Program-made: the position numbers and the translations under genes | Part shown: positions 1 to 37,479 of the stretch, piece by piece | Position numbering within the stretch: position 1 is the stretch's first letter | How the letters are laid out: every line of letters starts with the position of its first letter | Assembly (NCBI GenBank): GCA_902791295.1 | Contig: CADAVI010000006.1 | Location: 1 to 37,479, forward strand | Length of the DNA: 37,479 nt | Source of the DNA: an uncultured Bacteroidales bacterium | GTDB taxonomy: Bacteria; Bacteroidota; Bacteroidia; Bacteroidales; Bacteroidaceae | Reading direction: 5' to 3' | The notes under the pieces: model-generated | Seen by the model: only the letters and a program-made list of their open reading frames with translations | What the model was told of the DNA's origin: nothing | The model's database searches: none

Positions 1-3000
1 TCGTTGTCCTCAAAGGTGAGGGTGGCCAGGCCGTAGTCGGCCTCTTCGGTGTTGAGATAGAGTTCGCCCACCTTATACACCTTCTCGCCGCCTATGACGG
101 GCACAGCGTCCGTGTCAATCTTCTGTCCCCAAGGCTCGCCGAGCAGGAAGGCTACCTCACCGCTCTCCATCTGGGCGACGCTGACAAGGATCTCGTAGTC
201 CTGACCGTTGGCGTAGTGCTTCACGACATAGTTGTTCTCTATGTTGTTGCGGGGCTGAGCGGCAGTGGTGACATTGCCGGTGGTGGCGGCTGCGGCGGTC
301 AGGCGACCGCTGTTGAAGCAGTTCTTCACCGTGGTGGAAGCGTTGCCGGCATGGGCGATGGTGGTCACGTTGCCGGTACCGGTGATATGACCGGTGTTGT
401 AGCAGTTGGTAATCACCGTGGCAGCCGAAGAGGCATTGGCCACAACGCCTGAGGTGAACGTGCCCGTGCCGGTGACGTCACCCTCATTGCCGCAGCGGTC
501 GATGACGGCCGCACCGGAAGCATAGCCCACAACACCGCCGGAGTACTGCTTGCCACGCACTGTGGCGCGGTTCACACAATTCTGCACGGTGGAAGCGTTG
601 GCATAGACCACCACGCCGGCGGCATAGCTACCCGTTGTGGTGACGGAGCCCTCGACCTTCACGTTCTGCACAGTGGCTCCCTTGGTGTAGCCGAAGAAGC
701 CTTGGTAGGTGGCGTCGCTGTTGATATAGAGACCGGAAACGGTGTGCCCCTGACCGTCAAACGTGCCCTGGAAAGACTTCGACATGGTGGAGCCGCCAAT
801 GGGCGTCCAGTCGTAGTCACCCAAACTGATGTCGGCCGTGAGGACTGCTTTGTCGGTGTAGTTGGCGTTCACGGTGACGTCGTTGGCAAACCAGGCCAGT
901 TCGGCGCCGGTGCCTATCTGATAAACGTTGCCTTCCTGAGCAGGCTCGGTCAAAGTCTCACCATCCCATGCGCCGGCGGGAGCCTCCTCCAGATTGACGG
1001 TTTCCACAATCTGATCCGGTGCATCGTCGGCCACGGTGATTTCACCGCGTACGGCCTGATAACCGGGAGCGCCTGCCAGATAAGTATAGTGGCCGTAGGA
1101 GATGGTGTAGGTGCCGTCGGTGTTGGGCTCAACGGTATTGCCGAAAGCGTCCTTCAGGTCAAGCGTGATGCCGACGGCGTTGCTGCTGACCGTCAGCGTG
1201 ATGGCACGGGTGGCCTCCACGGTAAGGGAGAAACCGGGCACCACACCGAAGTAGGCGGTCTGAGCAATGGCTGTAAAATTGGGATTGCGGCCTATGTTGC
1301 GCCCAATCAGACGATGGTTGCCGATGGGATCACCGAAGCCGGTAACCTTCAGGACACCGTCCTTCACCACATAGGGCTCAGCCGGATTCCAGTCGGAAGG
1401 CACGGTGAAGGTGACGGCCTGCGTGGCGGGCGTGGAGGCGAACTGATATTGGCTGGAGGAGGCGGTGATGTCCGCACGGACTCCTTCCTTGTTGGCTTCG
1501 CCCAAAGCATAGAACGCCGTGGTGGCGCTGAAGTTGTGGATGCCGGCCAGTTTGTTGGCAGGATGCTGCAGTCCGCTGTACTGCACCTTCACACGGTCGC
1601 CCGGCTGAATGTGGGCGCTGCCGGTGAGATTGGTGATTTCGCGGTGGCAGGGTTTGGCGGTGAGCACCTGATATGTGCTGTTGCCGGCGGCGTCGGTGAG
1701 GCGCACAATGTTGCGACCCTGTGTCAGGAGCAAGGTGTAGCTGCCATCAGCATTGGCGGTGACACCCTCAGCGGAGAAGCCGCTGTAGGTGACGCCGGTC
1801 TCAGCGATGACGGGGCGGGCCATCGTGACACTCTCCGCACCCGTGGGAGTGAAGGTATAGGCGGCGCCGGCCTCCGTATCAAGATAGTAGAAGACGTCGC
1901 ACTCTGCGTCCACATAGGGATGGGCGTTCTTCTTGGCGGGATCGTTCATCTCATTGATGAGCATATTGGGCTCCACGCCGGGTGTTGTGCCGCCCACCTT
2001 AACCACGAAGACACCCGTGTTCTCCGGCCAGACGGCGCCGTAGAGCGGACCGCCCAGGAAGGGACTGGCCGTGGCACCGCTGTAGTTGGAGAGATGGATG
2101 GCATCGTAGGTCACGAGGACGATGGCGGTGCCCTCACCCACGGCGGTCATCGTGTTCCAAGGATCAACGGAAGTGGTGTTGACGGCGAAGCGCACGACAT
2201 TGTCGCTGGGCTGGCCGTTCTCGTCGAGCACGGTGTAGTGGAAGTCGGGCTCGATGAAGTAGTTGCCCGTGATGTTATCAACGAGCTCCCATGAACGCAT
2301 ACCCAAGACGTCGTAGGTGTCGCCCACAGACATCTGCTTGAAGCCCTTCTCGTTGATGTTGAGGAAGATGTCGCCGGTCTCGTAGCCGCCGTTGGCCTCG
2401 TTGCTGTGGTTGACCTGCTTGGGATTGCCCCCATAGTCGGCCGCAGTCAGATTGAAGGCTGGCATGTTAGCGGCATCGGTGCTGGCCGTGAACTTGCCGG
2501 CATGTGTCAGGCCGCCCTCCAACCAGGTGCGGAAGTTATACACCAGACCGTCGGCCAGGCGATAGGTGTACACCTTGCTGCCGCCCGTGGTCTCCACGCT
2601 TTTGGGCTCCACCTCGGGGAAGGCCCGGAAGTGGTTAAGTTTGGTGCCGAGGAAGAAACCTGCCTCAGCTGGCACCGTCACCGCGTAGTCCAGCCCCATG
2701 GGAACAGCACCGGAGATATTAACGTTGAAGGTGACCGTGCCACTCTTGAAAAGGTTCGCATAGCCTTCTTCGGCACGGGCTGCGGAGGGGACAAACTGCA
2801 CGATGTAGCTGTCGCCATTGATGGCCAAGAAAGTGCAGCGTCCCTGAGCGTTCACACCCGTGGTGAGCACGCGGGGCTCCCCCATCTTGGACGATACACT
2901 GACGTCGCTGCTGTAGTCGGTGCCATAGGCCCATTCGCTATTGGTGGCAAAGGCCGTGCAGGTGAATACGTGCAGGTGAATACCGAGAAATCGGCAGCAT

Positions 3001-3262
3001 CGCCGGACACATTCAGCTCGATGGTACCGTTGACGGTCGTGCCGTCGGTGGCGTAGGCCGTGAGCACATAGGTGCCCTCGTCGCAGGAGAACGTGTACTT
3101 GTTGGAGACAGGCTCGCCCACTTCCACGGGAGCGGAGGTGGTCTTGTTGACGAGCGACATCGTCTTGGAGACATTGTTCATCGTCACGGTCACATCCACC
3201 GCCCACAGACTCTGGAGGCAGCCCGCCAGAGTCAGCATAAGCAGAGTAAATGTTTTTCTCAT
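1..3262 (-). pseudogene. Giant GLUG-repeat surface protein, frameshifted and cut by the window edge
   Basis: This is the third gene of the cobalamin-riboswitch operon. It starts at 3262, 45 bp after the btuG-like gene. The N-terminus is a signal peptide; LAGC at residues 12-15 could be a lipobox, or cleavage could follow SLWA. The starting frame is intact for about 100 codons, then crosses a 14-bp tandem duplication (2955-2983) and terminates at 2852. Removing 14 bp puts the reading frame exactly onto one that stays open from about 2955 to position 1, so the ancestral product exceeds 1,080 residues. The restored protein has beta-rich Ig-like stretches and, at about 230-800, repeats with GGVVGYASG and NCYNTG patterns typical of GLUG motifs of bacterial surface proteins. 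The downstream frame has an internal ATG at 2885. Its function is unknown; operon position suggests surface corrinoid capture. A sequencing or assembly error would make it an intact gene. Confidence 0.75.
2955..2983. repeat. 14-bp tandem duplication breaking the surface-protein frame
   Basis: The unit GTGCAGGTGAATAC occurs at 2956-2969 and again at 2970-2983, and the match extends one base to 2955. Fourteen is not a multiple of three. Codons above the repeat are in the phase of 3262 and the open frame below is in the phase of 5, which differ by exactly this unit. Confidence 0.95.
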
Positions 3263-3307
3263 TCCTTTAGTTTTTGGTTAAACTTATGTTGTTTCAATCT
3301 TTACCGT

Positions 3308-4465
3308 TTAGCGCCACAGATAGGCGAAATGCGCCGGGATGTCGCCGGCACGCACCTCCCACTTCTTCCTGCCCTCCTTAGAGTAGCAAATCACCTTGCC
3401 GGGATCGACAAAACTGGTGCCGTCGGCCACGTAGAGGTCGCCGTTGACGGGGTTCACGCTGATGCCGTAGGGCATCTTGATGTCACGCTCCGTGCCATCC
3501 TTGATGAATTTGTCGCACACGACCTGCTGCTCAACCACATCGACAATGCTGTAGGCAGCGCCGCGCCAGCCGTTGTCCAAATAGGAATAGTCATCGGCCA
3601 GGATGTAGAGCGAATCTCCGGCCAGACACATGCTACTGACGCCGACATCCACGCTGCCGCACACCTCCTCGTCGGCCAGGTCGATGATGTAGAGCTGGGA
3701 GGGCGTGTATTCGTAGTCGCCGCGACTGCTCACCCACAGCATGTTGTGGCTGTCAGCACGCAGGCGGTGCAGATTCACGGCCACCTCGATGCGCTTCACC
3801 TCCGTGAAGCTCTCCATGTCGATGACCGATACGGTGGTCTCGTAGTTGGGCGACATATAGCCTCCGGAATTGGCCACATACATGCGTCCGTTCACGATTT
3901 CCAGTTCGTCGGGCTGGAAGCCCACTTCGCAACGGGCCACCACCTGCAGCGTGGCCGTATCGACCTTGGCCACGTAGCCTATCTGGTCGTAGTCGGGACT
4001 GTTGGTCACCACAGGGCCGGCATAACTCGTGACGTAGGCGTAGTCGCCGTCGAACTTGATGTAGCGGCAGTTGGGGATGTTGATCTGTCCGATGCGGCGG
4101 GCGGTCCACTTGTCCATCACCTCCACCTTGTTGGAGCAGTTGATGACGGCATAGAGGCGACTGCCGTAGATGGCGAGGTCGTTGCCCACGTCGCCCAATT
4201 CCTTGGGCACCTCGGGGTTGGCTTCACCGTAGATGTTGCGGTGGTAGATGCCGGTGCGCAGGTCCATATAGTCAAGCGTGCACTTGTTCGACCCCATGTT
4301 GCCTTCATTGAGCAGATAGAAGCCCAGAAGCCCCTGAGCCTGCTCCTCCTCGGGCATCGGCTGCGCCACGGGCACGCTCTCCGAGAGAATCACCACCTGG
4401 TCCTCACGGCAGCCCCCGAGCAGCGCCAGGGCAAGACAGAATAATATCACGTTCAGAATTCGCAC
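3308..4465 (-). CDS. btuG: BtuG-like surface lipoprotein, YncE/DUF5074-type beta-propeller
   Basis: This predicted outer-surface lipoprotein of 385 residues probably binds cobalamin and passes it to the adjacent TonB-dependent receptor. It has a lipoprotein signal ending in the lipobox LGGC (Cys19). About seven propeller-like repeats follow, with patterns such as LLNEGNMGSNKCTLDYMD near residue 50, and YVANSGGY and VNPVNGDLYVADGT further on. These resemble the BtuG family of Bacteroides, whose members bind B12 very tightly (known of the family). The start is a GTG at 4465, placed inside the end of the receptor gene (13-nt overlap), so translation is probably coupled. The riboswitch at 6541-6724 should control it together with btuB. 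The specific ligand is inferred from context. Confidence 0.85.
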   Translation of the reverse strand: MRILNVILFCLALALLGGCREDQVVILSESVPVAQPMPEEEQAQGLLGFYLLNEGNMGSNKCTLDYMDLRTGIYHRNIYGEANPEVPKELGDVGNDLAIYGSRLYAVINCSNKVEVMDKWTARRIGQINIPNCRYIKFDGDYAYVTSYAGPVVTNSPDYDQIGYVAKVDTATLQVVARCEVGFQPDELEIVNGRMYVANSGGYMSPNYETTVSVIDMESFTEVKRIEVAVNLHRLRADSHNMLWVSSRGDYEYTPSQLYIIDLADEEVCGSVDVGVSSMCLAGDSLYILADDYSYLDNGWRGAAYSIVDVVEQQVVCDKFIKDGTERDIKMPYGISVNPVNGDLYVADGTSFVDPGKVICYSKEGRKKWEVRAGDIPAHFAYLWR

Positions 4466-6513
4466 GACAATATACCTTTAAAATTACGTCCCGGCATGGG
4501 ATAGTTGAGTACCACGTCGTATTGTTGGTCGAAGACGTTGTTGACCTCCAGCGTGGCCGCCAGGCGCACATGACGCAGGCGCAGGCCGTAGCGCAGAGAG
4601 AGGTCGTGGGTGTACCAAGGCTGCTCATAGTTGGCCAGGATATTGCTCGAACCGTGGTAGCGCTCACCGGTGTAGATGAAACTGTAGTTGAGCATCAGGT
4701 CCATGTTGCGCCGCATGAGCCACGTGAGCGAGCCCATCGTCGAGGCGGAGTGCCAGGGAATATAGGCTATCTGTCCGCCCCAAGTGCCGGCTTCAGGGTC
4801 ATTGTCCTTCGGATCAGAGAAGTCCTGCGCCTTCTGGTAGGTATAGTTGCCGCCCAGCTCCAGTCTCCAGGCAGGAGCGAACTGCCAGTCTGTCTTAAAC
4901 TGGAACTCCGCACCGAGAATCTCCACGTAGCCCAGGTTCATCATCATCCAGCGATACTGGCTGCTGCCCTTGGGCACGGCGACAATCTTATTGTCCACCT
5001 GGTTGAAATAGCCGTCGGCCTTGAGCTCCAGGCGGCGCAGCATGCTTCTGTCCCAGGCGTGCTTCCACGTGACGCCCACGTCGTATTGCGTGGTGTATTC
5101 CGGTTCGAGGAATTTGTTGCCCATGTCGGTGTAGTAGAGGTCGTTGAACGTCGGCATGCGGAAAATTCGCTTGTAAAAGGCCCGCACCTCAAGGTCCTTG
5201 CTGCTCCTGAGCGGCGTCATGCTGAGAAACACGGAGGGCGTGCAGGCGTTGGTGTTGTCGCTCATGCGGTCGCGGACAAAGGTGCCCAACACCGAAGCCA
5301 TCAGCTTCAGGCGCCACCACTCGTATGCCGCAGCACCCGCCAGGAGCACCGTGTGGCGCGACACGAAGTCCGCGCCCTGCAGGACGCCTTTCAGGCCGTT
5401 CCACTGATAGTCGGCGCTGAGCCCGACGTCCAGCTTGCCGCGACGGCGCGCCGAGGCCACCTCCATGTCATCGAAAATGATGTAGTGGTTGGCCGTGCTG
5501 ACATAGACCTCCTGTTGGCGGAAGGTGTTGTCCACATAGCGCAGCGTGGTGTCGGGATTGAGATAGCGCATCTTGTCCCAGGCGTATTTGACGTTGAACT
5601 GGCTCTCCAGCCTGCCGTCCAACCAGGCTTTCTGTGAATGACTTTGGATAAAAAAGTTGCGGTCCCACTGACGCTGGGCGTGCTTCCACACATTGTTGAC
5701 GATGGCGCCGGGGATGCCGCGCTCGGAGTTGTAGAAATAGGCCTTCACGTTCCAAAGACCTTCGTCGATGTTGCCCTGCACGTAGGCTTCCACGCGTTCA
5801 GCCTGAATGTCGCCGTTGTTGCGCGTGGCCGTCGTGTCCCACATCACCTCGCCCCGCTGATTGACGCGCCGGTAGCGGAAGTCGTACTTGCCCGTGGCAT
5901 CGGTGAACTCGGCACTCAGGCTGCTTGTCACTCGCTTCGACCATTTGTGTTCCCACAGGCCGGCAAGATTCTTCAGGCCGAAACTGCCGCCGCGCGCCGT
6001 GAACTTGAAGTTGTTGCGCTCTCCCTCCATGAAGAGCGGGCGACGGCTGCGTAAATAGAGCGTGCCGCTGGAGCCAAAGTCCTTGGCGGGTTGGAAGATG
6101 CTGCTTTTCTGACCGTTGTAGAGCGTGATTTCCTCCAGGTTGTCCATCGAGTATTTGCCCAAATCGACGATACCATTTTGCGCATTGCCCAGCTGAATGC
6201 CGTCGTAGAAGACACCTAGATGATTGCTGCCCATGGAACGGATATTGACGGTCTTCATGCCGCCCACGCCGCCGTAGTCCTTGAGCTGCACACCGGAGAA
6301 ATAGCGCATGGCATCCGCCACGCTGTGGTGGCGCAACGCCTCCAACTGCGCGCCCGACAGTGTTTGGCCCTCTATCACGGCCTCGGCCTTGGAAGCACGC
6401 ACCTCCACCTCGCCGATACGGTGCACATCGTCGGAGTCGTCCTGCGCATGCACGGGAGCGCACATGCACATAATTAAGGACAAGGCAAAGCCTAAAACAC
6501 TTTTTCTCTTCAT
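4453..6513 (-). CDS. btuB: TonB-dependent cobalamin receptor, BtuB-like
   Basis: This outer-membrane receptor of 686 residues imports a corrinoid using TonB energy. A signal peptide covers residues 1-23 (cleavage after VHA). The plug domain lies at about 35-160, with IGEVEVRASK, SVADAMRYFSGVQLKDYGG and NIRSMGSNHLGVFYDGIQLGN. The remainder is a beta-barrel with alternating aromatic strands, ending in a C-terminal Phe. There is no N-terminal carboxypeptidase-like domain, unlike SusC proteins, and the length suits BtuB. The cobalamin riboswitch directly upstream is the best evidence for the substrate. The ATG at 6513 gives a good signal peptide and is the first start after the riboswitch. It is followed by the overlapping btuG-like gene. 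Repression by B12 is expected. Confidence 0.92.
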   Translation of the reverse strand: MKRKSVLGFALSLIMCMCAPVHAQDDSDDVHRIGEVEVRASKAEAVIEGQTLSGAQLEALRHHSVADAMRYFSGVQLKDYGGVGGMKTVNIRSMGSNHLGVFYDGIQLGNAQNGIVDLGKYSMDNLEEITLYNGQKSSIFQPAKDFGSSGTLYLRSRRPLFMEGERNNFKFTARGGSFGLKNLAGLWEHKWSKRVTSSLSAEFTDATGKYDFRYRRVNQRGEVMWDTTATRNNGDIQAERVEAYVQGNIDEGLWNVKAYFYNSERGIPGAIVNNVWKHAQRQWDRNFFIQSHSQKAWLDGRLESQFNVKYAWDKMRYLNPDTTLRYVDNTFRQQEVYVSTANHYIIFDDMEVASARRRGKLDVGLSADYQWNGLKGVLQGADFVSRHTVLLAGAAAYEWWRLKLMASVLGTFVRDRMSDNTNACTPSVFLSMTPLRSSKDLEVRAFYKRIFRMPTFNDLYYTDMGNKFLEPEYTTQYDVGVTWKHAWDRSMLRRLELKADGYFNQVDNKIVAVPKGSSQYRWMMMNLGYVEILGAEFQFKTDWQFAPAWRLELGGNYTYQKAQDFSDPKDNDPEAGTWGGQIAYIPWHSASTMGSLTWLMRRNMDLMLNYSFIYTGERYHGSSNILANYEQPWYTHDLSLRYGLRLRHVRLAATLEVNNVFDQQYDVVLNYPMPGRNFKGILSCEF

Positions 6514-6540
6514 TCTTCAGCACCCGTATCCGCGCGGGCC

Positions 6541-6724
6541 GTCAGGTCTTCTTTCTGCTTCACGGCAGGTTTTCTGGCTTGTCCCCCACTTGCGCGCCTT
6601 CCCGAAGCCGGAGCCTCAGTGGCTTGTGTTGCGCAATGAAAACGGGACTTACAGCTGCGGGACAGCTCGGGACTTCCACCCGATTCCCTTTTACCGCCAT
6701 CGCTGGCGCACCGTAAATCTGACC
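6541..6724 (-). ncRNA. Cobalamin (AdoCbl-type) riboswitch
   Basis: Read on the minus strand, the leader contains GGTGC (6712-6708), then AAAAGGGAATC, GGTGGAAGTCCC, the CTGTCCCGCAGCTGTAA core, GCCACTG, GGGAAGGC, and a B12 box AAGCCAGAAAACCTGCC at 6580-6564. These are the conserved blocks of the cobalamin riboswitch in the right order. A closing P1 stem can be drawn between GTCAG (6723-6719) and CTGAC (6545-6541). The btuB start lies 28 nt past the P1 stem. No clear U-tract terminator is visible, so control is probably at translation initiation. It should shut off btuB, btuG and the large surface gene when B12 is plentiful. Confidence 0.95.
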
Positions 6725-6725
6725 G

Positions 6726-6733
6726 CAAAGGTA
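6726..6733 (-). promoter_or_regulatory. Bacteroidetes -7 box for the riboswitch/btuB transcript
   Basis: TACCTTTG on the minus strand fits TAnnTTTG and lies just upstream of the P1 stem, so the transcript would start almost at the first base of the aptamer. No clean -33 TTTG is present; the expected position is occupied by the heptamer repeats at 6743-6770. Confidence 0.7.
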
Positions 6734-6742
6734 CGGAAAAAA

Positions 6743-6770
6743 GGTTAAAGGTTAAAGGTTAAAGGTTAAA
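6743..6770. repeat. Four tandem copies of the heptamer GGTTAAA
   Basis: Copies lie at 6743-6749, 6750-6756, 6757-6763 and 6764-6770, all perfect. The array lies in the intergenic space between the GH51 terminator and the btuB riboswitch promoter, across the expected -33 region. The rest of 6771-6820 shows no recognisable feature. Confidence 0.95.
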
Positions 6771-6820
6771 GATTTCGGGTTAATCTCCATTTTTGTCCTT
6801 CAAAGGCATGTTTTGGATAC

Positions 6821-6852
6821 AAAAAAGGAGCGGCACGTCAAAATGCCGCTCC
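6821..6852 (-). terminator. Rho-independent terminator after the first GH51 gene
   Basis: A 9-bp perfect stem (6827-6835 with 6844-6852, GGAGCGGCA) with an 8-nt loop is followed on the minus strand by six T residues (6826-6821). It lies 33 nt past the GH51 stop codon and insulates the riboswitch operon from read-through. Confidence 0.85.
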
Positions 6853-6884
6853 ATAATCCCGACTGTCTCCGGGAGAAAAACTGC

Positions 6885-8861
6885 CTATAGTTCGTACTCC
6901 AACATGGTGAAGGAGTAAGGCGGCATCTTCAGCGTGAAACGCTCTCCGGTCTCCACACGCTCAGTCTTGGGGGAGACAGGCTGATGCTCAAAATTATTCT
7001 CATCGCCGGGCTTGCCTTTGAACACTGTCTTGAGTGCCTGACCCTTGGGAGAGAAGCGGGAGAGGTCTATGGCAGCTTTCCCGGACTTACCGGAGGCGTT
7101 GCAGAGCTTCACATAGAGACGACGCGTTTTGACATTGAGTATGACGCTCTGCTCCTGCAGTGCTCCGTCGCCATTGACGGAAACACAGTCGCCGTAGAAA
7201 TACTGACCTGCCGACTGTCCGAACATCTGCTGCACATAGTAGCTGCACGTCAGATAGGGGCGCTCGTTATCGAAGTAAATCAGATTGGGATTCCAGTTGG
7301 TGGCGCCTTTGCGGGCAAAGAGCGGCGCATAGCTGGTCATGCACACTACGTCGCCGTTGCGCTCGACATGCAGGAGATAAAGCGCCTCGGCAAGGGCATC
7401 GATGAGTTTCTTGTCCTTGGCGGCATACTCGCCCAAATAAACCTTCGTCTTACGGTCACGGGGATATTTGTCGTACTGACGCGACTTGAGGAAGTAGTCG
7501 TGCTTCTCGTAGTAGTGCTCGTCGAGAATCGGCAGGCCGATTTCTTCGGCCAGTTTCCATCCTTTCTCGAAATCCCTGTTGCCCGGATGGGAGCCGGGGC
7601 CGGCGGTGCCCACGATGACAATCTCGGGATGAGCCGCCCGGACGCGCTCGTAGATATACTTAAAACGCTCGATGAATTCCGGCGAAATGCGCTCCTCATT
7701 GCCGATGCCGAGATACTTCAGGCCGAAAGGCTCGGGATGGCCGGCCTCAGCACGCTTGCGGGCCCATACGGAGGTGGCGGGGTCGCCGTTGGCCCACTCG
7801 ATGAGATCGAGAGCATCCTGCACCCATTCGTCCATCCGGTCCATCGGCACGGCGTCCTGGGCCTGTGTCTTCATGTTCCATCCGCCGCCGGCACCCTGAC
7901 AGCTCACGCCGCAGGGCAACACGGGCAGGGGCGCCATACCCAGGTCCTCGCACAACTGGAAATACTCAAAATAGCCCAAGGCCATCGACTGATGGTAGCC
8001 CCAGCAGTTTTTCTGTCCCTGACGGGCCCACTTGGGTCCGATGGTGTTCTTCCAGCGATAGGTGTTCCACATGCCGTCACCGCCGCCGTGGATGATGCAA
8101 CCTCCAGGGAAACGCATAAACGCGGGATGCAACGCGGCCAAAGCCTCAACGAGGTCCTTGCGCAGGCCGTGCCCCTTGTAGGTGTCTTCAGGCAGGAGCG
8201 ACACATCATCGATGTCCACATCGCCCGTGTTGAGCATGATGAGCTGCAAAGCGGCATGTTTGCTGTCGGCGCCGGCCACAAGGTGCAGATTGTAGGCGTT
8301 CCACACGGCGTCGGCGGAAATCTCCACAGTGTCGTCGGCCAGGACTGCGAACGGCTTGCCCTTGCCCTGCGGCTCGGTCAGCACCACGCGCATCTGCTTC
8401 TTTACGCCGTCGTGGTTGCGCAGACGCAGGGAGAAATCATATGCGGCGCCGGCCTTCACGCTGATGCCGTCGAAGCCGCCGTTCTGGATACCGAAACCCG
8501 TCCAGCCCTTATAGTCGTAGTAGTGCCCCACGCGCTCCGTGTGAAGACGCATGAAGGTGGGGCTTCCGAAACCGCTGTTCACGGGCTGGATGTAACCCAA
8601 GGAATGACCGTGGCGCACGGTCTTCCACGCCGTGCCGGGACCCCAGCCGTCGCGCTCGTTGGGGCTGTATTCGAAGGAGCCGTTTTGCACGAGTTCGGCA
8701 TTGAGGCCGCCGTCGGCTGCGTGGCTGATATCCTCAAAGAAGATGCCGATGAGATGATCACTGATGGCCTTGCCGCCGGCAGGGGCCTGATACGCTTCCG
8801 CAGCACCCGCCGAAGCGGAAATGAGCAGAAAAAGAAGAGCGACAATGTTGTTGTATTGCAT
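6885..8861 (-). CDS. Secreted GH51 alpha-L-arabinofuranosidase (first copy)
   Basis: This enzyme hydrolyses terminal alpha-L-arabinofuranosyl groups from arabinan or arabinoxylan fragments, probably in the periplasm. It has 658 residues with a signal peptide (about 1-22). GIFFEDISHAADGGLNAELV near residue 40 is the usual GH51 start. A carbohydrate-binding-like beta segment lies at about 60-225, then a TIM barrel with the acid/base Glu389 in YLGIGNE and nucleophile Glu478 in KVYLGEYA. A C-terminal beta domain ends at TMLEYEL. The downstream terminator and its own promoter make it monocistronic. It is a paralogue of the enzyme at 23128-25107. No SusC/SusD pair is adjacent, so the polysaccharide source cannot be read from context. 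Confidence 0.93.
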   Translation of the reverse strand: MQYNNIVALLFLLISASAGAAEAYQAPAGGKAISDHLIGIFFEDISHAADGGLNAELVQNGSFEYSPNERDGWGPGTAWKTVRHGHSLGYIQPVNSGFGSPTFMRLHTERVGHYYDYKGWTGFGIQNGGFDGISVKAGAAYDFSLRLRNHDGVKKQMRVVLTEPQGKGKPFAVLADDTVEISADAVWNAYNLHLVAGADSKHAALQLIMLNTGDVDIDDVSLLPEDTYKGHGLRKDLVEALAALHPAFMRFPGGCIIHGGGDGMWNTYRWKNTIGPKWARQGQKNCWGYHQSMALGYFEYFQLCEDLGMAPLPVLPCGVSCQGAGGGWNMKTQAQDAVPMDRMDEWVQDALDLIEWANGDPATSVWARKRAEAGHPEPFGLKYLGIGNEERISPEFIERFKYIYERVRAAHPEIVIVGTAGPGSHPGNRDFEKGWKLAEEIGLPILDEHYYEKHDYFLKSRQYDKYPRDRKTKVYLGEYAAKDKKLIDALAEALYLLHVERNGDVVCMTSYAPLFARKGATNWNPNLIYFDNERPYLTCSYYVQQMFGQSAGQYFYGDCVSVNGDGALQEQSVILNVKTRRLYVKLCNASGKSGKAAIDLSRFSPKGQALKTVFKGKPGDENNFEHQPVSPKTERVETGERFTLKMPPYSFTMLEYEL

Positions 8862-8883
8862 GTTTTTTTACGATTTCACACTG

Positions 8884-8891
8884 CAAAAATA
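8884..8891 (-). promoter_or_regulatory. -7 box for the first GH51 gene
   Basis: TATTTTTG on the minus strand matches TAnnTTTG, 22 nt upstream of the GH51 ATG. No convincing -33 box was found. The region 8892-9018 between the two divergent genes is AT-rich and otherwise featureless apart from a weak 6-bp hairpin at 8910-8927. Confidence 0.6.
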
Positions 8892-9018
8892 GGAAAACAA
8901 TTTCAAATAAAGAGGAACGACCCTCTTATTTTATTGTTTTTTAGCAGTCAAGCCTGTTAAATACTGTTCAATTACGACATTTTTTCCTGATGAATCCTGT
9001 TTAGTTCCGCATTTTTTG

Positions 9019-9026
9019 TATCTTTG
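9019..9026 (+). promoter_or_regulatory. -7 box for the GH26 gene
   Basis: TATCTTTG matches TAnnTTTG and lies 42 nt upstream of the chosen GH26 ATG. An earlier ATG at 9024 overlaps this box and is therefore unlikely to be the start. Confidence 0.65.
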
Positions 9027-9068
9027 CAATCGGAAGTCATAAAATATGCGTCACGAGGACAGGGAACA

Positions 9069-10145
9069 ATGACGAAAAAATCATTTCTTCCGGCGGTCTT
9101 TGCCGCCGTTGCTCTCGCCGTCTGCGCGCAGCAGACGCCCCGCCGCTCCCTTGAGGCGGAGCAGTTGCTGCGCTGCCTGCAGTCCGTAGCGGGCGAGAAG
9201 ACGCTGTCGGGCACTATGGCCGACGTCAGCTGGAATCTGAACGAAGCCAAATGGGTGAAGCGGCACACCGGGAAATGGCCCGCCCTCTGCGGCTTCGACT
9301 ACATCCACCACCCCTACTCCGCCAAAGGAGGATGGATTGACTACACGGACATTGACGAAATCACGTCGTGGAACAGTCAGGGCGGCGTGGTCTGCATCAT
9401 GTGGCACTGGAACGTGCCGGCCAACCAAAGCGGGAAATACTCATTCTACTGGGGAAAAGAGGCGGACAAGACAAGTTTCGACGTGCGCAAAATCTTTGAG
9501 CCCACAAGTCCGGAATACCAACAGATGATTCGGGACATCGACCGGATAGCGTCGTATCTGAAACTGCTGAAAGAAAAGCATGTTCCCGTCCTTTGGCGAC
9601 CGCTCCACGAGGCGGGCGGCATGTGGTTTTGGTGGGGCCGGGATCCCGAAGCATGCAATGAACTGTGGCGCATCATGTATCGCCGCTTCCGGGCCGAGGG
9701 ACTCGACAATCTCATCTGGGTGTGGACACAGGCCGCAGCATGGAGCAAGCCCTACAGCGACGGCTACAGATGGTATCCGGGCGATGATTACGTGGACATC
9801 GTGAGCATTGACGTCTATAACAACGGCAGCGCCGACGACATCTGCAACTCCTGCTACAGATTTCTCCGGGATTCCTCCCCCTCCAAACCGGCAGCACTCA
9901 CAGAGTGCGGCAATGTCCCGCCCATCAGCCGCCAGTGGAATGCCGGGGCCAAGTGGCTCTGGTTCATGCCCTGGTACGACCACAGCCGGACCGCCAATCC
10001 CGACAGCCGGGACTTTGCAAGCACGAAGCACGGCAGCTGTGACGCCGAATGGTGGCGTGAGGCCTTTTCCAACGATTTCGTCCTCACACGCGACAAGATG
10101 AAAGCGCTGCGACGGAAAACGGCCAAATTAAGCAGCAACAAATAA
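9069..10145 (+). CDS. Secreted GH26 beta-mannanase
   Basis: This 358-residue enzyme cleaves beta-1,4-mannosidic bonds in mannan, glucomannan or galactomannan. The N-terminus is a signal peptide (about 1-20, ending AVCA before QQ). The GH26 TIM barrel shows LSGTMADVSWN near residue 46, the acid/base Glu171 in WRPLHEAGGMWFWWG, and nucleophile Glu269 in ALTECGN. VSIDVYN near 235 is also typical. The start at 9069 is preferred over 9024 because it gives a clean signal peptide and clears the promoter box. tatA follows 29 nt later with no terminator, so read-through into the Tat operon is possible. The protein itself lacks a twin-arginine signal. Confidence 0.9.
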   Translation: MTKKSFLPAVFAAVALAVCAQQTPRRSLEAEQLLRCLQSVAGEKTLSGTMADVSWNLNEAKWVKRHTGKWPALCGFDYIHHPYSAKGGWIDYTDIDEITSWNSQGGVVCIMWHWNVPANQSGKYSFYWGKEADKTSFDVRKIFEPTSPEYQQMIRDIDRIASYLKLLKEKHVPVLWRPLHEAGGMWFWWGRDPEACNELWRIMYRRFRAEGLDNLIWVWTQAAAWSKPYSDGYRWYPGDDYVDIVSIDVYNNGSADDICNSCYRFLRDSSPSKPAALTECGNVPPISRQWNAGAKWLWFMPWYDHSRTANPDSRDFASTKHGSCDAEWWREAFSNDFVLTRDKMKALRRKTAKLSSNK

Positions 10146-10174
10146 GCAATTCTTAAATCAAAACAATACCGATT

Positions 10175-10375
10175 ATGTTTGGACTCAGGTTACAGGAAAT
10201 CATCATTATCGCCCTGGTGGTGCTGTTGCTCTTCGGCGGCAAGAAAATCCCCGAACTGATGAAAGGACTCGGACGCGGCGTGAAGAGTTTCAAGGACGGG
10301 CTCAACGAAACCTCCGCCCCCGAAAGCGCCAAAGCAGAAGATAGCGAACAGACCGAAAAAAAGACCGAAGCGTGA
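10175..10375 (+). CDS. tatA: Twin-arginine translocase subunit TatA/TatB
   Basis: This small protein of 66 residues is the pore-forming or adaptor component of the Tat system, which exports folded and often cofactor-loaded proteins across the inner membrane. It has a single N-terminal membrane helix (about residues 7-21, IIIIALVVLLLFG), the family hallmark FGGKKIPEL hinge, an amphipathic helix KGLGRGVKSFKDG and a charged tail. It overlaps tatC by 4 nt (GTGA), indicating translational coupling. No separate tatB is visible, so this is a minimal TatAC pair. Confidence 0.95.
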   Translation: MFGLRLQEIIIIALVVLLLFGGKKIPELMKGLGRGVKSFKDGLNETSAPESAKAEDSEQTEKKTEA

Positions 10376-11112
10376 CCTTCTGGGACCATTTGGACGAACT
10401 GCGCAGCGTCATCATCCGCGCCCTCATCGCCGTGGTGCTGCTGGCTGCGGCGGCCTTCTCGCTGAAGGAGCCGCTTTTCGCCCTGCTGCTGGCGCCGACC
10501 CACAGCGACTTCTGCACTTACCGAATGATCGGGGCCGACACGGACTTCAGCCTGCACCTTATCAATACGGGACTGACGGAGCAGTTCATGACCCACATGC
10601 GCACGGCGCTCTACGCCGGATTGCTGACGGCGTCACCCTACGTGCTCTGCGTGCTTTTCCGCTTCATTTCGCCCGGGCTCTACGAGAACGAGCGGCGACT
10701 GGGCACACGACTTGTCATCGGCGCCTACGCGATGTTCATCCTGGGCACGCTGCTCAACTACTTCATCGTATTCCCGCTGGCTGTGCGCTTCCTGGGCACC
10801 TACCAGGTGAGCCCCGAGGTGGGCAACATGCTCACACTGCAGTCATACACAGACACGATGCTGGGGCTGGGGCTCATGATGGGACTCATGTGCGAGCTGC
10901 CCGTTGTCTGCTGGTTGCTGGCGCGCTATGGATTCATCAATTCCGGGATGCTGCGCACATACCGGCGCCACGCCGTTGTTGCCGTTCTCTTCGCGGCCGC
11001 CGTCGTCACCCCCACAGGTGACCCCTTTTCTCTTGCGGTCGTGAGCCTGCCCATATATCTTCTCTACGAACTGAGTATTTTCATCACACACCGCACCAAG
11101 AAATATGCTTAA
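10372..11112 (+). CDS. tatC: Twin-arginine translocase subunit TatC
   Basis: TatC recognises twin-arginine signal peptides and, with TatA, forms the translocon. The 246-residue protein begins with FWDHLDELR, the conserved cytoplasmic TatC motif with its key acidic residues. Six membrane helices can be placed, and the first cytoplasmic loop shows SPGLYENERR, which contains the family's conserved Glu and Arg. The start codon is GTG at 10372, inside the tatA stop region. It overlaps the following polyferredoxin gene by 8 nt, so tatA, tatC and that gene are almost certainly translated from one message. Confidence 0.96.
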   Translation: MTFWDHLDELRSVIIRALIAVVLLAAAAFSLKEPLFALLLAPTHSDFCTYRMIGADTDFSLHLINTGLTEQFMTHMRTALYAGLLTASPYVLCVLFRFISPGLYENERRLGTRLVIGAYAMFILGTLLNYFIVFPLAVRFLGTYQVSPEVGNMLTLQSYTDTMLGLGLMMGLMCELPVVCWLLARYGFINSGMLRTYRRHAVVAVLFAAAVVTPTGDPFSLAVVSLPIYLLYELSIFITHRTKKYA

Positions 11113-12577
11113 ACGCACAAGACAAATCCTCGCCGCCCTCTTCTTTGCGGGCATCACGCTGCTGCTGCTTGACGTCTCGGGCACTCTGTTTCACTATCTG
11201 AGCTGGATGCCCAAAATGCAGTTGCTGCCGGCCATTTTGGCTGCCAACCTGGCCGTTGTGGCCATCATCCTTGCTCTGACCCTGCTGCTGGGCCGTATCT
11301 ATTGCTCCGTCATCTGCCCCCTGGGCGTGATGCAGGATCTGGCGGCACGCCTCAACCGCAAGCGTAATCCCTACAGCCTCTCCCCCGCCCTGTGGTGGCT
11401 GAGACTAACGGCGTTGTGCGTCTTCGTCCTGCTGATTGTAACAGGGCTCACGGGCGTTGCCGCCCTCATCGCCCCCTACAGCACCTACGGACGTATCGTG
11501 ACACATCTCATCCAGCCCCTCTGGATCGGTGCAGACAACCTGCTGGCGCTCGGAGCGGAGGCGGTGGACAGTTACGCCGTGTCAGAGGCCGACTGGGTGT
11601 GGTACGGATGGATGCCCCTTATTGTCACCTCGCTCACGCTCATCATCATTGCCGTGCTGGCTTACAGGGGCGGACGCACATGGTGCAACACCGTATGTCC
11701 CGTGGGCACTGCACTGGGCTGCGTCGCACGTTTCTCGCTGCTGAAGGTGCGCTTCAATGAGGAGCAATGCATCGGCTGCGGTAAATGCTCGCGTAACTGC
11801 AAGGCCGCCTGTATCGACTTTAAGACCTACGACATCGACTACTCGCGCTGCGTCACCTGCGGCAACTGCATCGATCTCTGCCCGAAAGGCGCGCTGAATT
11901 ACGGTCTTGCCGCAAGCAGCAAAATAAAGGCGGAGAAAGAGAATACCGTGGACAGGAGTAAACGCCAATTCCTCATCGGCACCGCTCTGTTGGCCGGCAC
12001 CGCTCTGGCTCAGGAAGAGAAAAAAGTGGACGGCGGACTGGCCGAAATTGTGAACAAAGCGGCGCCTGAGCGACAGACACCGCTGACACCGCCGGGCAGC
12101 CTCACGGCCCGCAACATGACCGAGAAGTGTACCGCCTGCCAGCTCTGCGTGTCGGAGTGTCCCAACGACGTGTTGCGGCCCTCGACGTCGCTGGAGCATT
12201 TCATGCAGCCCACGATGGGCTATGAGCACGGATACTGCCGTCCGGAGTGCGTCCGTTGCTCCCAAGTGTGCCCCACGGGTGCCATACGTCCCATCACCAA
12301 ACAGGAGAAATCATCGCTGCAAATCGGCCATGCCGTGTGGGTGAAGCAAAACTGCGTGCCCCTGACCGACGGCGTGGAGTGCGGCAACTGTGCCCGCCAC
12401 TGCCCCACCGGCGCCATCACGATGGTGCCCTCCGACCCCGACGATGAATGGTCGCTGAAAGTGCCGGTGGTCAACACGTCCACATGTATCGGCTGCGGCG
12501 CCTGCGAGAATCTCTGTCCGGCACGTCCGCTCTCTGCCATCTACGTTGAGGGACACGAGATGCACCGGGTCATTTAA
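11105..12577 (+). CDS. Membrane polyferredoxin, NapH/NosR-like fused to NapG-like ferredoxin
   Basis: This 490-residue protein probably carries electrons from the membrane or cytoplasm to a periplasmic acceptor. Residues 1-190 hold four membrane helices and the NapH/NosR-type motif CSVICP (67-72), with a second, CNTVCP, at 194-199. A first ferredoxin pair follows (CIGCGKCSRNC at 222-232 and CVTCGNCIDLCP near 249-260). Residues 284-303 (RSKRQFLIG and a hydrophobic run ending ALA) look like an embedded Tat signal or anchor. After it come four more cysteine clusters (342-352, 378-389, 417-433, 461-471), as in NapG. The layout therefore resembles NapH joined to NapG. The gene sits between tatC and the Tat-exported aldo/keto reductase, its likely redox partner (inference). 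Confidence 0.88.
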   Translation: MLKRTRQILAALFFAGITLLLLDVSGTLFHYLSWMPKMQLLPAILAANLAVVAIILALTLLLGRIYCSVICPLGVMQDLAARLNRKRNPYSLSPALWWLRLTALCVFVLLIVTGLTGVAALIAPYSTYGRIVTHLIQPLWIGADNLLALGAEAVDSYAVSEADWVWYGWMPLIVTSLTLIIIAVLAYRGGRTWCNTVCPVGTALGCVARFSLLKVRFNEEQCIGCGKCSRNCKAACIDFKTYDIDYSRCVTCGNCIDLCPKGALNYGLAASSKIKAEKENTVDRSKRQFLIGTALLAGTALAQEEKKVDGGLAEIVNKAAPERQTPLTPPGSLTARNMTEKCTACQLCVSECPNDVLRPSTSLEHFMQPTMGYEHGYCRPECVRCSQVCPTGAIRPITKQEKSSLQIGHAVWVKQNCVPLTDGVECGNCARHCPTGAITMVPSDPDDEWSLKVPVVNTSTCIGCGACENLCPARPLSAIYVEGHEMHRVI

Positions 12578-12604
12578 TATCCAATCACAAAAAAAGTATA
12601 CACC

Positions 12605-13984
12605 ATGAGCAAGCATATCGAACGACGCGACTTCCTGAAACTCTTCGGCGCAGGAGTCGCCGGCGTGACCGCCGCCCTCACAGGGTGCAGGCCCAAGACC
12701 GTAGCAGGCCCCATCAAGGACGACTACAGTCAGTTGCAGGAAGCCCGGGGAGACCGGATGACCTACCGCAAAAACCCCACCACGGGCGACAAAGTGTCGC
12801 TCTTGGGCTACGGCATGATGCGACTGCCCAACAGGGAAGACGGCGAGATTGACCAGGAGGCCGTCAACCGGCTGGTGGACTACGCACTGGCCCACGGCGT
12901 GAACTATTTCGACACATCGCCCGCCTATTGTCGCGGCAACAGCGAAAAAGCCACCGGCATCGCCCTCTCCAGACACCCGCGCGATTCCTACTTCATAGCC
13001 ACGAAACTCTCCAACTTCAACCAGGCTACCTGGGGACGAAGGGAGAGCATCGATATGTTTGAGAACTCGCTCAAGGAACTGCAGACCGACTACATCGACT
13101 ACTATCTGCTGCACGGATGCGGCATGGGCGGCATGGACAACCTCAAGGCACGCTACCTGGACAACGGCATGCTCCACTACTGCATCGGACAGAGACGGGA
13201 AGGGCGCATCCGCAACCTGGGATTCTCGTATCACGGCGACGTGGCCGTGTTCGACTACCTGCTCTCCATCCACGACCAGGTGCACTGGGACTTCGTGCAA
13301 ATCGAGCTGAACTACCTCGATTGGGACTACGCCAACGAAATCAACGACCGCAACACCGATGCACGCTATCTCTACGCCGAACTGCAGAAGCGGGGCATCC
13401 CGGCCGTCATCATGGAGCCCCTCCTGGGCGGCCGTCTGGCCAACATCCCGCAATACCTCATGGAGCGCATGAAACAACGTGACCCCGATGCCAGCATCGC
13501 CTCGTGGGCATTCCGCTACGCCGGCACGCCGGAAGGGGTGCTCACCGTGCTCAGCGGCATGACCTACATGGAACATCTCAAGGACAATCTGCTGACCTAC
13601 TGCCCCCTGAAGCCCGTCACGCCAGAAGAGGAAAACTTCCTATACGACATCGCCTACCACATTGTCAACGTGAAACTCATCCCATGCAACGACTGCAAAT
13701 ACTGCATGCCCTGTCCCTACGGCGTGGACATCCCCGGACTCTTCGTGCACTACAACAAGGTGAAGAGCCACGACCGTCTGCCCGAAAACGCTCAGGACAG
13801 CGGATACGCCCGCTTGCGCCGTGAATTCCTTGTGGGGCAAGACCGCAGTGTGCCGCGACTCCGACAAGCCGCTCATTGCATCGGCTGCGGGCAGTGCAAA
13901 CCTCATTGTCCGCAAAACATCGACATACCCGAGGAATTGCACAAGATAGACGAGTTTGTGGAGAATCTCAGACAAAACACATAA
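12605..13984 (+). CDS. Tat-exported aldo/keto reductase lipoprotein with ferredoxin domain
   Basis: This 459-residue protein has the twin-arginine motif ERRDFLK at residues 6-12 and a lipobox LTGC (Cys28), so it should be exported folded and lipid-anchored. An aldo/keto reductase barrel follows: LLGYGMMRLP, the catalytic Asp/Tyr in FDTSPAYCRG, Lys in IATKLS and His in YLLHGCG. The C-terminus carries CNDCKYCMPCPYG and CIGCGQCKPHCPQ, typical of ferredoxin-linked aldo/keto reductases. It lies 27 nt after the polyferredoxin gene in the tatAC operon and is the obvious cargo. A periplasmic NADPH supply is not expected, so electrons more plausibly arrive through iron-sulfur clusters (inference). The substrate is unknown. 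Confidence 0.92.
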   Translation: MSKHIERRDFLKLFGAGVAGVTAALTGCRPKTVAGPIKDDYSQLQEARGDRMTYRKNPTTGDKVSLLGYGMMRLPNREDGEIDQEAVNRLVDYALAHGVNYFDTSPAYCRGNSEKATGIALSRHPRDSYFIATKLSNFNQATWGRRESIDMFENSLKELQTDYIDYYLLHGCGMGGMDNLKARYLDNGMLHYCIGQRREGRIRNLGFSYHGDVAVFDYLLSIHDQVHWDFVQIELNYLDWDYANEINDRNTDARYLYAELQKRGIPAVIMEPLLGGRLANIPQYLMERMKQRDPDASIASWAFRYAGTPEGVLTVLSGMTYMEHLKDNLLTYCPLKPVTPEEENFLYDIAYHIVNVKLIPCNDCKYCMPCPYGVDIPGLFVHYNKVKSHDRLPENAQDSGYARLRREFLVGQDRSVPRLRQAAHCIGCGQCKPHCPQNIDIPEELHKIDEFVENLRQNT

Positions 13985-14003
13985 ATTATATAAAAATATT
14001 TCG

Positions 14004-14011
14004 TACCTTTG
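14004..14011 (+). promoter_or_regulatory. -7 box for the cobalamin adenosyltransferase gene
   Basis: TACCTTTG matches TAnnTTTG, 23 nt before the ATG at 14035. The preceding 20 nt are AT-rich without a clear -33 box. It marks a transcription unit separate from the Tat operon. Confidence 0.7.
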
Positions 14012-14034
14012 CACAAAGAAAGCAATAGAGCGGA

Positions 14035-14619
14035 ATGAATATATACACAAAAACGGGCGATCGGGGCGAGACCTCCCTTGTGGGCGGCAGGCGCGTGAGC
14101 AAATGCTGCCAGCGCCTTGAGAGCTACGGCACATTGGACGAACTGAACGCCCATATCGGTCTGCTGGCCGCCGAGGCCGAAGGCATGACGCTGCCCGGCG
14201 GCTTCATCCGCAAGCTGCAGGACGACCTCTTCACCTGCGGCGCCTATTTGGCCTCGGAGGACGACCGCTGCCCCTGCATCGGCCCTGAGGCCGTGAGCGC
14301 ACTGGAAAAGGAAATCGACCGCATGGAGGCGACGCTGCCGCCACTCCGGAGCTTCATCCTGCCAGGCGGGTGCAAAGCCGCGGCCGAGGCCCACGTGTGC
14401 CGCACCGTGTGCCGGAGGGTGGAGCGCGAAGTGCTGCGTCTGACAGACGAGGGCATCCGGGTGGAGCCTGCACTGCTCTGCTACTTCAACCGCCTGAGCG
14501 ACTACTTCTTTGTATTAGCCCGCGCCCTCAACAGGGAGGCAGGACACGAAGAACGCTGCTGGCAGCCGAACAAAGACAAAAATAACAAAACACATACGCA
14601 TAATGAAAAAAAATCTTGA
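14035..14619 (+). CDS. pduO: PduO-type ATP:cob(I)alamin adenosyltransferase
   Basis: The enzyme transfers the 5'-deoxyadenosyl group of ATP to cob(I)alamin, making adenosylcobalamin. The 194-residue protein opens with IYTKTGDRGETSLVGG, the ATP-binding signature of this family, followed by RLESYGTLDELNAHIG. The C-terminal helix carries NRLSDYFFVLARALN, also diagnostic. The last part is a lysine- and asparagine-rich tail, which overlaps metY by 17 nt. It connects with the B12 uptake operon at 1-6733, although it has its own promoter and no riboswitch, so cofactor activation would continue whatever the B12 level. Confidence 0.94.
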   Translation: MNIYTKTGDRGETSLVGGRRVSKCCQRLESYGTLDELNAHIGLLAAEAEGMTLPGGFIRKLQDDLFTCGAYLASEDDRCPCIGPEAVSALEKEIDRMEATLPPLRSFILPGGCKAAAEAHVCRTVCRRVEREVLRLTDEGIRVEPALLCYFNRLSDYFFVLARALNREAGHEERCWQPNKDKNNKTHTHNEKKS

Positions 14620-15880
14620 AACCATCTGCGTACACGGCGGATGGAAACCCTCCAAGGGAGAGCCCCAGCAGCTTCCCATCTGTCAGTCCACCACTTTCCG
14701 CTACGAGACCTCCGAGCAGATGGCCCGTCTGTTCGACCTGAAGGACGAAGGCTACTTCTATACCCGTCTGGCCAATCCCACCAACGACGCCGTGGCCAAG
14801 AAGATTGCCGCCCTCGAGGGCGGCGTGGGCGCCATGCTGACCTCATCGGGGCAGGCCGCCAACTTCTATGCCGTCTTCAATATCTGCCAGGCCGGCGACC
14901 ATTTCGTCACCTCCAACTGCATCTACGGCGGCACCTACAACCTCTTCGGCGTGACAATGAAGAAGCTGGGCATCGAGTGCACCTTCGTCGATCCCGAATG
15001 GAGCGACGAAAAGATTGAAGCCTGCTTCAGACCCAACACGAAATGCTTCTTCGGTGAGACCATCTCGAACCCCGGCGGCAACGTGTTCGACATCGAACGC
15101 TTCGCCAAGATGGCGCACCGCCACGGCGTGCCCCTGATTGTGGACAACACCTTCGCCACGCCCATCAACTGCCGCCCCTTCGAGTGGGGCTGCGACATCG
15201 TGACCCACTCCACCACCAAGTATATGGACGGACACGCCACACAGGTGGGCGGCTGCATCGTGGACTCCGGCAACTTCGACTGGGATGCGCAGAGCGACAA
15301 GTTCCCCGGACTGACCACGCCCGACGAGTCGTACCACGGTCTGACCTACACCAAGGCCTTCGGCAAAATGGCCTACACGACCAAACTTGTGGCACAGCTC
15401 ATGCGCGACCTCGGCAGCATCCCCGCGCCCCAGAACTCCTTCCTGCTCAACCTCGGACTGGAAACACTCGCACTGCGCATGAAGCAGCACTGCGCCAACG
15501 CACAGCGCGTGGCCGAGTGGTTGGAAAAGAATCCCAAGGTGGGCTGGGTGAACTACTGCGGCCTGCCCTCCAACAAATACTACGCCCTGGGACAGAAATA
15601 CATGCCGGGCGGCTCCTGCGGCGTGATTGCCTTCGGCCTGAAGGGCAGTCGCGAGGACGCCATCCGCTTCATGGACAACCTGGACTTCATCAGCATCGTG
15701 ACGCACGTGGCAGATGCCCGCACCTGCGTGCTGCATCCGGCCTCACACACCCACCGGCAGCTCTCCGACGAGCAACTGCGCGAGGCCGGCGTCGCTCCCG
15801 ACCTGGTGCGCCTCTCCGTGGGCATTGAAAATGCGGAAGACATCATCGCCGACCTGCAGCAGGCCATGGACAAGATGTAA
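14603..15880 (+). CDS. metY: O-acetylhomoserine sulfhydrylase (Cys/Met metabolism PLP enzyme)
   Basis: This 425-residue PLP enzyme most likely makes homocysteine or methionine precursors by sulfhydrylation of O-acetylhomoserine. It shows PICQSTTFRYE near residue 25, YTRLANPTNDAVAKKIAALEGG, SSGQAANF, the cofactor-binding VDNTFATP (180-187), and the PLP lysine Lys206 in THSTTKYMDGH. The C-terminus has HPASHTHRQLSDEQL and RLSVGIENAEDI, standard for the family. Methionine gamma-lyase is the main alternative, since these subfamilies are hard to separate by eye. It starts within the end of the adenosyltransferase gene and is followed by a strong terminator. Confidence 0.88.
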   Translation: MKKNLETICVHGGWKPSKGEPQQLPICQSTTFRYETSEQMARLFDLKDEGYFYTRLANPTNDAVAKKIAALEGGVGAMLTSSGQAANFYAVFNICQAGDHFVTSNCIYGGTYNLFGVTMKKLGIECTFVDPEWSDEKIEACFRPNTKCFFGETISNPGGNVFDIERFAKMAHRHGVPLIVDNTFATPINCRPFEWGCDIVTHSTTKYMDGHATQVGGCIVDSGNFDWDAQSDKFPGLTTPDESYHGLTYTKAFGKMAYTTKLVAQLMRDLGSIPAPQNSFLLNLGLETLALRMKQHCANAQRVAEWLEKNPKVGWVNYCGLPSNKYYALGQKYMPGGSCGVIAFGLKGSREDAIRFMDNLDFISIVTHVADARTCVLHPASHTHRQLSDEQLREAGVAPDLVRLSVGIENAEDIIADLQQAMDKM

Positions 15881-15913
15881 ACATACTTGTATATTATATA
15901 AGGAAAAACGCTG

Positions 15914-15955
15914 AAATCAGCGCCGGCTCATCCGTCCGGCGCTGATTTTTGCTTA
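15914..15955 (+). terminator. Rho-independent terminator after metY
   Basis: A 13-bp perfect stem (15914-15926 with 15936-15948, AAATCAGCGCCGG) and a 9-nt loop are followed by a short T-rich stretch. It closes the pduO-metY unit 33 nt beyond the stop codon. Confidence 0.9.
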
Positions 15956-15957
15956 CT

Positions 15958-15974
15958 TTGCAACCGGGTTGCAA
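15958..15974. promoter_or_regulatory. Perfect inverted repeat, candidate operator of the metal permease
   Basis: TTGCAACCGGGTTGCAA has two perfect 7-nt arms and a 3-nt spacer. It ends 11 nt before the -7 box at 15986, so a bound repressor would cover the -33 region. The convergent Fur-family gene at 17377-17796 is the nearest candidate binder. Confidence 0.6.
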
Positions 15975-15985
15975 CAAAATTGTCC

Positions 15986-15993
15986 TACCTTTG
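15986..15993 (+). promoter_or_regulatory. -7 box for the metal efflux permease
   Basis: TACCTTTG matches TAnnTTTG, 38 nt before the ATG at 16032, and immediately downstream of the inverted repeat. Confidence 0.7.
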
Positions 15994-16031
15994 CAGCGAA
16001 AAACAAAAAACAACCCAAACATTCACCGACC

Positions 16032-17387
16032 ATGATACTGGACTGGATAGAAAACTATTGGCACGCTCTGCTCATGATGAGCGCAGAGATGGCCCCGTAC
16101 CTGCTCCTGGGATTCTTTATCGCCGGACTGCTTCGCGTCTTTGTGCCCAAGACCATGTATTCCAAACACCTCGCACCGCGCAATATGAAGAGTGTGGTGA
16201 AAGCCGCCGCCCTGGGCGTGCCGCTGCCGTTGTGCTCGTGCGGCGTGATACCGACGGCTGTGGGACTCCGCAAAGAAGGCGCCAGCCACGGCGCGTGCAC
16301 CAGTTTTCTCATCGCCACACCGCAGACCGGCGTGGACAGCATCGTCGCCACCTACTCGCTGATGGGGCTGCCCTTTGCCATTGTGCGTCCGCTTGCGGCG
16401 CTCTTCACCGCCATATTCGGCGGCTGGCTGACCAACACCTACGCCCGCGAAGACGAGAAGCACTCGGAAGCCAGCGCCGCCGACGGCGACGATGCTTCGT
16501 GCGACTGCGGTTGCGAAGGACACCACCACGCCCACGGCTGTTCGTGCGGAAAGGAGAAAGACGCCCCACACAGCTTCGGCAGGAAAATGCTGGGGGCCCT
16601 GGACTACGCCTTTGTGGACATGATGCAGGACGTGGGCAAATGGCTGGTCGTCGGCCTGCTCATCGCAGCGCTCATCACCGTGGCCGTGCCCAACGAATGG
16701 CTCGCCGCGCTGCATGACTACAAACTGCTCAACATGCTGCTGGTGCTCGCCGTGGCCATTCCCATGTATGTCTGCGCCACCGGCTCCATCCCCATTGCCG
16801 TGTCGCTGATGGCCAAGGGGCTGACACCGGGCGCTGCCCTGGTGCTGCTGATGGCCGGACCTGCCGTCAATTCCGCCTCCATGCTCGTCATCGGCAAGGT
16901 GTTCGGCCGGCGCACGCTGTGGCTCTACATCCTGTCCATCGTCATCGGCGCCGTGCTCTTCGGCCTGGGTCTCGACTATCTCCTGCCACAAGAATGGTTT
17001 GCCGTGCAGAGCCGCATCATGGGCGCCTGCCACCACCAGGCGGCGGATCTGTCTGCGACGGACTGGTTATGGATGGGACTGCTCGCCGCACTGCTCGTGA
17101 ACGCACTGGGACGCCAGTGGTGGAGCACACGGCACCACAGGCACGAGTGCCGCTGCCACGAACACCATTCGGACGAAGCACGCGAAACCGTTGTCTATAG
17201 TGTGTCCGGCATGAACTGCAACCACTGCAAGGCCAACGTGGAACGCGCCATAAGAAGCGTGGAGGGCGTGGAAGACGTGGACGTGAATCTGGCGTCAGCC
17301 ACCGCGACCGTCACCGGTCGGCACGACAGCGAAGCCCTTATCCGCCAGGTGAAGAGCTTCGGCTACGAGGCTGCACTCAAAGTCTGA
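16032..17387 (+). CDS. Cu/Zn efflux permease with C-terminal HMA domain (SO_0444-like)
   Basis: This 451-residue inner-membrane permease probably exports a soft metal ion. It belongs to the ArsP/DUF318-type permeases: two membrane halves with PLPLCSCGVIPTAVGLRKEG near residue 60 and MAGPAVNSASMLVIGKVFG in the second half. Between them lies a cysteine/histidine-rich loop (CDCGCEGHHHAHGCSCG, about 155-171), and a second His/Cys cluster (HHRHECRCHEHH) precedes the HMA domain, whose metal site is GMNCNHCKANVE. The fusion of permease and HMA is typical of the SO_0444 family of Cu/Zn exporters. An earlier in-frame ATG at 15969 lies upstream of the promoter box, so 16032 is chosen. It converges on the Fur-family gene with an 11-nt overlap. 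Confidence 0.87.
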   Translation: MILDWIENYWHALLMMSAEMAPYLLLGFFIAGLLRVFVPKTMYSKHLAPRNMKSVVKAAALGVPLPLCSCGVIPTAVGLRKEGASHGACTSFLIATPQTGVDSIVATYSLMGLPFAIVRPLAALFTAIFGGWLTNTYAREDEKHSEASAADGDDASCDCGCEGHHHAHGCSCGKEKDAPHSFGRKMLGALDYAFVDMMQDVGKWLVVGLLIAALITVAVPNEWLAALHDYKLLNMLLVLAVAIPMYVCATGSIPIAVSLMAKGLTPGAALVLLMAGPAVNSASMLVIGKVFGRRTLWLYILSIVIGAVLFGLGLDYLLPQEWFAVQSRIMGACHHQAADLSATDWLWMGLLAALLVNALGRQWWSTRHHRHECRCHEHHSDEARETVVYSVSGMNCNHCKANVERAIRSVEGVEDVDVNLASATATVTGRHDSEALIRQVKSFGYEAALKV

Positions 17388-17796
17388 GGCAGCGGTCGCA
17401 GATGCCGCGCACCAGCACGTTGGTCTCCTCCGCACTGAACCCCTCCGGCACGGGAACGCGGGGCACGGGGACGTCGTGGAGGCAGATGGTGCGGTGGCAG
17501 CGCTCGCAATAGAAATGCACGTGCTCGTCATCGTCCCCTTCGGTGTGACGGCTCAGGCAGAGCTCATACTTGACAATGCCCTCGCCCGTCTCAATGGAAT
17601 GCACCAGATGATGCTCACGGAAGAGCGTCAGCACACGGAAAATGCTGGACTTGTCCAATGTCAGCAGGCTGTCCTCCAACTCCTTCACCGAAACGGGATG
17701 ACGCAGTGAAGCCAAAGTCTTCACGATAAGGAGCCTGTTGACCGTCGGCCTGATGCCGTGGCTCTCCAGCAATGAGGTATGGTCCTTCTTCTCCAT
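17377..17796 (-). CDS. Fur-family metal-responsive repressor
   Basis: This 139-residue DNA-binding regulator has the Fur winged helix: GIRPTVNRLLIVKTL near residue 14, then SKELEDSL-type and DKSSIFRVLTLF recognition-helix segments. The dimerisation half carries HVHFYCERCHRTICLHD and a final CDRC, giving the Cys4 structural zinc site (CERC and CDRC) seen in Zur and Fur proteins. Whether it senses zinc, iron or peroxide cannot be decided. It faces the metal-efflux permease tail-to-tail, and the inverted repeat at the permease promoter is a plausible target; no copy of that repeat lies at its own promoter. Confidence 0.9.
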   Translation of the reverse strand: MEKKDHTSLLESHGIRPTVNRLLIVKTLASLRHPVSVKELEDSLLTLDKSSIFRVLTLFREHHLVHSIETGEGIVKYELCLSRHTEGDDDEHVHFYCERCHRTICLHDVPVPRVPVPEGFSAEETNVLVRGICDRCLRL

Positions 17797-17813
17797 TTCG
17801 CGGATTTACCCCG

Positions 17814-17821
17814 CAAAGATA
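17814..17821 (-). promoter_or_regulatory. -7 box for the Fur-family gene
   Basis: TATCTTTG on the minus strand fits TAnnTTTG, 17 nt upstream of the ATG at 17796, giving a very short leader. Confidence 0.6.
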
Positions 17822-17896
17822 ACTAATTTTATCCTATATACCGCCGTTTTTCGCCAACTTTCATCGGAAAAGATTGCCTGTCTGCATTTTTATCCT

Positions 17897-17904
17897 TATC
17901 TTTG
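17897..17904 (+). promoter_or_regulatory. Promoter of the glutathione peroxidase gene
   Basis: TATCTTTG at 17897-17904 is preceded by TTG at 17874-17876 with a 20-nt spacer, fitting the Bacteroidetes -33/-7 arrangement. The ATG follows 31 nt downstream. Confidence 0.7.
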
Positions 17905-17935
17905 CAGCATAAAGCAAACAAAACAACATCACACA

Positions 17936-18571
17936 ATGAAAAGATTTCTCTTTTGTCTCGCTGCCGCTGCCGGTCTGCTCTCCCTGTCGGCCCGCACCGT
18001 TTACGATTTCAGCGTGAAGGACGCCGACGGCCGCACCGTCTCGCTCTCCCGCTACAAAGGCAAGGTGCTGCTCATCGTCAACACCGCCACACAATGCGGA
18101 TTCACGCCGCAGTACAAAGAACTGGAGGCCCTCTATCAAAACTATGCGAAAGACGGACTGGAGATTCTCGACTTCCCCTGCAACCAGTTCGGAGGCCAGG
18201 CGCCTGGCACGATGCAGGAGATACGTCAGTTTTGCACGGAAAAGTATGACACGCATTTTCCGCAGTTTGAAAAAATCGACGTCAACGGCAGCAACGCCTC
18301 GCCGCTCTTTACCCATCTCAAATCGCAAAAGGGATTCGGCGGCTTCGACCCCACCGACCGCATCGGGCAACTGCTGGACAAGATGCTCAGAGAGAAGAAT
18401 CCCGACTACGCCAAGTCGTCGGACATCATGTGGAACTTCACCAAGTTTCTGATTGACCGGGACGGCCGGGTCGCAAAACGCTACGAGCCGACGGAGAAAA
18501 TACTGGTTATTGAGGCTGACATCAGGAAATTTCTGCAACAACCGGCAAGCTCCAAGAAAAACAAACGCTAA
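17936..18571 (+). CDS. Exported glutathione peroxidase-family thiol peroxidase
   Basis: This 211-residue enzyme reduces hydroperoxides, probably using thioredoxin-like partners, as most bacterial Cys-type homologues do. A signal peptide covers about residues 1-19 (ending LSA), placing it in the periplasm. The peroxidatic Cys54 lies in NTATQCGFTPQ, the active-site Gln in FPCNQFGGQAPG (about 81-90), and the Trp and Asn in DIMWNFTKFL. The start at 17936 gives the signal peptide and follows a good promoter; a longer in-frame extension to 17738 would overlap the divergent fur promoter and is rejected. A 4Fe-4S protein gene follows 27 nt later. Confidence 0.92.
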   Translation: MKRFLFCLAAAAGLLSLSARTVYDFSVKDADGRTVSLSRYKGKVLLIVNTATQCGFTPQYKELEALYQNYAKDGLEILDFPCNQFGGQAPGTMQEIRQFCTEKYDTHFPQFEKIDVNGSNASPLFTHLKSQKGFGGFDPTDRIGQLLDKMLREKNPDYAKSSDIMWNFTKFLIDRDGRVAKRYEPTEKILVIEADIRKFLQQPASSKKNKR

Positions 18572-18598
18572 GCCCACTGTCCCACAATTCACACCCCA

Positions 18599-19291
18599 AT
18601 GGCACAAAAACGATTCCACCGCCACTTCCCCACCCCGGGCACTTCATTCTACTGGATTCTGTTCGTTTACCTCATCGTGGGATGGTTTTATCCCGCTGTC
18701 GGACTGATTGCCCTCATCTGCATGATAGGGCCCGTGGTCACCGCAATATGGCGCGGACGATACTGGTGCGGCCACTGCTGTCCCCGCGGCAATATGTACG
18801 ACCGACTGCTCTCCAAGTACTCTCCCCATCGCCCCATTCCGCGCTTTGTGCGCACCATAGGCTTTCGTCTCTTCATGGTGGTGTTTATCTTCAGCATGTT
18901 CGGCATCCAACTGAGTCGGGCCCGATGGAGCGAAGGCGGACTGGCCTTGTGGGGCGACATCGGCCGCGTGTTTTGGACTATTATACTCATCACGACCGTG
19001 GTCGGCGTGGTGTTGTCGTTTATCTATGCACCGCGCACCTGGTGCTCCTTCTGCCCCATGGGCACCATCTCCTCGTGGGTGGCGCCCAAAGGCGGCAAGC
19101 TGCCCTGCTGCTTCACGGCGGTCCGTGTGGCCGACACCTGCCAGATGAAGTGTAAAAGCTGCGCACGGGTCTGCCCCATGCAGCTCACGCCCTATGAATC
19201 GCGCGGGAAGAAGGAAGGCTACCTTCACCCCGATTGCCTCAAATGCGGCAAGTGCGTGCAGGCCTGCCCCACCAAAATTATGACGCTATGA
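18599..19291 (+). CDS. Membrane 4Fe-4S protein, NapH/FixG-like
   Basis: This 230-residue inner-membrane electron carrier has about four membrane helices. The NapH-type motif WCGHCCPRGNMYD lies near residue 57, and a second, TWCSFCPMGTISS, follows the last helix near 145. The C-terminus carries two iron-sulfur motifs, CQMKCKSCARVCPM and CLKCGKCVQACP. It shares ATGA with the next gene (4-nt overlap), so the two proteins are made together and may form an electron-transfer pair. The partner and the substrate are not identifiable. It lacks the Tat-like insert and extra ferredoxin half of the related protein at 11105-12577. Confidence 0.87.
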   Translation: MAQKRFHRHFPTPGTSFYWILFVYLIVGWFYPAVGLIALICMIGPVVTAIWRGRYWCGHCCPRGNMYDRLLSKYSPHRPIPRFVRTIGFRLFMVVFIFSMFGIQLSRARWSEGGLALWGDIGRVFWTIILITTVVGVVLSFIYAPRTWCSFCPMGTISSWVAPKGGKLPCCFTAVRVADTCQMKCKSCARVCPMQLTPYESRGKKEGYLHPDCLKCGKCVQACPTKIMTL

Positions 19292-20079
19292 TATTTTGCT
19301 TCTCCGGAACAGGCAACACCCGTTGGGCAGCGCAGCATCTGGCCGAAGCCACCGGCGAACGCCTAATCTTAATGACTGACGCAAATGTGTCCTACAGCCT
19401 CGCACGCGACGAGCGCATCGGTTTCTGCTTCCCTGTGCACGGATGGCAACCGCCGCGCCTGGTGAGGCGATTCATTCGCAGTCTCGCCCTGACTTCCGAA
19501 CAGGCGCTCGCCTCACACTACTGCTACGCGCTCGTCACCTGCGGCGACAGCATCGGGCTGACCATGGAGATGCTCAACGATGAACTCGCGAAAAAAGGGC
19601 TGTACGCCCACAGCACGTTCTCACTGGTGATGCCGGAAAGTTATGTCTGTCTGCCCTTCATGTACACCGACACACCGCAGCGCGAAAAAGAGAAAATCGA
19701 CAGAGCCGCCATTGACCTGGACAACTATGCGCGCCTCATCACCGGGCGCCGGAAAGGCGAGCATCACACCGTGCGCGGCTTCATGCCGTGGGTGCTCTCG
19801 CACGTCATCGGCGCCTACTTCAACAGCCGGATGATAACAGACCGGAAATTCACCGTAGATACGGAACAATGCATCCATTGCGGCCTGTGTGCAAAAGTGT
19901 GCCCGACAGGAGACATCCGAATGGCGGACAACGATGGAGGTGCTTCCTCACCGAAATGGATGCACGACGGACGCTGCACCTGTTGCCTCTCCTGCTACCA
20001 CCACTGCCCGCGCCATGCCATCAACTACGGGAACATCACCCGACGCCGTGGCCAATACTATTTCGGACACCCGCAATAG
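19288..20079 (+). CDS. EFR1-type flavodoxin-ferredoxin fusion
   Basis: This 263-residue cytoplasmic redox protein begins directly with FCFSGTGNTRWAA, the FMN-phosphate loop of flavodoxins (residues 3-15). The flavodoxin-like part continues through VTCGDSIG and YVCLPFMY. Two 4Fe-4S motifs follow in the C-terminal third: CIHCGLCAKVCPTG and CTCCLSCYHHCPRHAI. This order matches the EFR1 family of flavodoxin-ferredoxin fusions. The ATG at 19288 is chosen over 19234 because it places the flavodoxin loop at the N-terminus and overlaps the upstream stop codon. It probably passes electrons to the membrane protein encoded just before it (inference). Confidence 0.88.
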   Translation: MIFCFSGTGNTRWAAQHLAEATGERLILMTDANVSYSLARDERIGFCFPVHGWQPPRLVRRFIRSLALTSEQALASHYCYALVTCGDSIGLTMEMLNDELAKKGLYAHSTFSLVMPESYVCLPFMYTDTPQREKEKIDRAAIDLDNYARLITGRRKGEHHTVRGFMPWVLSHVIGAYFNSRMITDRKFTVDTEQCIHCGLCAKVCPTGDIRMADNDGGASSPKWMHDGRCTCCLSCYHHCPRHAINYGNITRRRGQYYFGHPQ

Positions 20080-20092
20080 AGCGGATGTCCGA
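20063..20092. terminator. Possible bidirectional hairpin between convergent genes
   Basis: An 11-bp stem with one mismatch (20064-20074 with 20081-20091, CGGACACCCGC) spans the stop codon of the EFR1-type gene. There is no clear T-tract on either side, so termination is uncertain. Confidence 0.35.
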
Positions 20093-20115
20093 TGTCTGTC
20101 ACAAATAAAAGATGC

Positions 20116-20337
20116 CTAATACTCGTCCTCGTTGAAGAGGAAATCCTCCTTTGTGGGATAGTCCGGCCAGAGATCCTCAATATTCTCGTAAATCTCACCT
20201 TCATCTTCCATCTCCTCAAGATTCTCTATCACCTCGAGAGGAGCTCCGCTGCGCACGGCGTAGTCAATAAGCTCCTCACGGGTTGCAGGCCAGGGAGCAT
20301 CTTCGAGCTTAGAGGCCAATTCCAATGTCCAATACAT
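20116..20337 (-). CDS. Small acidic DUF2795 protein
   Basis: This 73-residue acidic protein has the DUF2795 pattern: PATREELIDYAVRSGAP, followed by EVIENLEEMEDEGEIYENIE and the ending DYPTKEDFLFNEDEY. Members of this family have no established role in bacteria that I can name. It lies 57 nt downstream of the methyltransferase-like gene on the same strand; that gap is AT-rich, with no TAnnTTTG box, so it may be transcribed from upstream. There is no signal peptide or membrane segment, so it should be cytoplasmic. Confidence 0.85.
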   Translation of the reverse strand: MYWTLELASKLEDAPWPATREELIDYAVRSGAPLEVIENLEEMEDEGEIYENIEDLWPDYPTKEDFLFNEDEY

Positions 20338-20394
20338 AATGTTTGTGCTTTTCTATGAAATATTTATGTTAATTATACTCTTATTATGAGATGT

Positions 20395-20835
20395 CTACCA
20401 ATTGACGATATAGTTTTGCTTGGTCAGTTCCGGGTCAAACAATGCAATGCCAAAGTCGTAAAGGTCAAAAGTGACCCGGGTGCGTCCATCCTTCCGAATG
20501 CGCTGCCAGGCCACTCTGTTGTCCTGCAGGTGGTCTAACACCAACATGGCATCGGGCGAGAGTTGCTTAGCCACATCAACACTCCACGACATCGCGTGAA
20601 TGAAGGGGCGGTCTCCGCACCAGTTCTTCAAGCGAAACAGCAAACGCTCACGCTTGCGCTTGACCATACGCTGCCAGCAATTGCCCCTGAGTTCCTTTTC
20701 AATATCATCGTAAGCATAGTAGTGGTTGCTTTCATAGATGACGTCACGCAAAAAGGTGTAGGCAAACGGAGAATGCACACCGTAGCCCTTGCGATGACGA
20801 AAACGCCGAAGCCATATCAACGGATGGTGTATCAT
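20395..20835 (-). CDS. Short methyltransferase-like protein lacking the SAM-binding core
   Basis: The 146-residue product starts with MIHHPLIWLRRF and then RHRKGYGVHSPFAYTFLRDV, which resembles the N-terminus of a Bacteroidales SAM-dependent methyltransferase family of about 250 residues. The end (WQRIRKDGRTRVTFDLYDFG to TKQNYIVNW) resembles that family's C-terminus. The central Rossmann segment with the glycine-rich SAM motif is not visible, so it is probably not a working methyltransferase. The ATG at 20835 shares ATGA with the potassium-channel stop (4-nt overlap). A longer start at 20925 would lie inside the channel gene. The family assignment is from memory of homologues. Confidence 0.7.
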   Translation of the reverse strand: MIHHPLIWLRRFRHRKGYGVHSPFAYTFLRDVIYESNHYYAYDDIEKELRGNCWQRMVKRKRERLLFRLKNWCGDRPFIHAMSWSVDVAKQLSPDAMLVLDHLQDNRVAWQRIRKDGRTRVTFDLYDFGIALFDPELTKQNYIVNW

Positions 20836-21704
20836 GAGGAAACGCTGTGACGAGATTGCTGCGGCAGCCCGCAATGAGGACAGAAGTTCATGTCGTCGCT
20901 GACGGGCGACCCGCACTCGGGACATTTGGGGCCGACGGCGTCAAAGATATGGCGGTCGTGAATGAACTGAGCGGAAACAATGCCGGTCGGCACCGCCAGG
21001 ATGGTGTAGCCAAGAAGCATCACCAGCATCGAGAGCATACGCCCGAGCGGCGTGGCGGGAGCGATGTCGCCATAGCCCACCGTCGTCATCGTCACAACCG
21101 CCCAGTAAATGCTCGACGGGATGTCGCGGAACTGCGAGTCCGGCCGGCCTCCCTCTATCATAAACATCAGCGTCCCGAGGGAAATCACCATGATGACAAC
21201 GAAGAGGAAGAATACCATTATCTTGCGGGAGGAGAGGATAAGGGAGCGCATCAGGCGGTCGCCCTCTTCAAGGAAAGAGAAGAGTTTGAACACACGGAAC
21301 ACACGGATGAGACGGAACGTGCGCACAATCATCAGATAGCGCACCGGACCGAAAAACCATCCGATGTAGAGCGGCAATGTGGCCAGCAAATCTACAATGC
21401 CGAAGAAAGAGAATATGTAGCGACGCGGCTCATGCGAACACCAGATGCGGCAGAGATACTCCAGGGTGAAGAAGAATGTGAAGGCATACTCCATCACCTC
21501 AAACACCTTCTTGAGGACGGGCGGGAGTCCCTGCATGCTCTCCACCACCACCAGGAGAATGGACAGCACAATGGCCCACAGCAACACCACATCGAACAGT
21601 TTTCCTGCCGGTGTGTCGCTATAGAAGATGATGCGATAGACGCGCGCCTTCAGCTTGCTCAAATGCTCTTCATTACCTGCCCTAAAGTACTCTGCAAACC
21701 TCAT
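20832..21704 (-). CDS. Voltage-gated-type potassium channel with C-terminal zinc ribbon
   Basis: This 290-residue inner-membrane ion channel of the six-helix type has an arginine-rich S4-like helix (VRTFRLIRVFRVFKLF, about 127-142), a pore helix and the selectivity filter TTVGYGD at 197-203. After the last helix there is a Cys4 zinc ribbon, CPECG and CPHCG, at 251-268. Potassium selectivity follows from the filter; gating is not known. It lies 1 nt after glmM and overlaps the next gene by 4 nt, so it belongs to the glmM transcription unit. Confidence 0.92.
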   Translation of the reverse strand: MRFAEYFRAGNEEHLSKLKARVYRIIFYSDTPAGKLFDVVLLWAIVLSILLVVVESMQGLPPVLKKVFEVMEYAFTFFFTLEYLCRIWCSHEPRRYIFSFFGIVDLLATLPLYIGWFFGPVRYLMIVRTFRLIRVFRVFKLFSFLEEGDRLMRSLILSSRKIMVFFLFVVIMVISLGTLMFMIEGGRPDSQFRDIPSSIYWAVVTMTTVGYGDIAPATPLGRMLSMLVMLLGYTILAVPTGIVSAQFIHDRHIFDAVGPKCPECGSPVSDDMNFCPHCGLPQQSRHSVSS

Positions 21705-21705
21705 T

Positions 21706-23103
21706 TTATTGGAAGGAATAGACCACGTCCATTATTTTTTTGCCGATTTCGTCGGCAGCCTCCATCGTTGAAGCCTCGGAATAAACTCGGACAATCGGCT
21801 CCGTGTTCGACTTGCGCAGATGCACCCAACGGTCGGGGAAGTCAATCTTCACGCCGTCGATATCGGTGACGCTGACACCGGGCTCGCTCTCGTACATGGA
21901 TTTCACCTTACGCAAAATGGCATCCACGTCCGTATCGGGCGTGAGATCTATGCGGTTTTTAGCAATCTGATAGGACGGGTATGTGGCACGCAGTTCACTG
22001 GTTTTCATTCCTCGCTTGGCCAGGTAAGTCAGGATGAGCGCTATACCCACAAGCGCATCGCGGCCGCTGTGGGCTGCAGGATAAATGACACCGCCGTTGC
22101 CTTCGCCGCCGATGACGGCATGGGTCTCCTTCATCTTCGTCACCACATTGACCTCGCCGACGGCCGCTGCCGTATAGCGACAGCCGGGGAAACGCTCCGT
22201 GACATCCCGCAGCGCGCGTGTAGAAGAGAGGTTGGACACCGTGTTACCGGGTGTGTGCTGCAGGATGTAGTCGGCAACGGTGACAAGCGTGTATTCCTCG
22301 CCGTACATAGTGCCGTCCTCGCAGAAAAGAGCCAAACGATCCACATCGGGGTCAACGACGAAACCGATGTCCTGTCCGCCCTTCTGCATGAGGGCCTTGA
22401 TGTCGCCGAGATTTTTCTCCAAGGGTTCGGGGTTATGCTGAAAATCGCCGGTAGGCTCCGTATAGAGTCCGGTGACATGGCGCACGCCGAGTTGCTCAAA
22501 CAGCTTGGGCAGGATGATGCCGCCAACGGAATTGACCGCATCAAAAGCCACGTGGAAGTCGGCTTTCCGGACAGCCTCCACATCGACCAAATCCAAACCG
22601 AGTACCATATCAATATGTTTCTGGTCGTAGCTGTTGTCCTCGCGGTAGCTTCCCAGATGATCGACATCGGCATAGGTGAAGTCTTCTGCCTCTGCTATGC
22701 GCAGCACTTCCTCTCCTTCCTTCTTATTCAGGAACTCACCTTCGTTGTTGAGCAACTTCAATGCATTCCATTGGCGGGGATTGTGAGACGCCGTGAGGAT
22801 GATGCCGCCATCGGCACCTTCCATCGTGACAGCCACCTCCGTGGTGGGGGTGGAGGCAAAGCCGATATTGACCACATCGAAGCCCATGCCCATCAGGGTG
22901 CCGCACACCACATTCTTCACCATCTCGCCGGAAATACGGGCATCGCGTCCCACGACAATCTTGTTGGAGCCATTCGGACGAGTGCGGCGTATGAGCGTGG
23001 CATAAGCCGAGGTGAACTTGACAATATCGAGCGGGTTTAAAGTGTCACCCGCAGCACCTCCAATGGTGCCGCGGATGCCGGAAATAGACTTAATTAAAGT
23101 CAT
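21706..23103 (-). CDS. glmM: Phosphoglucosamine mutase (phosphohexomutase family)
   Basis: The enzyme converts glucosamine-6-phosphate to glucosamine-1-phosphate on the route to UDP-N-acetylglucosamine for peptidoglycan and LPS. The 465-residue protein has the full alpha-D-phosphohexomutase set: the phosphorylated Ser106 in TASHNP, the Mg-binding DPDVDR at 251-256, the sugar-binding GEGNGG at about 333-338 and the phosphate-binding RKSNTEPIVRVYSEA near the end. In Bacteroidales such proteins are generally assigned to GlmM; phosphomannomutase is the alternative. It begins 24 nt after the GH51 stop codon with no promoter box in between, so it may be transcribed with that glycosidase. Confidence 0.88.
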   Translation of the reverse strand: MTLIKSISGIRGTIGGAAGDTLNPLDIVKFTSAYATLIRRTRPNGSNKIVVGRDARISGEMVKNVVCGTLMGMGFDVVNIGFASTPTTEVAVTMEGADGGIILTASHNPRQWNALKLLNNEGEFLNKKEGEEVLRIAEAEDFTYADVDHLGSYREDNSYDQKHIDMVLGLDLVDVEAVRKADFHVAFDAVNSVGGIILPKLFEQLGVRHVTGLYTEPTGDFQHNPEPLEKNLGDIKALMQKGGQDIGFVVDPDVDRLALFCEDGTMYGEEYTLVTVADYILQHTPGNTVSNLSSTRALRDVTERFPGCRYTAAAVGEVNVVTKMKETHAVIGGEGNGGVIYPAAHSGRDALVGIALILTYLAKRGMKTSELRATYPSYQIAKNRIDLTPDTDVDAILRKVKSMYESEPGVSVTDIDGVKIDFPDRWVHLRKSNTEPIVRVYSEASTMEAADEIGKKIMDVVYSFQ

Positions 23104-23127
23104 AAGGCGAAAATAATTTGATACAAT

Positions 23128-25107
23128 TTACTTCTCTGCTATTATTACAATGAAATTCTTGGCAGGAACATTCAGACTGATGCTCGTGCCGTCGGCCTTG
23201 AGCACGCTCTCCTGGGGAACGATGGCATTGGGATTATCCACCGTATTCTCCAAGTCGTAATCGGAAAGGTCGAGCGTGATAGACTTCACAGCACCGATTT
23301 TCTTGATGCCCTTGAGGTCGATGCGCACGGTCTCGGCCTTCTCCTGAGTGTTGACCACCTTTACAATATACTGACCCTTCTTGCTGTCAAGACAGGCCTG
23401 GGCAAAGACGCCGTCCTCACCCTTCGGAGTGGGATTGGAGAGAGAGGTGGCGAGCACGTTGGTACCCTTGTTCTGAGAGAAGAGGGCCTGCACCCAATAA
23501 GAGGCGGTGCGGGCAGAACGCAGGTTGTCGTACCAAATGGCATCGGGACGCCACTGCCAGCCCTTCACATGAGCAAAGAGGGGAGCATAGGTGGCCATGT
23601 GCACCACGTCGGCATTCTTCTCCAGGTTCAGCATGAAAGCAGCCTCGTAGATGGAAGCGCCGGCATGATTATACTTCTTGCCCTTGTCGTGGCAGGCATA
23701 CTCACCGGCAAAGACCTTCGGGCCCTTGCGGTCGTACTCATCGTAGCGGTTCATCTGATTCTTGAACCAGTCGATGTTGCGATAGAAATGCTCATCGACC
23801 AAATCAACCTTCTGCTCCTTCATGGCCTCCCAGCCGATGTCGAAGTTATGACCCTCGGAGTCGGGGCCGGAAGTGCCGATAATCTTGATTTCAGGATGTG
23901 CCTTGCGCACGGCGTCGGCCACAATCTTCACACGCTTGAAGTAGGGCTCGGCCCATTGCTCGTTGCCAATGCCGAGGAACTTGAGGTTGAACGGAGCGGG
24001 ATGACCCATCTCTGCACGCAGTTTGCCCCACTTGGTGTTGACGTCGCCGTTGGCAAACTCAATCAGGTCGTTGCAGTCGTCGATGAAAGGCTTCAGGCCG
24101 GCCTCAGTGGCAGGAGCGTGGGCGTCCTCACCGTTCTGGAACTGACACACCATGCCGACATTGAGCACGGGGAGAGGCTCCGAACCAATCTCCTCCGACA
24201 ACAGGAAATACTCGTAGAAGCCGAGACCGTAGGACTGGAAATAGTCAGGATAGTAGCGATAGGTGAAGGTGGACTCCCAACGGTTCTTGTTGAGGGGACG
24301 GTTCTCCACCGGGCCCACCGTATTCTTCCACTGGTAGCGGGTGTCCATTGTGGCACCTTCCACAATGCAGCCGCCGGGGAAGCGGAACACGCCCGGACGC
24401 ATGTCGTAAAGCGCCTGAGCCAGGTCCTTGCGCATACCGTTCTCATGACCCATCCAGGTGTCCACGGGGAAGAGCGAGATATGCTCCACATCCATCACGC
24501 CGTCGCCGTTGCGGCCCTTTTCCGAACAGAGGAAGAGGCGCAGGTTGGCATCCTGCATGTTGCGGGGAGACTTGAGCACCACGGAATACTTCTTCCACTC
24601 GGAAGAGGTCACCTTAATATCCTTCGAAACGAACTCCTGGTGCTCCTCCAGGCCGTATTCGTTAATCAACTGGACACGCAACGTCTGGGCCTTTCCTTCG
24701 GGAACACGGGCCCACACGCTGAAACGGTATTCAGCATCACGCTTCAGACCGATGCCGAAGAAGCCTTCGTTCTGAAGACCGGTCCACATGTCGTTGTGGC
24801 CGGCACAGGAGAGACGCACGTAATGGGGATTCTTGTCGAACGGGCCGTCGTTTTTCACCTCAACCTTACCGAAAGCCTGCCATCCCATAAGATGGTCGGG
24901 AGAGAATTCGAAAGAACGGTTTTTCACCAACTCGCCGTAAAGACCGCCGTCAGCAGCATAGTTGATATCCTCGAAGAAGATACCGTACATCGTGGGCTGA
25001 ATCGCACTGCCGGGCTTGGCTGCCTCGACAGTCACCACATTGTCCTGAGCCGCAACGGGCATCACCGCCGAAAAAGCAGCACAAAGAAACAAATTCTTTA
25101 ATTTCAT
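23128..25107 (-). CDS. Secreted GH51 alpha-L-arabinofuranosidase (second copy)
   Basis: This 659-residue enzyme releases terminal arabinofuranose. It has a signal peptide (about 1-20, ending VAA before QD), then GIFFEDINYAADGGLYGELV at 42-61, a carbohydrate-binding-like beta region at about 65-215, and the catalytic barrel with acid/base Glu383 in FLGIGNEQW and nucleophile Glu469 in VFAGEYACHDKG. The C-terminal domain ends in NFIVIIAEK. An extension to 25329 would run over the holB promoter and give no signal peptide, so the ATG at 25107 is used. It is clearly paralogous to the 6885-8861 protein but differs in the residues after the acid/base, so specificities may differ. glmM follows closely. 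Confidence 0.93.
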   Translation of the reverse strand: MKLKNLFLCAAFSAVMPVAAQDNVVTVEAAKPGSAIQPTMYGIFFEDINYAADGGLYGELVKNRSFEFSPDHLMGWQAFGKVEVKNDGPFDKNPHYVRLSCAGHNDMWTGLQNEGFFGIGLKRDAEYRFSVWARVPEGKAQTLRVQLINEYGLEEHQEFVSKDIKVTSSEWKKYSVVLKSPRNMQDANLRLFLCSEKGRNGDGVMDVEHISLFPVDTWMGHENGMRKDLAQALYDMRPGVFRFPGGCIVEGATMDTRYQWKNTVGPVENRPLNKNRWESTFTYRYYPDYFQSYGLGFYEYFLLSEEIGSEPLPVLNVGMVCQFQNGEDAHAPATEAGLKPFIDDCNDLIEFANGDVNTKWGKLRAEMGHPAPFNLKFLGIGNEQWAEPYFKRVKIVADAVRKAHPEIKIIGTSGPDSEGHNFDIGWEAMKEQKVDLVDEHFYRNIDWFKNQMNRYDEYDRKGPKVFAGEYACHDKGKKYNHAGASIYEAAFMLNLEKNADVVHMATYAPLFAHVKGWQWRPDAIWYDNLRSARTASYWVQALFSQNKGTNVLATSLSNPTPKGEDGVFAQACLDSKKGQYIVKVVNTQEKAETVRIDLKGIKKIGAVKSITLDLSDYDLENTVDNPNAIVPQESVLKADGTSISLNVPAKNFIVIIAEK

Positions 25108-25143
25108 GATATTTATTTTAGTGTTTATGTGTCTACAACGTCC

Positions 25144-25151
25144 CAAATATA
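25144..25151 (-). promoter_or_regulatory. -7 box for the second GH51 gene
   Basis: TATATTTG on the minus strand matches TAnnTTTG, 36 nt upstream of the ATG at 25107. A TTG about 22 nt further upstream is a possible -33 element. Confidence 0.6.
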
Positions 25152-25192
25152 TAAAAAAGTTGAGAGTTGCCGCCAACACGTCAGAAGTTTTT

Positions 25193-25223
25193 TTTGGAAA
25201 TAAGTGTTTTTTTTGTATTTTTG
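25193..25223 (+). promoter_or_regulatory. Consensus promoter of holB
   Basis: TTTG at 25193-25196, a 19-nt spacer and TATTTTTG at 25216-25223 form the best Bacteroidetes promoter in the window. The holB ATG is at 25232, only 8 nt after the -7 box, predicting a leaderless or nearly leaderless message. Confidence 0.8.
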
Positions 25224-25231
25224 CACACGAA

Positions 25232-26221
25232 ATGCAAGTAGAAGACCGTTTGAAGCGCCTCGTGAGCGGGCAACGTATGCCCCAAGCTCTCCTTCTGGCC
25301 GGCAGCAACAACAGCGATGCCCTGGCCATGGGATTGAGGCTTGCCCGCGCGCTCCTGTGTGTGAAACAAAACGGAGAGATTTGTGAGGATTGCCCCGAGT
25401 GTCACATGAGCCGTGAATGGGCCCATCCCGACCTGCATTTCACACTGCCCGTCTATAAAAAGAACGCCAGCGACCACCCTACCACCGACCCGTGGCTGCC
25501 GCTTTGGAGGGACTTGCTGAAAGAAAACGGATGTCCCAAGTTGGAAGACTGGATGAGCAAGATTAAAGCAGAGAACCAACAACTTACCATCTACGTTAAT
25601 GAAAGCGATCTCTTGCAGCAGAAACTGCAACTGCATGCCTCAAGAGGCGGCAGGCGCGTGGTGCTCATCTGGCTTCCGGAAAGGCTGATGGAACAGGCGG
25701 CCAACAAGTTGCTCAAACTGATTGAAGAGCCTCCCGCAAAAACACACTTTATCCTGATTACGGAAGAACCGGAGAAGGTGCTCGGCACCATTCAAAGTCG
25801 CTGTCAAAGGATTGATGTGCCCGATCGTGAGCAACGCACCGGCAGCGAGGAAGAGCGTCTCTTTTTTGACCTTTTTGTACAGTTGATGCGTTTGGCCTAC
25901 GCACGAAAAATACGCGAACTGAGAGCTTGGAGTGAAACTGCATCCCGCTTGGGAAGAGAAAAACAATGCCGAATGCTCTCCTACTTCCAGCACCTGCTCA
26001 GGGACAACTTCATCTACAACCTGAAACAGCCTGAGATGATTTCGCTCACGGAAGAGGAATATCAGTTCAGCGGGAAATTTGCACGTTTCATTAACGAAAA
26101 CAATATCATCCCCATCACGGAAGAAACCGACCGTGCACAACGGGACATCACCCAGAACGTAAATGCCAGAATGGTGTTCTTCGACTACGCCCTGCACATC
26201 ATCGTTCTGCTAATACAATAA
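25232..26221 (+). CDS. holB: DNA polymerase III delta' subunit
   Basis: Delta' is the stator of the clamp loader that places the sliding clamp on DNA. The 329-residue protein has the RFC/AAA+ layout: RMPQALLLAGSNNSDALAMG near residue 16 is a degenerate P-loop, as expected since delta' does not bind ATP. A cysteine zinc module follows (CEDCPECH near 50). LLKLIEEPPAKTHFILITEE and the SRC motif (IQSRCQRI) lie near 160-190. The ATG at 25232 is used because upstream in-frame codons to 25106 lie before the promoter. It is followed after 12 nt by the PSP1-domain gene, a common neighbour in Bacteroidales. Confidence 0.93.
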   Translation: MQVEDRLKRLVSGQRMPQALLLAGSNNSDALAMGLRLARALLCVKQNGEICEDCPECHMSREWAHPDLHFTLPVYKKNASDHPTTDPWLPLWRDLLKENGCPKLEDWMSKIKAENQQLTIYVNESDLLQQKLQLHASRGGRRVVLIWLPERLMEQAANKLLKLIEEPPAKTHFILITEEPEKVLGTIQSRCQRIDVPDREQRTGSEEERLFFDLFVQLMRLAYARKIRELRAWSETASRLGREKQCRMLSYFQHLLRDNFIYNLKQPEMISLTEEEYQFSGKFARFINENNIIPITEETDRAQRDITQNVNARMVFFDYALHIIVLLIQ

Positions 26222-26233
26222 ATATTAAACCTC

Positions 26234-27394
26234 ATGAGCGAAGAACTGACATATAAAAGCGGCGCCGGACGCGGACTCTCGGGAAAGGGCTGGCACGTGG
26301 GACACTATTGCCAGCACAATGTCTTTGACTACCTGGCCGACCTGCCGGACAACCAGGAGGTAACGGATTTGGTGGAAGTCCAGTTCAAGAACACCCGAAA
26401 AGGGTATTACCACAACATCAATCACCTGGAAATCAAGAAGGGTGACTGCGTCGCTGTAGAAGCCTCTCCCGGACACGACATCGGCATCGTCACGCTGACC
26501 GGCAGACTGGCCCAAATGCAGATGCTTAAGGCCAGACTCAGGAGCGAAGACGAAATCAAACGCCTCTACCGCATCGCCACAGACGCAGACCTCGAAAAAT
26601 ATGAGGCCGCAAAAAAGCGTGAGCACAAGACAATGATTGAGTCCCGCCAATACGCCAAAGACTTGGGATTGGAAATGAAGATTGGCGACGTGGAATATCA
26701 GGGCGACGGCGGGAAGGCCATTTTCTATTATATTGCCGAAGGCCGCGTGGATTTCCGCCAACTCATCAAAGTGTTGGCAGAAGCCTTCCACGTACGCATT
26801 GAGATGAAACAAATCGGCGCACGCCAGGAAGCCGGCCGCATCGGCGGCTTCGGCCCTTGCGGCAGAGAGTTGTGCTGTGCCACCTGGATGAAAAACTTCC
26901 AAAGCGTGGGCACCGCAGCAGCACGCTTTCAGGATCTCACTCTCAACTCGCAGAAATTGGCCGGACAGTGTGCCAAACTCAAATGCTGTATGAATTACGA
27001 GGTGGATCAGTATATGGAAGCCTCCCGCAAGTTGCCTCCGAAGGATGCCGTACTCAGCACCCAGGACGGCGACTTCTACTGGTTTAAAGCGGATATCCTT
27101 GCCGAAAAAATCAGTTACTCGAGCGACAAACGTCTGGCCGTAAACGTGACAACCATCCCGGCAGAGAGAGCGTGGGAAATCATCAACATGAACAAAAAGG
27201 GTGAAAAACCCCGTTCCCTGGAAAAAGACGGCAAGAGCACAGCGCCAAAGCCTGTGGATTTGGCCACTCAGGAAGACCTGCACCGTTTCGACGATGTGCT
27301 TAAGAGTAAGCGAAAGAAAAAGAAAAAGAAAAAACATGGCACGGGTCAGAACAATCCCAACGCTAATCCTCATCCTGACACTGGCGCTCAATAG
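26234..27394 (+). CDS. PSP1-domain protein (RicT/YaaT-like)
   Basis: This 386-residue cytoplasmic protein has a PSP1 domain: the N-terminal region with VEVQFKNTRKGYY and KGDCVAVEASPGHDIGIV, and a cysteine-rich C-terminal half with GRIGGFGPCGRELCCATWM, then CAKLKCCMNYE. In Bacillus the related RicT (YaaT) works in an iron-sulfur complex affecting RNA processing; whether that holds here is unknown. The C-terminus turns into a lysine run (SKRKKKKKKKK) encoded by an A/G-rich tract, and this tail overlaps the gldH start by 59 nt. It lies between holB and gldH in an apparent operon. Confidence 0.88.
   Translation: MSEELTYKSGAGRGLSGKGWHVGHYCQHNVFDYLADLPDNQEVTDLVEVQFKNTRKGYYHNINHLEIKKGDCVAVEASPGHDIGIVTLTGRLAQMQMLKARLRSEDEIKRLYRIATDADLEKYEAAKKREHKTMIESRQYAKDLGLEMKIGDVEYQGDGGKAIFYYIAEGRVDFRQLIKVLAEAFHVRIEMKQIGARQEAGRIGGFGPCGRELCCATWMKNFQSVGTAAARFQDLTLNSQKLAGQCAKLKCCMNYEVDQYMEASRKLPPKDAVLSTQDGDFYWFKADILAEKISYSSDKRLAVNVTTIPAERAWEIINMNKKGEKPRSLEKDGKSTAPKPVDLATQEDLHRFDDVLKSKRKKKKKKKHGTGQNNPNANPHPDTGAQ
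27312..27334. repeat. A/G-rich microsatellite at the PSP1 tail and gldH start
   Basis: The tract is built of GAAA followed by three GAAAAA-type units and ends 1 nt before the ATG of gldH. It encodes the lysine run of the PSP1 protein and occupies the ribosome-binding position of gldH. Confidence 0.85.
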
Positions 27395-27794
27395 CTGTCG
27401 GGAGGGGGTGCGCTATCATCGCTTCTGCAGTTTGCCCCAAGGGGAGTGGAGTCACCGTGACACGCTTTCTTTTGTGCCCGACAGCAACAGCATTGGGGAC
27501 AATAAACGATTTTGGATTGAAGTACGCCTCGATTGCGACTTCCCCTATGCCACATTACCGCTTACGGTGGAACAACGCGGCGAGCGAATCGGGCAAAGGG
27601 ACAGCCTGACCATCCCGCTCAGCGGCGACGGCAGACGGCTCAACGGCAACGGGTTAAGGCTGCTGCAATACCGCCATGGCCCCTTCAAACTGCAGCCCAG
27701 CACCAAGGAAGTGCGTATTTGGCACAATGCCGGATATGTAAGGCTCATCGGGATTCGCGATTTAGGACTGGAAATCAGACGGTCACAGCCGTAA
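27336..27794 (+). CDS. gldH: GldH-like gliding motility lipoprotein
   Basis: This 152-residue lipoprotein has a basic, hydrophobic signal and a lipobox LNSC (Cys near residue 21). The mature part begins with GVRYHRFCSLPQGEWSHRDT, the pattern at the start of GldH proteins. It continues with short beta-strand segments and ends EIRRSQP. GldH is part of the Bacteroidetes gliding/Por machinery in motile species and persists in non-gliding Bacteroidales, where its role is unclear. The ATG at 27336 lies inside the PSP1 gene; a longer start at 27201 gives no signal peptide. Its stop codon directly abuts that of the convergent rodA gene, leaving no room for a terminator. Confidence 0.8.
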   Translation: MARVRTIPTLILILTLALNSCREGVRYHRFCSLPQGEWSHRDTLSFVPDSNSIGDNKRFWIEVRLDCDFPYATLPLTVEQRGERIGQRDSLTIPLSGDGRRLNGNGLRLLQYRHGPFKLQPSTKEVRIWHNAGYVRLIGIRDLGLEIRRSQP

Positions 27795-29267
27795 TCACTT
27801 ATGCTGCGAGCGTCGGCGTCCGGCGTCCATCCTGAGAAAGATAAACAGTAAGAGGGTAAATCCCCACAAACTGCTGCCGCCGTAACTGAAAAACGGCAAC
27901 GGTATGCCGATGACGGGAGTCAAACCGAGCACCATACCCACATTTATAAATAGGTGGAAGAGGAATATGCTCAACACACAGTAGCCGTAGACTCGTCCAA
28001 ATGTGTAGTATTGATGCTCTGCCAAAACAATAAGTCGCAATATCAGCGCCAAAAAGAGCAACAACACAGCACAACATCCCAGGAAGCCCTCCTCCTCTCC
28101 CACGGTGCAGAAGATGAAGTCCGTATCCTGCTCGGGAACATATTTGAGTTTGGTCTGAGTGCCGCGCAGGAAGCCCTTACCCCGAAGTCCGCCGCTACCG
28201 ATGGCTATCTGTGCCTGTATCACATTGTATCCTGCCCCTCTCGGGTCGTCCTCCAGCCCGAGCAGGACTTTGACACGGGTCTGCTGGTGGGGCATCAGCA
28301 CATCACTAAGCACATAATCCACGCTGTAATAGAATCCTGTGCTGATCAAAGCGAAGAGGGCGATGTAGAAATAACGCAATATTTGGTCCTTGAAAGAGAG
28401 AAGTGTCAAATAAACGATATCTGCGGCCAGCACAAGAAGCACAATCCAAGAAGCATTGAAAGGCATCACATACCGGCTGAACAGCATGGCACACACAATC
28501 ACCAAAAGACCGCTGAAAAAAAGGCGGAAGAAATCGCTCCGGATTTCTCCGTATACCCATAGGAGCAGGGAGGTAAAGACATGGATGAGCGAGAGCACCA
28601 TAAACTGTCCGGTCATGGTCTGCTGCCCCCCCCAGAAAGGCACCTCCGCATAACGCGCCCCCACGACAAAATACGTGACAGCCGCCACACCGGCAAAAAG
28701 CACGCTGCCCGACATGCCCTCGCGGTAACACATAAGAAAAAAAGCCGTATAAACCAGCGCGCTACCCGTCTCCTTCTGCATGACAATCAAACCCATCGGA
28801 ATAATGAATACGGTAGCGGCCATCAGCAATTGAGGCCATTTTGAAAGATTCATTTTGTAACCGTCGATGAGTTTGGCCACACAAAGCGCCGTGGCAAATT
28901 TTGCGAACTCGGCCGGCTGTAACTTGAAACCACCGCCAACATCAATCCACGAGAGACTGCCCTTCGTGTCATGCGCCAGAAACGGAGTCACCAGCAAAAC
29001 CGCCATCATACCAATATAAAAGATATAGGACAACGATTCTATGATATGCTCGTCAATGCTCAGCACCACCACAGCCAAAATGAGCGCCGTGGCAATCCAC
29101 ATCAACTGCTTGCCGCTGCGGCTGGCAAAATCGAAAATGCTGCCTCCGGCGTCATAATCATAACTGGCACCACAAACGCTGATCCAACCCAAAGCCATCA
29201 GAGACACGTAGAAAAGTACCGTGACCCAATCCAGCGACTGCCATATTGAAATCTTATCTTTATTCAT
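27795..29267 (-). CDS. rodA: Rod shape-determining peptidoglycan glycosyltransferase RodA
   Basis: RodA is the SEDS-family polymerase that builds glycan strands during cell elongation together with PBP2. The 490-residue protein has about ten or more membrane helices and the SEDS motifs: PAEFAKFATAL near residue 117, QKETGSALVY near 165, GSGGLRGKGF near 368, then YVPEQDTDFIF and GIPLPFFSYGGSS. It is somewhat longer than most RodA proteins, with an extended middle membrane region. It overlaps the end of mrdA by 8 nt and is the last gene of the elongation operon. Confidence 0.95.
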   Translation of the reverse strand: MNKDKISIWQSLDWVTVLFYVSLMALGWISVCGASYDYDAGGSIFDFASRSGKQLMWIATALILAVVVLSIDEHIIESLSYIFYIGMMAVLLVTPFLAHDTKGSLSWIDVGGGFKLQPAEFAKFATALCVAKLIDGYKMNLSKWPQLLMAATVFIIPMGLIVMQKETGSALVYTAFFLMCYREGMSGSVLFAGVAAVTYFVVGARYAEVPFWGGQQTMTGQFMVLSLIHVFTSLLLWVYGEIRSDFFRLFFSGLLVIVCAMLFSRYVMPFNASWIVLLVLAADIVYLTLLSFKDQILRYFYIALFALISTGFYYSVDYVLSDVLMPHQQTRVKVLLGLEDDPRGAGYNVIQAQIAIGSGGLRGKGFLRGTQTKLKYVPEQDTDFIFCTVGEEEGFLGCCAVLLLFLALILRLIVLAEHQYYTFGRVYGYCVLSIFLFHLFINVGMVLGLTPVIGIPLPFFSYGGSSLWGFTLLLFIFLRMDAGRRRSQHK

Positions 29268-31119
29268 CCTCCGTCTGCTTAATGATGTGACGTGCCTGAA
29301 ACGATTGAGCCCGTTCTTCCGACGAAGCAGAGAGACGGCCGTTGATATACTGTTCCATCATCAGCGCTCCGATAGGCACTCCGTAGGTGGCACCCCACTC
29401 TCCGTTCTCCACATACACACAGATGGCAATCTTGGGGTCATCCTTCGGGGCGAATCCCATAAAAGCGGAATGGTCACGTCCGTGCGGGTTTTGTGCCGTG
29501 CCGGTTTTACCGCATACCTCATAATCAGATGTCTCGGCCGAACGACACGTGCCACCGGTCACTGCGCGCCGCATGCCCTCCACCACATAGTCGTAATATC
29601 TCCTGTCCACCATCGTGTAGCGTCGCGTCCGGTAAAGCGAGTCCAGCGGTTCGTCCTGAATGTGCTTCACCACATGCGGTGTGATAAACCAGCCCCTGTT
29701 GGCGATGGTGGCACCAAGATTGGCAATCTGCAAAGGCGTCAGTGTCACCTCTCCCTGACCGATGGAGATGCTGATGATAGTCAGCCCGCTCCACGCACCG
29801 CGATAGGCTTTGTCGTAGAACGCCGCATTGGGAATCATGCCGCGCTTTTCGCCGGGAAGATCCACACCGAGAGCATATCCGAAGCCCATCGACACCATGT
29901 AGTCCTTCCAACGCGTCATCGCATCCTGCACTGAGGAATATTTGTGGCGGTTGCCAAACATATTGTACAGGCCCCAGCAGAAAAAGGCATTACATGAAGT
30001 AGCTATAGCCGGCTCTAACGGCAGAGGGGCTCCGTGGGCATGACATCCCACCGTGAGACCGTGAAAATGAAAGCCTCTGGAACAGGGATAAGCGGTGGAA
30101 GGAGAAATGATGCCCTCTTGAAGGAAGGTCAAAGCCTGACTCGTTTTGAACGTACTGCCCGGAGGATACATACCCATGATAGCCCGGTTGAGCAAGGGTT
30201 TGTTGACGTCCTGGCTAAGCAGCATATTATTTTTGCCTCTCTGACGACCCACCATGATTCTCGGATCGTAAGTCGGCGAAGACACCATACAGAGGATTTC
30301 TCCCGTCTTGGGCTCAATGGCCACAATGCTGCCCTTCTTGCCCTCCATCAACCGCTCGCCGAGTGCCTGCAAATCAGCGTCAATGGACAAAGTGAGATTC
30401 TTACCCGGCACAGGCTGCCTGTCAAATTTGCCGCCCTGATAATGTCCCTTGATGCGCCCTCTGGCATCGCGCAGCAATATTTCCTCTCCCTTGACGCCGC
30501 GCAACTGCTTCTCGTATTGGCGCTCCACACCGAGTTTTCCGATGTAGTCGCCCATTCTGTAATAGGTGTCGGATTCAATATCTTTGGGACCCACCTCACC
30601 CACGTCGCCCAAGATATGCGCACCGATGGGACGTTCGTATTGCCGGATTGCGCGTTTCTGCACATAAAATCCCGGATAATGGAACAGTTTTTCGCGGAAT
30701 CCGGAAAACTCCTCCACCGAAAGCTGCGACATGAACAGCTGTTGTGTGTAGCGACTGTAACCGGGGTTACGTCTGGGGTCTTTTATCTCTGCCATCCGCT
30801 TGATGTACCACTCTTTGTCGATGCCCAAATCCCGGCACATACTCAACGTGTCCACACCCATCTGTTCATTCATCACCACCATGATGTCGTAAGCCGGCTG
30901 ATTGTACACCAGGAGCTGTCCCTTCCGGTCGCGAATGGCGCCTCGGGCAGGATACTGCACCCGATGATAGAAGGCGTTGCTGTCGGCCTGCGCGCGAAAA
31001 TCCTCACTCATGAGTTGCAGATATAAAAGTCTGCACATATAAACCGCCACGATTCCCACAGTGACGGCTGCCAGCACCCACTTCCTGCGCTCGAAATCAA
31101 AGTTTTTTTCTTCTGACAT
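29260..31119 (-). CDS. mrdA: Penicillin-binding protein 2 (elongasome transpeptidase)
   Basis: PBP2 cross-links new peptidoglycan during elongation, with RodA as its glycosyltransferase partner. The 619-residue protein has one N-terminal membrane helix (about 13-30), a dimerisation/pedestal domain (RGAIRDRKGQLLVYNQPAYD near 59-78), and a transpeptidase domain with the nucleophile Ser322 in GSTFK, SCN at 375-377 and KTG at 538-540. The ATG at 31119 (MSEEKNFDFERRKW) matches the family better than a start at 31194, which lies inside mreD. It overlaps mreD by 23 nt and rodA by 8 nt. Confidence 0.95.
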   Translation of the reverse strand: MSEEKNFDFERRKWVLAAVTVGIVAVYMCRLLYLQLMSEDFRAQADSNAFYHRVQYPARGAIRDRKGQLLVYNQPAYDIMVVMNEQMGVDTLSMCRDLGIDKEWYIKRMAEIKDPRRNPGYSRYTQQLFMSQLSVEEFSGFREKLFHYPGFYVQKRAIRQYERPIGAHILGDVGEVGPKDIESDTYYRMGDYIGKLGVERQYEKQLRGVKGEEILLRDARGRIKGHYQGGKFDRQPVPGKNLTLSIDADLQALGERLMEGKKGSIVAIEPKTGEILCMVSSPTYDPRIMVGRQRGKNNMLLSQDVNKPLLNRAIMGMYPPGSTFKTSQALTFLQEGIISPSTAYPCSRGFHFHGLTVGCHAHGAPLPLEPAIATSCNAFFCWGLYNMFGNRHKYSSVQDAMTRWKDYMVSMGFGYALGVDLPGEKRGMIPNAAFYDKAYRGAWSGLTIISISIGQGEVTLTPLQIANLGATIANRGWFITPHVVKHIQDEPLDSLYRTRRYTMVDRRYYDYVVEGMRRAVTGGTCRSAETSDYEVCGKTGTAQNPHGRDHSAFMGFAPKDDPKIAICVYVENGEWGATYGVPIGALMMEQYINGRLSASSEERAQSFQARHIIKQTEDE

Positions 31120-31597
31120 AATCCACCAGAAGGGCAAAAGCACAAGAAAACAGCAGGGACGAAAGCGCGGACAAAAGCGTGCCCTGAATGTCAATCAATC
31201 TGAAATCTTCCAGAAAAAAGAAGACTGCATGATGCAGCGTGAATATCAACACCGTGTAGAAGACAAACTTCACCGCACCCATTGAATCGGGCGAAGGATA
31301 CTGAGTTTCCGTTAGGTTTTTTCCGACAAACAGGCGTAACATCGGACGTTGCATGAAAGCAGCAAAAGTGAGCGCGGCGGCACCGATACCGGGAGTGCCC
31401 GAGAACATGTCCTGAACGAGCCCCGCCAGAAACGCCGTCACCGTCAACCAGACAGGAGAGAAGCCATAGGGTGTCCATACAACGATAAGCGGTGTTAACA
31501 AAGGAAACGCATAGATTCCCAGATGAATGTGGTTCAACACCAGCACTTGGACGGCCAGCAACACCAATACTTCAATACACCTGCGCAAGATATCCAT
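31097..31597 (-). CDS. mreD: Rod shape-determining protein MreD
   Basis: MreD is a small inner-membrane subunit of the Rod complex that joins MreC to the peptidoglycan synthases. The 166-residue protein has about five membrane helices and a central GLVQDMFSGTPGIGAAALTF stretch, typical of MreD of Bacteroidales. The sequence is poorly conserved in general, and its position between mreC and mrdA makes the call firm. It starts with ATG 13 nt after the mreC stop codon and overlaps mrdA by 23 nt. Confidence 0.92.
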   Translation of the reverse strand: MDILRRCIEVLVLLAVQVLVLNHIHLGIYAFPLLTPLIVVWTPYGFSPVWLTVTAFLAGLVQDMFSGTPGIGAAALTFAAFMQRPMLRLFVGKNLTETQYPSPDSMGAVKFVFYTVLIFTLHHAVFFFLEDFRLIDIQGTLLSALSSLLFSCAFALLVDYVRRKKL

Positions 31598-31610
31598 ATT
31601 CCTGACCGCG

Positions 31611-32411
31611 TTAATCGTTTTTCACCACCATCACGTCGTCCAATCGCGCTATGTCGGTGGACAACTGCACAAACAGACGGAAACTCAAGCCGTCGGGCGC
31701 GGTGCCGACTCGGATAATACGCCCCACAAAGAGTCCCGCCGGGAACACCTGCGAATAGTTACTGGTCTCGATGGCCATACCCTTTTTTACCCGAGCATGG
31801 GGGGGCACATCGTCCATCGCGGACACCAGCATATTGCCGCCCTGCCAATGAAGATAACCTATATAGCCCGAACCTCGGATGCGACAGGTGATGTTGCTCT
31901 GGGAACTGAGGATACTCATCACCTCAGCGTGATGCTGAGTCACCTGAGTCACGATGCCCACGATACCCGTACCGCAGACCACACCCATGCCCTCGGCCAC
32001 GCCGTCAGCCGCACCCCGATCGATGGTCAGTGTGTTGTCCAAGCTGCGAACGCTGCGCCCGACCACTTTAGCCGGAATCAGGTCGCAATTACGCAAACTG
32101 TCCGCCATCATGCGCTCGGTCTCCGTACTGTCGTGATCCAAGCGGGCAAGAGCCGCTCTCAGATCTGCTATCTGCTTCTGCATGATGACGTTGCGTTCAG
32201 TCAACTTTCTGTTAACTTCCGGCATGTGAGCATAACTCAACAGTCTGCTCTCAATCGCCTGCACGCTGACCACCACGGCATTGACCTGCGTAAAGAACAC
32301 GCTGCCCTGATAGTGGTTGCCCCGCACGACAAGTGTCAGACTCACGCCTTCCAGCAGGAGGAACACAAGCCAATGGACTTTCCTGACAAGAAAGGTGATA
32401 AATGCTCTCAA
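31611..32411 (-). CDS. mreC: Rod shape-determining protein MreC
   Basis: MreC is the periplasmic scaffold of the Rod complex. The 266-residue protein has a membrane helix at about 13-30, a coiled-coil segment (about 65-105, with NRKLTERNVIMQKQIADLRA) and the beta-barrel MreC domain with LDNTLTIDRGAADGVAEGMG and GIVGIVTQV. The start is a TTG at 32411 placed directly after the mreB stop codon TAG. No better ATG exists, and the resulting N-terminus fits the family well. Translational coupling to mreB is likely. Confidence 0.94.
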   Translation of the reverse strand: MRAFITFLVRKVHWLVFLLLEGVSLTLVVRGNHYQGSVFFTQVNAVVVSVQAIESRLLSYAHMPEVNRKLTERNVIMQKQIADLRAALARLDHDSTETERMMADSLRNCDLIPAKVVGRSVRSLDNTLTIDRGAADGVAEGMGVVCGTGIVGIVTQVTQHHAEVMSILSSQSNITCRIRGSGYIGYLHWQGGNMLVSAMDDVPPHARVKKGMAIETSNYSQVFPAGLFVGRIIRVGTAPDGLSFRLFVQLSTDIARLDDVMVVKND

Positions 32412-33431
32412 CTACATCAAGAAGGGGAAGTGGTTGATATTCTTGAGTACCACACCGGTGCCTTTCACCACACTGTGGAGCGGGTCCTCGGCCACATGGA
32501 AGGGGATGTTGAGTTTGTCCTGGAAACGCTTGCTCAAGCCGCGAAGCAGAGCACCGCCACCGGTCAGCCAAATACCGTTGTGCACGATATCGGCATAGAG
32601 CTCGGGCGGCGTGTCTTCCAATGCTGCCAGAATGGCCGTTTCTATCTTGGCGATGGTCTTCTCCAGACAACGGGCCACCTCCTGATAGGTGACACTGACT
32701 TCCATGGGGAGCGCCGTTATCTTGTTGGGGCCATACACCACATAGTCTTCCGGAGCCTCGTCGCCCAACTCGGAGAGGGCGCTGCCCACATGGATTTTGA
32801 TACGCTCCGCCATACGCTCGCTGACACGCACGTTGTGCTGACGCGACATATATTCCTGAATGTCTTCGGTAAACTCGTCACCGGCAATACGCAGACTCTT
32901 GTCCGTCACGATACCGCCCAGAGAAATCACGGCCACCTCCGTAGAGCCGCCGCCGATGTCCACCACCATATTGCCCTCCGGTGCCAGCACATCCAGCCCG
33001 ATGCCTATGGCAGCCGCCATAGGCTCATATATCAGGTATATCTCACGGCCACCGGCACGCTCGGCGCTGTCACGCACGGCGCGTAACTCCACTTCCGTCG
33101 AACCGCTGGGCACACCGATGACCATACGCAACGACGGTGTAAAGAGATGACGCCCCGTATCGGCCATTTTCAGCAGACCGCGCATCATCAGCTCACAGGC
33201 GTTAAAGTCGGCTATCACGCCGTCACGCAACGGTCGCACCGTGCGAATGTTCGGATTAACCTTCTCATACATCATTTTGGCCATCTCACCCACGGCCAGC
33301 ATGGCACCCGAATGGCGGTCCATAGCCACCACACTGGGCTGATCCACCACAATGCGTCCGTCGCTGATGATGACGGTGTTGGCGGTGCCGAGGTCCATTG
33401 AGACCTCTTTGGTAAAACTGAAGAATCCCAT
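32412..33431 (-). CDS. mreB: Actin-like cell-shape protein MreB
   Basis: MreB forms membrane-associated filaments that guide elongation. The 339-residue protein has the actin-fold nucleotide motifs: SMDLGTANTVI (phosphate 1, about 11-21), VIGVPSGSTEVELRAVRDSA, the adjacent YEPMAAAIG, VVDIGGGSTEVAVISLGG (phosphate 2) and WLTGGGALLRGL (adenosine). The length is usual for the family. It starts 26 nt after the purH-like gene and abuts mreC. It is the first shape gene of the purH-mreBCD-mrdA-rodA unit. Confidence 0.97.
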   Translation of the reverse strand: MGFFSFTKEVSMDLGTANTVIISDGRIVVDQPSVVAMDRHSGAMLAVGEMAKMMYEKVNPNIRTVRPLRDGVIADFNACELMMRGLLKMADTGRHLFTPSLRMVIGVPSGSTEVELRAVRDSAERAGGREIYLIYEPMAAAIGIGLDVLAPEGNMVVDIGGGSTEVAVISLGGIVTDKSLRIAGDEFTEDIQEYMSRQHNVRVSERMAERIKIHVGSALSELGDEAPEDYVVYGPNKITALPMEVSVTYQEVARCLEKTIAKIETAILAALEDTPPELYADIVHNGIWLTGGGALLRGLSKRFQDKLNIPFHVAEDPLHSVVKGTGVVLKNINHFPFLM

Positions 33432-33457
33432 ATTGTCTTTCTACCTCCTCATTGTCT

Positions 33458-34051
33458 TTACTTTGCAAAATAGGCGTGGATGGCAGTGTCGTAGTGGCTG
33501 CTGACACCGAAAGCCTGCTTGGCGAACCACTTGCGATCCTCGATATCACTCTCTCCGTTCTTCTTTTTGAGTAAATCCAGCAAAGGAGCATATTCGGCTT
33601 TGGAGGGCACGATGATAACATCCTTGAAGTTCTTGGCGCCGGCACGGATGAGGGAAATACCGCCGATGTCTATCTTTTCGATGATATCGGCCTCAGAGGC
33701 ACCGCTCTTCACAGTCTCCTCAAAAGGATACAGGTCCACGATAACCAAATCGATGGCAGGGATTTCGTAGCGCGCCATCTGCTCCTGATCGCCCTCGTTC
33801 TCACGACGACCCAAAATGCCGCCGAACACCTTAGGGTGCAGCGTCTTCACACGACCGCCCAAGATGCTTGGATACGAGGTCACGTCCTCCACCTTGGTGC
33901 AGGGAATGCCCAGGCTCTCAATGAAAGCCTGCGTGCCGCCTGTTGAGAGCAACTCCACGCCTTGAGCGTGCAGAGTCTTGAGAATTTCGTCAAGTCCGTC
34001 TTTGTGGAATACGCTCACCAGAGCGCGGCTGATTTTTCTTTTTTCTGCCAT
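33458..34051 (-). CDS. purH: IMP cyclohydrolase domain of PurH (formyltransferase half absent)
   Basis: The 197-residue product contains the N-terminal MGS-like IMP cyclohydrolase domain of PurH: STGGTQAFIESLG, SYPSILGGRVKTLHPKVFGG, VIVDLYPFEETV, IDIGGISLIRAGAKNFKDVI, and AFGVSSHYDTAI near the end. This domain catalyses the last step of purine synthesis, closing FAICAR to IMP. Usual bacterial PurH proteins are about 500-530 residues, with the AICAR formyltransferase domain C-terminal. Here the stop codon lies at the domain boundary and mreB follows after 26 nt, so no second half is encoded in place. The formyltransferase must be elsewhere, or purine synthesis is incomplete. The ATG at 34051 lies 40 nt from a -7 box. 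Confidence 0.9.
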   Translation of the reverse strand: MAEKRKISRALVSVFHKDGLDEILKTLHAQGVELLSTGGTQAFIESLGIPCTKVEDVTSYPSILGGRVKTLHPKVFGGILGRRENEGDQEQMARYEIPAIDLVIVDLYPFEETVKSGASEADIIEKIDIGGISLIRAGAKNFKDVIIVPSKAEYAPLLDLLKKKNGESDIEDRKWFAKQAFGVSSHYDTAIHAYFAK

Positions 34052-34091
34052 GATTGGATATGGATTTTTTGTGATTGAATATTTTCGGGCG

Positions 34092-34099
34092 CAAATTTA
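34092..34099 (-). promoter_or_regulatory. -7 box for the purH-mre-mrdA-rodA operon
   Basis: TAAATTTG on the minus strand matches TAnnTTTG, 40 nt upstream of the purH ATG. No clear -33 box was found. No other TAnnTTTG box was found in the short gaps of this operon. Confidence 0.6.
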
Positions 34100-34163
34100 T
34101 AAAAAAAAGAGGAGTTAGTCCCTAAGCTTCCGCTAAAAAGGAACGCAGAAAAGATATTTTTTA

Positions 34164-34171
34164 TATTTTTG
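34164..34171 (+). promoter_or_regulatory. -7 box for the GH2 gene
   Basis: TATTTTTG fits TAnnTTTG, 21 nt before the ATG at 34193. The intergenic region with the divergent purH promoter is AT-rich and holds nothing else recognisable. Confidence 0.65.
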
Positions 34172-34192
34172 CATCCGTAACACCCCTATCGT

Positions 34193-36706
34193 ATGATCAA
34201 CAGACTCTTTTTTTCTTTACTCACCACCACCCTCTTTACGTTTTCTTCTTATGCTTTGGAGCGCCGCGATTCGCTCCTGAGCGACTGGCGTTTTCATTTA
34301 GGCGAAGCCGAAGGCGGTGAGTCCGAACTCGTCAGCGACAGCAATTGGACGGCGGTCAGGATTCCCCACGACTGGGCCATCACACAGCCCTTTTCGCGCA
34401 CTTACGACCTGCAGAAGGTGGCCGTCAAACAGAACGGCGAATCCGTCGCCACCTGGAAGACGGGCCGTACGGGCGGACTGCCCTGGGTGGGCACCGGCTG
34501 GTATCGCACCAGATTCGCCACACCCCGTGATGCCAAAAAAAAGGGCCTGCGTATCAACCTGCTCATCGACGGTGCCATGTCCCATTCGCTCGTGTTCCTC
34601 AACGGGCAGCGCATCGGCATATGGCCCTATGGGTACAACAGCTTCAGCCTGGACCTCACGCCCTACCTCAAGGATGACGGCACAGAGAACCTGTTGGCGA
34701 TTCGCCTCCACAATCCCAGCGAGAGCAGCCGCTGGTATCCCGGAGCCGGTCTTTTCCGCCGCGTGCATCTCATCACGACGCCCCGGCTTCACGTGCCGAT
34801 ATGGGGCACACGGGTGGTGACAACGCCAGAAAGTGACGGCAGTTGGAACGTCTCGCTGACCACCTCCATCGCCGGCACCACAGGCCGTAAAGTCATCGTT
34901 GAAACCGCCATTTTCGATGCCGACGGACAGGTTGTGGCCAGCAACAAAGACTTCACCTCTTCGGCCAATGAGGGCGAAGAAGCTGAGCTCACCCAAAACA
35001 TCGCTGTGGAGCGCCCGCACCTGTGGACGCCCGAGACCCCCTACCTCTACTCCGCCCTCTCGCGCCTGATTGAAAACGGCGTTGTGGTGGACACATTCCG
35101 CACCGTCTTTGGCATCCGCCAGGTGGAAGTGCGCCAAGGTGAAGGATTCTTCCTCAACGGCGTAAAGCGCAAATTCCATGGTGTTTGCCTCCACCACGAC
35201 CTGGGTCCTCTCGGCGCCGCCGTCCACCGCGACGCACTTCGTCATCAGCTGCTCATGCTCAAGGCCATGGGCGCCGATGCCATCCGCACGGCACACAACA
35301 TGCCCGATCCCCAGCAGGTGGAACTCTGCGACTCGCTCGGACTGATGGTGATGGTGGAGTCGTTCGATGAATGGACGACCGCCAAGTGCAAGAACGGTTA
35401 CCACTGCTGGTTCAATGAGACCACGATGACACCACATGCCGAGTATCCCATGATTTGGGCACAACACGACCTGCGCAACATGATACGCCATTTCCGCAAC
35501 CACCCCTCTGTGGTGATGTGGAGCATCGGCAACGAGATACCTCAACAACACACCAAGGAGGGCATCGAGTTGGCCATCGCCATGCAGCACTTCTGTCATG
35601 AGCAGGATCCTACCCGCCCCGTGACCTGCGGCATGGACCAGGTGCGCACGGTCATCGGCAACGGCTTTGCTGCCGCGCTCGACGTGCCGGGATTCAACTA
35701 CCGCACGCAATTCTACGAAGCCGGCTATGAGGCTCTGCCTCAGAAGTTTGTGCTGGGGTCCGAGACGGCCTCCACCGTGTCTTCGCGCGGCGTATATCCG
35801 CGTCCGCTCAAATTGGGTAAGGACGTCAAGCGCGAAGGCCACCAGTCGTCCGGCTATGATACGGAGGCCTGTTCCTGGAGCAACGTGCCCGATGAAGACT
35901 TTCGTCTGCAGGACGACTTCCCTTGGACGATGGGTCAGTTTGTCTGGACCGGTTTTGATTATCTCGGCGAGCCGTCTCCTTACGACACGGACGACTGGCC
36001 CAGCCACTCCTCCCTCTTCGGCATCATCGACCTGGCTTCCCTGCCCAAAGATCGCTACTACCTCTATCAGAGTCAGTGGTTGCCCTCCGGCACTTTCCAC
36101 GTCTTGCCTCACTGGACCTGGCACGAGGGTGACACCGTCCCTGTGATGGCCTACAGCCAATGCCCTGCAGCACGACTCTATGTGAACGGCAAGTTACACG
36201 GTGAGGCGCGCAAGCTCTCGCGCCGGGAAAGCGAAGCGCTCAAGGGTAAAGACCCGCTCTGGCTTTTGCGGCGCTACCGTCTCATTTGGCCGGAAGTGCC
36301 CTACGAATCCGGTGAGTTGAAAGTTGTTTTTCTCGATGAAAAGGGGGTTCCCGTGCACGAAGAAACGGTGCGCACGGCAGGTTCTCCCCGCCGCCTGCAT
36401 TTAGAGACGTCATATTATTCTCCCGGCGACCGCTTATGCTACATCACCGTGTCTATGGTGGATAAAAAGGGGACATTGTGTCCCGATGACGCCTCGCTCG
36501 TGGAATTCAGCGTGAAGGGCAACGGCCGCTTCAAGGCCGCCGCCAACGGCGACGCCACTTCGCTCGATCCCCTGCAGGAGCCACGTATGCACCTCTTCTC
36601 CGGACAGTGCACGGTCATTGTGGAGACCGACGCCACAGGCAGCTTCACCCTCACGGCCTCCAACGGCAAGCAGAAAGGCAGCCTTAAAGTTTCCGCAAAT
36701 CGTTAA
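34193..36706 (+). CDS. Secreted GH2 glycosidase, beta-galactosidase-like
   Basis: This 837-residue exported enzyme hydrolyses terminal beta-linked sugars, most likely beta-galactosides. A signal peptide covers residues 1-20. A sugar-binding jelly-roll domain (DWRFHLG, VRIPHDWAI, GTGWYRTRF, GYNSFSLDLTPYL) extends to about 195, an Ig-like domain to about 308, and the TIM barrel from LNGVKRKFHGVCLHHDLGPL. Acid/base Glu448 is in WSIGNEIP and nucleophile Glu524 in LGSETAST. The C-terminal part (about 640-837) holds additional beta domains of the kind found in Bacteroidales GH2 enzymes. Beta-glucuronidase or beta-mannosidase cannot be excluded by eye. Its end overlaps the convergent tcdA by 23 nt. 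Confidence 0.9.
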   Translation: MINRLFFSLLTTTLFTFSSYALERRDSLLSDWRFHLGEAEGGESELVSDSNWTAVRIPHDWAITQPFSRTYDLQKVAVKQNGESVATWKTGRTGGLPWVGTGWYRTRFATPRDAKKKGLRINLLIDGAMSHSLVFLNGQRIGIWPYGYNSFSLDLTPYLKDDGTENLLAIRLHNPSESSRWYPGAGLFRRVHLITTPRLHVPIWGTRVVTTPESDGSWNVSLTTSIAGTTGRKVIVETAIFDADGQVVASNKDFTSSANEGEEAELTQNIAVERPHLWTPETPYLYSALSRLIENGVVVDTFRTVFGIRQVEVRQGEGFFLNGVKRKFHGVCLHHDLGPLGAAVHRDALRHQLLMLKAMGADAIRTAHNMPDPQQVELCDSLGLMVMVESFDEWTTAKCKNGYHCWFNETTMTPHAEYPMIWAQHDLRNMIRHFRNHPSVVMWSIGNEIPQQHTKEGIELAIAMQHFCHEQDPTRPVTCGMDQVRTVIGNGFAAALDVPGFNYRTQFYEAGYEALPQKFVLGSETASTVSSRGVYPRPLKLGKDVKREGHQSSGYDTEACSWSNVPDEDFRLQDDFPWTMGQFVWTGFDYLGEPSPYDTDDWPSHSSLFGIIDLASLPKDRYYLYQSQWLPSGTFHVLPHWTWHEGDTVPVMAYSQCPAARLYVNGKLHGEARKLSRRESEALKGKDPLWLLRRYRLIWPEVPYESGELKVVFLDEKGVPVHEETVRTAGSPRRLHLETSYYSPGDRLCYITVSMVDKKGTLCPDDASLVEFSVKGNGRFKAAANGDATSLDPLQEPRMHLFSGQCTVIVETDATGSFTLTASNGKQKGSLKVSANR

Positions 36707-37379
36707 TCACCAGCGAGGCCAACGTAAAACCGAAAGTAGCCGTCACCGTCACCAGACTGCCGTTGCCATCGCCTTCAAAAAGATTGCGTGCAGCCTGCTC
36801 CTCGCTGTAAACACACTGAAACCTCTTCCTCGGGAAACGGTCTTCCCTCTTGAACCGGTTTCGCAGAGCACGCGCCAGCGCGTCTCCCTTGACATTGCGA
36901 AACTCGGCCGTACGCACCAGCGTGGGATTGGTTCTGAGAGCAGCGCCCATGCTGCTGAACAGCTTGGAGCGGCCGTTGCCCGTTGTGCGCAAAATCAGGT
37001 CAGCCTTGTCCCGCACCGAGTCGATGCAGTCCACCACATAATCATAGTCTTCAAGATGAAACTGCTCCGCTGTCTCCTCCGTGTAGCGCAAAGCCAGCGC
37101 CGAAATGTCGGCTTCCGGACTGACCTCCGCGAAACGCTCCGCCAGAGCCTCCACCTTGAGACGCCCCAAAGTCTTCACCGTGGCCATCAGTTGCCGGTTG
37201 CAGTTGGAGTCTGCCACCCTGTCGCTGTCCACCATCGTGAGATGATGCAATCCCGTGCGCACGAGCGCCTCCGCACACCAGGAACCCACGCCGCCGGTGC
37301 CAAAAATAATGACGCGAACCTCTTTGAGCCGCGCCATAACATCATCGCCTAAAAGCAATCTGGACCTAATCTCCCTCAT
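36684..37379 (-). CDS. tcdA: tRNA threonylcarbamoyladenosine dehydratase (ThiF/E1-like)
   Basis: TcdA uses ATP to cyclise t6A at tRNA position 37 into ct6A. The 231-residue protein has the ThiF/MoeB fold: RSRLLLGDDVMARLKEVRVI, the nucleotide loop IFGTGGVGSWCAEAL near residue 25, DSDRVADSNCNRQ near 52, YVVDCIDSV near 114, and the TcdA-type segment SSMGAALRTNPTLVR followed by KGDALARALRNRF. The last helix (GFTLASLVINDL) is also typical. The ATG at 37379 is the only good start, because upstream in-frame sequence runs straight into the tRNA gene, 4 nt away. The two are presumably co-transcribed. Confidence 0.9.
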   Translation of the reverse strand: MREIRSRLLLGDDVMARLKEVRVIIFGTGGVGSWCAEALVRTGLHHLTMVDSDRVADSNCNRQLMATVKTLGRLKVEALAERFAEVSPEADISALALRYTEETAEQFHLEDYDYVVDCIDSVRDKADLILRTTGNGRSKLFSSMGAALRTNPTLVRTAEFRNVKGDALARALRNRFKREDRFPRKRFQCVYSEEQAARNLFEGDGNGSLVTVTATFGFTLASLVINDLRKL

Positions 37380-37383
37380 GTTG

Positions 37384-37457
37384 TAGCGGGAAAGGGACTT
37401 GAACCCTTGACCTTCGGATTATGAATCCGACGCTCTAACCAGCTGAGCTATCCCGCC
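37384..37457 (-). tRNA. tRNA-Met (anticodon CAU)
   Basis: The 74-nt cloverleaf has a 7-bp acceptor stem (GGCGGGA with TCCCGCT, closing G-U pair), a D-arm GCTC/GAGC with loop AGCTGGTTA, an anticodon stem TCGGA/TCCGA with loop TTCATAA, and a T-arm AAGGG/CCCTT with TTCAAGT. The discriminator is A and CCA is not encoded (CAA follows). The first pair and the anticodon stem do not look like an initiator. The alternative is the tRNA-Ile2 that is modified to lysidine at C34, which cannot be excluded from the sequence. Confidence 0.9.
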
Positions 37458-37479
37458 ATCGCCTTTTCGTTAAAAGCGG

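Follow-up and report, generated by a model that had tools for sequence, protein, structure and literature searches.

Why does an uncultured Bacteroidales bacterium keep its twin-arginine translocation (Tat) genes in one tight run with a polyferredoxin and an aldo/keto reductase, and which of these neighbors does the translocase serve? In the window, by which we mean the whole stretch of 37,479 nucleotides analyzed here, four genes follow each other head to tail on the + strand, with gaps of -4, -8, and +27 nt and no internal stops. They are tatA (10175..10375, 66 amino acids [aa]; PF02416 at 51.2 bits, TIGR01411 over cut-off); tatC (10372..11112, 246 aa; PF00902 at 208 bits, TIGR00945 over cut-off), whose GTG start overlaps the tatA stop by 4 nt; a polyferredoxin of the NapH-NapG fusion type (pFd; 11105..12577, 490 aa), recognized by Fer4_5 and Fer4 families, cysteine positions, and hydropathy; and a Tat-lipoprotein aldo/keto reductase (AKR; 12605..13984, 459 aa; PF00248, Fer4_9, and TIGR01409 over cut-off) ending in a double 4Fe-4S domain. 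The original prediction had this packing right, including the 8-nt overlap into pFd. Its description of the operon as self-contained is uncertain, because just 29 nt separate the end of a GH26 gene, also on the + strand, from the start of tatA. The reading that we favor, with a probability of roughly two in three, is that of a compact redox-export module, in which TatAC builds a membrane-spanning electron wire (pFd) and a periplasmic AKR is exported with its nucleotide bound.

With regard to the borders of the run, GH26 was rejected as a member of the module; no such gene lies upstream of tatA in G185, the closest relative in our sample. Candidate -7 boxes were called with the Bacteroidales consensus, which gave 25 boxes in the window versus 9.4 expected. 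One of them, TATCTTTG (9019..9026, + strand), is placed ahead of the GH26 gene; up to 13 kb, the + strand has just one further box, which overlies the tatA start codon (10174). Another candidate, TACCTTTG (14004..14011, + strand), precedes a cobalamin adenosyltransferase gene, which is likely the start of the next unit after AKR.

The original prediction had assigned both a twin-arginine motif and a lipobox to AKR, and both were recovered (12617..12691, + strand). The ERRDFLK signal scored 17.1 bits with TIGR01409 (cut-off, 16.7) and 16.5 bits with PF10518, under the 22.7 cut-off of that model, and a lipobox-like stretch ends at about Cys28 (codon 12686-12688), a cysteine invariant in 45/45 aligned sequences. 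Across 81 AKRs, the pattern R[RK]-x-F was present in 78 (the three others are one incomplete at a contig start, one with RRNFM that the pattern missed, and one with RG), while a simple lipobox pattern fitted 68. Alignment to solved AKRs located D103, Y108, K134, and H170, which correspond to the Asp, Tyr, Lys, and His of the AKR catalytic tetrad; these residues, along with all eight cluster cysteines, were invariant in 45/45 sequences, and the invariance of the tetrad predicts a catalytically competent enzyme. The structure model (mean pLDDT, 86) retrieved AKR-fold enzymes as the 50 best PDB matches listed, and in both fold and sequence the protein resembles AKRs solved with NAD or NADP. Among relatives with 36 to 40% identity, the alignment mostly begins at query residue 49 to 66 (the exception is G030:C26), so these weaker relatives mostly appear to lack the signal. 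An exported AKR had been considered unexpected, given that NADPH is not available outside the membrane; this objection loses weight in view of glucose-fructose oxidoreductase, which carries its NADP along when it is exported by Tat (a title in the reference list of PMC7317946). In the open-licence PMC literature, we found no fitting description of a Fe-S AKR that is exported and has a polyferredoxin next to it.

How much other cargo the translocase may have was judged from the assembled genome (85% complete). It holds one TatC gene (PF00902) and one TatA/B-type gene (PF02416), both in this run, that is, a minimal TatAC set with no separate TatB in this assembly. The genome-wide scan for further twin-arginine signals that had been suggested found one over the cut-off, that of AKR, plus two sub-threshold signals, which belong to a GH25 gene and to a near-copy of the GH25 region. 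G185 likewise has one Tat signal, on its AKR, and some relatives, including two of the same genus, have up to 18. Such counts are imperfect in both directions, because the TIGR01409 signal is absent in 4 of 59 AKR genomes and present in 2 of 13 TatC-less genomes of the family sample. The Tat system had been proposed to be dedicated to a single exported lipoprotein. Dedication is plausible in this genome, with its one TatC, one TatA, and one signal, but AKR is probably not the single client; pFd, to judge from its sequence, is very probably a second one.

A second Tat client is proposed because pFd joins NapH- and NapG-like parts in one chain and has a Tat-like motif inside it, in line with a dual Sec/Tat polyferredoxin family (PMC5449189). 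A NapH-like membrane half with cysteine clusters is followed by a NapG-like half with four more; Pfam Fer4_5 covers residues 47-88, and the NapH (167-266) and NapG (278-481) models identify the two halves, both under their curated cut-offs. A KR-QFL motif at residue 286, where the halves join, opens a weakly hydrophobic stretch (residues 286-305; 11960..12019, + strand), which we propose as a Tat-dependent fifth transmembrane segment. Its best 19 residues have a hydropathy of 0.59, versus 2.17 to 2.81 in the four main earlier segments, values computed by a method other than the server in PMC5449189. Among the 69 of 74 pFds longer than 440 aa (window included), 66 have [RK]R at the junction, 64 of them with x-F; RR occurs in 53, KR in 13, including the window pFd, and neither in 3. 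Two observations speak against a Tat-client pFd, namely, the KR rather than RR of the window and the three pFds without [RK]R. According to the review PMC7317946, even a lysine substitution in the Tat motif is poorly tolerated. For a published member of the fusion family, PMC5449189 reports that neither a tat mutant nor a variant with KK in place of RR still exported a reporter. An association of KR with tat linkage was rejected (linked in 8/13 KR versus 20/53 RR proteins; p = 0.21).

Within the family sample, TatC was present in 59/59 genomes with AKR and in 60/60 with pFd, and the 13 TatC-less genomes had neither (Fisher, 1.3e-9 for AKR and 5.4e-10 for pFd); AKR was missing in 9 of the 68 TatC genomes. 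TatC and AKR vary together within six genera, as does pFd except in G213, and in a seventh genus TatC varies while AKR is always absent. These counts leave out 2 TatC rows under the cut-off, the 8 weakest pFd rows, and the 12 weakest AKR rows (identity of up to 40%, together with two fragments from G204 and G201), with per-genome presence unchanged; G204, G153, and G181 were counted as lacking an adjacent pFd-AKR pair but, in view of a fragment or partial match, may contain such a pair. At the order level, G052 and G098 have a 39% identical pFd and no TatC match, a point against the favored reading. Co-occurrence with TatC is to be expected of any Tat client and is no proof that pFd and AKR touch. 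A Tat system serving AKR alone, as originally predicted, with pFd inserted by Sec in the ordinary way and supplying AKR with electrons, would agree with the strict AKR-TatC co-occurrence, with AKR as the one over-cut-off signal of the genome, and with the lysine in the pFd motif. However, the junction [RK]R is kept in nearly all pFds, pFd is missing from all 13 TatC-less family genomes, and a Tat-dependent member of the fusion family has been published (PMC5449189). We regard this single-client alternative as improbable.

The search with AKR confirmed at least 577 loci. In the best 80, pFd is present in 73, lying within 150 nt of AKR in 71, and a tat gene in 31, so the four-gene association is not due to chance. 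Wherever both occur, pFd and AKR share the strand, with a median gap of 21 nt. Among the 59 AKR-bearing family genomes, pFd is found within 400 nt of AKR in 54, while tatC is within 6 kb in 28 and not in 31 (some of these possibly contig ends). At the order level, where AKRs of at least 50% identity were considered (25 genomes besides our own, weaker paralogs left out), tatA and tatC occurred in the examined stretch in 5. Tat linkage is thus frequent but not regular. On a tree of 81 AKRs, the linkage changed at least 20 times by a quick method, 12 of them forced by starred branches, a number inflated by some "unlinked" loci that break off where a contig ends. What is conserved is the pFd-AKR pair, often but not invariably accompanied by tat genes. 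The combination of tat and AKR alone as the unit was rejected, the AKR-pFd pair being more constant than tat linkage. Recurrent tat linkage supports the original prediction, and the genomes without it speak against that prediction.

A housekeeping Tat with many substrates, located only incidentally beside two clients, would explain the 31 family genomes in which tatC is not within 6 kb of AKR, the relatives rich in Tat signals, and the two sub-threshold signals of our genome. In contrast, tat linkage recurs in three arrangements (window included), with 11 upstream, 13 directly downstream, and 8 after DUF1893 or ECF. Moreover, genomes with tat-linked AKR have fewer Tat signals than those with unlinked AKR (median, 1 versus 3; p = 0.017, uncorrected for kinship), and our genome has a single one over the cut-off. 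On balance, we consider incidental proximity unlikely.

The pFd-AKR pair is adjoined or split by genes for flavodoxin or FMN reductase in a few relatives; a DUF362 protein replaces AKR in some related loci, and a few AKR copies have no adjoining pFd (L079, L080, and G213). Apart from the tat genes, DUF1893, an ECF-like protein, and the other seeds, no unlabelled cluster of operon neighbors reached four loci. Guessing the substrate from the AKR neighbors was rejected; DUF1893 is uninformative, and the TonB/ECF partners are not constant. The flavin-related genes and the unpaired AKR copies would suit a situation in which both proteins are exported without cooperating and pFd serves another periplasmic enzyme, such as flavodoxin, but the near-constant adjacency of the pair makes this doubtful.

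Under the redox-export module that we prefer, TatA and TatC would form a minimal translocase, as family membership and the single TatA/B gene in the assembly suggest, and would serve both neighbors. The four NapH-like helices of pFd would be inserted by Sec and the fifth, KR-QFL segment handed to Tat, with the NapG-like half crossing the membrane, as the conserved motif, the hydropathy, and the published family member indicate. AKR would take up its two 4Fe-4S clusters, and very likely a nicotinamide nucleotide as well, while folding in the cytoplasm, leave by Tat as its signal predicts, and be lipid-anchored at Cys28. Outside, the NapG half and the C-terminal clusters of AKR would exchange electrons, which would link AKR chemistry with either the quinone pool or a low-potential donor in the cytoplasm. 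Of the two possible directions, passing electrons from a sugar or alcohol to menaquinone is thermodynamically easier than using menaquinol to reduce a carbonyl. On chemical grounds, a flavin step would be expected to bridge the one-electron clusters and the nicotinamide, with a secreted flavodoxin as candidate, and the genome encodes a flavodoxin with a lipoprotein-like signal; direct transfer from cluster to nicotinamide would be odd. Both extracytosolic reductases and oxidases are served by NapH-like proteins (PMC8238504). Modeling of a complex of pFd and AKR was rejected, because the pFd model is too weak (mean pLDDT, 75; pTM, 0.50; Foldseek query TM-scores of ≤0.14 among the matches listed). 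A more far-reaching version, possible but rather unlikely, is that AKR keeps a permanently bound nucleotide, recharged or discharged via its two 4Fe-4S clusters through the Tat-assembled wire without any outside NAD(P)H pool, that Tat is kept solely for this in genomes like ours, and that the enzyme seat is swappable, as with DUF362.

If true, the module would partly account for the retention of Tat in many Bacteroidales, given that AKR is found in 59 of the 68 TatC-bearing family genomes. It would represent a Tat system found in nature that has two clients, a lipoprotein and a membrane protein, and possibly a single purpose, so that the purpose of Tat would be testable through one deletion. 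It also suggests that common anaerobes have an unassigned redox activity at their inner membrane.

Several known systems share parts of this design. The NapGH quinol dehydrogenase combines a quinol-linked membrane half with a periplasmic polyferredoxin half, as PMC5449189 also states. Our pFd differs in being one fused chain, with the NapH and NapG matches under their cut-offs, and, unlike NapGH of nitrate reduction, it has no periplasmic nitrate reductase beside it, to judge from the ORFs between 6.9 and 18.6 kb of the window (Pfam scans of seven, the others read by eye). AKRs with a C-terminal 4Fe-4S domain (COG1453) have the same barrel and Fer4_9-type domain, and the weaker relatives that we found are mostly without the signal region. 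The glucose-fructose oxidoreductase of Zymomonas has another fold than AKR and no iron-sulphur domain, and it is self-recycling rather than wired. It contains NADP and is exported by Tat with this cofactor (title in the reference list of PMC7317946), much as proposed for AKR and its putative nucleotide. The phoD-tatAdCd locus of Bacillus subtilis (PMC3068169) likewise has minimal TatAC genes adjoining a dependent client, but there the client is a phosphodiesterase and a second TatAC exists, whereas our locus has two putative redox clients and a single TatAC. The flavinylated systems of PMC8238504 use a NapH-like modular wire to extracytosolic enzymes, as proposed for pFd, in which, however, the Pfam scan found no FMN-binding domain. 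The dual Sec/Tat polyferredoxin Q1NSB0 of MLMS-1 shares with pFd the order of NapH-like half, Tat motif (Tat-like in pFd), and NapG-like half, and the cysteine groups of pFd would allow a similar split of clusters. The carriers of the fusion given in the available text of PMC5449189 include chloroflexi, nitrospirae, and euryarchaeota, and that text names no AKR partner; relative to Q1NSB0, our pFd stands apart by its KR instead of RR, its Bacteroidales host, its AKR partner, and the tatAC genes in the same run.

The four genes run along the forward strand of the window as tatA (10175-10375), tatC (10372-11112), a gene for a NapH-NapG-type polyferredoxin (pFd; 11105-12577) and one for a Tat-lipoprotein aldo/keto reductase (AKR; 12605-13984), with spacings of -4, -8 and +27 nt. 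TatA and TatC matched their families over the cut-off, pFd matched Fer4_5 along with numerous Fer4 models (its matches to NapH and NapG fell below their cut-offs), and the AKR had a C-terminal Fer4_9-type domain and a TIGR01409 match barely over cut-off. Coordinates, gaps and family models thus confirm the arrangement first proposed. On the same strand, a GH26 glycosidase gene (9024-10145) ends 29 nt before tatA, and a cobalamin adenosyltransferase gene (14035-14619) starts 50 nt past the AKR. Both are preceded by candidate TAnnTTTG boxes, which we take to be the promoter-box consensus (25 in the window versus 9.4 expected); given the box ahead of it, GH26 may share a transcript with the block. 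The closest sampled relative (G185, AKR 88% identical) has the order tatA-tatC-pFd-AKR-adenosyltransferase, and GH26 is not present upstream of its tatA.

Among 81 genomes of the family (AKR counted at E up to 1e-40), TatC was detected in 68, AKR in 59 and pFd in 60. AKR never occurred without TatC (both in 59, TatC only in 9, AKR only in 0, neither in 13; Fisher 1.3e-9), and for pFd the corresponding numbers were 60, 8, 0 and 13. Kinship was controlled in part by comparison within genera: TatC varied within seven, in six of which AKR tracked it without exception, as did pFd save in one genome with TatC and AKR and no pFd match (G213). In the seventh, AKR was absent from all members, and three more genera included genomes with TatC yet no AKR. 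Of the 59 AKR genomes, 54 had pFd no more than 400 nt from an AKR, and 28 had tatC no more than 6 kb from it.

At the level of the order (149 genomes; AKR and pFd counted at 1e-20, TatC at the model cut-off), TatC was found in 124, AKR in 33 and pFd in 67. All 26 genomes with an AKR of at least 50% identity, our own counted, had TatC over the cut-off. The profile search gave no TatC match in G052 and G098, each with a 39% identical pFd, which speaks against strict Tat dependence of the wider pFd family. We also took the best 80 of 577 named loci, whose titles were mostly Bacteroidales taxa; two AKR contigs (L131 and L170) bear the names Candidatus Kapaibacterium and Deltaproteobacteria, through transfer or mis-binning. 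These 80 included pFd in 73, tatC in 29, DUF1893 in 19, ECF-like genes in 13 and TonB in 5, and no further unlabelled operon-neighbour cluster appeared in at least four of them. With ample flanks (n = 56), 25 were tat-linked and 53 had pFd. Counting the window with the best 80, tat genes lay upstream in 11, directly downstream in 13 and downstream past DUF1893 or ECF in 8. Conservation in Bacteroidales therefore held for the pFd-AKR pair (within 150 nt in 71 of the best 80 of 577) and tat genes recurred, but some tat gene was present in just 31 of these 80, and tatA with tatC lay near the AKR in 5 of the 25 other order-level genomes (fetched stretches L059, L060, L063, L069 and L085, the last with an AKR fragment at the contig start). 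In L058 and L061, tatA alone was near the AKR. Among fetched stretches, tatA without tatC adjoins the AKR-pFd pair in L058, L145 and L162, and the sole TatC found in the genome of L058 (G028) sits on a different contig. DUF1893 and ECF-like genes follow the AKR in L058 (1103-4983), L109 and L151, sometimes with a TonB receptor or DUF362, a possible tie to uptake.

The original prediction held that this Tat system might be dedicated to the AKR, fed by pFd. The AKR was indeed the single TIGR01409 signal over cut-off both in its own genome and in G185, and it ranked first for PF10518, with nothing above cut-off in the own genome; other family genomes, however, had 0 to 18 signals (18 in two from the genus of the own genome). 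The median was 1 in tat-linked and 3 in unlinked genomes (Mann-Whitney p 0.017, kinship ignored). Sensitivity of TIGR01409 is imperfect, with no match in 4 of 59 AKR genomes and one match in 2 of 13 TatC-less ones. Its two sub-threshold matches in the own genome (15.0 and 13.5 bits) were a GH25 gene and a second contig's near-copy of the region around it (L176 and L177, contigs C105 and C125). The GH25 protein has MEVSRRNLLKK at its N-terminus, inside a longer open frame, and is possibly an additional Tat client, or a Sec one.

The cargo itself may be exchanged. DUF362 replaces the AKR in three loci, ordered DUF362-pFd-tatA-tatC (L083, G108), tatA-tatC followed, past one predicted gene on the opposite strand, by DUF362-pFd (L084, G051), and tatA-tatC-DUF362-pFd in a genome without AKR (L217, G197). 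Its Tat signal exceeded the TIGR01409 cut-off solely in L217 (20.2 bits); L083 and L084 have an RR motif by eye, with PF10518 below cut-off in the former and no model match in the latter. This exchange suggests that the stable theme would be tatAC and a NapH-NapG wire, together with some redox partner that is exported. G159 has a second AKR-tatA-tatC block (L216, 2531-3412), preceded by apparently just the NapG-like half of pFd.

Across 81 AKR sequences, the Tat motif R[RK]-x-F was matched in 78 and a simple lipobox in 68, most of the remainder having a Cys close to that position. Cys28, the catalytic tetrad as usually defined for AKRs and all eight cluster cysteines were invariant in 45 of 45 alignment rows. 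The predicted structure (mean pLDDT 86, pTM 0.81) resembles solved AKRs, including NADP-bound TM1743 and L-galactose dehydrogenases in complex with NAD or NADP. Tetrad and model matches together argue that the barrel is not evidently dead and would likely hold a bound nucleotide.

Gene order, motifs, cofactor ligands and co-occurrence are established from sequence; beyond them, Tat would export both proteins, their clusters would be filled, and pFd would contact the AKR and connect to quinone. Menaquinol, at about -74 mV, is too weak a reductant for most carbonyls, so either the AKR would oxidise its substrate and pass electrons to the quinone pool, or the cytoplasm would supply low-potential electrons. 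The electron path would be expected to include a flavin step, and a Flavodoxin_4 protein of the own genome (L212, 1423-1968, contig C86), unlinked to the block and with a lipoprotein-like signal by eye, is a candidate extracytoplasmic flavin partner. In a few relatives, flavodoxin or Tat-type FMN-reductase genes adjoin the pFd-AKR pair. In L078 (6441-9078), pFd and AKR are separated by genes for a small protein, for a short-chain fatty acid transporter and for an FMN reductase with a Tat signal, which may hint at the substrate. NapH-like systems are paired with reductases as well as oxidases, according to PMC8238504.

By its domain layout, pFd is a NapH-NapG fusion. Two ferredoxin-type Cys groups (222-259) and CxxxC pairs (67-71, 194-198) lie in its NapH half, and its NapG half has four Cys groups (342-471). 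The halves are joined by KRQFLIGTALLAGTALAQ, starting at residue 286. The AKR bears the signal of the exported redox lipoprotein originally predicted, but a Tat-like motif inside pFd itself had been missed: [RK]R stands at this junction in 66 of 69 full-length sequences, the window pFd among them (RR 53, KR 13), directly followed by x-F in 64 of those 66, and is lacking in three. The window pFd has KR, a real weakness for the Tat reading of pFd because lysine in place of the motif arginine is said in PMC7317946 to be poorly tolerated. Its junction segment is weakly hydrophobic (0.59 versus 2.17 to 2.81 in the four main preceding segments).

A search of open-licence PMC papers for an exported iron-sulphur AKR together with a polyferredoxin found none. 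Precedents exist for dual Sec/Tat polyferredoxins, for NapH proteins as modular wires and for tat genes linked to a client (phoD-tatAdCd; PMC3068169). The NapH-NapG fusion and the weakly hydrophobic junction segment are common to the window pFd and the dual Sec/Tat polyferredoxins, as PMC5449189 presents them, and the window's KR stands at the place of their twin-arginine motif; in that paper, reporters fused to one member were no longer exported in a tat mutant, and changing RR to KK also abolished their export.
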